A stretch of 64,000 nt of DNA from the NCBI RefSeq assembly GCF_030994125.1, contig NZ_CP099917.1, positions 434,001 through 498,000 of the forward strand, given 5' to 3'. This stretch comes from Pseudoalteromonas xiamenensis (lineage in GTDB: Bacteria; Pseudomonadota; Gammaproteobacteria; Enterobacterales; Alteromonadaceae). Of this stretch, positions 1 through 64,000 are shown one piece after another (position 1 is the first letter of the stretch; every line of letters begins with the position of its first letter). A program made the position numbers and the translations under genes. The notes beneath the pieces are model-generated. The model did no database searches, was not told the DNA's origin, and worked only from the letters and a program-made list of their open reading frames with translations.

Positions 1-868
1 GTTGCAACATGGCTAAACTTAACAACATGTTCGTACCAGCTAACGTTTTTGTCTTTTTTACAAACAAGGTAACTGAATTAAGTTGTTCTGAAATTCGCTC
101 ATAGGGCGCGCCTGCCAACGCTGCTTGTTTGATTCTTTGAGTTAAAAACAAACAAAAGGTGTCTACAAGCTCTGTTCTTTTGGCCAGCATAGAATTCAGT
201 TCACTTAATTGCCATGCGGTTACGTCACTATTGGCACAATCATATAACGTTTTGATATTTGATTCTATTTCCTCTTCTTGCCAATCTAGGACAAGAAAAG
301 GTTGCTGCAAAAATAAAGCCTGCCAAGGTTCAATTTCATGCGTATTAAGCTGGTTGCATAACCAGTTAGCACTTTGTTCTGCAACAACTAGTTGCTTAAA
401 GCACCGGCTAGCTATTGTTGCAGGTAGACGTGATACGTCATCGCAGCATAGAATGAGATATCGATTAACATTTGGTTCTTCTAACGTTTTCAATAACGCA
501 TTAGCAGCGGATGACGTCATTGTGTCTGCAAATCGGATAACAACAACTTTATTACCACCTTGCTGCGCAGAATGATAAATAAATTCACCTAGCTCTCGAA
601 TTTGGTCAACGCCAATAGACGAATTTGCTTCACCAATATCCAGTCTGTCTGGATGATTACCCGCCTTTACCAGTAAACAACTTTTGCATGTCCCACAGGC
701 TACCAAGCTACTTGGCATGTCACAAAGCAAACCTGCTGAAAGTGAACTTGCCAGTAAACTTTTTCCAGTGCCTTTTAAGCCATGTAGCATTATCGCATGG
801 TGTAACCGGCCTTGTTGGAAAGTATGATTAAATTGCTGCTGCAGTTGTTCAAGCCAAGGTGCTAACAT
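1..868 (-). CDS. holB: DNA polymerase III delta' subunit (partial, C-terminus off the left edge)
   Basis: Clamp-loader subunit of the replicative polymerase. Translating the minus strand from ATG at 868 gives about 289 residues with no stop before the window edge. Visible are the Walker-A-like HGLKGTGKS, a four-cysteine zinc module (CDMPSS then CGTCKSC), the NALLKTLEEP helix and the ASRC sensor motif typical of HolB. The family is usually about 330 residues, so only the end is missing. The start overlaps the tmk stop by 7 nt, which indicates translational coupling. It is the last visible gene of the leftward fab-pabC-mltG-tmk-holB block. Confidence 0.93.
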   Translation of the reverse strand, partial: MLAPWLEQLQQQFNHTFQQGRLHHAIMLHGLKGTGKSLLASSLSAGLLCDMPSSLVACGTCKSCLLVKAGNHPDRLDIGEANSSIGVDQIRELGEFIYHSAQQGGNKVVVIRFADTMTSSAANALLKTLEEPNVNRYLILCCDDVSRLPATIASRCFKQLVVAEQSANWLCNQLNTHEIEPWQALFLQQPFLVLDWQEEEIESNIKTLYDCANSDVTAWQLSELNSMLAKRTELVDTFCLFLTQRIKQAALAGAPYERISEQLNSVTLFVKKTKTLAGTNMLLSLAMLQ

Positions 869-1488
869 ACCTTGTCCAAAAATTGTGAGAGCGCGTTATG
901 GATATCGTCATGCACTTGCATCATTGTCTGACTTGCATCAATTTTGACTGCAAAATTCGCGTTTTCAACCAATGAAAGGTATTTATCTCTCGTTCGTTCA
1001 AAAAACTCTATAGCCTCTTGTTCAATTCTATCTAGCTCGCCTCGTCCTTTTGCACGGGAAAGCCCTAGACTTGGCTCAATATCCAAATAAAGAACTAAAT
1101 CAGGTGTGAGTCCATTTAGCACAATCGTTGCCAATGCGTCTAAATGTGCCTGCGGCAGTTGACGACCACCACCTTGATAGGCTTGTGACGACCAGTCATG
1201 TCTGTCGGCAAGCACCCATTGACCTTTTGACAGCGCGGGTTTAATCACATTGTGTATCAGTTGTGCACGCGCAGCGTACATAATGAGTAGTTCTGTTTCT
1301 GGTGCAACGCTTTCTTCATGATGACTTTTAACAAGGCTGCGAAGAGATTCCGCAAGCGGTGTACCTCCAGGTTCCCTAACTTTAACAAAGTCGATACCAC
1401 GCGTATTAAGCGCTTGCTCACAAATACCCATAGCGGTTGACTTTCCAGCGCCTTCAAGCCCTTCTATTACAATAAATCTACCCTGCAT
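862..1488 (-). CDS. tmk: Thymidylate kinase
   Basis: Phosphorylates dTMP to dTDP in the cytoplasm. The 208-residue protein has the P-loop GLEGAGKS at residues 10-17, the DR(H/Y) substrate motif in LADRHDWSSQAYQGGGR near residue 93, and a short basic lid (SRAKGRGELDR) like E. coli Tmk. Length is normal for the family. It starts 11 nt inside the end of mltG and overlaps holB at its own end, so the three genes form one coupled transcript. Confidence 0.97.
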   Translation of the reverse strand: MQGRFIVIEGLEGAGKSTAMGICEQALNTRGIDFVKVREPGGTPLAESLRSLVKSHHEESVAPETELLIMYAARAQLIHNVIKPALSKGQWVLADRHDWSSQAYQGGGRQLPQAHLDALATIVLNGLTPDLVLYLDIEPSLGLSRAKGRGELDRIEQEAIEFFERTRDKYLSLVENANFAVKIDASQTMMQVHDDIHNALSQFLDKVC

Positions 1489-2452
1489 GTTTGCTCTTTT
1501 CTAAAAATAATTTAACCGCTTTATTATGTTCTTCAAGCGTTGTCGAAAACGTATGTCCACCTTCTCCATCCGCAACAAAATAATAATAATTTGTTTGCCT
1601 AGGATTTAATGCCGCAGTAACCGCCCCAGCTGATGGCATTGCGATTGGTGTCGGTGGCAACCCATCAATTCGATAAGTGTTATAGGGTGTCTTTTCTTTC
1701 AAATGTGCACGAGTGATATCGCCGTTGAAACGCTCACCTAATCCGTAGATCACGGTTGGGTCGGTTTGCAAACGCATGCCCTTACGTAGCCGATTGACAA
1801 AAACCGATGCCACTGTCGCTCGTTCGTCAGCCACCGCTGTTTCTTTCTCAATGATTGAAGCCAATATTAATGCTTCATAGGGCGTTGCGAGTGGCAAGTC
1901 ATCCATTTTATTCGCCCAAGTGGTTTTGAGCAACTTATCCATCTGCTGATGTGCCCTTTTAGCAAGATCAGTCGCCTTAGTGTAAGCAACATAGTGATAA
2001 GTTTCAGGTAACAACCACCCTTCATATTCCAATGCGCTTTCATCTGGATTAAAGTCAAATTCTAAATATGGCGAACTTTTCATCTTGTGTAAAACTTGAG
2101 AAAAGGTTTCTCCCTCAATGATGGTGAAACTAAATTGTTTTTGCTTACCCTTCAAAATCCGATTGTACGCCTCAAAAACAGGCATAGATGAAAATTCGTA
2201 TACGCCTTTTTGCATCCCACCTTCCAAAGGAAAAAGCTTGAAAAACGCACGATATCGCCAACATTGCTGTATCCAACCCAACTTTTCCCAACGTTCGCAC
2301 ACTGATAATGCACCTTGGCCTGCGTGCACTTCGAATAATGCACCTTGAGGGACCTTAAGTTGCTCCGTTTTTACGGTGTTAATCATGAGGCAAAGATAGA
2401 GTACCGTCGAGACAACACCGCAAACGACAGCGAGTAGAATCTTTTTAGTCAT
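1478..2452 (-). CDS. mltG: Endolytic murein transglycosylase MltG (YceG-like)
   Basis: Inner-membrane lytic transglycosylase that cuts nascent glycan strands and helps set their length. Start chosen at the ATG giving MTKKILLAVV (324 aa), 8 nt inside the pabC end; a TTG or ATG slightly upstream would only prefix MHWNMGC. One N-terminal membrane segment (about residues 4-24) is followed by a LysM-like stretch and the YceG domain. The catalytic Glu lies in ASIIEKETAVADER, followed by the conserved NRL..GM.LQTDPTVIYG. Order pabC-mltG-tmk-holB is the standard gammaproteobacterial one. Confidence 0.93.
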   Translation of the reverse strand: MTKKILLAVVCGVVSTVLYLCLMINTVKTEQLKVPQGALFEVHAGQGALSVCERWEKLGWIQQCWRYRAFFKLFPLEGGMQKGVYEFSSMPVFEAYNRILKGKQKQFSFTIIEGETFSQVLHKMKSSPYLEFDFNPDESALEYEGWLLPETYHYVAYTKATDLAKRAHQQMDKLLKTTWANKMDDLPLATPYEALILASIIEKETAVADERATVASVFVNRLRKGMRLQTDPTVIYGLGERFNGDITRAHLKEKTPYNTYRIDGLPPTPIAMPSAGAVTAALNPRQTNYYYFVADGEGGHTFSTTLEEHNKAVKLFLEKSKHAG

Positions 2453-3221
2453 ACAACCCATGTTCCAGTGCAAATCGGGTTACGATGTTTTTATCCCACA
2501 CTTTGTGCTGAATAACATACACAGGTACAACCCCCATTAAACTGTTGCACACAAATACCGCATCCGCATTCAATAGTACCTCATGCGTGATTCTAGCCTC
2601 GGAAATATCCATTTTACTTTTTAGGGATTGCAAGTAAACGCCCTTGATACCACACAAATCGAGTGCGGAGGTGAAGACACGGCTACCCTTTATCCAAATT
2701 AAATTGCCTATGCTTGTTTCAACGACCATACCGTTGTTATCACAGACAACAACATCATCAAAAGGCAATAGATCAAGCTCCTGTTTTACAAAAACTTGCT
2801 CTAATCGATTTAAGGTTTTTAAACCTGCAAGGAGGGGTTGAGGAGCAAGTTTGACACTACTAATCCCAAGTTTCAAACCGCTATCACGAAGCGACAAATA
2901 GTGTTCAGGAAAAGGCAGTAACTGCATTAATAGATGAGGATTAGCATGCGCAGGCAAACTGTAGCCTCGACCACCACTGCCACGTGTGACCATAATTTTC
3001 AACACACCAAGCGGTGTACCTGCGATTAATCTCTGAACTTCGGGTTCTATCAACGAGAAATCTAATGTAGGGAAAAACAAGCGCGCTGCACATTCGTCGA
3101 GTCTTGCTTTATGCAAAGGCCAATCAATCACGGCGTCAAATTCAATTTTTGCTGTTGTAAAAAAACCATCGCCGTAGGCAAGGCCTCTGTCTGCCGCAGA
3201 GACGCTCGATACAATTTGCAT
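2445..3221 (-). CDS. pabC: Aminodeoxychorismate lyase
   Basis: PLP-dependent fold-type IV enzyme that converts 4-amino-4-deoxychorismate to p-aminobenzoate and pyruvate for folate synthesis. 258 aa; the PLP lysine is K135 in LAGLKTLNRLEQV, and the ETSIGNLIWIK strand that closes the cofactor site is present, as is the N-terminal DRGLAYGDGFF. It sits just downstream of a hairpin after fabF, so it is expressed by read-through or from its own promoter. Branched-chain aminotransferase is the only serious alternative in this fold, but size and context favour PabC. Confidence 0.92.
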   Translation of the reverse strand: MQIVSSVSAADRGLAYGDGFFTTAKIEFDAVIDWPLHKARLDECAARLFFPTLDFSLIEPEVQRLIAGTPLGVLKIMVTRGSGGRGYSLPAHANPHLLMQLLPFPEHYLSLRDSGLKLGISSVKLAPQPLLAGLKTLNRLEQVFVKQELDLLPFDDVVVCDNNGMVVETSIGNLIWIKGSRVFTSALDLCGIKGVYLQSLKSKMDISEARITHEVLLNADAVFVCNSLMGVVPVYVIQHKVWDKNIVTRFALEHGLYD

Positions 3222-3236
3222 TCGTTCGCTCTCAAT

Positions 3237-3262
3237 AAAAAAGCCCGGCTATGCCAGGCTTT
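3237..3262 (-). terminator. Hairpin terminator after fabF
   Basis: On the minus strand, an AAGCC-T-GGC / GCC-G-GGCTT stem with one mismatch and a 3-nt loop is followed by a run of T, 25 nt after the fabF stop. It lies between fabF and pabC and probably lowers transcription of the downstream genes rather than fully stopping it. Confidence 0.7.
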
Positions 3263-3286
3263 TGATTTACATAGTCTTGTGACTAA

Positions 3287-4525
3287 CTATACACGTTTAA
3301 ACAGTAACGAACCATTTGTTCCGCCAAATCCAAACGAGTTACATAGCGCATACTCAAGTTTAGCATCACGTGCTGTATGTGGTACGTAGTCTAGGTCACA
3401 GCCCACATCAGGATTATCCAAGTTAATTGTCGGTGTAACTTTTTGTTCTTGTAACGACAAAATAGTGATAATCGATTCAACTGAACCCGCTGCACCAAGT
3501 AAGTGGCCCATCATTGATTTTGATGAACTCACCATGACAGATTTAGCTGCGTCTTTGAAAATAGACTTCACCGCTTGTGTTTCAGCTTTATCACCCGCGT
3601 GAGTTGAAGTACCGTGGGCATTGATATACCCCACTGCTTCTGCATTGACTTGAGCATCGTTTAACGCATTTTCCATCGCAAGCGCTGCGCCCGAGCCATC
3701 TTCCGGTGGAGAGGTCATGTGGAATGCATCCCCACTCATACCGAAACCAACCAGTTCTGCGTAAATCTTCGCACCACGCGCTCTAGCGTGTTCATATTCT
3801 TCAAGCATGATAACGCCAGCGCCGTCTGCAAGGACGAAACCATCGCGGTCTTTATCCCATGGGCGAGATGCAGCTTGCGGGTCATCATTGCGAGAAGAAA
3901 GTGCTCTTGCCGCACAAAAGCCACCCATACCGATTGGTGTAGACGCTTTTTCTGCGCCACCTGCAAGCATGGCATCTGCGTCACCGTACGCAATCATACG
4001 TGCAGCGTGACCGATATTGTGCAGGCCTGTTGTACACGCCGTTACAATAGAAATATTCGGACCACGAAGGCCATGCATGATAGAAAGGTGACCTGAAATC
4101 ATATTAATAATGGTGGATGGCACGTAAAACGGCGATAACTTTCGAGGTCCGCTGTTAAGTAACTTAACATGGTTATCTTCAATAAGCGTTAAACCGCCAA
4201 TGCCTGAACCTACCGCAACTCCAACACGGTGCGCGTTAGATTCGTTAATTTCTAGTCCAGAATCTTTAAGAGCTTGACCACCTGCAGCAACACCGTACTG
4301 GATGAACAAGTCCATTTTCTTGGCTTCTTTTGCTGGAATGTAATCAGTTACATCAAAGTGATTGATTAAGCCCGCAAATTTAGTGCTGAAATTGGTAGTA
4401 TCGAAATGTGTAATATTCGAGATGCCGCTACGGCCCTCTAACAAACCCTGCCAGGTAGAAGCTACATCATTACCTAGCGGCGTCAACATACCTAAGCCTG
4501 TTACTACGACTCGACGTTTAGCCAC
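3287..4525 (-). CDS. fabF: 3-oxoacyl-[ACP] synthase II (KAS II)
   Basis: Elongating condensing enzyme of type II fatty acid synthesis. The GTG start at 4525 (giving [10 protein letters not shown], 412 aa) is chosen because a strong Shine-Dalgarno GGAGG lies 5 nt upstream and the N-terminus then matches other FabF proteins. An in-frame TTG four codons upstream sits at the edge of that site and is rejected. The Cys-His-His triad is visible: C164 in VTACTTG, H304 in NAHGTST, H341 in [11 protein letters not shown]. Downstream of acpP in the fab block. Confidence 0.96.
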
Positions 4526-4573
4526 GGTATCCTCCAAAACGGAATTCTGAATTTTTTGAGGGGAATAGATAGA

Positions 4574-4599
4574 TTAAGGGCAGCGTACGCTGCCCTTAA
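4574..4599 (-). terminator. Perfect 26-bp palindrome between acpP and fabF (attenuator-like)
   Basis: TTAAGGGCAGCGT is followed directly by its exact reverse complement, with no spacer. It lies 12 nt after the acpP stop. There is no T-run right after it on the minus strand, so it is not a classical terminator. It could be a stabilising 3' stem or processing site that keeps acpP mRNA more abundant than fabF mRNA. Confidence 0.55.
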
Positions 4600-4610
4600 T
4601 GATACGTTGC

Positions 4611-4847
4611 TTACTCAGCGTGAGCAGTTACGTAATCGATCGCTGCTTGAACAGTAGTGATTTTCTCTGCTTCTTCATCAGGGATCTCAGTGTCAAACTC
4701 TTCCTCTAGCGCCATTACTAGCTCAACTGTGTCAAGAGAGTCTGCACCTAAATCGTCAACGAAAGACGCTTCGTTTTTAACTTCTTCTTCTTTAACACCT
4801 AGTTGTTCAATGATGATTTTCTTTACGCGTTCTTGGATGTCGCTCAT
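4611..4847 (-). CDS. acpP: Acyl carrier protein
   Basis: Small acidic carrier whose phosphopantetheine arm holds growing acyl chains. 78 aa, with the attachment serine S37 in [12 protein letters not shown] and the following acidic recognition helix. Size and sequence are very close to E. coli AcpP. It is followed by a perfect palindrome and preceded by a 219-nt gap after fabG, so it probably also has its own promoter, as expected for one of the most abundant proteins in the cell. Confidence 0.98.
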
Positions 4848-5066
4848 TCTTCTTTCCTTTATTTAAACGCAATGCGTTATTTTCAGATTGCGGCGTAGTT
4901 TACGGCGCATATTTCTGTGATTCAACTATTTGAGCAGACTTTTTTGTCTGGTCAAACCTCTGAGGCCCAAATTCACTCTTTTATCGCTCATTTTAGGTGC
5001 GATTTCAAGTATGTTTACGGCAAGATCACAAAAAATTCAATTAAAATATTGTACGAAGACAAGGCC

Positions 5067-5813
5067 TTAAACCATGTACATCGCACCATTTACATGCAAA
5101 GTTTCGCCTGAAACATAGCCTGCTGCATCAGAGGCCAAGTAAACCACTGCCGCTGCAATTTCACTTGGCTGACCTAAACGTCCTGCAGGCACGTTCGCGA
5201 GCGTTGCCGCTTTTTGTTCCTCAGTTAACTCATCTGTCATGTCAGTTTGGATAAAACCAGGAGCAATAACGTTAACTGTTATGCCACGTGATGCCACTTC
5301 GCGAGCTAGTGATTTAGAAAAACCAATTACACCCGCTTTAGCAGCAGCGTAGTTTGCTTGGCCGGCATTCCCCATTGTTCCAACAACGGAGCCGATATTA
5401 ATAATACGGCCATTTCTTTTCTTCATCATTGGGCGAAGTACAGCTTTTGACAAACGGTAAATTGAAGAAAGATTGGTAGTAATAATGTCATCCCATTCTT
5501 CATCTTTCATACGCATTAAAAGATTATCGCGCGTGATGCCCGCATTATTAACCAAGATATCTACGTCGCCTACTTCGGCTTTTACGGCTTCAAGTAATGA
5601 CTCAATAGACGCTGCTTCAGAAACGTTTAAAACGAAACCTTTTCCGTTATCACCAAGATATTCAGAAATTTTCGCTGCACCTGATTCACTTGTCGCAGTG
5701 CCTGCAACTATCGCGCCTTGCGCAACTAACGCTTGAGCAATTGCTTTACCAATACCACGACTCGCACCTGTTACTAGCGCGACTTTACCTTCTAAAGAAA
5801 ATAATTGATTCAT
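5067..5813 (-). CDS. fabG: 3-oxoacyl-[ACP] reductase
   Basis: NADPH-dependent short-chain dehydrogenase that performs the first reduction of each elongation cycle. ATG at 5813 (MNQLFSLEGK, 248 aa) is preferred over the GTG two codons upstream because AGAGAG lies 5 nt before it. Rossmann motif GASRGIG near residues 16-22, NNAG motif, catalytic S142, Y155 and K159. It lies 13 nt after fabD. Close to E. coli FabG along the whole length. Confidence 0.97.
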   Translation of the reverse strand: MNQLFSLEGKVALVTGASRGIGKAIAQALVAQGAIVAGTATSESGAAKISEYLGDNGKGFVLNVSEAASIESLLEAVKAEVGDVDILVNNAGITRDNLLMRMKDEEWDDIITTNLSSIYRLSKAVLRPMMKKRNGRIINIGSVVGTMGNAGQANYAAAKAGVIGFSKSLAREVASRGITVNVIAPGFIQTDMTDELTEEQKAATLANVPAGRLGQPSEIAAAVVYLASDAAGYVSGETLHVNGAMYMV

Positions 5814-5826
5814 TGTCACTCTCTAT

Positions 5827-6753
5827 TTATTTAGCCGCTACGATGGTGTCTGGGGTATTCACCGACTCACACGCAAGCGCTTTATCAATGCGTTTCACAA
5901 GACCTGAAATTACTTTGCCCGGACCAAATTCATATGACTGATTGATTCCTTGACTTGCAATTTGCTGAACAGTTTCAGTCCAGCGTACTGGGCTGTATAG
6001 TTGACGAATAAGTGCCTCTTTTATTGCAGCAGCATCCGTTTCGACTTTAACGTCAACGTTATTAATTACGTCAAACGCTGGTGTCTTGAACTCAATACTA
6101 GAAAATAATGCTGAGAGCTTTTCCGCTGCAGGCTTCATCAATTCACAATGAGAGGGCACGCTAACTGGCAATGGGAGTGCACGCTTAGCACCTGCTGCTT
6201 TACACGCTTCAGATGCACGCTCCACCGCATCTTTGTGACCAGCAATAACAACCTGGCCTGGAGAATTATAGTTAACAGGTGAAACAACTTGACCTGCAGC
6301 GCTCTCAGCGCATGCTTTCGCAATCGCTTCATCTTCAAGACCGATAATTGCTGCCATCGAGCCTGTACCAGCAGGAACCGCTTCTTGCATGAACTCACCA
6401 CGTTTTTCAACTAAACGGACAGCATCTTGCAATGAAAGCACGCCAGCACACACGAGTGCCGAATATTCACCTAAACTATGACCCGCCATAACAACATCCG
6501 CGTCAGCGTTGTGCTCGCGCCACGCACGATAAATGGCAACACTCGCTGTTAAAAGTGCTGGTTGTGTACGATGTGTTTGATTAAGTTCTGTTTCAGGACC
6601 TGTTAGCACTAGCGAAGTTAGGTCATATCCTAACGCGTCAGATGCTTCTTTAAAGGTTGTTTGAACAATTGAATTCGTTTCTAGAAGTTCAGCTAACATA
6701 CCCACAGCTTGTGAGCCCTGACCTGGAAACATGAGTGCGATTTTTTGTGACAT
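5827..6753 (-). CDS. fabD: Malonyl-CoA:ACP transacylase
   Basis: Loads malonyl groups onto ACP. 308 aa with the N-terminal PGQGSQ loop, active-site S93 in GHSLGEYSALV and catalytic H202 in SVPSHCELM. It directly follows plsX with a 46-nt gap that contains no gene. In most gammaproteobacteria fabH sits in this gap. Confidence 0.97.
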   Translation of the reverse strand: MSQKIALMFPGQGSQAVGMLAELLETNSIVQTTFKEASDALGYDLTSLVLTGPETELNQTHRTQPALLTASVAIYRAWREHNADADVVMAGHSLGEYSALVCAGVLSLQDAVRLVEKRGEFMQEAVPAGTGSMAAIIGLEDEAIAKACAESAAGQVVSPVNYNSPGQVVIAGHKDAVERASEACKAAGAKRALPLPVSVPSHCELMKPAAEKLSALFSSIEFKTPAFDVINNVDVKVETDAAAIKEALIRQLYSPVRWTETVQQIASQGINQSYEFGPGKVISGLVKRIDKALACESVNTPDTIVAAK

Positions 6754-6799
6754 AATCTGCTCTTATTAGTTTAACTCGTTGCAGTCCAGTCACTTTCGC

Positions 6800-7852
6800 T
6801 TATTCGATTTTTGAACTGGACGGCAAAACAGCAGCAGCGTTAATTTGTTCAAACACTGCTTGAATCTTTTCGGGAATTTGCCTTTCGACTTCTCGAGCGG
6901 CTTCCTCAATCGCCGCTAAAAACGCCTTGTTCGAAGCATTTCCATGGCTTTTTACCACAATACCGCGCAATCCTACCAGACTTGCACCGTTATACTGGTC
7001 GGGGTTCACCCTTTTATACATCTTTTTTATAACGGGTCGGAGCAAAAAGGCCAACGCTTTATAAAAAACATGCTTTTTAAGCGCTTTAGTGAACTTATGC
7101 ATAATAAGTTTTGCAATGCCTTCGCACGTTTTGAGCGCGACATTTCCAACAAAGCCATCACACACAATAACATGAGCTTTGCCAGTAAAGATGTCACTGC
7201 CCTCACTGTATCCAATGTAATTGAGTTGATTGCACTTACGCATTAATTCAGCCGCTTGTTTAATTCCTTCATGGCCTTTTATGTCTTCAGAGCCAATATT
7301 CAACAAGCTAACTCGCGGTCTTTCTATACCCAAGCGCTGACTTGCTACAACAGAGCCCATCACGCCAAATTGAAACAATGTCTGAGGTTCGCAATAAACG
7401 TTTGCGCCTAAATCCAGTAAATAAACAGGATCTTTCGTTTCCGTAGGCACAGCAGAAATAAGTGCAGGTCGTTTTACACCAGGTAATACTTTCAAAACAT
7501 GTGTAGCAATTAGAAACAAGGCACCTGTATTGCCGGAGCTAACACACGCCTGAGCTTCTCCCGACTTGACAAGATCAAGTGCTATCCGCATCGACGCGTC
7601 TTTTTTACGACGTAAAGCTTGAGCAGGTTCGCAGCTGTTCGTGACAACTTCATTGCAATGTTTGATTTTCAAACGGGGATGATGCAGAGAATCGAGCTTC
7701 TCGAGCCCTTCAGATATGACTTGGTGATTGCCACAGAGAATTAAAGAGAGATGTGGGTTTTGATTTACCGCTTTTACAGCAGCAGGAATAGATGAACGGG
7801 GGCCGTAATCGCCCCCCATCATATCTAACGCGATGGTTAGATGAGTAAGCAT
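6800..7852 (-). CDS. plsX: Phosphate acyltransferase PlsX
   Basis: Makes acyl-phosphate from acyl-ACP for phospholipid synthesis, linking the fatty acid and glycerolipid pathways. 350 aa; N-terminal [14 protein letters not shown], the SSGNTGA loop and the ICDGFVGNV-like segment ([14 protein letters not shown]) are all present. It starts 11 nt after the rpmF stop, keeping the classical rpmF-plsX-fab coupling of ribosome and lipid synthesis. Confidence 0.96.
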
Positions 7853-7863
7853 AAAATAATCTC

Positions 7864-8034
7864 TTATTTAGAAATTACTTTTTCGCCTTTGTAGTAACCG
7901 TCAGCAGTTACGTGGTGACGACGATGCGTTTCACCAGAAACTTGATCAACTGTTAACGCTGGACCAGTTAGAGCATCGTGTGAACGACGCATGCCACGTC
8001 TTGCACGAGACTTTTTATTTTGTTGTACCGCCAT
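7864..8034 (-). CDS. rpmF: 50S ribosomal protein L32
   Basis: 56-residue basic ribosomal protein found by translating the minus strand between yceD and plsX; it is shorter than usual ORF cut-offs. It begins [20 protein letters not shown], the L32 signature, and ends [11 protein letters not shown]. It has none of the zinc-binding cysteine pairs seen in some L32 proteins, like the E. coli form. It lies 10 nt after yceD and 11 nt before plsX, so it is co-transcribed with both. Confidence 0.97.
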
Positions 8035-8044
8035 TAGCCTTCTC

Positions 8045-8569
8045 CTAAGAATCTTTCTTAAGTTGTTTCAATATCTCAAATGGATTTGGTTTGCTATCTT
8101 CCTCGTCGATTTCACCAAAGCGCGTAGGCTTATCGGAGAACGAACAAGAAGCTTCGTCATGCATAGGTACTATTGGAATAGAGAGAATCAATTCATCTTC
8201 AATCAATTGACGAAGATTAATTTCTCCATGTTCGTCCAGTTCCACAACATCGTAGCTTTCAGGAAGATCATCCGACTCTGCACCCAAACCGACTGGCGTA
8301 TAAGCAAAGTCTTGTTCCAAATCCAACCCTAACTCCCCATTACATCTTTGACAGGTCACGTGGACTTTCGCAGAAAAATTTCCGCGAATGACCGCTAGGC
8401 CTTGTTCGTCAAATTCGAAACGGACAGTTACCGCTATTTCACCTGCTTCATCCAACACAACTTGCTCTAAACGAGAAAGTTCTTCGAGCATTACTACGCC
8501 TTCGTAATCACTTCGGCGCTGCGCTGCCCTGCTGGGATCAAGCGTGATGGGAATTTTCACCTTTTGCAT
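8045..8569 (-). CDS. yceD: 23S rRNA accumulation protein YceD (DUF177)
   Basis: 174-residue DUF177 protein required for normal 23S rRNA levels in E. coli. Visible are the N-terminal KVPI-type start ([17 protein letters not shown]), the CQRCNGELG cysteine pair in the middle and the conserved acidic [19 protein letters not shown] segment. It is the first gene of the leftward yceD-rpmF-plsX transcript and diverges from maf. Confidence 0.94.
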
Positions 8570-8688
8570 AGGGGCTGCATCATATAGATAGTTAGCATGT
8601 TAGTCAAAATAAAAATGTACTTTTCCTTTGTTTTAAGCGGATTGCCGCTCTATCCTATCGGAAAAATCATTTCGACTAGGTTGTAGGT

Positions 8689-9276
8689 ATGAAAACCGAG
8701 CTTATTTTAGCCTCAAGTTCGCCTTTTAGGCAGTCTATTTTGCAAAAATTTTCATTAAATTTTCATTCTTTTTCACCGGATATCGACGAGTCACCACTTA
8801 ACGATGAAACGCCTGAACAATTAGTGTTCAGATTGAGTGAATTGAAAGCAAAATCAGCAAAAGAACGCTATGAGTCAGGTTTAGCTATCGGGTCTGATCA
8901 AGTGGCTGTGTTTAATGGGCAAATACTAGGCAAACCACATAACAAAGAAAACGCGGTAAAGCAGCTAATGCTTTTCAGTGGTCAAAAAGTCACTTTTCTG
9001 ACTGGTTTATCTGTTTACGACATTTCAACCGATACCGCAAAAACATTGGTTGAACCGTTTCATGTCCATTTTAGGTCTCTTTCATTAGAGGAAATATCTG
9101 CTTATCTAGACAAAGAAACGCCTTATCAATGTGCGGGCAGTTTTAAAAGTGAAGGGTTGGGGATCTGTTTGTTCGAAAAACTAGAAGGAGATGACCCAAA
9201 TTCTTTGGTCGGTCTCCCTCTAATTCGACTATTTTCTCTATTACGCGAGTTTGGTCTCGATGTACTCAAGCCCTAA
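8689..9276 (+). CDS. yceF: Maf-family nucleotide pyrophosphatase (YceF-like)
   Basis: House-cleaning pyrophosphatase; the E. coli YceF branch acts on m7GTP. 195 aa, with the Maf N-terminal signature LASSSPFRQSIL, IGSDQV, and a typical C-terminal GLPLIRLFSLL. It is divergent from yceD, as in E. coli. Its last 36 nt overlap the end of the convergent HAD phosphatase gene on the other strand. The substrate assignment rests on gene context. Confidence 0.92.
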   Translation: MKTELILASSSPFRQSILQKFSLNFHSFSPDIDESPLNDETPEQLVFRLSELKAKSAKERYESGLAIGSDQVAVFNGQILGKPHNKENAVKQLMLFSGQKVTFLTGLSVYDISTDTAKTLVEPFHVHFRSLSLEEISAYLDKETPYQCAGSFKSEGLGICLFEKLEGDDPNSLVGLPLIRLFSLLREFGLDVLKP

Positions 9277-9908
9277 TACCGCTGCAAGCTCTAAATAATT
9301 ATCGACAACGGCTATCGGATGTTTTGTCGCAAGATGCTCACGCTTATCGACCCCCATGGTAACGCCGATTGCCGCTATATTCGCGTTAGCAGCAAGTTCC
9401 ATATCGATAATCGTATCGCCCACCATCACAGCATCCGTAGCTTCAATGTTCAATTCAGCCAGAATATCATTCAACATTTGCGGGTGAGGTTTTGACTTCG
9501 CCTCATCTGCGGTACGTGATGTTGAAAAAAGTGGCCCAACCCACTTTGTTCCATCATCCTATCCAGACCAGCTCGACTTTTCCCTGTTGCAACCGCCAAC
9601 ATTACACCACTCTTTTTTAGGCCAGCTAACACTTGCTCAACGTTTTCGAACAGTGGCGTTGGGGTTGAATCCAAATATTTGAATTGGTATTTGTACGCGT
9701 CACTCAGTGTTTGCCATTTAGTTTGGTGATTGGGAAACAACCTTTGAACTGCAATATCCAATGATAACCCGATAATGCTTTTCGCTTGCTCAGCGCTTGG
9801 TACATCTACACCACAGGAGCTTGCCGCCAACTGTAAGCTATTCACGATTTTATCTATCGAATCCATGATAGTGCCATCCCAATCAAAAATGACCAGTTTG
9901 CGAATCAT
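9241..9908 (-). pseudogene. HAD phosphatase (Gph-like), frameshifted
   Basis: A phosphoglycolate-phosphatase-type HAD hydrolase in two frames. The N-terminal part (9471-9908) carries the nucleophile motif FDWDGTIMDS and the VATGKSRAGL motif II region. The C-terminal part, including VMVGDTIIDMELAANAN with the Mg-binding acidic residues, reads in another frame to 9241. The break is in a run of six T (minus strand; 9525-9530 on plus). One extra T would restore FFSTSRTADEAKSKPHP and join the halves. It starts in a TGATG overlap with rluC and ends 36 nt inside the convergent maf gene. Sequencing undercall or true frameshift cannot be told apart here. Confidence 0.88.
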
Positions 9909-10870
9909 CAGGCTTTCCTTAAATTAACCAAACACATTTCCAAATTTGCATCGATTGGCGCTTCAACGTGAATGGTTGTCTCAAGCTTTGGATGGACAAA
10001 TCGAAGCTCTTTAGCGTGCAAAAACAGTCGGTTTAACCCTGTCGCTTTCATATTGCCGTCAAACTCAACATCTCCATACTTATCGTCACAGGCGATTGGA
10101 TGGCCTTTACACTGAGTGTGGACACGAATTTGATGCGTACGTCCAGTAACAGGCGAAGCCTGAACGAGCGTCGCACCGTTAAAACGTTCAAGCACTCTGA
10201 AACGTGTATGAGAAGGCTTGCCTTCTACTGCATCAACGCGAACAACACGTTCACCCGATTGCAGCGTATTTTTTTTCAAAGGCTCGGTCACATTCTTATT
10301 TTTGGCAGACCATTCACCTTTCACTAACGCCCAATAATTCTTTTCCATCGTTTTCTCACGAAGCTGTTCGTGAAGTCCTTTTAGAATGGAACGTTTTTTA
10401 GAAATTAAGATACAACCGGAGGTGTCCCTATCTAATCGATGAACAAGTTCTAGGCTGCGCTCTTCAGGTCGCAAAGCTCGAATAGCTTCAATCAAGCCAA
10501 AGCTAAGTCCACTACCGCCGTGTACCGCAAGGCCTGAAGGTTTATTCAATACCATCAAGTAATTATCTTCGTATAGAATGTTGTCCTGAAGTTGTACAAC
10601 TTTGTCTAAACGATGAATACTGTCCGGTACTTGTTGTTCTTTCTCAGCAACTCGAATTGGCGGAATACGGAGTTCATCGTTTAGTTGAAGTTTATATAAC
10701 GGTTTAATACGCTTTTTATTTACGCGAACCTCCCCCTTACGAAGGATCTTGTATACCGCACTCTTCGGAACCCCTTTTAAAAAGGTGATTAAGAAGTTAT
10801 CAATGCGTTGACCTGCTTGGTCTTCGTCGATGGTAACAAAAGTAACTTTTAATCCGGTGTTTTCTGACAT
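9908..10870 (-). CDS. rluC: 23S rRNA pseudouridine synthase RluC
   Basis: Makes pseudouridines in 23S rRNA (positions 955, 2504 and 2580 in E. coli). 320 aa: S4 RNA-binding domain at about residues 15-75 (AGQRIDNFL to RVNKKRIKP), then the RluA-type catalytic domain with D147 in LVHRLDRDTSG and the GRTHQIRVH motif. Divergent from rne with 494 nt between them, the usual gammaproteobacterial arrangement. The HAD gene overlaps its stop. Confidence 0.96.
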   Translation of the reverse strand: MSENTGLKVTFVTIDEDQAGQRIDNFLITFLKGVPKSAVYKILRKGEVRVNKKRIKPLYKLQLNDELRIPPIRVAEKEQQVPDSIHRLDKVVQLQDNILYEDNYLMVLNKPSGLAVHGGSGLSFGLIEAIRALRPEERSLELVHRLDRDTSGCILISKKRSILKGLHEQLREKTMEKNYWALVKGEWSAKNKNVTEPLKKNTLQSGERVVRVDAVEGKPSHTRFRVLERFNGATLVQASPVTGRTHQIRVHTQCKGHPIACDDKYGDVEFDGNMKATGLNRLFLHAKELRFVHPKLETTIHVEAPIDANLEMCLVNLRKA

Positions 10871-11364
10871 TGCCTAATCACTGATTTGAGTAATAATTAT
10901 GTTGCTAACACGACGCTATTAGTGGGATAATCCGACTGCAAATTTTTGCAACAGGTGCTTTTAAGCCTTGATAGAATCGTGATGCACATTGAATTGGTGA
11001 TCATACAGCTCAATAGGATAGATTTCCAAAGCTTTTATCATCAATCCAACACTAACACGTGCGAGTGACCAACTGCGATGCGCGTACTATGTCGCAGCCA
11101 CCGTCAAACACGGTTGATATAAAGAAAAAGCAAAAAAACAGTAACGCGAAGTTCGATATTTTAAGCAGCCTCGTTATAGATTATTCTTTGCAAACGTGAG
11201 TAACGCCTCATCCCGTGCTTAAGAGCGTATGAGGACTTAGTGAAGATCGTGTAAAGAATAGCGTTCCATCTCCCCAGTCGTGAGACTGCATTTAACAAAG
11301 CGGAACTCTGAACACTCTTAATTTGTTGAAATAGCGATAAAAATTGAAAAAGTAGAGTAAATAT
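10871..11364 (+). promoter_or_regulatory. rluC-rne intergenic region and structured rne leader
   Basis: This 494-nt region has no convincing ORF. At least three hairpins can be drawn on the plus strand: CTGCGA / TCGCAG at 11073-11097; a nested hairpin 11206-11234 (CCTCAT / ATGAGG enclosing GCT-TAAG-AGC); and CAGTC-GTGA-GACTG at 11275-11288, a 5-bp stem capped by a GNRA tetraloop. In E. coli the long rne 5' UTR folds into hairpins that RNase E cuts to limit its own synthesis. This region has the same position and similar length, so an autoregulatory leader is the likely role. No promoter is assigned with confidence. Confidence 0.6.
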
Positions 11365-14300
11365 ATGAAACGTATGCTAATCAATGCGACGCAGCAAGAA
11401 GAAATGCGCGTTGCACTGGTTGATGGCCAACGTCTGTACGATCTAGATATCGAGAGCCCTGGTCACGAACAAAAGAAAGCCAATATTTATAAAGGCAAAA
11501 TTACCCGCATTGAACCCTCTTTAGAAGCTGCTTTCGTCGATTACGGCGCTGAGCGACACGGCTTCCTTCCTCTTAAAGAAATCGCAAAACAATATTTCCC
11601 TGATGGTTATTCTTTTAGTGGACGTCCTAACATCAAAGACGTCATCAAAGAAGGCCAAGAAGTAATTGTTCAAATCGACAAGGAAGAGCGAGGCCAAAAA
11701 GGCGCTGCGCTAACGACGTTTATTAGCGTTGCTGGTAGCTATCTCGTTCTCATGCCGAACAACCCTCGTGCTGGCGGTATTTCACGTCGAATCGAAGGCG
11801 ATGAGCGCATTGAATTAAAAGACACGCTAAGCCGACTAGATTTACCGCGCGGTATGGGCTTAATTGTTCGTACTGCAGGTGTTGGCAAGTCGTTTGAAGA
11901 GCTTGAGTATGATTTAAAAGCGCTTTTAATCCATTGGGATGCAATTCAAAAAGCAGCCGATAGCCGCAAAGCCCCTTTCTTAATTCACCAAGAAAGTAAC
12001 GTTATTTTCCGTGCGATCCGCGATTATTTACGTCGTGACATTGGTGAAATCCTCATCGATAAAGCTAAAGTTTTTGAAGAAGCAAAGGCACATATTGAGC
12101 GCTTTCGCCCTGATTTCCTGAACCGTGTAAAGCTTTATCAAGGTGATGTGCCTTTATTTACGCATTATCAAATTGAAAGCCAGATCGAATCTGCGTTTAA
12201 ACGCGAAGTTCGCCTTCCTTCAGGTGGTTCAATTGTTATCGACCCAACAGAAGCGTTGACGTCTATCGATATTAACTCGTCTAAAGCGACCAAAGGCGGC
12301 GACATAGAAGAAACCGCGTTAAACACAAACCTTGAAGCAGCAGAAGAAATTGCGCGTCAATTACGCCTTCGAGATTTGGGTGGTCTGATTGTTATCGACT
12401 TCATCGATATGACTCCACCACGTCACCAGCGTGAAGTTGAGAATCGTTTGAAAGATGCAGTTCGTACTGACCGTGCACGTGTACAAATTGGCAAGATCTC
12501 ACGCTTTGGTTTGCTTGAAATGTCACGTCAACGCCTACGCCCATCGTTAGGTGAAGCAAGTCAGCATTCATGTCCTCGCTGTGATGGTCAAGGTACTATC
12601 CGTTCGAACGAATCGTTAGCGTTGTCTATTTTACGTTTAATTGAAGAAGAAGCGATTAAAGACAACACTGCTCAAGTAAACGCGCAAGTGCCTGTTGCAG
12701 TTGCTTCATATCTATTAAATGAAAAACGCCGCGCAGTACAGCGTATCGAAAAACGCCACGAGTGCTCTGTTGTTATCATTCCTAACCAACATTTAGAAAC
12801 TCCTCACTACGAGGTAGTTCGTGTTCGTATAGATGAAACCTCAGAACTTGCAAGCTACGAGCAAATTAAAACACCTGAGCCAGAAGTTATTGAAATGGCG
12901 AAGCCTGTAGTCCTGCAACGTGAAGAGCCAGCATTGAAAGGTGTTATCCTGCCTGCGGCCCCCACACAAACACAAGCTACACCAGCAGTGCAACCTTCAA
13001 GTGTTGCAAACACTGCGCAGAAAGAATCGCCAAGTTTATTTGCTCGCATCGGTAACTGGTTAAAGTCTCTCTTTGCCCCTGCTGAGGAAGTAAAGAAGGA
13101 AGAAGAGAAACCTAAGCAACAACGTAAGCCATACGAAAACCGTCGTCGCAATCAGCAAAAACGTCGCAATAACAAGCAGCGCGATCAAAAAGACGAGCAA
13201 AATAATGTAGCGGTTCGTGAAGATAAACCTGCTGATAAGCAAAGCGAACGTAACAGCGATGCACCGAATAGACGTCGTCGTCAAAATAATCGTAAGCGTC
13301 AAGAGACTGAAACGATCGCACCTGAAGTTGTTAAAACGGAAGCGGCTGAAGCACCTGAAGTGAAAGTAAAACCGCGTCGTCAACGTCGTAACCTTCGTAA
13401 AAAGGTCCGTATTGAAAACGATGTGGAAGTAAATACTGAAGTTTCCGCTGGTGAATCAACGTCAGTAAACGTAGCACCAGAGACAGCTGTTACCGTCGCC
13501 ACAATTCAACAATCTGAAGAAACGTTGCAACACGTTGAAACTCTAGATGTTGAATCAGCTAAAGACGTTGCTCAAGCCGAAGCGCCAGTGGAAAAACCTC
13601 GTCGCCGTGAAAACAACCGTGGACCTCGTAAACCTCGAACTCCTCGCGTTGAAAAAACAGACGAACAACTTGAAGAGCAAAAAGAAGAGCTACAATTTGT
13701 AGCTTCAGCTGACTCGTCAAGCGAAGCGATCAATTTAGATGCCGTTGATGAGAACGTGCTGTCGAATGACGTAGTTCAAGCGGATGAAGATGAATCTGGG
13801 GACAAAGAGACTCGTACACGTTCTCGTCGTTCTCCTCGTCATCTTCGTGCAGCTGGTCAACGTCGTCGTCGTCCAGAAGGTGAAAAGAAAGACACGCCTA
13901 TGGCTTTTGTTCCAGTTGCCGACCAAGCTGCTGCGGAATACGAAGAAGAGTTAAAGCGTACACAAACCTCTGATCATGATGATGTGTTTGAAAGTCCATC
14001 TCAAGAAGATGTTGCTCAAGTATCTTCTGTTGAAGCGACCACCGCTCCGGCTGCTGAGGTATCGATTGAAGCACCTCTAGCAACACAGGAAGTACCAAAG
14101 CAGACTGTAGAATCGCAGATTACCGAAACGGAAGAATCGGTGATGGTAACGGTCGTTGAACCTGAAGTTGAAGTGGACGCTGTGCTGCCAACTAGTGAAG
14201 AAGGTTCGTCTTCTCAAGAGGTTGAACCTTCAGAAGCAGCGCCTTCAGATGCGGTAGCAGTCAAAGAATCGGCTGATGTTGCTGATGAACCATCGAGCAC

Positions 14301-14607
14301 TCCAGAGCAAGTTACGGCTGAAAAAATCGTGGCAACCTCAGAAATCGCTGTTGAAACAGTCATTGAGCCCGCACCGAAAGTAGATTCAAATGACAAGAAA
14401 GCGAAAACGACTCGAGTTCGTTTTACGAGAACGAGCTTTGCACCGATGACCAAAGCAACTGCGAGTCAAGATGTAGAACTTGATTCTCCAGTACCATCAG
14501 CGATGCCTGACGAGCAACGAGAGCCGTTAGTGCACAGCGCAATGGGCGTTGGCTCTAAGTCAAAAGGTGGCCGCGCAAGTGCAGCCATGGCATCAACGAT
14601 GCAATAA
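11365..14607 (+). CDS. rne: Ribonuclease E
   Basis: Essential endoribonuclease and scaffold of the RNA degradosome. 1080 aa. The N-terminal catalytic half has the S1 domain (about 35-125), DNase-I-like metal site residues D302 (TSIDINSS) and D345 (VIDFIDM), and the zinc-link C403/C406 in CPRCDGQG. Residues about 556-572 ([16 protein letters not shown]) form an amphipathic helix placed like the E. coli membrane-binding segment A. The rest is low-complexity: arginine-rich RNA-binding blocks (about 580-690 and 750-770), then a long acidic Glu/Val/Ala stretch and a small C-terminal tail [15 protein letters not shown] likely to bind partners. It ends in a strong terminator. Confidence 0.97.
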
Positions 14608-14623
14608 AGAGTAAATACGATTG

Positions 14624-14655
14624 AAACCCCGCTTCTTGCGGGGTTTTTTATTTTT
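14624..14655 (+). terminator. rho-independent terminator of rne
   Basis: Nine-bp perfect stem AAACCCCGC / GCGGGGTTT with a 5-nt loop, followed by TTTATTTTT, 17 nt after the rne stop. Confidence 0.93.
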
Positions 14656-14684
14656 CTTGCCGTACATTACTTAGAGCTTCAGAC

Positions 14685-14750
14685 AACGTCTAACGTCTAA
14701 CGTCTAACGTCTAACGTCTAACGTCTAACGTCTAACGTCTAACGTCTAAC
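14685..14750. repeat. 7-bp tandem repeat (AACGTCT), nine perfect copies plus AAC
   Basis: Nine exact head-to-tail copies of AACGTCT followed by a partial AAC, in the non-coding gap between the rne terminator and the convergent yejK terminator. No unit shows a mismatch, which points to recent slippage expansion. It is not coding and is not flanked by visible target-site duplications. Confidence 0.97.
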
Positions 14751-14830
14751 ACCGAGATTGATAACAAATCGCAAACGACTCATATTTATTTTAATAATAA
14801 AGAGTACGTTGCTTTGATAGACCGAAAAAC

Positions 14831-14868
14831 AAAAAAAGCCATTTGATAAGACTCAAAATGGCTTTTTT
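14831..14868 (-). terminator. Terminator of yejK (works on both strands)
   Basis: AAAAAGCCATTT and AAATGGCTTTTT form a 12-bp stem around an 11-nt loop, with A/T runs on both sides, 20 nt after the yejK stop on the minus strand. Confidence 0.85.
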
Positions 14869-14887
14869 ACGCAGTTAAATTCTACAT

Positions 14888-15904
14888 CTACGATTCATTA
14901 TCTTCGTAGAAACGCATCAACTGATCTTTTAAATTCGGCGGAACGCCTTTAATAGTTAATGTGTCAGTATGACTATTGTATATGACTCGCTCTCCTAAAT
15001 GTTTGCGCTCGAAACTGATACTTACGCCACCACCCACGCCAGAGAATTTCACCATACTCGTCACTGTTTTCTTATCAATTGGAAACGATTCTTCCAGTTG
15101 ATAACCTTGGTCTTTATAAAAATCACTGAACGCGGTTTCGCCCGACTTTGATAACGTGTCTGACAGAGAACTGATCTGTGCATCCTCGCCAGTCGATATA
15201 CAATCATTACAGTAATCAAAAACTTCTTTTCTCAAAGTGTCTTTTTCATGCTTATCGTACTGCTGTTCACTTAAATACTCTTCCACAGCCTGTAACATCA
15301 CAGTACTTTGTTGCTTAGCATCAACGCCTTCTTCACAACCCAGAAAATCGAGGAAGAAGTCAGCCACTTTGCGCCCTGCTCGGCCTTTGATAAAGGAAAT
15401 GTAGCGATTTTGTTCTGGCTCGATGTCCCATGCCGTTAAATCAACGCGCGCAGCCAACTGCATACGCGTAATATCTAAATGTTTAGAAGCGGCTAAATCC
15501 AATTCAGATGTGATAGCGTAATGTTCTTTGATATTAATAAGTGCGATAAGCACATAATCAGTTGCAATGTAGGTATAGTGACAAAAAACTAAATAGCCCG
15601 TCTCATTGAAAGCATACTTATTAAGCTCTTCTTTCAATACTTCAGTTGCTTGTTCCGTAAAATGCCAAAAACCTAATTCATTATTACGGTAGCTTTGCAA
15701 CGCGCTTGCTGTGACACTATTTTTTTCAGAAGAAAATGCACAAAAGCCTTTTCCTGGTTTTCCATTGTACGCGTGGTGTAATTGTTCAATGAAAACATTC
15801 ACTTTTTCATTGACTTTCATTTCATCATTGCGAAGATGGATTTGAGTTTCTTCGTCTTGTTTGTCGACATAATGAACGACTAACTTATTAACCTCGATGC
15901 TCAT
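14888..15904 (-). CDS. yejK: Nucleoid-associated protein YejK (NdpA family)
   Basis: 338-residue protein of the 37-kDa nucleoid-associated family, thought to bind DNA and to interact with topoisomerases in E. coli. Visible family features are the N-terminal hydrophobic strand VNKLVVHYVDK, the conserved KGRAGRKVADFFLDFLGC block around residues 170-190, and the basic C-terminal ISFERKHLGERVIYNSHTDTLTI. Divergent from yejL, the E. coli arrangement, with only 64 nt between the two start codons. Confidence 0.92.
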   Translation of the reverse strand: MSIEVNKLVVHYVDKQDEETQIHLRNDEMKVNEKVNVFIEQLHHAYNGKPGKGFCAFSSEKNSVTASALQSYRNNELGFWHFTEQATEVLKEELNKYAFNETGYLVFCHYTYIATDYVLIALINIKEHYAITSELDLAASKHLDITRMQLAARVDLTAWDIEPEQNRYISFIKGRAGRKVADFFLDFLGCEEGVDAKQQSTVMLQAVEEYLSEQQYDKHEKDTLRKEVFDYCNDCISTGEDAQISSLSDTLSKSGETAFSDFYKDQGYQLEESFPIDKKTVTSMVKFSGVGGGVSISFERKHLGERVIYNSHTDTLTIKGVPPNLKDQLMRFYEDNES

Positions 15905-15968
15905 GTTTGTTTTTCACGCCTCTGGTGTTAAAATCTGAGATTATTATCATTTAGTTACAGAACAATCG

Positions 15969-16181
15969 ATGCCTATTTTATCTAAATACAGTAATGAACA
16001 AGTAGAAAAAATCACAGACCAGCTTTTAAAGGTCCTATCTGACGACAAGGCAACGGTTGATTTAAGCCTAATGTGCTTAGGAAATTCTATTACGCACATC
16101 ATAAACCAACATGTACCAGCAAACAAACGTGAAGCGGTAGCAGAAAACTTCGCAAAAGCACTAATTCAATCTGTTAAGTAA
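15969..16181 (+). CDS. yejL: UPF0352 protein YejL
   Basis: 70-residue helical protein of the YejL family (function unknown). Diagnostic sequences are [21 protein letters not shown] and the C-terminal FAKALIQSV. The next gene starts 2 nt after its stop, so yejL and the yejM-like gene are translationally linked, as in E. coli. Confidence 0.93.
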
Positions 16182-16183
16182 TT

Positions 16184-17683
16184 ATGAACTTAAACCCACA
16201 GAGTCCTTTTGCGTCCAAAGCTAGCCAACTTCTTAGTTGGGGCCATTGGTTCACTTTTGCAAATATTGCATTGGTGTTGTTAATTAGCCTTGGTTATCTG
16301 TGGGCAGATAGTGCCCCTACAACGTGGCTTGGCCGATTCTATATGGTTGTAACTTGGTTAAGCCATACAAGTTTTATTACGTTTCTCGCTTTTGTGTTAA
16401 CCGTTTTCCCGTTAAGTCTGGTTTTTCCTTATCCTCGCCATATTCGAGGAATGGCAGCTATTATAGCGACTCTTGGGCTGAGCTGGCTTTGTCTTGATGC
16501 GTTTGTTTACTATCAACTTGGCTACCACATCAATTTCAGTTCATTAAGTGAAATATTATCTGTTTTTGTACAAACACTTAGTGCAAGACCCATTCTTGTC
16601 AGCGCCATTGCAACCTTAATCATAGGTGCGTTTTTCGCGTTTGAATTGGTGATTAGTAATTTTGCTTGGAAACATTTGGCTGAATTGAAGCAACTTAAAT
16701 TTCCAAGTTATGCGGCTGTGTGTATCGTGTCATGTTTCGCTGCAAGTCACAGCATCCATATATGGGCCGATGCGAATTCTTATTTCGACATCACTAAGCA
16801 AGATAATGTGTTGCCGATGTCTTACCCTACTACGGCCAAGAGCCTATTGGCGAAACACAATTTAATTGACATTGATCAGTATAAAAAATCAACGCAAATT
16901 GATCTCGACTCTAAGAATATTGAATTCGTAGCACCAGAATTAACCGAGTCATGTAGTATCGTTAATAAGCCAACAACCCATATTTTGGTTTTCGCCAATA
17001 ACGCACAGCTACTTGAATATGTCGGCAGCAACGATAAGTTAAAGCCCTTTTCAACGCTGCTGCATCCAACGTCGACTGAGGATAGCTTATTTAATTTAAT
17101 CTATGGACTCCCAGCGATATATAAACGCTCTATGATTGACGAAGAGCGTTCGCCAGCGTGGGCAAAAGGAGGCTTGCTTTCAGTAAAGGAATTCCCAGAG
17201 TTTAAATACATACCTGAGCGCCAAGACGCAAAAATTGTTATGCAATTTGTAAATGGCAATACATTAAACATAGAGACGACTTCACCAGTCATCGCGCTCA
17301 GTTTTGCAAATAACGAAAAGTCGGTAGTGGCGACCTCTACGTTTTATAGCAATATTAAAGCATTCAAAAAAGCGGAAGGTCTGATTCAGCCTATGGATCT
17401 ATTAGCGACGGTGCTATCTCAGGTCATTGATTGTGAAGAACGCGCAGTTAAATCCACGCTCGGACATACCGTTACCTCCCCTGAATCTTCACATGGTGTA
17501 AATCATTCTCAAGGTGTTTTTATCGCTTTCAAAAAGGATAGAATTACATTGATAAAACCAGATGGTAGCTATCAACAAATGTCTGCCGCGGAAGGCTTTG
17601 TTATAGAGCAAAAACTCGATATTCCTTTTTTAATACAAAGCATTAAACAACTTAAACAATTTGGGCCAAGTGCATCACAATAG
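16184..17683 (+). CDS. YejM/LapC-like inner-membrane protein, shortened periplasmic domain
   Basis: 499 aa. The first 190 residues hold five hydrophobic segments of the DUF3413 type (HWFTFANIALVLLISLGYLW, then about 55-75, 85-105, 125-150, 175-190), as in YejM (PbgA/LapC). In E. coli YejM is about 586 aa and signals lipopolysaccharide level to the LapB-FtsH-LpxC system. Here the periplasmic part (about 200-499) is roughly 90 residues shorter. The usual sulfatase-like strand followed by a D-S-L-R style segment is replaced by THILVFANNAQLLEYV, with no obvious metal-site residues. Position after yejL supports the assignment; the sulfatase-like domain is clearly diverged. Confidence 0.8.
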   Translation: MNLNPQSPFASKASQLLSWGHWFTFANIALVLLISLGYLWADSAPTTWLGRFYMVVTWLSHTSFITFLAFVLTVFPLSLVFPYPRHIRGMAAIIATLGLSWLCLDAFVYYQLGYHINFSSLSEILSVFVQTLSARPILVSAIATLIIGAFFAFELVISNFAWKHLAELKQLKFPSYAAVCIVSCFAASHSIHIWADANSYFDITKQDNVLPMSYPTTAKSLLAKHNLIDIDQYKKSTQIDLDSKNIEFVAPELTESCSIVNKPTTHILVFANNAQLLEYVGSNDKLKPFSTLLHPTSTEDSLFNLIYGLPAIYKRSMIDEERSPAWAKGGLLSVKEFPEFKYIPERQDAKIVMQFVNGNTLNIETTSPVIALSFANNEKSVVATSTFYSNIKAFKKAEGLIQPMDLLATVLSQVIDCEERAVKSTLGHTVTSPESSHGVNHSQGVFIAFKKDRITLIKPDGSYQQMSAAEGFVIEQKLDIPFLIQSIKQLKQFGPSASQ

Positions 17684-17739
17684 TTTCCAAAGTGCTTGTT
17701 GCAGACTAAACTTAGCCCTTCTTGAAACAAGGAATGTAA

Positions 17740-18212
17740 ATGAAGCTTTTTTTCTCTGCCTGTGTTTAGTGTTAACCTCAACCTGTTTTGCCAAAAAAGT
17801 CGAATATTATAAATGTGTCACTGAGCGTGGTGTGATGTATAGCCAGTTTCCATGTGGTAGTAATGCAATCGCTCAACGCTTAGAACACCAAGACCCTGAC
17901 GTTGCAGTTCCTGATGATCAACACACGAAAGCACTTAATGCCCTAGAGCGTAAGCAAATCATTCATACACTTGAGCGTAAAATCCGCGCGAACAAGCAAA
18001 AAGTTGCCATACTTGAACGAGAACGGGACCGCGCAAAGCAAAAAGCCCTCGACAAGCTTGAACGCATGATGAGTGACCAAGAAAAGCGCCAAACGACTCG
18101 GGAGGTAAAAAGCGAACTTCAACAAATTGATAAGCAATACATGCGAAATTTAAAGGAAGTTAGTAAAAGCCTATTAGAACTCGAAAAGCAGCTAAAAAAA
18201 TTCTCAAAATAA
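17740..18212 (+). pseudogene. DUF4124-type periplasmic protein, frameshifted in its signal peptide
   Basis: A good start site exists (AAGGA, then 6 nt, then ATG at 17740), but that frame stops after MKLFFSACV. If the run of seven T at 17747-17753 had eight, it would read MKLFFLCLCLVLTSTCFA, a textbook signal peptide running straight into the open frame that ends at 18212. The mature part starts KKVEYYKCVTERGVMYSQFPC, the DUF4124 pattern of a short secreted domain with two cysteines. It is followed by about 100 residues of charged coiled coil (RKIRANKQKVAILERERDR onward). No in-frame start other than one inside yejM is credible. Function unknown. Confidence 0.72.
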
Positions 18213-18286
18213 ACGATATTTATGCAGATAACGCATGACAAACTGCCGTTGACGCAATACAGTCAAACATAAAAAGGGCCTGTTTT

Positions 18287-19993
18287 ATGCGAGCAGTGGA
18301 AATTGCGGAAATAATCTTAGCCGGGTTTACTAAACATTATCGAATTTTCCAATCAATTACAGCCAAAGCCCCAATCGCATTCGGTAACCGAGATTGGCAA
18401 TCTATTCAAACGATTAGCTCGATGCGCATCGCTCAATATGATGCACGTGTAAATGAAACGATTGAACTCCTAAAAACCAAACAACGCATCCAGCCACTGA
18501 ATGAGTGTCTTTGGCGTACAGTTAAAGAAGCGTTTCAAGAGCGCCTCGTTTTTCATCCACAAGCGGAGCTTGCCGAAACCTTTTATAACTCTGTTTTTTG
18601 TCGTTTGTTTCATCGCCGCTATTTCAACAATGAATTTATTTTTGTCGTATCTTCCATGAAACAAAACTCCACAGTGCCCGTTGAAGCCGAATATCGGAGT
18701 TATTTTCCTGTGACAGATGGGTTAAAGCCTACAATTCGAAACATCATCAATCATTTCGGGTTTGGCGCGCCCTTCACCGACCTTGATGGCGATATAAGGA
18801 AATTGGTCAAGGCATTTATCAAACAAGCCCCTGACACCCATCATCAACGTCATCAAATGCGCTTTGACATTTTGCACTCCCCTTTTTACCGCAATAAAGC
18901 AGCCTACATTGTTGGTCGAGTCGTCTCCTTGTCTGGTATTCAGCCGTTTATTATCGCCATTTTAAACACTGAAGAACGCGGTATACACATCGACGCGCTG
19001 ATTACGCAATCCAGTCAAATGCGCGTCATTTTTGGATTTGCACGTGCTTATTTTTTTGTCCAAACACATGCTCCGTCAGCATTAGTTGGCTTTTTAAATC
19101 AACTTATGCCGAGTAAAACGGCTGCTGAATTGTACAACGCTATCGGGTTTCATAAACAAGGCAAAACAGAGTTTTATCGCGAGTTTCTAAATCAACTCGA
19201 AAGTAACGTCGAGCAGTTTATTGCCGCTCCTGGAACCAGAGGTATGGTAATGATGGTGTTTACACTCCCTTCGTTTCCCTATGTATTTAAAGTCATCAGA
19301 GACCAATTTTCTGAAAGCAAACCATTTGGACGAGAAACAGTGCTGGCTCGATATCAATTAGTTAAAAACCATGACCGTGTTGGCCGTATGGCCGATACGA
19401 TTGAGTATTCGAACGTCGTCTTTCCGTTAACTCGTTTCTCGGACGAATTGCTAAACGAATTACAATCAAGTATCGCTGGGAGTATGGTAATAGAAAATGA
19501 CCTGTTGATTATCAAACACCTTTACATTGAAAGACGCATGACACCGCTTAATTTGTTTCTTCAAACCTGTAGCGATGACGATGCAAAAAGCGTTATGGCT
19601 GATTATGGTCAAGCACTTAAAGAAATGGTTTCCGCAAATATTTTTCCAGGTGATATGCTGCTTAAAAACTTTGGTGTCACCAAACATCAGCGGGTAATTT
19701 TCTACGACTACGACGAAGTTCAATATTTGACAGAAATGAACTTTAGAGAGATGCCTAAGCAAAGTGCGGAAAATTATTTAGAATACAGCGAAGTTTCTTC
19801 TGCGCCTCAAGATGTCTTTCCCGAACAGCTATGTACTTTTGTTTTGCCAGACCCTAAACTAAGGGCGCTGTTTTTAGAAGCCCACCCAGATCTTGCTGGC
19901 GTCGCTTTCTGGAAGCAAGCCCAAACAGATATTCGCCAAAAGGTGATGAAACACATCTATCCCTATCCTCAAGAGCAACGTTTTTGCTTATGA
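18287..19993 (+). CDS. aceK: Isocitrate dehydrogenase kinase/phosphatase
   Basis: Bifunctional enzyme that phosphorylates and dephosphorylates isocitrate dehydrogenase, setting flux between the TCA cycle and the glyoxylate shunt. 568 aa, family size. The ATP-binding loop APGTRGMVMMVFTLPSFPYV is near residue 315, and the catalytic segment GDMLLKNFGVTKHQRVIFYD and following YDE near residue 455-480. Here it stands without aceA or aceB next to it; a LysR gene starts 27 nt downstream. Confidence 0.97.
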   Translation: MRAVEIAEIILAGFTKHYRIFQSITAKAPIAFGNRDWQSIQTISSMRIAQYDARVNETIELLKTKQRIQPLNECLWRTVKEAFQERLVFHPQAELAETFYNSVFCRLFHRRYFNNEFIFVVSSMKQNSTVPVEAEYRSYFPVTDGLKPTIRNIINHFGFGAPFTDLDGDIRKLVKAFIKQAPDTHHQRHQMRFDILHSPFYRNKAAYIVGRVVSLSGIQPFIIAILNTEERGIHIDALITQSSQMRVIFGFARAYFFVQTHAPSALVGFLNQLMPSKTAAELYNAIGFHKQGKTEFYREFLNQLESNVEQFIAAPGTRGMVMMVFTLPSFPYVFKVIRDQFSESKPFGRETVLARYQLVKNHDRVGRMADTIEYSNVVFPLTRFSDELLNELQSSIAGSMVIENDLLIIKHLYIERRMTPLNLFLQTCSDDDAKSVMADYGQALKEMVSANIFPGDMLLKNFGVTKHQRVIFYDYDEVQYLTEMNFREMPKQSAENYLEYSEVSSAPQDVFPEQLCTFVLPDPKLRALFLEAHPDLAGVAFWKQAQTDIRQKVMKHIYPYPQEQRFCL

Positions 19994-20020
19994 GCAAAAT
20001 AACCATAAAAAAGGAATGTT

Positions 20021-20959
20021 GTGAACATCAGTAAAATCGATCTCAATCTACTTGTTTACTTAGATACATTATTAAGAGAATGCAACGTAACGCGAGCTGC
20101 GAATCAGCTTAGTATTACGCAACCAGCAATGAGTAATGGTCTTAAACGACTCCGTAATTTATTTAATGACCCTATTTTAGTCCGCACTTCTGAAGGCATG
20201 GTACCGACAGAACGCGCGCTTGAACTTCAGCCCGTGATCCGCGGGATATTAATGACGCTGGAAGAAACACTCGCGCCAAACAGAGAGTTTTCGCCATCAC
20301 AGAGTAAGCGTGTCTTTAGGATTATGGCGAGTGATTATGCGGCGAGTACACTTGCACCAAAATTACTCACTAAATTGCATGAAGAGGCTCCAGATACAAC
20401 GCTTGATATCTTAACGCCAAGCGACGTTACGTTTCACGATGTTGAAAATGGCAAAGTGGACATGGCCATCAACCGCTTCGAAAACCTGCCGCAATCTTTT
20501 CATCACAAACGAATTTGGAAAGACAGCTTTTGTTGTCTGGTAAAAGCTGACAACCCGATTATTCATCAATTTAGTTTGGAAGCGTATTTAAATGCTAGGC
20601 ACATCTGGGTAAGTAAAACAGGCTTTGGTGTCGGTGTTGGTATGGACCCTGCCGATGTGCAAAAATTGGGCTGGGTTGATGAGGCTCTTGCGCATTTTGG
20701 TAAGCATCGCAATATTGCGACATTCACTCGAAATTACCACGTGGCGATTCATCTTGCAAAAGAGCAAAATTTAGTTGCAACCTTGCCGTCTAAGGCCGCT
20801 AACATTTACAAAGATGATCCAAATCTTGCCATCGTGGAACCGCCGTTTCCCATTCCTCCATTCGAGCTCGATATGATTTGGAGCCCATTATTACATAGAG
20901 ACGCAAGCCACATCTGGTTGAGGCAAAAAATTGCGGAAGTTGCTGACGAGTTAAAATAG
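20021..20959 (+). CDS. LysR-family transcriptional regulator
   Basis: 312 aa starting at GTG, preceded by AAGGAA at good spacing. The N-terminal winged helix (about residues 5-65) is typical: NLLVYLDTLLRECNVTRAA, ITQPAMSNGLKRLR and DPILVRTSEGMVPT. It belongs to the NodD/LeuO-like side of the family. The effector domain spans about 90-300. It follows aceK in the same direction with 27 nt between; control of aceK or of glyoxylate metabolism is possible but not shown. Target and ligand unknown. Confidence 0.9.
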   Translation: MNISKIDLNLLVYLDTLLRECNVTRAANQLSITQPAMSNGLKRLRNLFNDPILVRTSEGMVPTERALELQPVIRGILMTLEETLAPNREFSPSQSKRVFRIMASDYAASTLAPKLLTKLHEEAPDTTLDILTPSDVTFHDVENGKVDMAINRFENLPQSFHHKRIWKDSFCCLVKADNPIIHQFSLEAYLNARHIWVSKTGFGVGVGMDPADVQKLGWVDEALAHFGKHRNIATFTRNYHVAIHLAKEQNLVATLPSKAANIYKDDPNLAIVEPPFPIPPFELDMIWSPLLHRDASHIWLRQKIAEVADELK

Positions 20960-20980
20960 CTCATCAGCAACACAAATACC

Positions 20981-21091
20981 TTATATCGGTAAATTCATTG
21001 CAATTTCAACAACGTACCCTCTTTGGGTCTGGTTTTTTATGTTGACTTCGCCATCAAGGTCATGAAAACTTAACATTAGTTTGCTGAACTA
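20981..21091 (-). pseudogene. Decayed C-terminal tail of a sensor histidine kinase
   Basis: Between the LysR gene and the glycosyltransferase cassette, the minus strand reads LLGH-stop-FSKLMLSFHDLDGEVNIKNQ and then GYVVEIAMNLPI before a TAA. The pattern (G-H/L, then L..LDGE..I.N....GYVVEI..NLP) resembles the last G-box and terminal strand of a histidine-kinase ATPase domain. Only about 40 codons remain and there is an in-frame TAG, so this is a remnant, not a gene. A chance match is possible. Confidence 0.4.
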
Positions 21092-21094
21092 ATG
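21074..21094. promoter_or_regulatory. Perfect 8-5-8 inverted repeat upstream of the glycosyltransferase cassette
   Basis: CATTAGTT, five bases, AACTAATG: a dyad suited to a dimeric regulator, 51 nt before the ATG at 21145. It overlaps the kinase remnant. Which protein might bind it is unknown. Confidence 0.5.
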
Positions 21095-21144
21095 CCCTAA
21101 CAAGATACGCAATATTACAGCGTGCAGTAAGGATAAATATAGAT

Positions 21145-21930
21145 ATGACCAATTTAGAAACCCCCTCTAATGACTTTGAGGTTTCTGTTTTAATCCCGGC
21201 AAAGAATGAAGCCGAAAATATCCCTTCTCTCGTTACCGAAATCCACCAAAGTTTGCATCTTTACGTTACCTTCGAAGTGGTTCTGGTTAATGACGGTAGT
21301 ACCGATGAAACAGCACGAGTATTTACTGAAACTTGCGAGTCTTTGAACGTACCAGCTCAATTGATTTCAACTGAGCATAGTGTAGGTCAGTCTACCGCGT
21401 TGTATATTGCAGGCCATAATGCGAGAGCAAAATGGCTCGTGACAATCGATGGTGATGGCCAAAATGACCCCGCAGATATTCCAAATATGGTGTCTGAAGC
21501 AAATTCACTTCAGGGTAGTACGGATTTCTGTATCGCGGGGTATCGCCATAAACGAAAAGATACATCATGGAAACGTTTTCAATCACGAATCGCAAACCGA
21601 GTTCGAAATTGGTTTTTGAATGACGGCGTTCCAGACACAGGCTGTGGACTCAAACTTATCCCTAAGTCAACATGGGTGAAACTTCCCTACTTCAATCACA
21701 TGCACCGTTATTTGCCTGCATTAATTAAACGTATTGGCGGTGATATTCGCGTCGTTCCTGTCGCACATCGAGACCGCACTGCGGGTGTTTCGAAATATAC
21801 TGCTTGGAACCGCGTTTGGGTTGGTATTGTTGATATGTTTGCTGTTAAATGGCTCATAGCGAGAACCAAACACCCCGTTATAAAACAACATACTCATATC
21901 AATGCAGAGCAAAAGAATAATGCTGCTTAA
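21145..21930 (+). CDS. GT2 polyprenyl-phosphate glycosyltransferase (DPM1/ArnC/RgtE-like)
   Basis: 261-aa cytoplasmic-face transferase predicted to move a sugar from a nucleotide donor to undecaprenyl phosphate. GT-A features: SVLIPAKNEAENIPSL at the N-terminus, VLVNDGSTDET, and the metal motif TIDGDGQNDPADI near residue 110. The DPM1-type QSRIANRVRNWFL, DTGCGLKLI and HRDRTAGVSKY segments follow. No strong C-terminal membrane pair, unlike ArnC, so it is closer to soluble DPM1-like enzymes. It overlaps the next gene by 29 nt and opens the four-gene cassette. The sugar is not readable from the sequence; the epimerase downstream suggests galacturonate. Confidence 0.88.
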   Translation: MTNLETPSNDFEVSVLIPAKNEAENIPSLVTEIHQSLHLYVTFEVVLVNDGSTDETARVFTETCESLNVPAQLISTEHSVGQSTALYIAGHNARAKWLVTIDGDGQNDPADIPNMVSEANSLQGSTDFCIAGYRHKRKDTSWKRFQSRIANRVRNWFLNDGVPDTGCGLKLIPKSTWVKLPYFNHMHRYLPALIKRIGGDIRVVPVAHRDRTAGVSKYTAWNRVWVGIVDMFAVKWLIARTKHPVIKQHTHINAEQKNNAA

Positions 21931-22593
21931 AAGTTTTGTCTTTGGAATTGCAATAATCAGTATTATTGCTCTTCTTCAGCTTGGTATGATTGGTAACGTT
22001 GATCTGCATGAAAAACTGCTTGTCCTTCAAGCAAAAGCTGGCATTTGGGGTTGGCCAATTTTTTGCGTTGTTTGTGTTGTCTTTACGTCAATAGGTGGAG
22101 CGAGACAAATTGTCGCGCTTGCTTGTGGAGCGTTGGTTGGCGGTGTATCTGGCGCCTTCTTCTCCACGGCACTTACAACACTTGGCGCACTTTTGACCAT
22201 TCTGTTTATCCGATTTTTCGGGGGGAATGGTTTATCAAAAAATACCAACGAAAAATCTGGTTTCTTTCTGAATTACTAAAAAATCATACTTGGGCGTGGA
22301 TTTGCGCAATTAGACTACTTCCTGTTGGTTCAAATCTACTAACAAACATTGCTGCAGCTGTTAGCTTTTTGCCCCTGCCGAGTGTTCTCATTGGCAGCTT
22401 TGTCGGTTATCTGCCACAAATGTTTTTGTTTAGTTTCATCGGTGCAGGCGTTGCACAAGAAGATACCACCAAACTTTGGTTGAGTATTGTTTTGTTTATC
22501 GTGTCTAGCCTGATGGGTAGCTACCTCTATAAACATGGTGTAAAGGACAAAATAATAGCGTTAAAACAACAGGATATGCCAAATGTTCAATAA
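21902..22593 (+). pseudogene. VTT-domain (TVP38/TMEM64, DedA-like) membrane protein, frameshifted
   Basis: Reads in two frames. The first (21902-22279) has the N-terminal membrane segment, then the family core FTSIGGARQIVALACGALVG. The second continues as GEWFIKKYQRKIWFLSELLK, IRLLPVGSNLLTNIAAA and GSFVGYLPQMFLFSFIG to 22593. They join at a run of six G (22220-22225): a seventh G gives RFFGGEWFIKK. The conserved G-R and R-L-P-V/G-N motifs are those of VTT proteins, some of which (DedA branch) flip polyprenyl phosphate. It overlaps the genes on both sides. If intact in the cell it is a candidate lipid-carrier flippase for this cassette. Confidence 0.82.
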
Positions 22594-24289
22594 AATATCT
22601 GAGGACACGTGGGTTAAACTTATTTTTGCTGCACTCGTTCTTGCGCTTATTGCCGGCCTTGGTCTTCGTTTTCCATGGCCTGCCGACGAGCCTCGTTTTG
22701 CGCAAATTGCTAGAGAAATGCTGATGTCAGGGCAATGGTTATTTCCGACGCGTGCTGGTGAGTTTTACCCAGATAAACCCCCCGTGTTCATGTGGTTAAT
22801 TTCAATCTCTTACTTAATTACACAACATTTCAAAATCGCTTTTTTACTACCGTCTGCACTTGCAGGCCTTGGTGTAGCCTACCTCGTTTACGACATTACT
22901 AAACGTCTTTATGATAAAAAAATCGCTATCACGGCCCTGCTGATACTGATCATCTGCCCACAATTCTTATTACAAGCAAAAGCCGCTCAAATCGATATGG
23001 TTTTGTGTTTCTTCACAACCATGGGTTGCTATGGATTGATTAGGCACTATATTCTAGGTCCAAGTAGCAAATGGCTTTATCTCGCGTTTATTGCCATGGC
23101 GATTGGTGTCATGACCAAAGGCGTTGGATTTTTACCAATGTTGATGCTTATTCCACTTGCGTTGTGGTTCAAAAATACCCCGACTCGAAAAAGCTGGAAA
23201 TGGCAGAATTGGTTAGCCGTTGTTCTCTTTTTTGTAACATTGGCTTGTTGGTTGGGACCGATGTTGTACCAAGTTAATGTGCTACAGACACCCGAACTCA
23301 TCGCGTATAAAAACAATATACTTTTTAAACAAACGGCTGAACGCTATGCGAACGCCTGGCATCACCAAGAGCCTTGGCACTATTTTATCTTAAAAGTCAT
23401 CCCGATGATGTGGTTTCCCGCGCTGGCGGTTATCGTATTCGCTTGGAAGGAATGTGTTACCTTATTCAAGTCGCAACCTATTTTCAAAGTCCTTATTACA
23501 TGGGTTGTACTTGTACTTATGTTTTTCTCAATTAGTACTGGTAAGCGTGGTGTGTATATTTTCCCTGCACTACCGATGTTTTCTATCGTCGCGGCCATTG
23601 TTTGGCACAAGATTGAAAGAGAAAATATTCGTCTCTGGATTAGACGCGTTTTATTTGGTTTTGCAGGTCTCGTTACCTTTTTGCTCTTTGCTATCGCGTT
23701 CGTAATCGTCTTTAAATCGCAACTTCTTGAAAAGAAACATGGCGACTACTTGCCATTATTAAACGATTTAGTTCCTTTTATCGCCATAATGGCTGCACTT
23801 CTCGTGTTGCTCTTAGTTAAACTTAGAAAGTCAGATGCATTTCAGGCACTCGCCAGCATTACACTGGTTGTTTGGCTTGCGGTTGGATTCGTCGTATGGC
23901 CTATCGCGGATAGTTACCGAACGCCTGACGTTATTATGGAAAAAGCCCAGACCATTATGCCAAATGACAGCGAACTCGGTTTAGTTCGATTCAAAGAACA
24001 GTTTTTAATGTTCGCAACAAAACCGATTACTCATTTCAGTTACCTTGCCGATGAAAAAACACAGTTTCAACGCGCGTGGCAATGGGTATTTGCAAAGCAG
24101 AATCGGTTTATTCTTGTATCTGATGAAGAACCTTGGTTTTGTTTCAATAAAAACAATGCGATAGAACTGGGTCAAGCACACCGAAGGACATGGTATTTAT
24201 TATCACACGATCAAATTGAATCGACTTGCGACACACCGGACACGATGAAGACCTATCAGTTTGTTCCAAATTCAGAAGTGGTATTTTAA
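22583..24289 (+). CDS. GT39/ArnT-like polyprenyl-phosphate-sugar transferase
   Basis: 568-aa integral membrane protein of the dolichyl-phosphate-mannose / ArnT superfamily. After the first membrane segment comes the acidic loop PWPADEPRFAQIAREML, with D35 and E36 at the place of the catalytic Asp of ArnT and PMTs. DKPPVFMWL and about eleven further hydrophobic segments follow, then a C-terminal periplasmic part from about residue 445. It should transfer the lipid-carried sugar to an acceptor on the periplasmic face; lipid A or core is the usual acceptor for this type. It overlaps both neighbours, ending in TAATG with the epimerase. Confidence 0.87.
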   Translation: MFNKISEDTWVKLIFAALVLALIAGLGLRFPWPADEPRFAQIAREMLMSGQWLFPTRAGEFYPDKPPVFMWLISISYLITQHFKIAFLLPSALAGLGVAYLVYDITKRLYDKKIAITALLILIICPQFLLQAKAAQIDMVLCFFTTMGCYGLIRHYILGPSSKWLYLAFIAMAIGVMTKGVGFLPMLMLIPLALWFKNTPTRKSWKWQNWLAVVLFFVTLACWLGPMLYQVNVLQTPELIAYKNNILFKQTAERYANAWHHQEPWHYFILKVIPMMWFPALAVIVFAWKECVTLFKSQPIFKVLITWVVLVLMFFSISTGKRGVYIFPALPMFSIVAAIVWHKIERENIRLWIRRVLFGFAGLVTFLLFAIAFVIVFKSQLLEKKHGDYLPLLNDLVPFIAIMAALLVLLLVKLRKSDAFQALASITLVVWLAVGFVVWPIADSYRTPDVIMEKAQTIMPNDSELGLVRFKEQFLMFATKPITHFSYLADEKTQFQRAWQWVFAKQNRFILVSDEEPWFCFNKNNAIELGQAHRRTWYLLSHDQIESTCDTPDTMKTYQFVPNSEVVF

Positions 24290-25278
24290 TGATGGCCAAT
24301 ATTTTAAATGATAAACCGATACTGGTTACTGGGGCTGCCGGATTCATCGGCTTCCATCTAGCAAAAGCATTACTTGATAAAGGCTGCACTGTTGTTGGCT
24401 TAGATAACCTAAACGCCTATTATAGCCCAGAGTTAAAAGATGCACGGCTCTCACTGTTAAGTGAATATCCCAACTTCACATTCAAAAAAATAGAGCTTAA
24501 TAGTCTGTCGGAGCTCCAAGCTCTTTTCGACACATATAAGTTCGACGTTGTCGTTCATCTAGCAGCACAAGCTGGCGTACGTTACTCTATTGATGCACCA
24601 ATGACATACTGTGACAGTAACCTTGTTGGAATGATGCATATACTTGAGTGCTGTCGCCATAATGCAATTAAGCACCTTCTTTTTGCTTCTTCCAGCTCGG
24701 TTTATGGCCTTTCGGATACTATGCCATTAACCGAAACGGCAAAGACAGATTCACCGGTATCTCTTTATGCAGCCACAAAAAAAGCAAATGAGGCCATGGC
24801 ATACAGCTATGCAAAATTGTATGGGCTACCAATGACCGGACTACGCTTTTTCACGGTATACGGGCCTTGGGGTCGCCCAGACATGGCGTTGTTCAAATTC
24901 GTAGAAAAGATGCGTAATCACCAGTCCATAGACGTGTACAATATGGGGCAAATGCGCCGTGACTTTACTTACATTGATGATGTTATCAATGCAATAGTTA
25001 GCATGATCCCTAATGTACCGGACCAAAAAGTACCCTATGAAATCTTCAACATAGGCTCTAACAATCCAAAGCAATTACTCGATTTTATTGAGGAAATAGA
25101 ACGTGCATTGGGTGTCAAAGCAGACAAGAACTTGTTACCAATGCAAGCGGGCGATGTACTCGACACGTGGGCGGATGTACAAAAACTTAAAAAACATGGA
25201 CATCCATTGCCAAACACACCGTTTGCCGACGGTATAAAAGCGTTTGTTGATTGGCATTTGGCATACTACGCCACATAA
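24289..25278 (+). CDS. UDP-glucuronate 4-epimerase
   Basis: Extended short-chain dehydrogenase that interconverts UDP-glucuronate and UDP-galacturonate. 329 aa from the ATG that overlaps the previous stop (the adjacent second ATG is an equal choice). It has the NAD motif GAAGFIGFHLA, the family-specific GLDNLNAYYSPELK, catalytic Ser in SSSSVYG, YxxxK in LYAATKKANEAMA, and GLRFFTVYGPWGRPDMALF and GQMRRDFTYIDD. These match the LpsL/WbnF/CapI-type uronate epimerases rather than plain GalE. It supplies the likely donor sugar for the two glycosyltransferases upstream. Confidence 0.93.
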   Translation: MMANILNDKPILVTGAAGFIGFHLAKALLDKGCTVVGLDNLNAYYSPELKDARLSLLSEYPNFTFKKIELNSLSELQALFDTYKFDVVVHLAAQAGVRYSIDAPMTYCDSNLVGMMHILECCRHNAIKHLLFASSSSVYGLSDTMPLTETAKTDSPVSLYAATKKANEAMAYSYAKLYGLPMTGLRFFTVYGPWGRPDMALFKFVEKMRNHQSIDVYNMGQMRRDFTYIDDVINAIVSMIPNVPDQKVPYEIFNIGSNNPKQLLDFIEEIERALGVKADKNLLPMQAGDVLDTWADVQKLKKHGHPLPNTPFADGIKAFVDWHLAYYAT

Positions 25279-25293
25279 CCCATTTTACTAATT

Positions 25294-25329
25294 AAAAAGC
25301 CGAACAGTATTCTCTACTATTCGGCTTTT
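25294..25329 (+). terminator. Bidirectional terminator between the epimerase and the DUF349 gene
   Basis: AAAAGCCGAA and TTCGGCTTTT form a 10-bp stem, continued inside by AGTA / TACT after one mismatch, with A/T tracts on both sides. It serves the convergent genes ending at 25278 and 25349. Confidence 0.88.
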
Positions 25330-25348
25330 ATTTACATGGACTTGACAA

Positions 25349-28021
25349 TCACACGCCCATACAACGCTTTAACCTTGTAAGCTTTTCACGCTCAACAGGT
25401 AGCGGGCAACTGTTAATAAAGCCCTTCAAAATATCTTGGGTATTGATATCACTGCCCGAGAGTTTTTCTTCAAGCATCGCGATTTGTACTTTTACTCGCT
25501 CATCTTTCAGCATTTCAGGTGATTCAACATCACTTAAGATTTCAAGTCGAATGAGCAATTCATCTGAACTCAGTGAAGACACAATATTTTTCTTCCACTG
25601 CTCTGGTAATTGACCCTTTTCTAAGCCGTCAAAAAGCGCGTCTAGATCGGCTTGTCGTTTACCAGCTTGAACTGTCTCCAGCTTAGCAGCAAGCACCTGA
25701 CGAAGTTCATTTTGGTCATTTCTAAGTACTTTAGGAACGCTTAATGAATTTACTTGGTTCAAAATATCATTAATTTCTTTGAGGCCTTTTGCTTCTTCAG
25801 CGGCTTTATTCAATTGCTCTAATTCGCTGCGAAGTGAATCCAATAATAGACTTTGCTCTGCGCGTCTTTCTTTGATTTCTTCCTGACGTTTAGCGAAAAC
25901 CGCATCATTGACTGCTCTGAAAGCTTGCCACAAACGATGTTCATTCTTAGCTCCTGCGAAACCAATTAATTGCCATTGTTGCTGAAGATCTTTTAAATGC
26001 TCACAGGCCGCTGACACATCCTCATTTTCAAGTTCTTCGTTTGCACTCGCCAACAGCGCTTCTTTTTTCGCCGTGTTCGCTTCATAATGCGATTTTATCA
26101 TTAACCAAATCGCATCTTGGCCAGACTTAAACTGCTGTGAAAGCTTGAGATAGGTATCTTGGTCAACTTTACCAGCTTCTTTCCACTGCTGTTTTAATGA
26201 CTGAAGTCCACTTTCCAATGCTTTCAAATCTGAGTCAACCGCTGCGCTTTGTGCTAAAACCTCCAGTGCGTTTATAATGCTTAAGCGACTCTCTTCATTT
26301 TGCTTACGCTGTGCTTCTTGCTCTGCAAAATAACTTCTGCATGGCTCGAATGCTCGCTCTATCTGCTGCTCAAAACGTTCTGCCAATGCCTTGGTTTCGT
26401 CATTTAGAATTGGACCGCATTCATTCCATCGCAAGCGTAACGCTTTTACTTGCTTTGCACGTTGTGCCGGTTCAACCGTTGTTTGTTCAGCTAGTTGCGC
26501 TAACTCACTCAAGATAGACTCACGTTTTGGCTCTGTTGCATATTTTTGCCAATCTTGCAGATCTTGTAATTTTTCTGTGAGCTCTTCTTTTAGCGTATTA
26601 AGTGGTGTTTGGTGATAAGCGGTTAAACCTTCATACTCTGAAAGGAAACCTTTGAATACGCCAAAAGCAACATTAAAGCGGCCGTTTTCAATTAATCTCT
26701 TAGTATCAAATGCTTTTTTACGCGCAGTTTGCTGCTTGTCTCTTTGCTCATTAGATAATACTTCATGAGCTTGACTAAACGCTTGCACGATTGATTTAAA
26801 CGTTTTTTGCAAGCCTGTTTGAAATTCCCTTGGCACCGTTTTAATCGCGTCTTTTGCCGTACGGCATAATGCATCAAAATCAGCGAGTTGGGAATCTAAC
26901 TGCTCAACGTTAAGCGGAGGTTCCACTTTAGCTAACGCGTCTAAAGCCAACTTAGCCTGTTTCGCGTTTTGGGCTATTGTGGGTAAAGTAGCCAGCTTTT
27001 CTTTAAACACGATAAGCGCTTTCGTTTTCTCTTCGATACGTGGTTCTGAACGGTAATCACTTGAATCAATATCACCTTGAAGTGAAAGCATTTCCTTAGC
27101 CAAGGTATCCACTGCGTTATCATCAAGATCTTGCAAAATGGCATTCATACGTTGCTTTAACTCTTCAAAGCGAGCATTTACGTTTAATTCAAACTCTGCT
27201 TTAGCCTGTTGAGCTTTGATTCTCGCTTGTTCGACATCAAATACTTCGCGTAGCCGCGCTAAATGACGCACTGTTTTTTCAGTAATCGACGCATATTTTG
27301 TAGCAAGTTCTTCTTGTTGAACTTCCGATAACCATTGCATCTCGACTGCAGACCACTGCGCAACAAGCGAATCGAATTCCTCATTCACTGACGCCCAGTC
27401 GTTCTTTTCACGAAGATGGTTGAGTTTCGCTAAGACCAACTTAGTCTCTTGTTGAACCCTTTCCGGCATTTCCTCTGCTAATTTGAGTTCAGATAAACGT
27501 GACTCAATTTTCGTCTTAACTGTACCTTTAGCATGCTTTAAAGCACTTTTTAAAAGTTGGTGTTGCTCAATTAATTGAAGTAAGTCATTTTGAAGCGCTT
27601 CTTCACTTTCTTTGAACGCTTTTTCGATAAGCGAGCTATCACTAAGACGTTTCAGCAACTTTAGACGTAACGTGTTGTCGTTGTCTGTCAATGCGAGCTT
27701 TTCCAATAACTTATTCGGTGCGTGCTTTTCGATGTATTCTTCACGAAGCAGCGTATCTAAATTGTCGTTTATGACCGCGGTAGCAATTTGTTGCTCAGCT
27801 ACGTCTTTTAGTGCCTGGTCTTGTTTGAACGCGTGCCACCAAAGGCCTAAGCTATTTAACTTAGCAAGTGCTTGGCGACGAATTTCAGGCGCGGTATCTT
27901 CTTTTGCCATTGTCGTTAAAATAGCGGAGTCTTTTTCAACGTTGAGCTTACTTAAAGCTTCTACACGTACCTGAAGCTTCGGATGTTTCCATTTTGGTGT
28001 AAATAAATGTTTAAAGATCAT
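25349..28021 (-). CDS. Large DUF349 repeat protein
   Basis: 890-aa mostly helical, highly charged cytoplasmic protein. ATG at 28021 (MIFKHLFTPKWKHPKLQVR) is preferred over a longer frame that would run through yeaC. The first 120 residues look like HEAT-type short repeats (DKVRVEAL-like: LQVRVEALSKL, PEIRRQALAKL). The rest contains several DUF349 units of about 75 residues, recognisable by repeated W-x2-x-G-x-l and L-x-x-R-W/F signatures such as ALRLRWNECGPI, LKQQWKEAGKVD and LQQQWQLIGFAG. DUF349 proteins are widespread in gammaproteobacteria without a settled role. It overlaps yeaC by 11 nt and is expressed with it and the zinc-ribbon gene. Confidence 0.85.
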   Translation of the reverse strand: MIFKHLFTPKWKHPKLQVRVEALSKLNVEKDSAILTTMAKEDTAPEIRRQALAKLNSLGLWWHAFKQDQALKDVAEQQIATAVINDNLDTLLREEYIEKHAPNKLLEKLALTDNDNTLRLKLLKRLSDSSLIEKAFKESEEALQNDLLQLIEQHQLLKSALKHAKGTVKTKIESRLSELKLAEEMPERVQQETKLVLAKLNHLREKNDWASVNEEFDSLVAQWSAVEMQWLSEVQQEELATKYASITEKTVRHLARLREVFDVEQARIKAQQAKAEFELNVNARFEELKQRMNAILQDLDDNAVDTLAKEMLSLQGDIDSSDYRSEPRIEEKTKALIVFKEKLATLPTIAQNAKQAKLALDALAKVEPPLNVEQLDSQLADFDALCRTAKDAIKTVPREFQTGLQKTFKSIVQAFSQAHEVLSNEQRDKQQTARKKAFDTKRLIENGRFNVAFGVFKGFLSEYEGLTAYHQTPLNTLKEELTEKLQDLQDWQKYATEPKRESILSELAQLAEQTTVEPAQRAKQVKALRLRWNECGPILNDETKALAERFEQQIERAFEPCRSYFAEQEAQRKQNEESRLSIINALEVLAQSAAVDSDLKALESGLQSLKQQWKEAGKVDQDTYLKLSQQFKSGQDAIWLMIKSHYEANTAKKEALLASANEELENEDVSAACEHLKDLQQQWQLIGFAGAKNEHRLWQAFRAVNDAVFAKRQEEIKERRAEQSLLLDSLRSELEQLNKAAEEAKGLKEINDILNQVNSLSVPKVLRNDQNELRQVLAAKLETVQAGKRQADLDALFDGLEKGQLPEQWKKNIVSSLSSDELLIRLEILSDVESPEMLKDERVKVQIAMLEEKLSGSDINTQDILKGFINSCPLPVEREKLTRLKRCMGV

Positions 28022-28292
28022 TTTCACTAAACCTAGCGATTTCGCTGTCTTGACTGAATTCTTTTTGTAATTCGCGCTTTGATTTTTGAACCATTTCACC
28101 ATTTTCATTAATGGTAAATTGTTCATTACTTTTCGCGATCTTAGCTTGATAAAGCATGACTAACTGGACTGTCTGTTCTTTTTGCGCTTCAGAAAGAACT
28201 GTGCCATCTGGCCACTTACCCGTCGCAGCACCATACTGCAACCGTTCAAATATTTCTGGGGTTATACTTTTAACTAGACTATCAACATTCAT
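28011..28292 (-). CDS. yeaC: YeaC family protein (DUF1315)
   Basis: 93-residue DUF1315 protein of unknown function. The signature is FERLQYGAATGKWPDGTVLS followed by a Q-x-x-x-Q-L-V-M-L-Y-Q-A-K helix. It sits between the zinc-ribbon gene (1 nt gap) and the DUF349 gene (overlap). Confidence 0.85.
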   Translation of the reverse strand: MNVDSLVKSITPEIFERLQYGAATGKWPDGTVLSEAQKEQTVQLVMLYQAKIAKSNEQFTINENGEMVQKSKRELQKEFSQDSEIARFSENDL

Positions 28293-28293
28293 T

Positions 28294-28620
28294 TCAATTT
28301 TTCTTTTTTAGGTAAACCAAAATCGCTCGATTAACAAGATACCAAAGACAGCTTACAGCGATAACACCAATGCAAGTGTTGTATTCAATGCTGCCTTTCA
28401 CTGGGTGTTGATTATACAGATATAAGAATCCACCGAGAAATAAGATCAACGCAATGAACGATTGATTTAGGATCTTTTGCTGCTTTTTTACTCGACTCTT
28501 AACCGCTAAACGATGTAATTGTTCTTCATCTAGATTATGTATCACTGTTTTACAATGTGGACACGCTGGGTGTTTGCTCGAAATTGAATTACTACAGCTA
28601 GGGCATTGTACTATTGCCAT
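28294..28620 (-). CDS. Zinc-ribbon membrane protein of unknown function
   Basis: 108 aa. A short zinc ribbon at the N-terminus (CPSCSNSIS and CPHCK, four cysteines at residues 6, 9, 20, 23) is followed by a charged linker and two membrane segments (about 53-72 and 82-102). First gene of a three-gene leftward unit with yeaC and the DUF349 protein. I do not recognise a specific function; the ribbon probably faces the cytoplasm. Confidence 0.75.
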   Translation of the reverse strand: MAIVQCPSCSNSISSKHPACPHCKTVIHNLDEEQLHRLAVKSRVKKQQKILNQSFIALILFLGGFLYLYNQHPVKGSIEYNTCIGVIAVSCLWYLVNRAILVYLKKKN

Positions 28621-28644
28621 ACATCACTCCAAAGTATTGGGCAG

Positions 28645-28675
28645 CCAAAAAAGAAGAGGCGCCTCTCGGGCGCCT
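28645..28675 (-). terminator. Terminator of the AGCS symporter gene
   Basis: On the minus strand, AGGCGCC-CGAGA-GGCGCCT (7-bp GC-rich stem) is followed by CTTCTTTTTT, just after the symporter stop at 28690. Confidence 0.9.
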
Positions 28676-28689
28676 ACATTGTACTTGTT

Positions 28690-30357
28690 TTAAGACTCAT
28701 TGTCTTTTTTGAATTTGACCCAGTAATCATCGATGGCTTCTTTCATCTCTTTGCGTAGCAGTACGATGCCGAACAAGTTAGGCAATGTCATGACCACAAT
28801 AGCAACGGCAGCAAGTTTCCAAACTAGCGTTGTATCCGCAAAAGATGCCCAGAAAAAACCTGCAACATAAAATACACGGTATGGCATTACAGAACGGCTA
28901 CCTAGAAGATAAATCATGGCGCGGTCACCATAGTACGACCATGCGATAGCTGTTGAAAATGCAAATAAAAGCAGACCTATCGAAACGATGTACTGTCCAC
29001 TATCACCAAAGAAACCACGTTGAAACGCTTTGGTGGTCAATTCCGCTGAATGGACAAGTGATTTCCCTTTAATGCTGATACTCGGATCTGTTGGTAAACC
29101 ATCCTTAATCGACACCACACCCGTATAAACGTGGCGCTCTGTAATACCGAAACGAATGTCCTCACCCACAGAACGAGAATGAATGATCGTAAAATCTTTA
29201 TTTACTGCTTTGCCTTGGATGACATTGATGTCACCTGAGTAAGGTGTAACATCACTCGGTTTTCCATTTAGGTAGTTATAAAGTGACTGGCGGTCTTGCT
29301 CGTTTTGTTCATTATAATTGCCCTTAACGATCACCATAGACGAACGCTCAAAGTGCGTTTCGAATTTTTCAGTCCAGACACCAGACGATAGAATAACTAA
29401 TCCTGTTAGGGTACAGATAATAATGGTATCGATGAAAGGTTCTAAAATAGACACCATACCTTCGGATACTGGCTCATCGGCCTTGGCTGACGCATGCGCA
29501 ATAGGTGCAGAACCTTGGCCTGCTTCATTAGAAAACAATCCACGGTTAACACCGCGGTTAAATGCGTAAGCGAAAGAAGCACCCAGGAAACCACCAGCAG
29601 CAGCAGAGCCTGTAAACGCGTCGGTAAACACCGATAAAAATGACGGCACAATATTGTCGAAGTTATATAGAATCACGCCAAGCGCACCAATAATATATAT
29701 TGCTGCCATCAGCGGAACAACACGAGACGTAATCGCCGCTATACGCTTAATACCACCGAGAATCACAAGTGCAAGAAGCACAGAAAGTACTGCACCGGTT
29801 GCCATTGGCGCAATGCCAAACGTGGCTTCCATACCTTGAGCAATGTTATTGATTTGCGGCAAGCTGCCTGTACCAAACGAAGAAATAACTGTCGCGATCG
29901 CAAATAAAATAGCCAACCATTTCATGTTTAAGCGTCTATCCATGTAATACATAGGACCACCCGCCATAGAACCATCGTCTGTCTTTACACGGTATTTATG
30001 CGAAAGCGTTACCTCAACAAACTTCGTCGTCATACCAAAAAACGCGGTCATCCACATCCAAAACAGTGCAGCCGGACCACCGATTGAAATGGCGAGTGCA
30101 ACACCACCGATGTTTCCTGTCCCGACAGTACCTGATAGAGCGGTTGATAGAGCTTGGAAATGCGTAGTGTCACCTTCGTGACCTTTTTTGTCGTACTTAC
30201 CCGATACCACACGGATGGCATGTCTAAAGTATCGGATCTGTGGGAATTTAAGGTAGATAGTAAAAAATAAACCTACACCCAATAATACGTATGGAAACCA
30301 AGCTGCTCCCCCCAAAAGACCATCTAAATGATCCAAAAAACGACCGAATGCGTCCAC
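28690..30357 (-). CDS. Alanine/glycine:cation symporter (AGCS family) with an extra domain
   Basis: 555-aa sodium-coupled amino acid importer. Family signatures: [18 protein letters not shown] near residue 75, [17 protein letters not shown], and [17 protein letters not shown] near 275. Typical members are about 450 residues. The extra length is a stretch of about 100 residues (roughly 330-435, from [15 protein letters not shown] to [11 protein letters not shown]) inserted before the conserved [20 protein letters not shown] segment. The insert is polar and beta-rich in appearance. The frame is intact throughout. Exact substrate not determined. Confidence 0.9.
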
Positions 30358-30381
30358 GATTTTTCCTCTTATTATTAACGC

Positions 30382-30407
30382 AAAAAAGCAACACTCTCGT
30401 GTTGCTT
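30382..30407 (-). terminator. Terminator of the M14 carboxypeptidase gene
   Basis: AAGCAACAC-TCTC-GTGTTGCTT: 9-bp stem with a 4-nt loop, followed on the minus strand by TTTTTT. Confidence 0.85.
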
Positions 30408-30421
30408 ATTGTTTTTAATTA

Positions 30422-31549
30422 TTATCTTAAGTGGTCTACTACCGGTACGATAGCAGCCAGCATATCCTGACCAAATTGATACGATCGACGGTCAGACCAA
30501 CCATAGTATTGGTCTGGCAGATTTGCGTTATCTTTAAACGGCATTTCGACCGTGTAGGATAGCGCATTAAAGGCCTCACCGACTGCACAAGATGCGACAG
30601 TCATGTTTGCTTGACCCGGTTCGTCTTTTGGATAACCGAACTCATCCTGGAATTCAGGCGTAATAGTCAATAGAGCCGATTTAAAACGATTTTCCAAAGA
30701 TGCTAAACGTGCATCGTAGCTTGGGATGCCTTCACTGCCAGCAACAAAGTTGTACGGCAGCGCTTCATCGCCATGAATATCGAGGAACATATCAAGTCCC
30801 GTTTCATGCATTTTGTTTAATACATGGAAAACTTCTGGGCTTTGTTCAAGCGACGGCGTTTGCCACTCACGGTTCAAATTCACACCAATTGCGTTTGTAC
30901 GTAAATGACCACGAACACTACCATCTGGATTCATGTTCGGCACGATGTAAAATACGGCTTTTTGAAGTAATGCCGCTGCGTGCGGATCTTCATCATCTAA
31001 CAACTTGTGTAGCAGGCCTTCGATAAACCATTCGGCCATTGTTTCACCGGGATGTTGACGACCAACTATCCAAATCGTCTTTTTCTCGGCATCCGGTTCA
31101 CCGACACGCACCACAGTCATGTCGCGACCATCTAACGTTTCACCTAATACTTCGATGTCGACGCCATCGTGACTTTGTGCAAATGCCAATAAATCAAGAT
31201 GTCTTTCATAGCTATACGGCGCAAAATAAGCGAAGTACATTTGCTTATGTTCAGGTTCAACATCAATTTTCAATGTCCCTTCACTAAATGTACTTGGTAC
31301 TCTGAACCAAGTTTGGCGGTCATAGGACGCTACTGCATGATAATCGTCCCAACCTTCAGGGTAAGCTGACTTTTCTAACCCAATGATATGTAGACTGTGT
31401 TCCACAAAAGGCGTCGATTCTAATCGAAAATGGAACCACTGAAAAAACTCAGAGCCGTTATCTGCATTAATCTCTAGTTGAATATCTTTAGGTTCGCTTA
31501 AAGCAAGTACTTTGATATTTCCGCTGTCGAAATTACTCGTAATTTTCAT
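30422..31549 (-). CDS. M14 family zinc carboxypeptidase (cytosolic carboxypeptidase-like)
   Basis: 375 aa. An N-terminal beta domain of about 120 residues (HFRLESTPFVEHSLHIIG) precedes the catalytic domain, as in the bacterial members of the CCP subfamily (M14D). Zinc ligands are visible in GRQHPGETMAEWF (HxxE) and FLDIHGDEAL (His). NMNPDGSVRGHLRTNAIGVN carries the substrate-binding Asn/Arg, and YTVEMPF supplies the catalytic Glu. No signal peptide, so it is cytoplasmic. The natural substrate is not known. Confidence 0.9.
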   Translation of the reverse strand: MKITSNFDSGNIKVLALSEPKDIQLEINADNGSEFFQWFHFRLESTPFVEHSLHIIGLEKSAYPEGWDDYHAVASYDRQTWFRVPSTFSEGTLKIDVEPEHKQMYFAYFAPYSYERHLDLLAFAQSHDGVDIEVLGETLDGRDMTVVRVGEPDAEKKTIWIVGRQHPGETMAEWFIEGLLHKLLDDEDPHAAALLQKAVFYIVPNMNPDGSVRGHLRTNAIGVNLNREWQTPSLEQSPEVFHVLNKMHETGLDMFLDIHGDEALPYNFVAGSEGIPSYDARLASLENRFKSALLTITPEFQDEFGYPKDEPGQANMTVASCAVGEAFNALSYTVEMPFKDNANLPDQYYGWSDRRSYQFGQDMLAAIVPVVDHLR

Positions 31550-31666
31550 TTAAAAACCCTGCACTCCATTTCCGCGACTGGAGTAATTTGTTATACGTTG
31601 TTAGCTGTATGTATCTAAACGCGGAAAGCGTACCACAGCTGGTAAAAATCAAAAACCTCTAAAAGC

Positions 31667-31693
31667 AAAAAAGCCAGCGGTAGCTGGCTTTTT
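31667..31693 (-). terminator. Terminator of the GAPDH gene (bidirectional)
   Basis: AAAAAGCCAGC-GGTA-GCTGGCTTTTT, an 11-bp perfect stem with a tetraloop, 13 nt after the gene's stop on the minus strand. Confidence 0.92.
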
Positions 31694-31705
31694 GAGACAA
31701 ATTAC

Positions 31706-33151
31706 TTAGCGAGGAAGGCTCGGGAATGATACCTCAGCCATGTCGTGCATCACGCGCACAACCTGACAGCTGTATCCAAACTCGTTATCGTACCATACGT
31801 AAAGAACCACACGGTCCGCATCTACGATAGTCGCTTGTGAGTCAACAACGCCCGCATAACGGCTACCTACAAGGTCACTAGACACTATTTCTGTTGATGC
31901 AGTGTAATCGATTTGATCTCGTAGATTTGAATGTAATGCTGTATCACGTAGGTACTCATTTAGCTCTTCACGTGTTGTTGCAGTATTCAAATTCAAATTG
32001 ATTATTGCCATTGAAACATTCGGTGTAGGAACACGGATTGCGTTACCCGTTAATTTCCCTGCAAGCTCTGGAAGCGCTTTCGCTACCGCTTTTGCAGCAC
32101 CGGTTTCAGTAATAACCATGTTTAACGCCGCTGCACGACCACGGCGGTCAGCTTTGTGGTAGTTATCAATTAAGTTTTGGTCATTTGTGTATGAGTGAAC
32201 TGTTTCAACGTGGCCGTTTTTGATACCAAACTTGTCGTTAATCGCTTTCAACACTGGTGTAATTGCATTTGTTGTACAGCTCGCCGCAGAAACAATTTTA
32301 TCTTCAGACAAAATTGCTGCGTTATTAACGCCATATACGATGTTTTTGATGTCACCTTTGGCAGGCGCCGTTAAAAGTACTTTAGACGCGCCTTTTGATT
32401 TCAAATGAAGTCCAAGACCGGCCTCGTCTTTCCAAATACCAGTGTTATCTACGATAAGAGCGTTTTCAATACCGTATTGTGTGTAGTCGATTTCGTCAGG
32501 TGAATTTGCATAGATTACCTGAATATACGCACCGTTTGCTTTGATAGCATTAAGTTCGTTATCTACCGTAATAGAGCCATTAAATGGACCATGGATTGAG
32601 TCACGACGTAATAGACTAGCACGCTTCTCTAAATCACCATCACGACCACCACGCACAACGATTGCGCGTAAGCGAAGATCTGCGTGTGCACCGCCGCGCT
32701 CAATTAACAAACGCGCTAGCAGACGACCGATACGACCAAAACCATAAAGCACAACATCACGTGGTTTACGTGATTCGTCTTTATTCAATAACTCAGCAAG
32801 TTCTGCATTCAAATAGTCTTCTACAGAACGTCCTTCGCCTGCATTTTTATAGATATAAGCATAAGCTAATTTGCCGATATCGATACGCGCAGGTGCAAGA
32901 TCCATTTTGGTGATTGCTTCTAAAAACGGAAAGCTTTCACGTAAACGTAATTTGCTTTCTTCAAAACGCGCGACGGTTTTGTGTGCCTTAATTACGTCAA
33001 TTGCGCTTGCACTGACTAATGGACGACCATAAATGGCGACTTCAATGCCATTGTTACGATATAGACGACCAATGATTGGTAGCATGCTTTCAGCGTAGTC
33101 TTGGCGTTCTTGCCAACTATTTTGGTATTGTTGCTCGTGAGATAAGGTCAT
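31706..33151 (-). CDS. Glyceraldehyde-3-phosphate dehydrogenase, long form
   Basis: 481 aa, about 150 more than classical GAPDH. The extra N-terminal part (residues 1-125) is helical, then comes the Rossmann start VVLYGFGRIGRLLARLL. The catalytic Cys lies in SAASCTTNAITPV and the His in VETVHSYTNDQNL; the C-terminal YDNEFGYSCQVVR is normal. Such long GAPDHs are common in marine gammaproteobacteria such as Vibrio and Shewanella alongside a standard Gap. Role (glycolysis or gluconeogenesis) and cofactor are not settled from sequence. Single-gene unit with its own terminator. Confidence 0.92.
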   Translation of the reverse strand: MTLSHEQQYQNSWQERQDYAESMLPIIGRLYRNNGIEVAIYGRPLVSASAIDVIKAHKTVARFEESKLRLRESFPFLEAITKMDLAPARIDIGKLAYAYIYKNAGEGRSVEDYLNAELAELLNKDESRKPRDVVLYGFGRIGRLLARLLIERGGAHADLRLRAIVVRGGRDGDLEKRASLLRRDSIHGPFNGSITVDNELNAIKANGAYIQVIYANSPDEIDYTQYGIENALIVDNTGIWKDEAGLGLHLKSKGASKVLLTAPAKGDIKNIVYGVNNAAILSEDKIVSAASCTTNAITPVLKAINDKFGIKNGHVETVHSYTNDQNLIDNYHKADRRGRAAALNMVITETGAAKAVAKALPELAGKLTGNAIRVPTPNVSMAIINLNLNTATTREELNEYLRDTALHSNLRDQIDYTASTEIVSSDLVGSRYAGVVDSQATIVDADRVVLYVWYDNEFGYSCQVVRVMHDMAEVSFPSLPR

Positions 33152-33305
33152 GTTATTTGCCTAATAAACAATTTACTTTGAACGGATAGCCTTACTCGCT
33201 TTCGGTAAGGCAGCGGTATTTTAATGGAAACTGGCACGATTCTCCACTGTTACATCTGAAAAGCTTACGTTAGAATAAAGTGTGAGTTTTACTTGAGGTA
33301 TTGAA

Positions 33306-34106
33306 ATGTCGATAAAAAAAGCCGCTATTTTCGGCTGTTTGCTGCTAACTGGCTGTGAAGAACCCCTTACATTAAACAGTATTTGTGAATCAACGCCCGC
33401 AATGTGTCGGGATCTTAATACTGATAGTCACTGTAAGGAAGAACGAGCAGATTTGATCTTTTCTCGATACGACGAGTTCAAAACCCCCACAGAAGACAAC
33501 AAATACGATTTGCTTAAAAAATTAGAAAAGTACGACAAATGTGTCTCACTCGCGGCTCAAATTGAACACATCAAATTGAAAGAAAAAACCACCTCTCGAG
33601 TTGAAGGGCATTTAACCGCGCAAAAGGAAATGTACCGTATATATCAAGAAACCAAAGAGACCGAACACCCTGGCATTTTGTATTTCCATTGGTCTCGCCA
33701 GAATGATGAACACGCCTTGACTAAATTGCTCAAAATGGAAGATTCGCCGCGTGTTAAAAAAGACAAGGAAATGCAGCTCTTCTTAGCAACGTTTTATGCA
33801 AAAATAGATGAAGATAAAACCATTGATTTGCTATACAACGTACTTGAATTAAATAAGGCAGGTGAAGTTCCTTCACCAGAAGTATACACCACCTTAGTGA
33901 GTTTGTTTTTCAAACAGCACAAGTATAAACATGCCTATACCTTCGCGAAAATAGCGCAGCTATCTGGTGTAGAAGATATCGAAATGCTACCCATCAAACA
34001 CGAATTGACCAGCCAAGGCAAAGATTTAACGCCGCTTGATGAACTTGCTCAAAAAACGTTTGATAGTGTACGCGAAGGTCGATTTATCTCCCCTCGCGGT
34101 ATTTAA
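33306..34106 (+). CDS. DUF2989 lipoprotein
   Basis: 266 aa with a lipoprotein signal: basic start MSIKKAAIFG and lipobox LLTGC (Cys at about residue 16). The mature part has a short cysteine-containing domain (SICESTPAMCRDLN) and then helical hairpins resembling TPR-like repeats (YTTLVSLFFKQHKYKHAYTF). Matches the DUF2989 pattern seen in Alteromonadales and Vibrio. Function unknown. It ends just before a bidirectional terminator shared with ihfA. Confidence 0.8.
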   Translation: MSIKKAAIFGCLLLTGCEEPLTLNSICESTPAMCRDLNTDSHCKEERADLIFSRYDEFKTPTEDNKYDLLKKLEKYDKCVSLAAQIEHIKLKEKTTSRVEGHLTAQKEMYRIYQETKETEHPGILYFHWSRQNDEHALTKLLKMEDSPRVKKDKEMQLFLATFYAKIDEDKTIDLLYNVLELNKAGEVPSPEVYTTLVSLFFKQHKYKHAYTFAKIAQLSGVEDIEMLPIKHELTSQGKDLTPLDELAQKTFDSVREGRFISPRGI

Positions 34107-34114
34107 AAACGAAT

Positions 34115-34141
34115 AAAAAAGGCAGCTTAGCTGCCTTTTTT
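34115..34141. terminator. Bidirectional terminator between the DUF2989 gene and ihfA
   Basis: AAAAAGGCAGCT-T-AGCTGCCTTTTT with A and T runs on either side. It terminates both the rightward lipoprotein gene and the leftward pheST-ihfA transcript, whose stop is at 34143. Confidence 0.92.
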
Positions 34142-34142
34142 A

Positions 34143-34439
34143 TTACTGTTTGCTGGTACCGACTTCTACTCGAGTCTTCAGCTTTTGTCCTGGTCTGAAC
34201 GTGACTACGCGACGAGCAGAGATTGGTATATCTTCTCCCGTTTTTGGGTTGCGCCCTGGTCGCTCTTTTTTGTCACGGAGATCAAAATTACCAAAGCCAG
34301 AGAGCTTGACTTGCTCGCCCTTCTCTAGCGCTGAGCGGATTTCTTCAAAAAACGCTTCAACTAAGTCTTTGGCATCCTTCTTATTAATCCCCAATTTTTC
34401 AAATAGGTGTTCAGCTATGTCGGCTTTAGTAAGCGCCAT
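34143..34439 (-). CDS. ihfA: Integration host factor alpha subunit
   Basis: 98-aa DNA-bending protein, heterodimer partner of IHF-beta. [16 protein letters not shown] at the N-terminus, [23 protein letters not shown] in the arm region (written here as the start of a longer arm), and [12 protein letters not shown] at the C-terminus identify the alpha subunit. It starts 2 nt after the pheT stop, the standard pheS-pheT-ihfA order. Confidence 0.97.
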
Positions 34440-34441
34440 AT

Positions 34442-36829
34442 CTAGTCCCTCAACGATGCGTTAAATTGTTTAGCCAATTCGGCCACCACGTTGTCAACAA
34501 CCAGATTGATGTCTTTCTCTTCGAGTGTTCTATCAACTGCTTGTAGTGTAAGGGCAATGGCTAAACTCTTAAAGTCAGGCTCAATACCTTTACCCTTGTA
34601 CACATCGAACAAGTTTAGGTCAACTAATTGATTTCCGCCAACTTTCTCAATGCACTTTAAAATATCGCCTATTTTTACGTCATCTGCAACTAAAATAGCA
34701 ATATCTCGACGATTTGATGGGAATTTTGACAGTTTTTCTGCTTCTGGGATGTGACGAAGCGATAATGCATCTACTTCAATTTCAAAAACATAAGCTGTTT
34801 GGTTAAGATCCAAGCCTTTTAACAACTGTGGATGAACCGCACCTAAGTAGCCTACTTTTTTGTCATTTAGATAGATTGCTGCAGATTGACCTGGGTGTAG
34901 TCCATCACATGCCTCTGCTTTAAACGTAAACTGATTCGCTTTGTTTGTAAGCGCAAGTAACGCCTCAACATCACCTTTAACATCAAAGAAGTCGACATTG
35001 CGCGACGGAACCGACCAATGTTCATTGTGTGTATTACCAAATGCAATACCACCGATAACCGCAACTTGCTCAACACCATTTTCCGCGTTTTCGTTTTTAA
35101 GGAATTTTAATCCTTGCTCGAATAGGCGGATACGGCCTTGCTGGCGGTTTTGGTTGTAAACAACAGCGTTTACTAAACCTGGCATTAGACTTACGCGCAT
35201 CGCAGACATCTCTACCGAAATTGGATGCGGTAACACTAAAGCGTCTGATTCTGGGTGCAACAATGATTGCACTTTCGGGTCAACGAAACTATAGGTAATG
35301 GCTTCTTGATAGCCTCGACCAACCAGCGCATGACGAAGTGTTTTCACACTTAAATGTGCTTCTTGGTGTTTTGTCATGTTAAGTGAGGCCGTTGGCGCGA
35401 CATTTGGGATGTTGTTGTATCCAAAAACTCGGGCGACTTCTTCGATTAAGTCTTCTTCAATGCTTATATCAAAACGGTAGCTAGGAGCAAGTGCGCTCCA
35501 AGTGCCATGTTCAAATGTCACATCTAAACCTAAACGAGTTAGGATATCGGTCACTTTTGCATCTTCAATGTGATAGCCGATCACTCGGTCTAAGCGCTCA
35601 CGACGTAATGTCACCGCGACTGGTTTTGGCAGATCTGCCTCAGAAACAGCTTCAACCACAGGGCCTGGTTGACCGCCTGCAATTTCGATTAGAAGTGCTG
35701 TAGCACGTTCCATTGCATCACGTTGTAATTGATAATCCACACCACGCTCATAACGGTGCGAGGCATCAGTATGAAGACCATAACCACGCGCTTGACCCGC
35801 AATCGCCAAAGGATTGAAAAACGCGCTTTCTAGAAGCACGTCAACTGTGCCCTCTTTTACGCCTGACGCTTCGCCACCAAAAATACCGGCAATCGCAAGT
35901 GCTTTATTGTGATCAGCAATGACAAGTGTCGAAGATTTCAGTTTTGCGGTATTGCCGTCAAGTAAAACGAGTTCTTCACCTTCATTTGCATTTCGAACTT
36001 TAATACCACCTTCAATTGCGTTTAAATCAAACGCATGCATGGGGTGACCTAGTTCAAGTAATACATAATTAGTCACATCAACGACAGGATCGATGCTACG
36101 AATACCGGAACGGCGAAGCTTTTCAACCATCCAAAATGGGGTAACTGCGTCTAGGTTAATACCTTTAATTACACGACCTAAGTAACGCGGGCAAGATGCA
36201 GGATTAACCAGTTCAATTGAGATTGAATCTTCAATCGTAGGTGCAACCGCTGGAATATCTAATGTTTTAACATCAATACCGTTCAATACACCCACTTCGC
36301 GTGCAAGACCTTTAATACCCAGGCAATCACTGCGGTTAGGTGTTAGGTCTACATCGATAGTTACGTCATTTAAACCGAAATACTCGCGAATATCTTGACC
36401 GATTGGCGCATCAGCAGGCAACTCAATAATACCGTCAGAATTATCCGCCATGCCAAGTTCAGCAAATGCGCAAAGCATCCCGTTTGATGGTTGTCCGCGC
36501 AACTTCGCTTTTTTGATTTTGAAATCACCTGGTAATACTGCACCAACAGTCGCTACAACCACTTTAAGGCCTTGACGACAGTTAGCAGCACCACATACGA
36601 TGTCTAGGAGTTCGTCACCACCAACATTTACTTTTGTTACACGTAACTTGTCAGCGTCTGGGTGTTGGCCACACTCAACCACTTCACCAATCACGACCCC
36701 CGAGAATTCACCTGCTACAGGGTCTAAACCGTCAACTTCTAGACCAGCCATTGATAGTTGTTCAGATAAAGCATTGGTGTCAATTGCTGGGTTAACCCAC
36801 TCTCGTAACCACTTTTCACTAAATTTCAT
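34442..36829 (-). CDS. pheT: Phenylalanyl-tRNA synthetase beta subunit
   Basis: 795-aa beta chain. Domains in order: N-terminal EMAPII-like tRNA-binding domain (about 40-150, [17 protein letters not shown]), B3/4 domain (about 210-365), B5 (about 400-470), the catalytic-like core, and the C-terminal anticodon-binding FDX-ACB domain (about 700-795, [15 protein letters not shown]). Length is standard. 14 nt downstream of pheS. Confidence 0.98.
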
Positions 36830-36843
36830 TGTTTACGTCACTC

Positions 36844-37839
<996 letters not shown>

Positions 37840-37938
37840 TTAAAAAAGAGTTTGCCGATAAATAAACACTAATGATAACTGAATTTGAAGGGGTTGTGCC
37901 ATAGCCATAGGCTTGTATTTGCAGATTATTTAAATTGA

Positions 37939-38640
37939 TTACAAGCCTAAAGTAGATTTAATGAAAGGAATGGTCAATTTTCGTTGAGCTGCCATGGATG
38001 CATGGTCAAGTTTGTCCAAAACATCTAGTAATGCGCGCATGTCTCGACTTAAACGAGTCAACAGAAAACGGGAGCAATCGTCACTTAGTTCTAATCCTCT
38101 CATTTTTGCACGTTTGACTAGCGCTTCTGCCTTATCGTCATCACTCATCGAGCGGATCTGGAACGTCGTTCCCCACGTTAAACGTGATTCTAAATCGGGT
38201 AAAAACAAGTTAAGCATATTGGGGAGCAAGTCGGCGGCCACTACTAGGAGTTTTCCTGGCTCGTTGAACCGATTATAAAAATTGAATAGTGCTTTTTCCC
38301 AACTTTCATTACCTGCCACCAGCTGCATATCATCAATACACACGACATCCAACCCATCAAGTCCATCCAACATCTCAGGGCCGTAATGCAGTACTTCACG
38401 AAGTGACAGCAACATCGTAGATAAGCCAAGCTCTTGGGCATAAACACACGTCGCATAGAGCAGATGCGACTTTCCTGAATCGGCGAGTCCACAAAGGTAA
38501 GTAAATTGAAACTGCGTTTCTCTCTTCGCAAAGGCGGATTTTAAATGTGTCACTTCCAATGATTGTTCACCGCCAAAATACGATGAAAACGTTTCATCAT
38601 CAGGCAAAGTAACGGGCAGTGCCATTTGCATTGGTTCCAT
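37939..38640 (-). CDS. hda: DnaA regulatory inactivator Hda
   Basis: AAA+ protein that, with the sliding clamp, stimulates ATP hydrolysis by DnaA. Start chosen at the ATG overlapping the previous stop (TAATG), giving MEPMQMALPVTLPDDETF (233 aa). QMALP is the clamp-binding motif, placed at the N-terminus as in E. coli. The Walker A is CGLADSGKSHLL and the Walker B VVCIDDMQL. Coupled to the DUF2066 gene upstream. Confidence 0.94.
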   Translation of the reverse strand: MEPMQMALPVTLPDDETFSSYFGGEQSLEVTHLKSAFAKRETQFQFTYLCGLADSGKSHLLYATCVYAQELGLSTMLLSLREVLHYGPEMLDGLDGLDVVCIDDMQLVAGNESWEKALFNFYNRFNEPGKLLVVAADLLPNMLNLFLPDLESRLTWGTTFQIRSMSDDDKAEALVKRAKMRGLELSDDCSRFLLTRLSRDMRALLDVLDKLDHASMAAQRKLTIPFIKSTLGL

Positions 38641-39695
38641 TACTTTCCTACCCATTCATACGTAAGATTTTTGGCATTTTCAACATGATAAAAGGCATTA
38701 GGATCTACGTAAATTGACAAAGCCTGTTCAAGTGACAATGCTTTTTTGAGATCCATCACATTGCTAACATGTTGAACGACAAATTCAACCGTCCCTTCTG
38801 AACGAGAAAAGATGTCTACGTCTTTTATAGAGCTGATTGACTGTAATCTGCGTTTTGCAAGCTCGATATCCTTAAAGTTTCTTAAGTTTCTAATTGTAAT
38901 GGTATCTGTTTTAAGCTCTGCGATACTGGAATTGCTAATAGAAAATTCTTCAAGTAATGAGTGCGCTAGATTTTCAACCATTTGACTGATAATTACTTGC
39001 TTGTCTCCAACTAACTGTTGAGGTTCAAAGTAAAGTGCATCAGTGTAACGCCATTCCAGCATCCAACTACTGCTGGCTGGTTGCTGAAAAATCCGAGCGG
39101 TAATAACGCGTTCAGCACCGTAACGTTTTGAGGCATTTTCGACTGGCTCAGAGAAATTAGCCCAGACTTCGGGCACACCCACTTGCAGTCGATCTTGAAG
39201 ATCTAATAAAGGTACCAAAATAGGTAAACCCCACTCTGTTGCCTTATCGTAAATGAGTCGTTCCAATTGTGGATAGCTTTCTCGTGTAACAAATTCTCTC
39301 GTTTGATTATCTTCAATTACCATCCATAACACGATTTGAGGGCGTCGATTCCCCCAAAATGGCCAATTTGCATCACGAACTAATTGGTTCATCTTCGTTT
39401 CGTCGAACAAAAAACTGGCTTTCAACTCGCCTTCACTGTTTTCAACATACTCGTACTTTGTCAAATATTCACTGTAGTCTCTAAGAGCTTGACGAACGAG
39501 CTTGTGGCTTTGGGTGTTATCCACCCCTGTGAGTTTCTTTATTACGCGTGTTAATGCATCTTGCCCCGCTTCAATGCGAGCTTGGCGTGATTTGTCTTTG
39601 ACTTGAACGCTACTTTGATAAAGGTTTTGAATTTCCACAGCTTGCACTGAAAAACAAAGTAGACAAATTGAAGTAAGTAACAGCCTTAGTAACAT
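38640..39695 (-). CDS. DUF2066 secreted protein
   Basis: 351 aa from the ATG at 39695 (MLLRLLLTSICLLCFSVQA is a clear signal peptide); the longer frame would need a TTG start. The mature part opens with an alternating strand region ending RVIKKLTGVDNTQS, and includes ASFLFDETKMNQLVRDANWPF. This domain of unknown function is common upstream of hda in gammaproteobacteria. Translationally coupled to hda by a TAATG overlap, although it is secreted and Hda is cytoplasmic. Confidence 0.85.
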   Translation of the reverse strand: MLLRLLLTSICLLCFSVQAVEIQNLYQSSVQVKDKSRQARIEAGQDALTRVIKKLTGVDNTQSHKLVRQALRDYSEYLTKYEYVENSEGELKASFLFDETKMNQLVRDANWPFWGNRRPQIVLWMVIEDNQTREFVTRESYPQLERLIYDKATEWGLPILVPLLDLQDRLQVGVPEVWANFSEPVENASKRYGAERVITARIFQQPASSSWMLEWRYTDALYFEPQQLVGDKQVIISQMVENLAHSLLEEFSISNSSIAELKTDTITIRNLRNFKDIELAKRRLQSISSIKDVDIFSRSEGTVEFVVQHVSNVMDLKKALSLEQALSIYVDPNAFYHVENAKNLTYEWVGK

Positions 39696-39853
39696 AAATC
39701 GACTTATTGGCTTCTGATGTCTTGATCCTAATGCAAAGCGGAGCAAATGAAAAGTAGTCGATATTTTACAAACGGTAAATTGGATTACCTATCTCGTTAA
39801 TTTGACGAATAAAACCGCAACTAAGTAATAAATTGTCCCCTCGCATTGCGCAT

Positions 39854-41017
39854 TCAGGCAATAACAAATTGGTTTTTGCCTTTTGATTTCGCCTCATACA
39901 AATTTACATCCGCTTTAACCAAAAGCGTTTCTGCGTTGAATACACTTTCAGCGTTAGAAGAAATGCCAATACTGGCCCCACACGCGACTGAATCGCCATT
40001 GCTGAGATGAATGGGCTTTTTTATCGCATTTAATATTCTTGTCACTAATATTTCTAGATCTACCTCTGTCAATCCATCGTCAATTAATATGACAAATTCA
40101 TCACCACCAAGACGAGAAACAGTATCGTATTCACGAACACTCGCCATGAGTCGATTTGCAACTGCGACGAGCACTTCATCTCCACTATGATGCCCATAGT
40201 TGTCGTTTATCGGTTTAAAATCATCCAAATCTATATAAATAACAAATACTTTGACATCAGTACGAGTCGATTTGGAGGACAATCGCTCCAGCTCACGAAA
40301 GAGATATTTTCGATTAGTTAACCCTGTTAAACTATCGTGCAGCGCTTCGAATTCAAGCTTGGCTTGGAGTGATTCACTTTTTGTCATTTCAGTACGCAGT
40401 TCAGTTAGGCTTTTTTCAAGCTCCTGAGTACGCTCCAGAACTCTAGACTCAAGTTCCGTTTTGTAGGCATTTAATGACGCATTTGCCTGCACAAGCGCTT
40501 GCTGATTATTAAACGCATCGAGCGCTGACGAGATGACATGACTGATTGCATAGAGTACATCGATTATCATGCCCGAGTATTCGTCTTCTCGACGATAGGA
40601 TTGAATGATGAATGCGCCCATAAAACTTTGACGATTGATGAGCGGGAAGCAAAGCCACTGCTTGGGGATTGTACCGAGTACTTTCAGAACGCCACGCCCA
40701 ATTAAGGATTTTATTTCGTCCTCTGAGTAGTTACATACGCGCTGGCAATTTAGCGCATAGGCCGTAAGTGACTTGCCGATTTCCTCAACGGGAACGTCAT
40801 CCAATTCTTCTGCTCGAATATCATCCATAACGTCATGAAAATAGGGAAAAGATAGCCGCCCATTCTCTTTAAATAAAACGACATAAAAATTATCAGCGTA
40901 GGTTATCTTTTGCAAAATACAGTGGATATCCAACAAAAACCGCTGAATAGAATCGCTGGTGTTTAAACAAGCCACAATATTTGTAACGCTATCAATTACT
41001 CGCTCATTTTCGACCAT
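39854..41017 (-). CDS. Diguanylate cyclase with N-terminal GAF-like domain
   Basis: 387 aa. Residues about 5-170 form a GAF-type sensor; then a short coiled coil (ELESRVLERTQELEKSL) links to a GGDEF domain from about residue 220. The catalytic loop SRLGGDEFVILIDDG is intact, and an RxxD inhibitory site (REYD) sits five residues before GGDEF. It should therefore make cyclic di-GMP with product inhibition. No membrane segment; ligand unknown. Confidence 0.93.
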   Translation of the reverse strand: MVENERVIDSVTNIVACLNTSDSIQRFLLDIHCILQKITYADNFYVVLFKENGRLSFPYFHDVMDDIRAEELDDVPVEEIGKSLTAYALNCQRVCNYSEDEIKSLIGRGVLKVLGTIPKQWLCFPLINRQSFMGAFIIQSYRREDEYSGMIIDVLYAISHVISSALDAFNNQQALVQANASLNAYKTELESRVLERTQELEKSLTELRTEMTKSESLQAKLEFEALHDSLTGLTNRKYLFRELERLSSKSTRTDVKVFVIYIDLDDFKPINDNYGHHSGDEVLVAVANRLMASVREYDTVSRLGGDEFVILIDDGLTEVDLEILVTRILNAIKKPIHLSNGDSVACGASIGISSNAESVFNAETLLVKADVNLYEAKSKGKNQFVIA

Positions 41018-41186
41018 AGGTAAAAACGTCCCAATTTTCGTCTACTTAAGTAAAGCTCAGAATCCAAAGTTCGCAACCATTTAACTTATTGTGCGTAAAA
41101 CCTCCCTTCTATTCGCCCCAAGCAAACTTGTTTTCTTTTCTTTTGCCCCCATTGTTTTGACACATCAATGTGCAAGGAAAATTCAA

Positions 41187-41627
41187 ATGAAATATTTACA
41201 CACGATGGTGCGGGTAAAAGATTTGGACGCTTCGTTACGCTTCTACCGCGATTTACTAGGTTTAAAGGTGGTAAAACAAAAAGATTATGAAGCAGGTCGT
41301 TTTACACTAGTATATCTCGCCGCGCCTGCACAAGAAGCCGAAGCAGAAGCAACTGGTGCGCCTACCATTGAATTGACTTATAACTGGGACACTGAATCCT
41401 ATACTGGTGGCCGTAATTTTGGGCATCTCGCATTCGAAGTCGACGACATCTACAAAACTTGTCAATTTTTGATGGACAATGGCGTAACCATAAATCGACC
41501 TCCTCGCGACGGCCACATGGCCTTTGTTCGTTCGCCGGACAATATATCGATTGAGTTACTGCAAAAAGACGGTGCATTAGAGCCTGCAGAGCCATGGGTA
41601 TCGATGAAAAATACAGGTGAATGGTAA
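41187..41627 (+). CDS. gloA: Lactoylglutathione lyase (glyoxalase I)
   Basis: Detoxifies methylglyoxal through its glutathione adduct. ATG at 41187 ([13 protein letters not shown], 146 aa) is used because AAGGAA lies upstream and the family starts there; a longer frame adds 32 unrelated residues. Metal ligands in order: His in YLHTMVRV, Glu in TIELTYNW, His in FGHLAFEV, Glu in ISIELLQ. A small Ala/Glu-rich insert ([12 protein letters not shown]) precedes the first Glu. Nickel-type short GloA. Confidence 0.94.
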
Positions 41628-41657
41628 GTTGTTACAACGCCCTTCCCTTTGTCACTA

Positions 41658-42398
41658 TCACGGTGAATGATATTTATAAGACAGCAGGTTTAATTCTCGC
41701 TTAACCTGCTCATTTTCTAGAAGTTTGTTGACGATTTCAAATTCTTCATTCCGAGATCTTAACGCCATGATATGGCGTGTATAGCGGTCATGAGGTATTT
41801 CTGAAACATGAAACAAGCCAAGCCAATGATTCTTCGCTTCTAAATATTGCCGTGTACTTCGGCTAACGATAGCAACATCCAGCCGTTGCTTTAACAGCAT
41901 GTCTAAAAGGTGTATTTCTTCGTTCGTATTGACACGTGTCAGCAAATCCTTAGCAGCCAATTCATCTACGCCGAAATACTTATAACCCAGTATCCCGCCT
42001 ATCGTTTTTTGATGAAGAGATGTTTCGCCTTCGTATTCGAAAGGTATTTTATGGAAAGACACAAAGTCATCGGTATCCTCAAAAACCGCGGAAGTCCAAA
42101 GGTATTTTTCATGCTTAAGATCACCAAACCAAATTGGGTTTACCCCCATGACTAAACCATCGAGAGACGCATCTTCTACGCCCTTATCAAGTCTTTTACG
42201 AGGTAAAAAGTGAGTTTGGAACGTAACTTGTTGCTGGTATCGGTTAAACACATCTGCCACATCAAAATAAAGTCCGGTTTGTTCACTAATGTCAACAATG
42301 TAAGGCGCTTTTAGATGGTAAACATAGAGCGTGACTATCGGTTTCGCTAACAGCGAAAACGACAGCACCAGAAATATTACGCTTAGAATCGCTTTCAA
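41658..42398 (-). CDS. Periplasmic amino-acid-binding-like protein (SBP family 3)
   Basis: 246 aa with signal peptide MKAILSVIFLVLSFSLLAKP. The rest fits the family 3 solute-binding fold: IVTLYVYHLKAPYIVD at the start, GLYFDVADVFNRYQ, GGILGYKYFGVD in the hinge region and RQYLEAKNHW near the second lobe. No transporter genes lie beside it. Proteins of this type in Alteromonadales are often orphan and may act in sensing. Ligand unknown. Confidence 0.8.
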   Translation of the reverse strand: MKAILSVIFLVLSFSLLAKPIVTLYVYHLKAPYIVDISEQTGLYFDVADVFNRYQQQVTFQTHFLPRKRLDKGVEDASLDGLVMGVNPIWFGDLKHEKYLWTSAVFEDTDDFVSFHKIPFEYEGETSLHQKTIGGILGYKYFGVDELAAKDLLTRVNTNEEIHLLDMLLKQRLDVAIVSRSTRQYLEAKNHWLGLFHVSEIPHDRYTRHIMALRSRNEEFEIVNKLLENEQVKRELNLLSYKYHSP

Positions 42399-42534
42399 AT
42401 GATCATCTCAACATTTCTGTTAAGCTTTTGCCATCAACATCATTTCGTCAAGTTCGCTTTTTTACTTGCTGTAGGCTCTGTGAGATAATCTCGCCATGAC
42501 TGCGTTAAGCACTATTAAATTTTAAGTTATTTGA

Positions 42535-43974
42535 ATGAATTACGACAACCAAGCTACTTTTTATTGGTATGATTTTGAGTCTTTTGGCGCCACACCTCAA
42601 AAAGATAGACCAAGTCAGTTTGCAGGTGTTCGCACTGATAGCCAATTCAATATTATTGGCGAGCCATTAATTATTTACTGTAAGCAAGCACCTGATTATC
42701 TGCCTCACCCCGAGGCATGTCTAATAACTGGGATCACACCTCAACTTGCTAATAGCAAAGGGCTTGTTGAAGCTGAGTTTATCGCACGTATTCATGAAGA
42801 ATTTAGCAAACCTAACACCTGTGTTGTCGGCTATAACAACATTCGTTTCGATGATGAATTAACACGCTATACACTGTATCGTAATTTCTACGATCCGTAT
42901 GAACGAGAGTGGCAAAACGGCAATAGTCGCTGGGATTTAATCGATGTGGTTCGAGCATGTTATGCGTTAAGACCAGAGGGCATTGAGTGGCCAGAAAAAG
43001 AAGATGGCTCTGCTAGTTTTAAACTCGAACATTTAACCAAAGCCAACAATATCGAGCACGGCCAAGCTCACGATGCGCTTAGTGATGTCATTGCAACGAT
43101 TGAGCTGGCAAAACTGCTTCGTCAAAAGCAACCAAAATTGTTCGACTTTTTCTTAATGAACCGCAACAAAAAAGCGCTTTCGAATTTAGTCGATGTGTTT
43201 AACATGACGCCTCTCGTACATACCTCATCCAAAATAAGTGCGTTACATGGGTGTACAACCTGGATTGCGCCGATGAGTTTTCACCCGGCAAATAAAAATG
43301 CAGTTGTTGTGTTTAACCTAGCTTTTGACCCAACGCCACTGATTGAGTTGAGTGTTGATGAAATTAGGCAGCGACTATACACCAAGCGTTCTGAACTTAA
43401 AGATGACGAACATCCTATCGGTCTTAAACTCGTTCATTTGAATAAATGTCCAGTACTTGCTCCAGCTAAAACGCTGCTGCCAGAGAATGCTGCCCGTCTA
43501 GATATCAATCGAGAGCAATGTTTAGCAAACCTTGCTGTTCTCAAACATCATCCGGAGCTTCGAGAAAAAGTTGCAGCCGTATTTGCAGATGGCGACGGCT
43601 TTGAGGCATCGTCAAATGTTGACTACCAACTTTATCAAGGTTTTGCGAGTCATGCCGACAAATCTAAATTTGCGGTGATCCGCGACTGCGCACCTGATCA
43701 ATTAGGCAACTTAGCATTGCATTTTGACGACGCTAAATACGCAACGCTCCTTTTCCGCTATCGAGCCAGAAACTGGCCTGAGTCACTCTCACCAGACGAG
43801 TTAGAAAAGTGGCGAAAATATTGTCAAGACAAACTACTTAACGGTACAGACAATCCAAGTATCAACGCCGAGGATTTTATGCTCACGCTTGAGAATTTGG
43901 TGCATCAACATGAAGGGAATGAACGAAATTTAAAAATTTTAAAGGCTTTATATCACTACGCACAAAGCCTTTAA
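42535..43974 (+). CDS. sbcB: Exodeoxyribonuclease I
   Basis: 479-aa 3'-5' single-strand DNA exonuclease of recombination and mismatch repair. DEDDh active site: FYWYDFESFG (Asp, Glu), YNNIRFDDEL, and EHGQAHDALSDVIATIEL (His, Asp). SH3-like and helical extensions follow as in E. coli ExoI (about 475 aa). Confidence 0.96.
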   Translation: MNYDNQATFYWYDFESFGATPQKDRPSQFAGVRTDSQFNIIGEPLIIYCKQAPDYLPHPEACLITGITPQLANSKGLVEAEFIARIHEEFSKPNTCVVGYNNIRFDDELTRYTLYRNFYDPYEREWQNGNSRWDLIDVVRACYALRPEGIEWPEKEDGSASFKLEHLTKANNIEHGQAHDALSDVIATIELAKLLRQKQPKLFDFFLMNRNKKALSNLVDVFNMTPLVHTSSKISALHGCTTWIAPMSFHPANKNAVVVFNLAFDPTPLIELSVDEIRQRLYTKRSELKDDEHPIGLKLVHLNKCPVLAPAKTLLPENAARLDINREQCLANLAVLKHHPELREKVAAVFADGDGFEASSNVDYQLYQGFASHADKSKFAVIRDCAPDQLGNLALHFDDAKYATLLFRYRARNWPESLSPDELEKWRKYCQDKLLNGTDNPSINAEDFMLTLENLVHQHEGNERNLKILKALYHYAQSL

Positions 43975-43993
43975 TATATGGAAAAGTAACTAC

Positions 43994-44878
43994 CTATTTT
44001 TTCTCATGAATTGCATCGAGTCTCGCCAGTAGGCTCGATGTATCAAAGCGTCCGCCACCAATAGACTGCACATCCGAGTAATATTGATCGACCAAGGCGG
44101 TGAGAGATAACGTTGCACCATTTGAACGCGCCTCATCAAGTGCAATACCTAGATCTTTTCGCATCCAATCTACGGCGAAACCAAACTCATATTCACCCGC
44201 TAACATCGTTTTATAACGGTTCTCCATTTGCCAAGAGCCTGCCGCTCCTTTTGAGATGGTTTCAATGACTTTCTCTCCTTCAAGCCCTGCTTTCTTCGCG
44301 AAATGCAACCCCTCGGCAAGACCTTGTACTACGCCTGCGATACAAATTTGATTGACCATTTTACACAGTTGGCCTGAACCAATCGGACCCAATAATTGGC
44401 TAAAACGGGCGAATGCGTCCATTACTGGTTGAACTTTGGCAAATGTCTTTTCCTCGCCACCAACCATTATCGTCAGTGCGCCATTCTCGGCACCAGCTTG
44501 TCCCCCTGAAACAGGCGCGTCCAAAAACGCAATATTTAGAGCAGTACAGCGTTCACCTACTTCGCGCGCGACTTTAGCTGAGGTTGTAGTATGGTCGATT
44601 AAAATACTGCCTGCACTCATGCCCGCCAAGACACCGTCGTCGCCATAAACTACAGAGCGTAAATCGTCATCGTTCCCAACACACATAAAGACCATTTCAC
44701 TGCCAGTGACCGCAGCTTTCGGGGTAGTTGCAAACTGTCCTCCAAATTGAGTCACCCAATCTTGAGCCTTTTGTGTCGTGCGGTTATAAACAGTCACTTC
44801 GTAGCCTGCTTTTTGTAAATGCCCCGCCATCGGAAAACCCATAACGCCAAGACCGATAAAACTTACTTTAATTGACAT
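43994..44878 (-). CDS. 3-hydroxyisobutyrate dehydrogenase family oxidoreductase
   Basis: 294 aa. N-terminal NAD(P) site SFIGLGVMGFPMAGHLQKAG with an Asn-Arg (YNRT) after the second strand, which usually favours NADP. The substrate loop DAPVSGGQAGAENGALTIMV and the catalytic Lys segment GSGQLCKMVNQ are both intact. This family includes tartronate-semialdehyde, succinic-semialdehyde and hydroxyisobutyrate reductases; there is no catabolic operon nearby to choose between them. Confidence 0.9.
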   Translation of the reverse strand: MSIKVSFIGLGVMGFPMAGHLQKAGYEVTVYNRTTQKAQDWVTQFGGQFATTPKAAVTGSEMVFMCVGNDDDLRSVVYGDDGVLAGMSAGSILIDHTTTSAKVAREVGERCTALNIAFLDAPVSGGQAGAENGALTIMVGGEEKTFAKVQPVMDAFARFSQLLGPIGSGQLCKMVNQICIAGVVQGLAEGLHFAKKAGLEGEKVIETISKGAAGSWQMENRYKTMLAGEYEFGFAVDWMRKDLGIALDEARSNGATLSLTALVDQYYSDVQSIGGGRFDTSSLLARLDAIHEKK

Positions 44879-45002
44879 AAAACTGTCCTATTTGATTGGT
44901 ACACTCGAAAGATGGAGTTTTTATACCCAAGGTTTATGGGTATCGCAATTGAAAATTATGAAAATATTTAGTCAGTTAACATTGGCATGGAGGTAAGGCA
45001 AC

Positions 45003-45518
45003 ATGGACAATATTTATCGCTATAGCGTTCAACTTATTGATGGTGAAACCTTTCCACTCAAATTATTAACCGGAAGAACCGTACTTTTTGTTAATATTGC
45101 CAGTAAATGTAGTTTCTCTTCTCAACTTGCCACACTCGAAAAACTTTATCAAAAGTATCGAAGTAAAGGGTTTGAGATCATTGCATTCCCATGCAATCAA
45201 TTCGGAAAAAACGAACCTTTAGAAGGTGAGATGTTAAGAGAGTACTACCGCTCTCAAGCCAAAGTCAGTTTTCCACTTTGCCAAAAGGTACTGGTTAATG
45301 GCCCTGATGCACATCCGCTCTTTAACTATTTGAAAGCTCACACTCGTGGCATTGCACAAAACCGTGCTATTAAGTGGAACTTTACCAAGTTTTTAGTAAA
45401 CTCTGAGGGTCAATTGGTCTCTCGCTATGCACCAAGGACCAAACCGGAATCTCTCCATTGCGCCATTGAAGGTTTATTAGAAAATGAAAATCGCTCTGTT
45501 CAGTTCGCAAAACTATGA
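45003..45518 (+). CDS. Glutathione peroxidase family thiol peroxidase
   Basis: 171 aa. Peroxidatic cysteine in VNIASKCSFSSQL (the usual form is SKCGFTPQ, so the two residues around the helix start differ), FPCNQFGKNEP, and KWNFTKFLVN carry the catalytic Cys, Gln, Trp and Asn. A second cysteine in FPLCQKV could be the resolving one, and such forms are usually thioredoxin-dependent. Its last 35 nt overlap the ldhA start in another frame. Confidence 0.9.
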   Translation: MDNIYRYSVQLIDGETFPLKLLTGRTVLFVNIASKCSFSSQLATLEKLYQKYRSKGFEIIAFPCNQFGKNEPLEGEMLREYYRSQAKVSFPLCQKVLVNGPDAHPLFNYLKAHTRGIAQNRAIKWNFTKFLVNSEGQLVSRYAPRTKPESLHCAIEGLLENENRSVQFAKL

Positions 45519-46464
45519 AAAACCGTTTTTCAACCAATTTGCTTTGCAATACCCTGAGCTTGAAATCACCTATTTTGAAGAAAAATTAAATCACCAAACG
45601 GTAGCTATGGCGTCAGGTTTTGACGCTATTTGCGCCTTCGTAAACGATTGCCTAGACGCGGACGTTATCACTACGCTTGCCAAAATGAATATTCGGTGCA
45701 TTGCACTGCGTTGTGCCGGTTTCAACAACGTAGATTTGCCCGCAGCAAAGAAAAACGGCATTTCGGTTGTTCGCGTTCCAGCATACAGCCCCGAAGCCGT
45801 TGCCGAACATTGCGTTGCGTTAATGCTCACATTAAGCCGGAAAACCCATAAAGCCTACAATCGTGTTCGTGAAGACAATTTTGATTTAAATGGCTTGCTG
45901 GGATTCAACTTATTTAAAAAAACAATTGGCGTCATTGGTTGTGGGAAAATAGGTCAATCATTAGTAAATATATTAAACGGATTTGGCGCGAATGTGTTAG
46001 TTTGCGACCCAAATATTGGCGAAGGTAATTACACCCAAGTCAACCTAGATATGTTGCTATCTCAAAGCGACGTTATTTCGCTACATTGCCCTTTGACTGA
46101 ACAAACTCACCATCTAATCGACGAAGCGGCTTTTGCTAAAATGAAAGATGGCGTAATGCTAATTAATACAAGCCGTGGTGCTCTCGTAGACAGTAAAGCC
46201 TGCATTGGAGCACTTAAAAGCCGTAAACTCGGCTACTTGGGATTAGACGTGTACGAACAAGAATCGGAACTCTTTTTCCAAAACCACTCTGGCGAAATTT
46301 TGCAAGACGATGTGTTTTCTCGACTTGTTAGTTTTCCAAATGTGCTTGTGACCGGACACCAAGGTTTCTTTACACAAGAAGCGCTGAGCGAAATTGCGCG
46401 AGTGACCGTGGATAACTTACTTGCTTGGAAAAACAAACAGGCAATAAAAAACCAAGTCATATAG
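45484..46464 (+). CDS. ldhA: D-lactate dehydrogenase (2-hydroxyacid dehydrogenase)
   Basis: 326 aa, NAD-linked reduction of pyruvate to D-lactate. GVIGCGKIGQSLVNIL is the dinucleotide motif. Catalytic Arg lies in INTSRGALVDSKA, Glu in LDVYEQES, and His in VTGHQGFFTQEAL. N-terminal CAGFNNVDLPAA and VPAYSPEAVAEH are typical of LdhA. It starts inside the peroxidase gene, so the two are on one mRNA. The stop codon lies in the loop of the terminator hairpin. Confidence 0.94.
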   Translation: MKIALFSSQNYEKPFFNQFALQYPELEITYFEEKLNHQTVAMASGFDAICAFVNDCLDADVITTLAKMNIRCIALRCAGFNNVDLPAAKKNGISVVRVPAYSPEAVAEHCVALMLTLSRKTHKAYNRVREDNFDLNGLLGFNLFKKTIGVIGCGKIGQSLVNILNGFGANVLVCDPNIGEGNYTQVNLDMLLSQSDVISLHCPLTEQTHHLIDEAAFAKMKDGVMLINTSRGALVDSKACIGALKSRKLGYLGLDVYEQESELFFQNHSGEILQDDVFSRLVSFPNVLVTGHQGFFTQEALSEIARVTVDNLLAWKNKQAIKNQVI

Positions 46465-46476
46465 ACTTGGTTTTTT
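46447..46476. terminator. Terminator of ldhA overlapping its stop codon
   Basis: ACCAAGTC-ATATA-GACTTGGT, 8-bp stem, A-run before and TTTTTT after. It also lies 24 nt past the end of the convergent dioxygenase gene and can serve both. Confidence 0.9.
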
Positions 46477-46499
46477 ATTCTGTAATGCAGCTCAGTTGC

Positions 46500-47342
46500 T
46501 TACTTAACGCCTAATTCACGCAGGCGCTCCTGCAAGTAGCTATCTGCAGTGTAACGCTCAGACAACACAACATCCGGACGAGGGTGTAAGAAAAGAGGTA
46601 GTGAAATACGAGACTTTTCAGATGCCTTACCCGTTGGGTTGATCACTCGGTGAATCGTTGATGGGAAGTATCCACCCGATGCTTCTTGCAGCATGTCACC
46701 GATATTGATGATCAGGTTTCCAAAATCACATGGAACGTCTAACCAGCTACCATCTTGACGTTGTACTTGCAAACCCGGCTCATTCGCTGCTGGTAATACG
46801 GTGAGTAAGTTAATATCACCGTGCGCTGCTGCACGAATTGCGCCTGGCTCTTCATCACCTGTCATTGGTGGGTAATGTAGAATTCGAAGTAGAGTTTGAT
46901 CTGAGTTTGCAATCATATCTTTTAGATCAATTGAGAACTTCGCACGTACTTCTTCCGGCGCGTTTTCTTGAACCCAACTTAACAATGTTGATGCGAACTC
47001 ATTCGCTAAACGATAATATTCGCGAATTTCTTCTTCTAATTGAGCAGGTACTCGACCTTTAGGGTAAACGTGGAAGTATTCTTTAATATCCTTAATCGTA
47101 AAACCTTTAGCAACCTCTGAAACAGAGGGTGGAAAGTAACCATCTTGAGTTTCTTTGCTAAATAAATAATTGTGCTTTTCTTCAGAATCGAAAAAGGCTT
47201 GCCAATTTTTGTAGATAGATTCAACCAGTGACTGCGGGATTGGGTGGTTCTTCAAAACACCAAAACCTGTGTTACGAAGTGATTCAACGAACTGTTCAGC
47301 AGCATTTGGTGCTTGGTAGTCAACTGTAGGTAATTCTTGCAT
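46500..47342 (-). CDS. 2-oxoglutarate/Fe(II) dioxygenase, isopenicillin N synthase family
   Basis: 280 aa. N-terminal DIOX_N region (LPTVDYQAPNAAEQFVESL, GFGVLKNHPI), then the jelly-roll domain. Iron ligands: AAHGDINLLT (His, Asp) and STIHRVINP (His). 2-oxoglutarate-binding SRISLPLF (R-x-S). Conserved in gammaproteobacteria as an 'isopenicillin N synthase-like' protein, but no antibiotic genes are nearby. Substrate unknown. Single gene, transcribed toward ldhA. Confidence 0.88.
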   Translation of the reverse strand: MQELPTVDYQAPNAAEQFVESLRNTGFGVLKNHPIPQSLVESIYKNWQAFFDSEEKHNYLFSKETQDGYFPPSVSEVAKGFTIKDIKEYFHVYPKGRVPAQLEEEIREYYRLANEFASTLLSWVQENAPEEVRAKFSIDLKDMIANSDQTLLRILHYPPMTGDEEPGAIRAAAHGDINLLTVLPAANEPGLQVQRQDGSWLDVPCDFGNLIINIGDMLQEASGGYFPSTIHRVINPTGKASEKSRISLPLFLHPRPDVVLSERYTADSYLQERLRELGVK

Positions 47343-47518
47343 CTCTTTATCTACCCAATGAATATGATTGCGTGAGCTTAGTTTAGCAAAGCTTAGACAA
47401 AGCGTTAGGCTAAACTCGCCAGTGATTTAAATAATGGGCGAGGATAGAGAAAAGCCCCCTCAATCATAAGGACATATGTCCGATGAGCGAAAAGGTGACG
47501 ATGCCTCATTGACTTAGA

Positions 47519-48640
47519 TCAAGAAGTTGCAGAGCATGGGATTGAAAATGCCCATTGGAGTCCTCGATCAGATGAAGTCACGGAAAGACTACCTTTTAAT
47601 CCAGATGTAATGATACTGGAGGTGATTGGTGCACCCAGTCCCATGTGACCTGAGTTACCTCGTTTTGTTGTAACAAATGGCGTCAGTAACTGTTCGACGC
47701 TCAATCCCTGTAGGCCTTTTCCATTGTCACTAAATTCAATGTGTAATTGGTTTTGTGCACAATAGGCAACAATGTTAATTGAAATCTCAGGTACACCACT
47801 GTGCGTGAGGGAATTGATGAACAAATGATATAGAGCAAGTTCCAATTTTTCTCTGTCTATCAAAACCATTTCATCGGGCAACGACATAGTTAATTCATAA
47901 GGTACATTGCTTTTGTTCTGTTTTATTTTGACTTGGACTCCGTCCAAGACGTCCTGAAGATTAACTGCTTCCTTGACACTCTGTGTATCCGCCACCGAGA
48001 TTGATTTCAGCGCCTCAACACAATATTTAACGCGTTTTAAATTTCTTTCGGTTAATTCGATACAGTCGTCTGCGCCCGAAAAAAGCGTTTCAATATCATT
48101 CGCACTGAGTCGCTGTGCTTGATATTGCCCTTTCGTTGTTGCAACCATATCATTCAAATGAGAGATTGCCGTGATACTTGTCCCCAAAGGCGTGTTTATT
48201 TCATGCGCAATCCCCATCACCATTTGCCGGATCCGCTCTGACAGCGCCTGAGAAAGCTGCAAACTTTTCATGTCTAACAGTGAAAACTGCGTTTTGACAC
48301 GGGCCATAATCTCAGCGGGTTTAAATGGCTTTGTTATGTAGTCAACGCCACCCACATCGAAAGCTTCAACCAGATTATCCGTATCGGTCATTGCGCTTAC
48401 AAAAATAACGGGGATATCACATAGACCTTTATCTGCTTTAAGCTGTTTGCAAAGCTCTATCCCTGATATTTCAGGCATATTGATATCGGTAATAATAAGA
48501 TGAGGTGAATGTTCTCTTGCGAGTTTGAGTGCCAATGTCGCATTTGTTGCAGCACGTACTCGATGATTGGGTTGTTTTAAAATAAGTTGCAAGACCTGAA
48601 GATTTTCCGGCACATCATCAACAATTAAGATTTCTCGCAT
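47519..48640 (-). CDS. Response-regulator/histidine-kinase fusion protein
   Basis: 373 aa, no membrane segment. Receiver domain (1-120) with acidic pocket VDDVP, phosphoacceptor D52 in ITDINMPEISG, and Lys in YITKPFKP. A helical linker then leads to a kinase core with H146 in MGIAHEINTPLG and an ATPase domain with FINSLTH, DNGKGL and GHMGLGAPITSSII. It would take phosphate on D52 or autophosphorylate on H146. Divergent from the large hybrid kinase with 108 nt between, which suggests one pathway. Confidence 0.9.
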   Translation of the reverse strand: MREILIVDDVPENLQVLQLILKQPNHRVRAATNATLALKLAREHSPHLIITDINMPEISGIELCKQLKADKGLCDIPVIFVSAMTDTDNLVEAFDVGGVDYITKPFKPAEIMARVKTQFSLLDMKSLQLSQALSERIRQMVMGIAHEINTPLGTSITAISHLNDMVATTKGQYQAQRLSANDIETLFSGADDCIELTERNLKRVKYCVEALKSISVADTQSVKEAVNLQDVLDGVQVKIKQNKSNVPYELTMSLPDEMVLIDREKLELALYHLFINSLTHSGVPEISINIVAYCAQNQLHIEFSDNGKGLQGLSVEQLLTPFVTTKRGNSGHMGLGAPITSSIITSGLKGSLSVTSSDRGLQWAFSIPCSATS

Positions 48641-48754
48641 TACGAATTCGACTCCTTATCCAATCCTAATTTATCGTGAAGTCTCAGATAAATTCTTGAG
48701 TAAAAGGCACAAACGACTATGGTTATTATAGGGTCAGGTCAATAAGCCGTGGTT

Positions 48755-51700
48755 ATGTCGTTTAAATCCTTGTCTGCTATCTTACTTGTCAGCATCATAA
48801 TCCCTACTCTTTGGTTGTTTTCTGCCTTAAACACCTCTCCTAGCATAGACCTTAAACTACAAAATATCGAAGTCGAACTCAAAAATCTTAATAAACAATT
48901 GGGTTTACTTATAGACACCCCGCTTTCAGATAAAAGTGCGTGGAAATCTGCGCAAATGAGTCGAATTCATACGTTACAAAACATAAATCACAATCTTCAT
49001 TTTTTAGAGACCCCCACTGAAGTTCAGACTCAATTGGACGAAGTATTAAAGTTCGAGTCTCAAACCGCGTTAGAACAAAGTTCGAATCGTGATCTGCTCG
49101 TTAAAGAGTATCTTTCTCTCAGCAATGTTTTTTGGCCCTGGCTCAATCAACACGCTATCTTCGCTGAACAATCTAAGTACCTACCTTTAACGTACTCGCT
49201 CACGGCGCTTGCAGGATCATTTGCGTTGTTCGCGCTGCTTTTGTATTTATTTTATTTAAAACCATTGCAACGCTTTCTCGTTCATATTAGTCAACAATCT
49301 AATGAAGATACGCTTATTGAAATTCCAGATTTTCATGCAAAAGAGCTCAAAACCATTGCGTCAGCAGTCAAACGAATGTTTTTTAATTCCACTCAACAAA
49401 TTCAGCACTCGAAGTTACTCTCTGCACTTAATGAAAAACTGCGTTCGACTGAAAGTTTAGAAACTTACACTGACCTGTGCTTAGGTTACCTAGTAAAGCA
49501 TATTGGACTGCCCGGAATTTCGATTTTGAATATCAGTGACAATCAACTCGATGTCATTGCACGACAAGGTAAAGTCCCTTTTGTGGATGCTGAAAACCCT
49601 TTATTTAAAGCAACCGTGAAGCAGGATAACTATCAAACGTACAGCCCAAGTAACCAATCGCTGAACATTATATTCGGCAATGAAACATTGAAGATTAAAC
49701 TGCTTTATGGCTTCGCGTTAAAAAACACCGACAACGTGCTTTGTCTGCTTTATTTTCCAAGCTTGCGAATTCTTGAACAAGCTGAAATCAACTTGATTAA
49801 AGAAGTGGTGAAAGATTTAAGCGTCGCCATTGAGCGTGATGAAAACTCTACGCTTCGTCAAAACACTGAAAAAGCCTTAGCGCACCAACTTGAATTAACC
49901 CATTCGATGATTAATGCAATACCCAATCCCACATTTTACCGAGAAAAATCAGGACAATTTATTGGTGTAAATAAAGCGTTTTTAGACTTCTTCGACCAAT
50001 TTGAAATGGATATCGTCGGATCAACACTCGATCAAGTTTACCCTCCACACGTCGCCAGTATGCTTGCTGAAAAACAAACTGAAATTTTGCAAAGCGGTCG
50101 TGAGATGCGTTATGAACTCAACCTATTGGATGGTTCAGGTTCTGCACGAGATATTATTGTATTCGAAGGTCCGTTTTTTGATGGCAATGGCGATATCCAA
50201 GGCATCGTCGGCATGTTCTTAGATGTGACTGAACGTAATCAACTGCAGCAAGAACTCATCGACGCAAAGATAGAGGCAGACAGACTGACAAAAGTGAAAA
50301 GTGAGTTTTTGGCCAATATGAGCCATGAGATCCGCACACCCATGAATGCTATTTTAGGAATGGCTCACCTCGCACTTAAAACTCAAATGTCCGATAAACA
50401 ATATGGCTATGTCAGCAAAATTAATAATGCTGCAAAGCAATTGTTATCGCTGATTAATGACATTCTCGATTTCTCTAAAATTGAAGCTGGTAAACTCACC
50501 CTAGAACGAACACAGTTCGAACTCAAAAGAGTGATCGAAAATGTGTCTAGCATTACCGAAATTAGAGCAGATGAGAAAAACATTGATTTCCATATAAAAC
50601 TTGATCCCGCATTACCTGACTATTACATCGGAGACCCTCTAAGACTAGGTCAGATCCTAATTAATTTAGCCGGCAATGCTGTGAAGTTTACCGACTCAGG
50701 CTCAGTAACCTTAAGCGTAAATTTAGAGAAACAAGACAATGAAATTACTTATGTTCGTTTCAGTGTCAAAGACACTGGGATAGGCATGAGTCAAGATCAG
50801 CAAAAAGCGCTGTTCCAATCTTTTTCTCAAGCGGACACCTCGATTTCTCGTAAATACGGTGGTACGGGACTTGGTTTGACTATCTCACAACAACTTGTGC
50901 GGTTGATGAATGGCGAAATATACGTAGAAAGTGAACTTAGCAAAGGCTCTGAGTTTTATTTCATCGTTGAGCTTCAGGCTGTGGATAAAACGGCAGAGCC
51001 AGTCCTTCCTGCAAGATTTACGCAACGTATAAACGCATTAGTCCTTGATGATAATGTGCAAGCACTTGCTATTACCCATGAGTTACTCGAATCCATGGGG
51101 TTATATGTATCGAGTACGACAGACGTGCAAGAAGCATCTAGAATACTTAATGAATCAAAGATCGATATCGCGTTTATTGATTGGAAAATGCGTGATGTCG
51201 ACGGTATCGAGTTCATTAAAAACCAGCGACAAAAAAATCGTGACACGAAATATGTGCTCATTACGGCCTATGGAAGAGATCTGAATATTGAAGATAACGA
51301 CAAGGCGGCCATAGACTGTATAGTGCTTAAGCCTGCAACACCATCTTATTTATATGATGCGGTTGTAAGCTGCACGGGTTTTGGAATTGCTAAGTCACCT
51401 GAACCACAAAACTTGATTGATAAATCGAAACTTTTTGAAGGTTTAACTATACTCGTTGCGGAAGATCAACCTATTAACCAAGAGATTGCTGTTGAAATCC
51501 TTAAACACTATGGTGCAAAAGTTGATGTAGCAAATAATGGTCGCGAGGCGATTGAAAAAGTAACCACTCAAACGTTTGATGTGGTTCTGATGGACATGCA
51601 AATGCCTGAAGTAGACGGATTAACCGCGACCCATGAAATTCGTAAAGTTTGGACACAAGAAAGCTTACCTATTTTAGCGATGACCGCAAATGCCATGCAA

Positions 51701-52447
51701 GAGGACGTTGATAAGTGCCTTGCTGCCGGTATGAATGGACATATTGCAAAGCCCATTGACTTGCAACAGTTAGAGTCATCCATTTTAAATTGCATTGGAA
51801 AATCGGCGGTAAATGAAACCACGGTAACAAAACCCGATACGTCTCCTCCTTCTCAAGAAGCACAGGAAGAAAAACAAATCGGTGAACTGGTCGGAATTAA
51901 CATAAAAGAAGGTATCGACAGAGCCGCAGGCAATCCCCACATTTATTTTCAAATCCTTGAAAAGTTTCTGCGCCAGCAAAGCGAAGAACTAATTAATTTG
52001 CAACAGGCTCTTTCGATTGGCGATACCGACTTATCGAACCAATTGCTGCACGCAATAAAAGGGGCAAGTGCAAACCTGTCGATTCATTATCTTGCAGAGC
52101 AATGTAAGAAGCTCGAAAGAGAGGTTAAAGACCAAACAATACGCCTCGAAGACATCGATACACTTATTTCATACGTGCGCTCACAGCTTGAAGTGCTTAA
52201 TGAAATGAAACGAGTAGACGTTATTAAACCTGCCATACAACCTACACTAAATACGAAAGCCCTTCTTGACGACCTTGAAACCGCATTGGCTGATTACAAT
52301 ACAGAAGCGCTTGACCTTGCTGAAGGGTTATCCACTATCACCACGATTGACCCAGATGAAATTGAACTTGTGAAGACCTTAATTACACGTTTCGAATTTG
52401 ACGACGCTTTACAGAAGGTCAGAAATATAAATCAACGTTTACATTAA
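48755..52447 (+). CDS. Hybrid sensor histidine kinase (GAF-PAS-HK-REC-REC-HPt)
   Basis: About 1230 aa; ATG at 48755 is used, though a GTG two codons upstream has slightly better Shine-Dalgarno spacing. Membrane segments at about 5-22 and 148-172 flank a periplasmic helical domain. Then GAF-like (about 210-360), PAS (about 380-495), HisKA with H524 in NMSHEIRTPMNAIL, and ATPase with DTGIGM and GTGLGLTIS. First receiver has D809 (IDWKMRDVDG), second D947 (VLMDMQMPEVDG), then HPt with H1099 (LHAIKGASANL). All phosphorelay residues are present. Layout resembles BarA/ArcB/TorS-type relays. Signal unknown. Confidence 0.93.
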   Translation: MSFKSLSAILLVSIIIPTLWLFSALNTSPSIDLKLQNIEVELKNLNKQLGLLIDTPLSDKSAWKSAQMSRIHTLQNINHNLHFLETPTEVQTQLDEVLKFESQTALEQSSNRDLLVKEYLSLSNVFWPWLNQHAIFAEQSKYLPLTYSLTALAGSFALFALLLYLFYLKPLQRFLVHISQQSNEDTLIEIPDFHAKELKTIASAVKRMFFNSTQQIQHSKLLSALNEKLRSTESLETYTDLCLGYLVKHIGLPGISILNISDNQLDVIARQGKVPFVDAENPLFKATVKQDNYQTYSPSNQSLNIIFGNETLKIKLLYGFALKNTDNVLCLLYFPSLRILEQAEINLIKEVVKDLSVAIERDENSTLRQNTEKALAHQLELTHSMINAIPNPTFYREKSGQFIGVNKAFLDFFDQFEMDIVGSTLDQVYPPHVASMLAEKQTEILQSGREMRYELNLLDGSGSARDIIVFEGPFFDGNGDIQGIVGMFLDVTERNQLQQELIDAKIEADRLTKVKSEFLANMSHEIRTPMNAILGMAHLALKTQMSDKQYGYVSKINNAAKQLLSLINDILDFSKIEAGKLTLERTQFELKRVIENVSSITEIRADEKNIDFHIKLDPALPDYYIGDPLRLGQILINLAGNAVKFTDSGSVTLSVNLEKQDNEITYVRFSVKDTGIGMSQDQQKALFQSFSQADTSISRKYGGTGLGLTISQQLVRLMNGEIYVESELSKGSEFYFIVELQAVDKTAEPVLPARFTQRINALVLDDNVQALAITHELLESMGLYVSSTTDVQEASRILNESKIDIAFIDWKMRDVDGIEFIKNQRQKNRDTKYVLITAYGRDLNIEDNDKAAIDCIVLKPATPSYLYDAVVSCTGFGIAKSPEPQNLIDKSKLFEGLTILVAEDQPINQEIAVEILKHYGAKVDVANNGREAIEKVTTQTFDVVLMDMQMPEVDGLTATHEIRKVWTQESLPILAMTANAMQEDVDKCLAAGMNGHIAKPIDLQQLESSILNCIGKSAVNETTVTKPDTSPPSQEAQEEKQIGELVGINIKEGIDRAAGNPHIYFQILEKFLRQQSEELINLQQALSIGDTDLSNQLLHAIKGASANLSIHYLAEQCKKLEREVKDQTIRLEDIDTLISYVRSQLEVLNEMKRVDVIKPAIQPTLNTKALLDDLETALADYNTEALDLAEGLSTITTIDPDEIELVKTLITRFEFDDALQKVRNINQRLH

Positions 52448-52624
52448 GGACTTAGGGCTGAAAATTCGATCTTGCTAATGCAGCTAGGTTTTATTTTTAT
52501 GTTGAACAACATCGCTTTTTCGAGCAAAAATAGGCAGTTCTTTAATCAATTGTCTCACATCGAGAGTCAAATTGGACTAAATGAGAACAGGAACTCATAT
52601 CAGCGCAAGTTCAAAAGGAATGAA

Positions 52625-53632
52625 ATGAACATGAAAAGCTACTCTAAAGCCGCCACTTTTTCCCTAACACTACTTAGTATCTTTGGAGCTAGTGCATCAA
52701 GCCCCATGCGAATGATGCCGGAACAACTTGAATTCAATGTAAATGCAGAAATGGCGATGTTACGTGCAGATGGTACATTTGCTCAACTTGCTAAATGCAG
52801 CAACAAGTCGGAGGAAGTCATCGCGAACGGATATAAAGCATTACTGCCTAAATGTCTTACCGCCGACCCTGCGAGTATTCAATCGTGCTACTTCACTGGC
52901 ATACAAAAAATTACGGGGTTAAGTAAAACGCAACTAGAGATCTGTGAAGAGGAACTAGGGCCAGACTCAAGTGAACAGATTGAACTTGTTGAACGCCAGC
53001 TTGAGGAGCTTAATCTTGAACAAGCTAAGCTTGAAAATAGTGATGAGCTGAGCGAAGAAGATCAACAAAGACTTGATTCGATTGCAACCCAAATAGATGA
53101 ACTAAATGGGCAACTAGGGTCTCTTTATGATGCACAAGAATCAGAAAACGTCAGAGATCTCGAAATAATGAATGCGGAAATGCGCAAAATAAACAAAACA
53201 CTCGAGCCATTAGAAAAACACGAAGTACATAACCTACCAACAGATCTGGAACAGCCTTGGACAGATAGTCCACCTACGTTTGCTCATTTGCCTGAAAACG
53301 TGCGTGAAGCAAAGCGGAGCCAGTGGGTTATCTGTTCACATATGACCACGGATGCAACTTTGGTAGCCGAAACTATTGGTTCAGTAAAACGTCAGCCTAG
53401 AGCATTTGCCGTTACCGACGAACAGAATCAACAACAGCTTCGGGCGCTTTATTCTGCATCTCATGGCACCTTTTTAGACCAAATTGACAACAAAATAATG
53501 GAAATAGGTTTAAAACAGTGGCAGCAAGCACACACCACGCTAGGCACGCACAATGTGGCCAAAATGGCGTGGGAATGGTGCCAAGCTCAACCAAGTATTC
53601 AATTTGTCAACCTTGATGACTCAAGACTGTAA
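52625..53632 (+). CDS. Secreted coiled-coil protein of unknown function
   Basis: 335 aa from ATG at 52625, which has AAAGGA upstream; the longer frame has no supporting site. Signal peptide MNMKSYSKAATFSLTLLSIF ends near GASAS. The mature protein has five or so cysteines (KCSNKSEE, KCL, SCYF, ICEEE, ICSHM), a long acidic coiled coil at about 115-190 (ERQLEELNLEQAKLENSDEL), and a C-terminal domain with HGTFLDQIDNKIMEIG. I do not recognise the family. It follows the hybrid kinase in the same direction with a 177-nt gap. Confidence 0.75.
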   Translation: MNMKSYSKAATFSLTLLSIFGASASSPMRMMPEQLEFNVNAEMAMLRADGTFAQLAKCSNKSEEVIANGYKALLPKCLTADPASIQSCYFTGIQKITGLSKTQLEICEEELGPDSSEQIELVERQLEELNLEQAKLENSDELSEEDQQRLDSIATQIDELNGQLGSLYDAQESENVRDLEIMNAEMRKINKTLEPLEKHEVHNLPTDLEQPWTDSPPTFAHLPENVREAKRSQWVICSHMTTDATLVAETIGSVKRQPRAFAVTDEQNQQQLRALYSASHGTFLDQIDNKIMEIGLKQWQQAHTTLGTHNVAKMAWEWCQAQPSIQFVNLDDSRL

Positions 53633-53737
53633 ATACTGGCTAAGCTGATTATGGTCGGAGCGTAGCGATTTCCACTGTAAGTGTCTGCGCTAACCATATG
53701 GCTTTTATGAAATAATCTCAATATTGAAAGTTAGTGA

Positions 53738-53775
53738 GATTTGCCTTGCCGTCAATTTGACGAGCAAGGCAAATC
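53738..53775. terminator. Long near-perfect hairpin between convergent genes
   Basis: GATTTGCCTTGC pairs with GCAAGGCAAATC, and inside it CGTCAA pairs with TTGACG around a 1-nt centre (the loop must open), with a single bulged A. It lies between the genes ending at 53632 and 53807. No T-run follows on either strand, so it may stabilise mRNA ends rather than act as an intrinsic terminator. Confidence 0.55.
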
Positions 53776-53806
53776 AATTGGCAGACTAGGTAGCAAACAA
53801 ACTAAA

Positions 53807-54607
53807 TCACACCGCTTTGCAATTGGCGCGCTTACCTTCCGCTTTTGCTTGCTCTAATAATGGGGAAACCTTTGGTAAAGCTTGTTTGAGTTTACTCATC
53901 CGATTTTCAGGCGCCGGGTGCGTAGACAAAAATTCAGGCTGGCGTTCACCCGCGTTTTTATTCATGTTCTCCCAAAGTAAAACAGCGCCATTGGGATCAA
54001 ATCCTGCTTTTGCCATATATTCAAGACCAACAATATCTGCTTCACTTTCATGGCTACGACTAAACGGTAAAACAATGCCAAGTTGCGCACCAAGTCCTAG
54101 TGCTTGCATAATTTCACCACGGTATTGCACCTCCCCCATTTGCAAAGCGGCACTACCAATTTGTAAACCCGTTTGGACCAATGCTCCTTGAGACATACGT
54201 TCGTTTGCATGTTCAGCAATAACATGAGCTACTTCATGACCTATAACAGCTGCTAGCTGGTGCTGTGATCTTGCGACTTCGAGCAAACCGGTATGTACAC
54301 CAATTTTACCACCAGGGAGTGCGAAAGCGTTGGCAGTTGGATCTTTAAACACTACAACTTCCCATTGCTGGTTTCGCAATTCATTTGGTAGTTCGTTTAT
54401 GATTTTATTTGCTACACATTGGACGTACGTGTTTACCGTCGGTTCGTTTTCTATCGGCGTCGACTTTTTCAGTTCTTCAAAGCTTGCGTTGCCAAGTTCC
54501 GCCATTTGGGAGGAAGAATACAACGCAATTTGTGTGCGCCCTGTCGGCGATGTTTTACACCCACAAACCAAAACACCGATACACAAACCCAATACCCAAT
54601 TTTTCAT
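53807..54607 (-). CDS. M48 family metalloprotease, lipoprotein (LoiP/YcaL-like)
   Basis: 266 aa from ATG at 54607, the start that gives a lipoprotein signal (MKNWVLGLCIGVLVCGC, lipid-bound Cys at 17); the longer frame adds 40 unlikely residues. Zinc site: AVIGHEVAHVIAEH (His124, Glu125, His128) and the third ligand in HESEADIVGLEYM. GGKIGVHTGLLE is also typical. Probably outer-membrane-anchored in the periplasm with a role in envelope protein quality control, as for E. coli LoiP. Confidence 0.92.
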   Translation of the reverse strand: MKNWVLGLCIGVLVCGCKTSPTGRTQIALYSSSQMAELGNASFEELKKSTPIENEPTVNTYVQCVANKIINELPNELRNQQWEVVVFKDPTANAFALPGGKIGVHTGLLEVARSQHQLAAVIGHEVAHVIAEHANERMSQGALVQTGLQIGSAALQMGEVQYRGEIMQALGLGAQLGIVLPFSRSHESEADIVGLEYMAKAGFDPNGAVLLWENMNKNAGERQPEFLSTHPAPENRMSKLKQALPKVSPLLEQAKAEGKRANCKAV

Positions 54608-54857
54608 ATACGTTCCCTTGTTCTCCAAAGAAAAAACCTGTCGGCTTAAGTTAAGACAACTTTCACAACTGTCCCCTCGAAAGGGTGCTTTTATGATTAT
54701 AATGCCTTGAAATGACGAACGACTCAAATTACAAATAGGTGATTAAACCGTGAAATTCCTTTCAACCTATTTATTGCTGATGTTGTCGCTTATCGACGAT
54801 ATTTGTCATCGTTTCCTGTTAAACTAGTCGCCTCTCCTATTTCAAGACGAATTTTTA

Positions 54858-56021
54858 ATGGCTCAAAAACGTTTGCTCCCACTGCTGGCCGCTGTGGTGG
54901 CAATAACACCACTCGCCATCGACATGTACCTCCCTGCCATGCTCACGATTGCCAACGAACTCAATACGAGCATGGAAAATGTGCAAATTTCCCTTAGTAT
55001 TTACTTGGCAGGATACGCCCTTGGCATGCTTATCTTTGGACCTCTCGCAGATCAACATTCACGTCGTACACTAGCTCGTTTTGGTCTGGCTGGGTTTGCT
55101 ATCAGTTCAGCGCTCCTTGCTATTGTCGATGATATTACTGTTTTTTGGGCATTGCGAGGTGTACAAGCATTTACAGGGGCTGCAGCTACGGTTGTGATCC
55201 CTGGCATCGTACGTCATTTGTATCAAGAACATACGGCAAAGGGCATGTCTTATGTTTCAATGATTATGATGATTGCGCCATTAGTAGCACCGACTGTTGG
55301 GGCCGCATTAATGGTGCAATGGCACTGGAGCGCGATTTTTTGGTGCTTATCGCTCTATGCCGTCATCACATTAGTATTAGTACAATTTAAACTGATTGAT
55401 ATTCCAAGAAAACCTTCGACTAAGCGTGGTTTGGCGCTCTTTATTGATAATTATAAAGAGGTACTTAGTGAAAAGAATGCGCGCTTTGATATCCTTACGT
55501 CTATGCTTGTTTCGTTTGGTTTCTTTTGTTTTTTAACCTCGGTTCCATTTATTTATCTTGAACATTTTGAGGTATCTGAAAAATGGTTCGGTGTTTTATT
55601 TGCGTTTAACGTTATTGCCTTAACACTGGGTAATTTTATCAATACACGCGTGGTGACGAGATTTGGTTCACGTAAAATGCTTTATATCAGCCTTGCTTTT
55701 GGTTTGTTTAGCGCCATTTGCTTGAACTTAGTCAGTTTCTTTGACTTAGGTCTATATCCTACAGCACTTACTATTGCACCAGTGATGATGGCATTGGGTG
55801 TCATTGCAAGTAACGCCGATGCACTGATTTTAATCGCGTTTGAACACAAATCTGGAACTGCAACTGCAGTCATTGGCACATTACGATTTGGTAGCGGAGC
55901 GCTTGTCGGCCCACTTCTTGCGTTTATTCAACCGCAAGATGCCCGTGCTTTTTCGCTTATGATGCTGAGCGCTTTGGTACTCACATTGGCGTGTCAATGG
56001 AAACAAAAAAGCACCCTTTAG
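54858..56021 (+). CDS. Bcr/CflA-type MFS drug efflux transporter
   Basis: 387-aa, twelve-segment major facilitator. The N-terminal ITPLAIDMYLPAM signature and GPLADQHSRRTLARFGL (loop 2-3 motif) are those of the Bcr/CflA group. Segment 5 has the GAALMVQWHWSAIFW pattern. The substrate range cannot be read. The stop lies within the terminator stem. Confidence 0.92.
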   Translation: MAQKRLLPLLAAVVAITPLAIDMYLPAMLTIANELNTSMENVQISLSIYLAGYALGMLIFGPLADQHSRRTLARFGLAGFAISSALLAIVDDITVFWALRGVQAFTGAAATVVIPGIVRHLYQEHTAKGMSYVSMIMMIAPLVAPTVGAALMVQWHWSAIFWCLSLYAVITLVLVQFKLIDIPRKPSTKRGLALFIDNYKEVLSEKNARFDILTSMLVSFGFFCFLTSVPFIYLEHFEVSEKWFGVLFAFNVIALTLGNFINTRVVTRFGSRKMLYISLAFGLFSAICLNLVSFFDLGLYPTALTIAPVMMALGVIASNADALILIAFEHKSGTATAVIGTLRFGSGALVGPLLAFIQPQDARAFSLMMLSALVLTLACQWKQKSTL

Positions 56022-56031
56022 GTGCTTTTTT
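56005..56031 (+). terminator. Terminator of the MFS gene (bidirectional, also grpE)
   Basis: AAAAAAGCACC-CTTTA-GGTGCTTTTTT; 11-bp stem with flanking A and T runs, overlapping the MFS stop codon and 28 nt from the convergent grpE stop. Confidence 0.92.
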
Positions 56032-56058
56032 ACTGTATTTATCCAAGCGTTGCGCTAA

Positions 56059-56646
56059 TTACTCAGCCGCTTTCGATACCATAACCATTGCTGGGCGCAG
56101 TAAACGACCGTTCAGTGTGTAACCTTTTTGCATTACCGCAAGGACTGTGTTTGGTGTTACATCGTTGCTAGGCTGCATTGCCATCGCCTGATGTAGTTCT
56201 GGATTAAACGTTTCGCCTTGAGGGTTAACAAGCTCAACACCAAATTTTGCAACCGCATCAGTGAAGCTTTTCAGAGTCATTTCGATACCTTCAAGCACAG
56301 GCTTCAATGTCTCATTTTCTTTATCTGAAAATTCAATAGCGCGCTCTAGATTATCAAGCACCGGTAACAGTTCATTTGCAAACTTCTCAAGTGCAAATTT
56401 CTGTGCTTTTTCAACATCCTGTGCAGCGCGACGACGCATATTTTCAACGTCTGCAGCAGCACGAAGAACGCTGTCTTGTTGATCTTTAATTGTTTGCTTC
56501 GCTGCTTCTAACTCAGCATACAAACCAGCAATTTCTTCTTCTGGGCTTAGCTCAACCTGTTCTGTTTGTGGCTCTTGACCTTCAGTTGATTCTAAAACTT
56601 CTTCTACAACATCTTTTTGCTGTTCTGTATTTGTCTGTTCAGACAT
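56059..56646 (-). CDS. grpE: Nucleotide exchange factor GrpE
   Basis: Exchange factor for the DnaK chaperone. ATG at 56646 ([12 protein letters not shown], 195 aa) is the natural start; it lies 8 nt inside the end of hrcA. An acidic Glu/Gln-rich N-terminus is followed by a long coiled coil (about 50-110, [18 protein letters not shown]) and a beta domain with [14 protein letters not shown]-like [17 protein letters not shown] and [14 protein letters not shown]. Transcribed with hrcA. Confidence 0.97.
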
Positions 56647-57646
56647 GGGAAACTTCTCCAATTCTAACAATTGCCGTAATTATGGGGATGGATTTTTGGG
56701 TTTCAACCCCAATTTCACCAATTGCACCAAATTCTGTAATTAAAGATTCAATCGCCGTCATTCTCGGCGCAATAATACAAAAACGGCTTTGATACTCTAA
56801 ATTCGCGAAATATGGCACGCTGAGTACAATACAATCTTTAAATTCGCTATAAGGTAGATCATGCGGAAGAAGCACAGAGACACCATTCTTAAACGCTAAT
56901 CTGTCTTCAATCCAATGCAATAGATTCACCCCAATTTGCAATTCCTTTGTCAGCTCTAATTGATTGTAGAGATGACGTTCACCCACTACGATACTGTTGT
57001 CGCTACCTAATTGCTGCGCAAGTACACGAGTCCACTGCGCCAGTAAGAGCTTACATTGTGCTGGTGCCGTGTTTGCCATAGCACGCATTCGATGCAACCC
57101 CTCCATGAGACTTTGCTGGCTAAATACGGTGTTTAACCACGTTGCAAACTGATAGCGTAGTAGATCGGAGTTTTGATCGGGTTTATTTATACAAATATTA
57201 TTTGATTGACCCGAACGGTCTATTAGAAGGACCAGCCACGTGTCTGCATCAAAATCAAGAATCTCAACGCGAAAAACCGTTTGACTGCTCACTTGGGGTA
57301 ATCCCACGCAACAGCACACTTTGTACTTTTGCGACAACGTGTGCGCGAACTCGACAAGCTGAGACTGCTCCGGTTGCCAATATTGCCCTAGTTCACCTAA
57401 TTCAAAAAATTGCTCAAACCAGAACTTGAAACCATCTTCTGTCGGGACTCGTCCGGCGGACGTATGCGGAGAATACAACAGCCCCGCCTTTTCAAGACGC
57501 GCCATTGCATTTCGAACCGTTGCTGAACAAACGGCCATGCCGGTCTGCTTCACCAATTTTGATGAAGCTACGGGGATGCCATGGCCATCACAGTAGAGGC
57601 TCATGACTGCCGAAAAGACAAGCTGATCACGTGGACTAATATTCAT
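56639..57646 (-). CDS. hrcA: HrcA-family heat-shock repressor
   Basis: 335 aa. The winged-helix N-terminus is a strong match to HrcA ([20 protein letters not shown] and [18 protein letters not shown]), followed by a GAF-like middle and C-terminal half with VGERHLYNQ and [15 protein letters not shown], more diverged than the classical form. HrcA normally represses groE/dnaK genes through a CIRCE operator; many gammaproteobacteria lack it and rely on sigma-32. No CIRCE repeat is seen upstream. Coupled to grpE. No Shine-Dalgarno precedes the ATG (see promoter entry). Confidence 0.88.
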
Positions 57647-57654
57647 ATTCTAGT

Positions 57655-57681
57655 TATTTGGGCACGTTTTTAATTTTCAAG
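57655..57681 (-). promoter_or_regulatory. Putative sigma-32 heat-shock promoter of hrcA-grpE
   Basis: On the minus strand, CTTGAA at 57681-57676 (preceded by TCT) is followed after 13 nt by CCCAAATA at 57662-57655. This fits the E. coli RpoH pattern (CTTGAA, 13-15 nt, CCCCATnT). A start point 6-7 nt past the -10 element would fall within about 3 nt of the hrcA ATG at 57646, so the mRNA would be nearly leaderless. Confidence 0.6.
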
Positions 57682-57734
57682 AGACACCAATTTCGGTTAC
57701 GCTTACAACAATCACATTAGGATAATGGAACATC

Positions 57735-58619
57735 ATGACATCCCCTTTCAAAACGATAGGACTTATCGGTAAACCAAACCATGATGGTGCGGCGATGACA
57801 TTACACCGCCTTTATACCTTTTTGCAAGCATTAGGGTTTGGGGTTTTAGTCGAGGAACGTGTCGGACAGCAAATAGATTATATCGACAACAATTGTCTGC
57901 GGGGTCTCGTTGAGCTTGGTGAACAAGCAGATCTGGCCATTGTTGTTGGTGGCGATGGTAATATGCTCGGTGCGGCTCGCGTGCTATCACGTTTTGATGT
58001 GGCAGTAATTGGTGTAAACCGAGGTAACCTTGGCTTTTTAACTGATTTGAATCCTGATGGTTTTGAAGCAAGCCTCGAACAGGTATTAAGAGGCGAATTC
58101 ATTGAAGAATCACGTTTTTTATTAGAAGTAGAAGTTTACCGACATGCAGAGCTTAAAAGTGCAAACGCTGCCGTAAATGAAGCGGTGCTGCATGCAGATA
58201 AAGTCGCTCATATGATCGAATTTGAAGCATTCATTGATGATGACTTTGTCTTTTCACAACGCTCTGACGGCCTCATTGTATGCACACCTACTGGCTCTAC
58301 CGCCTATTCGCTATCTGGTGGAGGGCCAATTTTAACCCCTGAATTGAATGCAATGGCCATGGTACCAATGTTTCCACACACGTTATCTAGTCGTCCTCTG
58401 GTCGTTGATGCGGATAAATCCATTCGCTTGAAATTAAGTTTAGAAAATTCGGCAAGTTTGCAAGTTAGTTGCGACAGCCATGTCGTCCTCGCACTCCTTC
58501 CTGGTGACGAAGTTGTTGTACGAAAAGCAGACAGAAAGTTACGACTTATTCACCCTAAATCATATTCTTATTACAATGTGTTACGACAAAAGTTGAATTG
58601 GGGCAGCCGACTCTTTTAA
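57735..58619 (+). CDS. nadK: NAD kinase
   Basis: 294 aa; phosphorylates NAD to NADP. The catalytic GGDGN motif is at residues 72-76, followed by [20 protein letters not shown] and the [16 protein letters not shown] substrate loop. It is divergent from hrcA-grpE with 88 nt between, matching the E. coli grpE/nadK/recN neighbourhood except for the added hrcA. Confidence 0.97.
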
Positions 58620-58692
58620 TCAGTTGCGAGCCATTCGCTTTTAGCGCAAAATAGCTTGTAATTTTTGTAGTATTTATAGGTACTTTTACCGT

Positions 58693-59283
58693 ATGACCAT
58701 GCTTGTGCTTGTGACGCTCATTTTGCTCATTGTGCTATTAGCCGTTTACGTTGTAATAGAAAACAATCGTCGCAAAGCCCGCGAGGCCGAAAAAAGAGCA
58801 TACAACGAACGCGTGAAAGAAATTAACGCGCATTTTAAATTAAAGCTCGCTGAATTTGTTGAAGCTAAAATCGTTCGACCTAAATATGTGCCTAAGTTGC
58901 AATCGATTACCAACAACTTCTTCGTGGTTCAACATCACACTGAAGAAAATTTACATCAGCTTGAACGCGTAGCAGACCTTTTTGTTAATACCGTTGGTCG
59001 TGAACTTCAAAAATGCTATGTAACCAAAAATATCGATGCGTTAGAGACACAAATGCAATATTTTGTCGCCGAGCTGCCCAGTGCTGGTATTGCCTACAAC
59101 AAAGCCTTTTATCATGAAATTTTGCCCGCCCTGATTGTGCTGTTACAAACACCAGATCAACCAGACGGGATTACCGAAGAAGAATCCGTCCTAGAAGACG
59201 AAGCGCAAATACAAGACAAGCAAGACGATGAACCTGAGTTCATCGCACCAAAAACCAAAGCACAAGAGCTTTCAAATTACTAA
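58693..59283 (+). CDS. Membrane-anchored helical protein of unknown function
   Basis: 196 aa. One N-terminal membrane segment (about residues 3-22, LVTLILLIVLLAVYVV), then a basic juxtamembrane stretch (ENNRRKAREAEKRAYNERVK), a helical cytoplasmic domain (about 40-150) and an acidic disordered tail from about 155. The start could also be the second ATG two codons later. It lies between nadK and recN; I recognise no family beyond an Alteromonadales-type conserved unknown. Confidence 0.75.
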   Translation: MTMLVLVTLILLIVLLAVYVVIENNRRKAREAEKRAYNERVKEINAHFKLKLAEFVEAKIVRPKYVPKLQSITNNFFVVQHHTEENLHQLERVADLFVNTVGRELQKCYVTKNIDALETQMQYFVAELPSAGIAYNKAFYHEILPALIVLLQTPDQPDGITEEESVLEDEAQIQDKQDDEPEFIAPKTKAQELSNY

Positions 59284-59304
59284 AAGGCCCATTCGGGCCT
59301 TTTT
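59282..59304 (+). terminator. Terminator before recN
   Basis: AAAAGGCCC-ATTC-GGGCCTTTTT, 9-bp stem with a tetraloop and T-run, directly after the stop at 59283. It separates recN from the genes upstream. Confidence 0.93.
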
Positions 59305-59358
59305 CTTTATTCGACTTTAATAGCTTCATTCAAAATTCATTTGCTAATTTCATTTTTA

Positions 59359-59374
59359 CTGTATAAATTATCAG
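59359..59374 (+). promoter_or_regulatory. LexA (SOS) box 1 upstream of recN
   Basis: CTGTATAAATTATCAG: CTG-N10-CAG with an AT-rich centre, close to the CTGT-N8-ACAG consensus, one mismatch in the fourth-last base. It is about 25 nt before the recN start. TTGCTA at 59341-59346 could be a -35 element, placing the box over the -10 region. Confidence 0.8.
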
Positions 59375-59381
59375 TATATAA

Positions 59382-59397
59382 CTGGATGGATAAACAG
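59382..59397 (+). promoter_or_regulatory. LexA (SOS) box 2 upstream of recN
   Basis: CTGGATGGATAAACAG: CTG-N10-CAG, with the right half ACAG matching the consensus. It starts 23 nt after box 1 and ends just before the recN ATG. E. coli recN also has multiple LexA sites, which supports this weaker second copy. Confidence 0.6.
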
Positions 59398-59398
59398 T

Positions 59399-61069
59399 AT
59401 GTTGATGAGTCTTGAAATTAGTAATTATGCAATCGTCAGTGACCTTGTGATCGACTGGAATAAAGGCATGACTTCAATTACAGGGGAAACCGGCGCAGGT
59501 AAGTCCATCGCCATTGATGCGCTTTCGTTATGTCTTGGCGAACGAGCAGATGCCCACTCTATACGACCTGGGTGTGACAAAGCAGAGATAGCAGCTTGCT
59601 TTGATGTGTCGTTACTTCCACGTGCACAAAACTATTTAAAAGAACATCTTCTGGAAAGTGACGACGAGGAATGTATTTTACGTCGCGTGATAAGCAAAAA
59701 TGGCCGCAGCAAAAACTACATCAATGGCGCATCCGTTACAGCGGCACAACTTAAAGAGCTTGGCCAACTGCTGGTTGCAATTCACGGCCAACATGCACAT
59801 CAATTATTACTAAAGAATGATCATCAATTAGAGTTGCTCGATGCCTACGCTGGTCACGAACAACTGATGAAAGCGGTTAAGCATCAATATCAACAAGTTC
59901 AGGCAATCACCAAAGAAATCGCCATTTTACAGGAGGAGCAAGCTCAACTCTCGGCTCAAAAACAGTTGCTAGAATACCAAGTGGCGGAACTAGATGAGTT
60001 TGCACTGGGTGAAAATGAATTTGAAGAAATTGAAAATGAGCATAGTAAATTAAGCCACAGCCAAACAATTCAAGAAAGTTGTCAGCGAGAATTGCAGGCC
60101 TTGTATGAATCTGACGACCTCACTGTGCTCAGCCTTCTGCAACATGCAACGAGTCAGTTTCATGAACTTTCAACCTACGATCCTTCATTAGAGGCTATCG
60201 CCTCTATGTTGCAAGATGCGTCCGTTCAAGTTGAAGAAGCGAGTCGCGAAATTCGACGTTATAGTAATAACCTAGAACAAGACCCAGAACGGCTAGAAGA
60301 GCTCGACTCTCGATTAGCAAAAGCAATGGATTTAGCTCGAAAGCATCAGGTTCGACCAGAAGCGCTGTATGAACTTCATAGCGCGTTAGCAACTCAACTA
60401 AATGGTTTAACAGCAAACTCAGAACGCCTTCAATTACTCGAAATTGAATTGCAAAAAGCTAAAGAGATTTACTTTGATGAAGCTGATGCATTAAGTACAA
60501 GCCGCAAAGCTGCCTCAGAAGCATTAAATTGCTTAATCACCCAAAGCATGGCTGGACTATCAATGGCCAACGGCAAGTTTGCTATTGCGCTAGGCCGAAA
60601 GGTCAATAACAAGCCTAGCGCGAATGGAATGGATGAAATCGAATTTTTGGTTTGTACTAATCCGGGACAACCAATGCAAGCTCTAGCTAAAGTCGCATCC
60701 GGTGGTGAACTTTCTCGAATCAGTTTAGCAATTCAGGTTATTATCGCACAGAAAGTGACCACGCCCACATTGATTTTTGATGAAGTAGACGTTGGTATTT
60801 CAGGCCCTACTGCCGCTGCGGTAGGAAAGTTACTACGACAGCTCGGTACGTCCACCCAAGTTATCTGCGTGACCCACCTACCCCAAGTCGCGAGTTGCGG
60901 ACACAATCAATTTTATGTATCTAAACAAAGCGATGGCGCAACTACGCATACCTCGATGCAAATTTTGGATGAGCATGGTCGTGTTAATGAAATCGCACGC
61001 TTGCTTGGTGGGGATGTAATAAGTGAGACAACCAAGGCCAGTGCAAAAGAGTTATTATCGTTTCACTGA
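59399..61069 (+). CDS. recN: DNA repair protein RecN
   Basis: 556-aa SMC-like ATPase for double-strand break repair. Walker A GETGAGKS at residues 29-36, a long coiled coil (about 160-375), the ABC-type signature KVASGGELSRISLA, and Walker B PTLIFDEVDVGISG. Length is as in E. coli (553). Start at the first ATG; a second ATG two codons later is possible. Two LexA boxes lie directly upstream, so SOS control is expected. Confidence 0.97.
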   Translation: MLMSLEISNYAIVSDLVIDWNKGMTSITGETGAGKSIAIDALSLCLGERADAHSIRPGCDKAEIAACFDVSLLPRAQNYLKEHLLESDDEECILRRVISKNGRSKNYINGASVTAAQLKELGQLLVAIHGQHAHQLLLKNDHQLELLDAYAGHEQLMKAVKHQYQQVQAITKEIAILQEEQAQLSAQKQLLEYQVAELDEFALGENEFEEIENEHSKLSHSQTIQESCQRELQALYESDDLTVLSLLQHATSQFHELSTYDPSLEAIASMLQDASVQVEEASREIRRYSNNLEQDPERLEELDSRLAKAMDLARKHQVRPEALYELHSALATQLNGLTANSERLQLLEIELQKAKEIYFDEADALSTSRKAASEALNCLITQSMAGLSMANGKFAIALGRKVNNKPSANGMDEIEFLVCTNPGQPMQALAKVASGGELSRISLAIQVIIAQKVTTPTLIFDEVDVGISGPTAAAVGKLLRQLGTSTQVICVTHLPQVASCGHNQFYVSKQSDGATTHTSMQILDEHGRVNEIARLLGGDVISETTKASAKELLSFH

Positions 61070-61099
61070 TTCTAGCTCCTAAAATCATGCTTAATTGTG

Positions 61100-61119
61100 T
61101 GCGAGGTTAAACCCTCGCA
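61100..61119 (+). terminator. Weak hairpin after recN
   Basis: TGCGAGG-TTAAAC-CCTCGCA, a 7-bp perfect stem 31 nt after the recN stop, with no T-run. The rest of the 186-nt gap shows nothing further. Confidence 0.4.
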
Positions 61120-61255
61120 TGCGATTCGAGCGATAGTAGGAATAAGAAACAACGTCGAAATCACCACTCTTTATTTCACGATATATTGCCGTTGTTTAGG
61201 TTAAATTTACTGTTAAAAGCATTTCTTAAAATCGTTTGAAATTAGAATAACCTAC

Positions 61256-61786
61256 CTAATGACTTTTCGTTTTGCTATTTATGTAATCCGTAATAGAAAA
61301 CAACACACCGGAAATTACGAAAGTAAGATGTATTCCTACTTTCCAGCCTAACTGAGTATTAGTCAAATCTTGCGAACTAATAAATACTTTCAGTAGTTCT
61401 ACGGCCGAAATAGCCACTATCGCGCTGATTAACTTAATTTTTAATCCAGAAAACCCAACTTTGCCCATCCAGGCAGGACGATCTTCGTGATCATCAATGT
61501 CCAGCTTTGAAACAAAGTTCTCATAGCCACTGAAAATGATAATTAACAGTAGTCCGGCAAGTAACGCCGTATCAACTAACGTGAGTATTCCTACAAGTAA
61601 ATGATTACCACTCTCTGAGAAAGCAGAAAGTGTCATTACGTACAGTTGTTTAAAAAATTTTATAAGTAATAAGACTACGGCAAACATCAAACCTAGAAAG
61701 AATGGAGCCAGTAACCAACGCCCCTTAAACAAAGTTCTTTCAAGTAGTTGTTCCAGATTTTGTGCTGTATTTTTCTCTGAGCTCAT
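61256..61786 (-). CDS. yqhA: YqhA family inner-membrane protein (UPF0114)
   Basis: 176 aa with four hydrophobic segments (about 22-45, 62-85, 112-130, 140-160). The family core is LVDTALLAGLLLIIIFSGYE and NFVSKLDID, plus RPAWMGKVGFSGLKIKL. Function unknown. It is a single leftward gene. Confidence 0.87.
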   Translation of the reverse strand: MSSEKNTAQNLEQLLERTLFKGRWLLAPFFLGLMFAVVLLLIKFFKQLYVMTLSAFSESGNHLLVGILTLVDTALLAGLLLIIIFSGYENFVSKLDIDDHEDRPAWMGKVGFSGLKIKLISAIVAISAVELLKVFISSQDLTNTQLGWKVGIHLTFVISGVLFSITDYINSKTKSH

Positions 61787-61921
61787 GACCGTTCAAATCA
61801 GAAATGTTTATGTTGAGTATGATAATAGAATTCTCTCCTGACGAAAAAATTAATTCGTTATCTTAATCATTATTTTTGAGCTAAAAATAGCGCGTCTAAT
61901 TAATCACTAGGATACAAAGAC

Positions 61922-62167
61922 ATGACAAAATTATTTCGCATTGCAGGTGTTTTCGCGTTAGTGTTCACAGGCAATGTATTAGCAGCGGATGATGCAAAAG
62001 AGCAAGCCCCTGCTGAAATGGTTGCTGAACTTACGCAAATGTGTACAGATTGGGCGAAAGACGACAACGTAGAAGCTGGCGCACTGAAAAAGTTTGTATT
62101 GGATTGCGTAAACGAAGAATTACTAAGTAACGGCTACCAAGCGGTTACAGATGTAGAAATCAAGTAA
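61922..62167 (+). CDS. Small periplasmic protein of unknown function
   Basis: 81 aa with a clear signal peptide (MTKLFRIAGVFALVFTGNVLAA). The mature part of about 59 residues is acidic, with two cysteines (LTQMCTDWAKD and FVLDCVNEELL) well placed for a disulfide between two helices. Preceded by AGGA at good distance and followed by a strong terminator. I know no named family. Confidence 0.75.
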   Translation: MTKLFRIAGVFALVFTGNVLAADDAKEQAPAEMVAELTQMCTDWAKDDNVEAGALKKFVLDCVNEELLSNGYQAVTDVEIK

Positions 62168-62185
62168 TTACAATCAGAAATAATT

Positions 62186-62207
62186 AAAAGGCCCAAATGG
62201 GCCTTTT
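62186..62207 (+). terminator. Terminator of the small periplasmic protein gene
   Basis: AAAAGGCCC-AAAT-GGGCCTTTT, 9-bp stem and tetraloop, followed by CTGTTTT, 18 nt after the stop. Confidence 0.9.
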
Positions 62208-62300
62208 CTGTTTTAAGTGTAAGCACGTGTTCAAACCAGAGCTTAGTGTGGACCGCCATATCCGGCAATAGACGCACTTCTTCAGCTATTTACTAACGAA

Positions 62301-63623
62301 TTATCTCAATGCCACGTTTACAAATACGGCTGTCATCAGCACAGGGCACACGTACTTCACATACAAAGCAAAATAGTAGATGTTTCCATGGCATTCGAGC
62401 GCGAGCTGATTGCCTCGTCTCCACATCCAACCTACGGTAATGAAGTAGAATAACCCCATAAGTGGTAATTGGTACTGTGTAAACACGGTGATCACAAGCC
62501 CAAACAACCAATCAAAATTTAAAATAATGATGATTGAAGCAAGTAATACTGTTGCTGAAACTGCCCACGTCGCGGCTCTACGCGTGACACCATGATTCTC
62601 AACCAAAAACGAAACCGGAATTTCAGTGGAGGAAATCGTTGAAGTAACCGATGCAATGGACATTAAAACAAAGAAGCACAGTGCAACGAAAACACCAATC
62701 TCTCCCATGGTATTAAACAACTCGGGAAGCACAGCGAAAATTAAACGCCCTTCCCCGATTAACTTGCCATCTTGGAATACCTGAACACCGTGCTGCTGAG
62801 CAACAAAAATAGCGGGAATAATTAGCAAACCGGCTAAAAATGCCACCGCGGTATCAAGCATAGCCACACTCAGCGTTAGCTTAGGTAAATTTTCATTTGG
62901 CTTTAAATAAGAGCCATAAATCATCATGCACCCAACACCCAGCGACAACGAGAAGAAAGCCTGCCCCATCGCTGCGATGATAAGGTCTGGGTCCGTTACT
63001 TTGCTAAAATCGGGCTTAAGGTAAGTTTCAAAACCTTCTTTTGCACCAGGTAATGTCGCGATATATGCAATGAGCGCGACCAGTAAAATAAGTAACATCG
63101 GCATCAATCGACGTGACCACTTTTCAATACCCGATTTAACCCCTTTAAATATAATGCTTGCTGTCAACAACACCATCAAAGGCGTAAACACAAAATTTCG
63201 TGCCATACTGTCTTCAGTTAAAAACCGACTTACATCACTCAGCCCAAGAAACGTGGTAACTGGTTCAAGTGCATGGGATAACATCCAGCCTGCCACAATA
63301 CTGTAGAAGCTGAGCATGACAATGGCGCCAAATAGGCCGATATACCCTGCTAGTGCACCTACTTTGGGCTGTTTTTCACTCCATGCGAGGCTTAGTGCTT
63401 TAACTGGGTTAGATTGGGCTTGGTGTCCTATATACAGTTCGGTGTATAGCGCAGGCAATGCCAACAAAAACACAACGATAAAGTACACGAGTAAAAATGC
63501 ACCACCACCGTGGTTGGCAGCTTGAGTGGGGAATCCCCAAATGTTACCAAGCCCTACGGCTGCACCAGCGGCTGCTAATACGAAACCGAGTCGACTTTGA
63601 AATCCATCGCGCAAAGAGGCCAT
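62301..63623 (-). CDS. Sodium-dependent transporter of the NSS/SNF family
   Basis: 440-aa sodium-coupled importer of the LeuT fold. The first segment carries AAAGAAVGLGNIWGFPTQAA with the sodium-site Gly/Asn, and GGGAFLLVYFIVVFLLALPA follows. About eleven hydrophobic segments are visible, the usual number for bacterial members. The substrate (amino acid or amine) cannot be told. Confidence 0.92.
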   Translation of the reverse strand: MASLRDGFQSRLGFVLAAAGAAVGLGNIWGFPTQAANHGGGAFLLVYFIVVFLLALPALYTELYIGHQAQSNPVKALSLAWSEKQPKVGALAGYIGLFGAIVMLSFYSIVAGWMLSHALEPVTTFLGLSDVSRFLTEDSMARNFVFTPLMVLLTASIIFKGVKSGIEKWSRRLMPMLLILLVALIAYIATLPGAKEGFETYLKPDFSKVTDPDLIIAAMGQAFFSLSLGVGCMMIYGSYLKPNENLPKLTLSVAMLDTAVAFLAGLLIIPAIFVAQQHGVQVFQDGKLIGEGRLIFAVLPELFNTMGEIGVFVALCFFVLMSIASVTSTISSTEIPVSFLVENHGVTRRAATWAVSATVLLASIIIILNFDWLFGLVITVFTQYQLPLMGLFYFITVGWMWRRGNQLALECHGNIYYFALYVKYVCPVLMTAVFVNVALR

Positions 63624-63945
63624 ACTACATTCAGTTTTGTTATTGTTTTGGGCGTTCGATTATACTGAGTTAGCACTAAAAAGCGACTTTTTAGGCCGAG
63701 TATTTTAAGGAAATGGACGTCTAAACTAGGTCAAGTTATGCATCGATAAGTTAAACAAAACAGATGTCTTATTGAAATTGAAACACGAATACGCAGAACC
63801 CCATAAACCTCGATAGCTTAGCTCACCGTAAGCAGTTGAATATATTAATTAATCAATTAATTGATGACTGGTTTAAGTTCAAGGTTATTTGACTCGAAGC
63901 GAGCTGCAATAATTGATCCACAACTCGCTTCTTATCTCTGCACTA
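63624..63945. promoter_or_regulatory. Intergenic region upstream of the NSS gene
   Basis: No ORF of note. It contains an inverted repeat CTAAAAAG-CGA-CTTTTTAG at 63676-63694, 53 nt before the NSS start, and a perfect 14-bp AT-only-core palindrome ATCAATTAATTGAT at 63852-63865. Either could be an operator; neither matches a known consensus I can name. Confidence 0.45.
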
Positions 63946-64000
63946 TTAAGCCACTTCTAACAAATGTTCATGGATAGCTTGAACTACAGAATCAGATTGA
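63946..64000 (-). CDS. C-terminal end of a further gene (partial)
   Basis: The last 55 nt on the minus strand are open and end in TAA at 63946, reading QSDSVVQAIHEHLLEVA. The composition looks coding (regular helix with acidic and hydrophobic residues), but 17 residues are too few for a family name. Confidence 0.4.
   Translation of the reverse strand, partial: QSDSVVQAIHEHLLEVA

Follow-up and report, generated by a model that had tools for sequence, protein, structure and literature searches.

A trio of genes for an epimerase, a GT2 enzyme and a LAB_N-like protein has already been described in Xanthomonas, with the sugar left open, and in other species the GT2 and the LAB_N-like gene are linked to arnT (PMC8306577). 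Xanthomonas also carries an eptA-lpxE-arnT cluster that adjoins a regulator pair (PMC8306577). PQ-loop proteins include LAB_N and MPDU1, the latter needed to use dolichol-phosphate sugars (PMC3281891), and the PQ-loop protein Any1 is a lipid scrambler (PMC11893163). Among the DedA proteins, those of COG0586 flip Und-P (PMC12826051, PMC10127716) and those of COG0398 are bacterial kin of the scramblases TMEM41B and VMP1 (PMC10127716). In one open-access collection of papers (subscription journals and preprints being largely outside), no account was found of a version of this gene set with a VTT protein, or of an exchange between VTT and LAB_N. Here we report a cassette of Pseudoalteromonas xiamenensis in which a VTT gene lies between genes encoding a GT2 and a GT39 enzyme.

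Organization of the cassette

The original prediction placed four overlapping rightward genes, in the order GT2-VTT-GT39-epimerase, at positions 21145-25278 of the window (the whole stretch of DNA that was analysed, 64,000 nucleotides). Coordinates and order were borne out, with an overlap of a few bases between each gene and its successor, and the VTT frame was found to be broken (Table 1).

Table 1. Features of the cassette, in positions of the window
Predicted product	Position	Strand	Domain evidence
GT2 polyprenyl-phosphate-sugar synthase, ArnC/DPM1-like, 261 aa	21145..21930	+	Pfam PF00535 Glycos_transf_2, E 6.5e-20
VTT gene, first piece, stop-terminated, frameshift	21920..22279	+	VTT_dom, E 0.0064, below cut-off
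VTT gene, second piece, different frame	22225..22593	+	Pfam VTT_dom, E 1.6e-8
GT39/ArnT-like periplasmic transferase, 568 aa	22583..24289	+	Pfam PMT, 2.1e-18; PMT_2, 9.4e-18
NAD-dependent epimerase, UDP-glucuronate 4-epimerase-like, 329 aa	24289..25278	+	Pfam Epimerase, E 1.2e-59

The GT2 protein matched the NCBIfam model of ArnC with 80 bits (cut-off 529) over residues 7-212 of 316, that is, over the first two thirds of ArnC; it shared 26% identity with E. coli ArnC over 209 aa and matched the solved ArnC structure 9hwj with E 9.7e-20. The epimerase had 5u4q as its best solved relative (E 6e-116), followed by 6zl6 (E 1e-48), and reached the NCBIfam cut-off in none of the 25 models listed (53 matching). 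The entry 5u4q is labelled dTDP-glucose 4,6-dehydratase; we take it to be a Klebsiella UDP-uronate epimerase. The GT39 protein matched the ArnT_Cm structure 5ezm (E 8e-16) and was 27.5% identical to E. coli ArnT over 371 aa; with 99.8 bits it fell short of the ArnT NCBIfam equivalog cut-off of 567 bits. Functional residues reported for ArnT of C. metallidurans are D55/R58, E84, K85, D158/K203, R270 and Y345 (PMC8306577). An alignment with E. coli ArnT placed D35-E36, R38, D64, K65, D138, K179, R254 and Y325 of the GT39 protein at the ArnT functional positions, Glu-84 being replaced by Asp (D64) in all 49 aligned GT39 rows, a conservative exchange at one of eight positions.

The G+C content of the cassette was 0.405-0.427 in 1-kb windows. 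This falls within the range of the surroundings (0.385-0.441), and a recent insertion with a base composition of its own was therefore rejected. No lipid A gene adjoins the cassette within the window.

Conservation of the triad in relatives

With the GT39 protein as query, 195 relatives were recovered from the species-genome collection, and the loci of the best 80 of 195 were fetched; since they were picked by GT39, this set favours VTT cassettes. Neighbours were counted with our own profiles. The VTT gene lies directly before GT39 in 80/80 loci, and GT2 adjoins VTT in 79/80 (best 80 of 195), the remaining locus being cut by a contig end; an order kept to this extent across relatives is not due to chance. 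VTT was encoded in a single frame in 78 of these best 80 of 195, the exceptions being L032 (Shewanella sp. HN-41), where it is broken, and L012, truncated where its contig ends. Intact triads are present, for example, in L027 (Shewanella sp. ANA-3) and L008 (a Hydrogenophaga). A search for the four-gene order had been proposed as a check: the epimerase stands directly after GT39 in 11/80 (best 80 of 195). A close relative of the epimerase was present somewhere within the fetched locus in 20/80 and absent from it in 60/80 (best 80 of 195); a looser cut-off gave a count of 24, from which four relatives of 24-27% were left out. The GT2-VTT-GT39 triad is thus a widespread unit.

Within the genus, a GT39 of this kind occurs in 2 of 108 genomes, the genome under study included. 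The second of these (G769) has the triad with a single-frame VTT. Its GT39 is 42-43% identical to that of the window and the flanks of the window are missing around it, so the two triads look like separate gains. The flank bearing a DUF349 gene followed by two small genes is conserved in the 29 congener loci read for an empty site, but in 14-17 kb of 11 congeners the flank toward the cassette showed no orthologue of the neighbours in the window.

VTT and LAB_N occupy the same slot

The slot beside GT2 was surveyed in two evenly drawn genome samples. The first comprised 276 genomes of the class, of which 48 had a GT2 match, the own genome included; 45 of the 47 others (G085 and G321 left out) and G049, which was added, gave 46 loci. 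Here the neighbour of GT2 was LAB_N (PF07578) in 29 loci, VTT in nine, both in none and neither in eight. The second sample comprised 397 genomes of the phylum, 110 of them with a GT2 match; apart from the own genome and seven from the first sample, this left 102 new ones, 80 of which were tested. In its 88 places the neighbour was LAB_N in 45, VTT in at least 14, both in none and neither in 29. The VTT entries of this sample (15 rows on GT2 contigs) were picked by eye among the matches listed, so that VTT is undercounted, and three LAB_N matches below the cut-off (G549, G364, G455) were left out. Fisher tests of the exchange, which treat related genomes as independent, gave p 2e-5 for the first and 1e-5 for the second sample. 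In both samples, genomes with VTT in the slot had no LAB_N match above the cut-off anywhere, with one weak match below it in each of G192 and G549; the own genome had no PF07578 match. In G049, a member of the same order, LAB_N is flanked by GT2 and by a GT39 sharing 41% identity with that of the window.

A tree of GT39 proteins with 73 rows was built from 48 of the set of 80 (the rest omitted by number), 23 of the 46 rows of the first sample, the window and E. coli ArnT; of the other rows of the first sample, 10 were short matches and were dropped, and 13 of 46 loci showed no GT39 above 55 bits near GT2. On this tree, the VTT label needs four changes, three of them forced by well-supported branches. 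The GT39 of the window falls in a starred clade of nine rows, with Massilia, Noviherbaspirillum, Hydrogenophaga and two further MAGs, and an epimerase gene follows GT39 in six of the eight other rows of this clade. Given these swaps, members of the VTT and LAB_N families take each other's place between a GT2 and a GT39 enzyme.

A slot protein of this sort is not required throughout, since 8/46 and 29/88 places had neither family beside GT2. Sixteen of the 29 were read, and close by two have VTT (in the slot in L211, behind GT39 in L222) and two have LAB_N (nearby on the other strand in L212, on the far side of GT39 in L224 of G511). As a separate observation, PAP2, GT2 and LAB_N genes stand in a row in two loci of the phylum sample, L232 and L234. 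This row resembles the neighbouring locus numbers of rgtE, lpxE and rgtF in Oligotropha (PMC7663294), and we infer that these may be the same genes.

The broken VTT frame

The two VTT pieces of the window span positions 6-117 and 108-223 of a profile of 226 positions, so that no part of the domain has been lost. The frame is interrupted at a short run of a single base, a kind of site where sequencing errors are common. A generally frameshift-rich assembly gained no support: in a small check of two further places in the window where reading frames touch, the frames belonged to separate genes, giving no general sign of frame errors. It is quite possible, although we lean away from it, that the cassette is decaying here, VTT having become a pseudogene and the pathway lying idle. 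Besides the frameshift itself, the rarity of such GT39 genes in the genus fits a decaying cassette, and the second broken VTT, that of Shewanella sp. HN-41, points to losses of this kind unless it too is an error; yet there is a single break, without lost sequence and at an error-prone site, and the remaining three genes are intact. Genes whose loss traps carrier lipid in E. coli have been listed, arnE, arnF and arnT among them (PMC12826051). By analogy, with VTT broken, GT2 would be expected to load carrier lipid for which there is no use. Because carrier lipid would be trapped in this way, a sequencing error, a site of programmed slippage or a recent loss may lie behind the break, or another protein may compensate for it; unless it is an error, is bridged by slippage or is covered by another protein, the last steps of the pathway may fail here.

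Acceptor of the sugar

Lipid A had been proposed as the acceptor. What stood of this is the lipid A context in relatives, and the acceptor itself is a best guess. Within the best 80 of 195 loci, EptA is encoded near the triad in 17, from 11 named or MAG taxa, a response regulator with a histidine kinase in 29 and PAP2 in nine; 35/80 have at least one of the three, and in 45/80 the flanks, of up to 6 kb on each side, showed no lipid A gene. Two representative regulators matched PmrA best (about 210 bits, cut-off 330), and two representative kinases matched QseC (L006) and PmrB (L033) best, both below the cut-off. L006 and L009 share the order GT2, VTT, GT39, epimerase, PAP2 (on the other strand), regulator, kinase and EptA; in the own genome, EptA is encoded on contig C2. 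We would name lipid A on the strength of these neighbours, the Xanthomonas cluster next to a regulator pair and the ArnT residues kept in GT39.

More than one kind of acceptor is used by GT39 enzymes, the rhizobial core transferases being an example, and together with the 45 of the best 80 of 195 relatives that have no lipid A gene in the fetched flanks this leaves room for the LPS core, an O-antigen or a protein in place of lipid A. We consider such an acceptor rather unlikely in view of the EptA, PAP2 or PmrAB-like neighbours in 35/80 loci, of EptA by itself in 17 loci from 11 taxa (best 80 of 195), and of the ArnT positions kept in GT39, which are said to orient the lipid A phosphate (PMC8306577).

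Kind and likely role of the VTT protein

A profile of the 78 cassette VTT proteins, run against 10 sequences, matched YdjX (69.5 bits, E 1.5e-22), which we take as the representative of COG0398, and did not match YqjA or DedA, the two COG0586 members tested. The first conserved stretch, P64-R65-Q66, is without acidic residues; the second has an invariant R135, but N142. Both were placed on the re-entrant tips following the text of PMC10127716. By sequence, no solved relative was found, the lone match (E 0.024) being a crotonase. By its profile match, VTT appears to be a protein of the YdjX/TVP38 kind and not of the kind that recycles Und-P. ArnE or ArnF in the slot was rejected, with BLASTP matches at chance level only, and VTT as a recycler of the UptA type was weakened by the YdjX match and the residues of the conserved stretches.

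In the original prediction, VTT supplied the flippase step in place of ArnE/ArnF, with the movement of Und-P by DedA/VTT proteins as support. VTT does stand in a translocase slot, as the exchange with LAB_N indicates, and the outward direction would be a matter of interpretation; between GT2 and GT39 it takes the place of LAB_N and not of ArnE/ArnF, and Und-P movement applies to the other subfamily, COG0586 (PMC10127716). On the plain reading of the swap, both slot proteins would let a polyprenyl-phosphate-sugar cross the membrane, which suggests that VTT probably takes the transbilayer step for polyprenyl-phosphate-galacturonate.

Alternatively, VTT could return free polyprenyl phosphate inward after transfer, like UptA, with another protein exporting the loaded lipid. 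The pathway would free its carrier on the outer side, and COG0586 DedA proteins are Und-P flippases (PMC12826051, PMC10127716). We regard this return role as unlikely, however, because the VTT profile found YdjX (69 bits) but gave no match to YqjA or DedA, because P64-R65-Q66 has no acidic residues and the invariant R135 is accompanied by N142, and because the YdjX subfamily, COG0398, is judged for such residue reasons to be unlikely to flip Und-P (PMC10127716); the swap partner of the cassette VTT, LAB_N, moreover belongs to the family of MPDU1 (PMC3281891). Extending the translocase role, we tentatively suggest, as a possibility somewhat short of an even chance, that COG0398 VTT proteins, or the branch found in cassettes, are polyprenyl-phosphate-monosaccharide translocases that can trade places with LAB_N-type PQ-loop proteins.

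Donor sugar

UDP-galacturonate had been predicted as the donor within a pathway complete in the cassette. Completeness did not hold, as the UDP-glucose dehydrogenase is encoded elsewhere in the genome (C1:1597872, full length, 647 bits, cut-off 757), where a UDP-ManNAc dehydrogenase is also present (C1:1587084). The donor gained support from the epimerase and from relatives of UDP-glucose dehydrogenase near the triad in 7/80 loci (best 80 of 195), the sugar itself being read from the genes. In L011, dehydrogenase, GT2, VTT, GT39 and epimerase form a single run; in L021, L027, L028, L029 and L032, the dehydrogenase and epimerase genes diverge from the triad, and the L027 dehydrogenase reached 660 bits with the model for UDP-glucose 6-dehydrogenase, whose cut-off is 757. 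With such dehydrogenases in the loci of relatives and in the own genome, the donor is likely UDP-galacturonate. Another uronic or a neutral sugar is improbable, for although the epimerase lies below the cut-off of the 25 NCBIfam models listed (53 matching) and Francisella puts galactosamine and glucose through similar enzymes (PMC8306577), UDP-glucose dehydrogenase and epimerase adjoin the triad in relatives and the epimerase matches 5u4q with E 6e-116.

Proposed pathway and its significance

On balance, and by a slight lean, we read the cassette as a pathway that brings galacturonate to the cell envelope by way of a lipid-linked intermediate. UDP-glucuronate would be made by the UDP-glucose dehydrogenase encoded elsewhere and converted to UDP-galacturonate by the epimerase; GT2 would place the sugar acid on polyprenyl phosphate at the cytoplasmic side, VTT, of the YdjX/TVP38/TMEM41B kind, would provide passage of the polyprenyl-phosphate sugar across the membrane, and GT39 would transfer the sugar acid in the periplasm, most likely onto lipid A.

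The bacterial role of COG0398 DedA proteins is unsettled (PMC10127716), so the slot offers them a testable job; the donor of the Xanthomonas ArnT-like enzyme is likewise unsettled (PMC8306577). A slot shared by VTT and LAB_N makes both questions directly testable, and the cassette is a small bacterial model for the membrane crossing of sugar-loaded polyprenyl phosphates. To our knowledge, the crossing of dolichol-phosphate mannose is unsettled too. If COG0398 VTT proteins and LAB_N PQ-loop proteins are interchangeable translocases, bacteria would use kin of two eukaryotic families between DPM1-like and PMT-like enzymes, namely PQ-loop proteins with MPDU1 and VTT proteins with TMEM41B/VMP1, families linked to dolichol-sugar use and lipid scrambling.

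Comparison with known systems

The cassette VTT shares the VTT domain and the YdjX profile match with the COG0398 DedA proteins (YdjX, TVP38, TMEM41B, VMP1). It differs in being tied to a lipid-linked sugar pathway, a link absent from the consulted parts of PMC10127716; the string 'glyco' occurs 0 times in the text of that paper. The rhizobial RgtE/RgtD/RgtF/LpxE system resembles the cassette, by description and not by sequence, in its polyprenyl-phosphate-GalA synthase and lipid A GalA transferases, whereas the available part of that description mentions neither a VTT protein nor a translocase (PMC7663294). With arnBCADTEF of E. coli the cassette has in common a GT2 (26% to ArnC), a GT39 (27% to ArnT) and a translocase alongside; unlike it, the cassette is without Ara4N genes, its predicted translocase comes from another family and its GT39 scores far below the ArnT cut-off (99.8 against 567 bits). 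In Xanthomonas, PXO_RS22260-22265-22270 encode an epimerase, a short ArnC-like GT2 and a LAB_N-like protein (PMC8306577). That cluster differs in having LAB_N for VTT, an unlinked arnT, located in eptA-lpxE-arnT-raxRH, and a sugar left open, and is like the cassette in its kinds of epimerase and GT2 and in its presumed role in lipid A modification (PMC8306577).

Genomic setting of the cassette and state of the VTT gene

The cassette is flanked by a DUF349 gene (window positions 25349–28126) with 33–43% identity to 35 congeners, whereas the small gene that follows it is 76–87% identical in the 29 congener loci examined. A GT2-VTT-GT39 triad with a single-frame VTT gene was identified in the congener G769 (locus L244, 6645–9901) at a site differing from that of the window, and this triad appears to be independent of the window's. 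A second broken VTT gene was observed in the cassette of Shewanella sp. HN-41 (L032, 5231–5894). Profile comparison of the cassette VTT genes placed this break at a different position in the domain from the window's.

GT39 sequences

Two cysteines in the C-terminal part of the window GT39 (22583–24289), C520 and C549, were invariant in 49 of 49 aligned rows, and they may form a disulfide. In six loci (L046, L059, L064, L069, L071 and L075), from Marinobacter and a Halomonas MAG, a distant second GT39 (26–28%) was found at ~700–1900, preceded by a GT2 and located before the regulator-kinase pair and the triad.

Variation in the protein adjacent to GT2

In loci L121 and L133, a GT39 of the cassette subfamily adjoins GT2, with neither VTT nor LAB_N adjacent to GT2; the genome of L133 (G302) contains LAB_N, but on a different contig from GT2-GT39. 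Two other genomes carry paired LAB_N matches within one frame, indicating a doubled LAB_N protein. These frames recall two-repeat PQ-loop proteins.

Open frames with paired LAB_N matches
Genome	Contig	Position	Feature	Evidence
G325	C7	25872–26441	two LAB_N, single open frame	LAB_N profile matches
G385	C1	220701–221270	two LAB_N, single open frame	LAB_N profile matches
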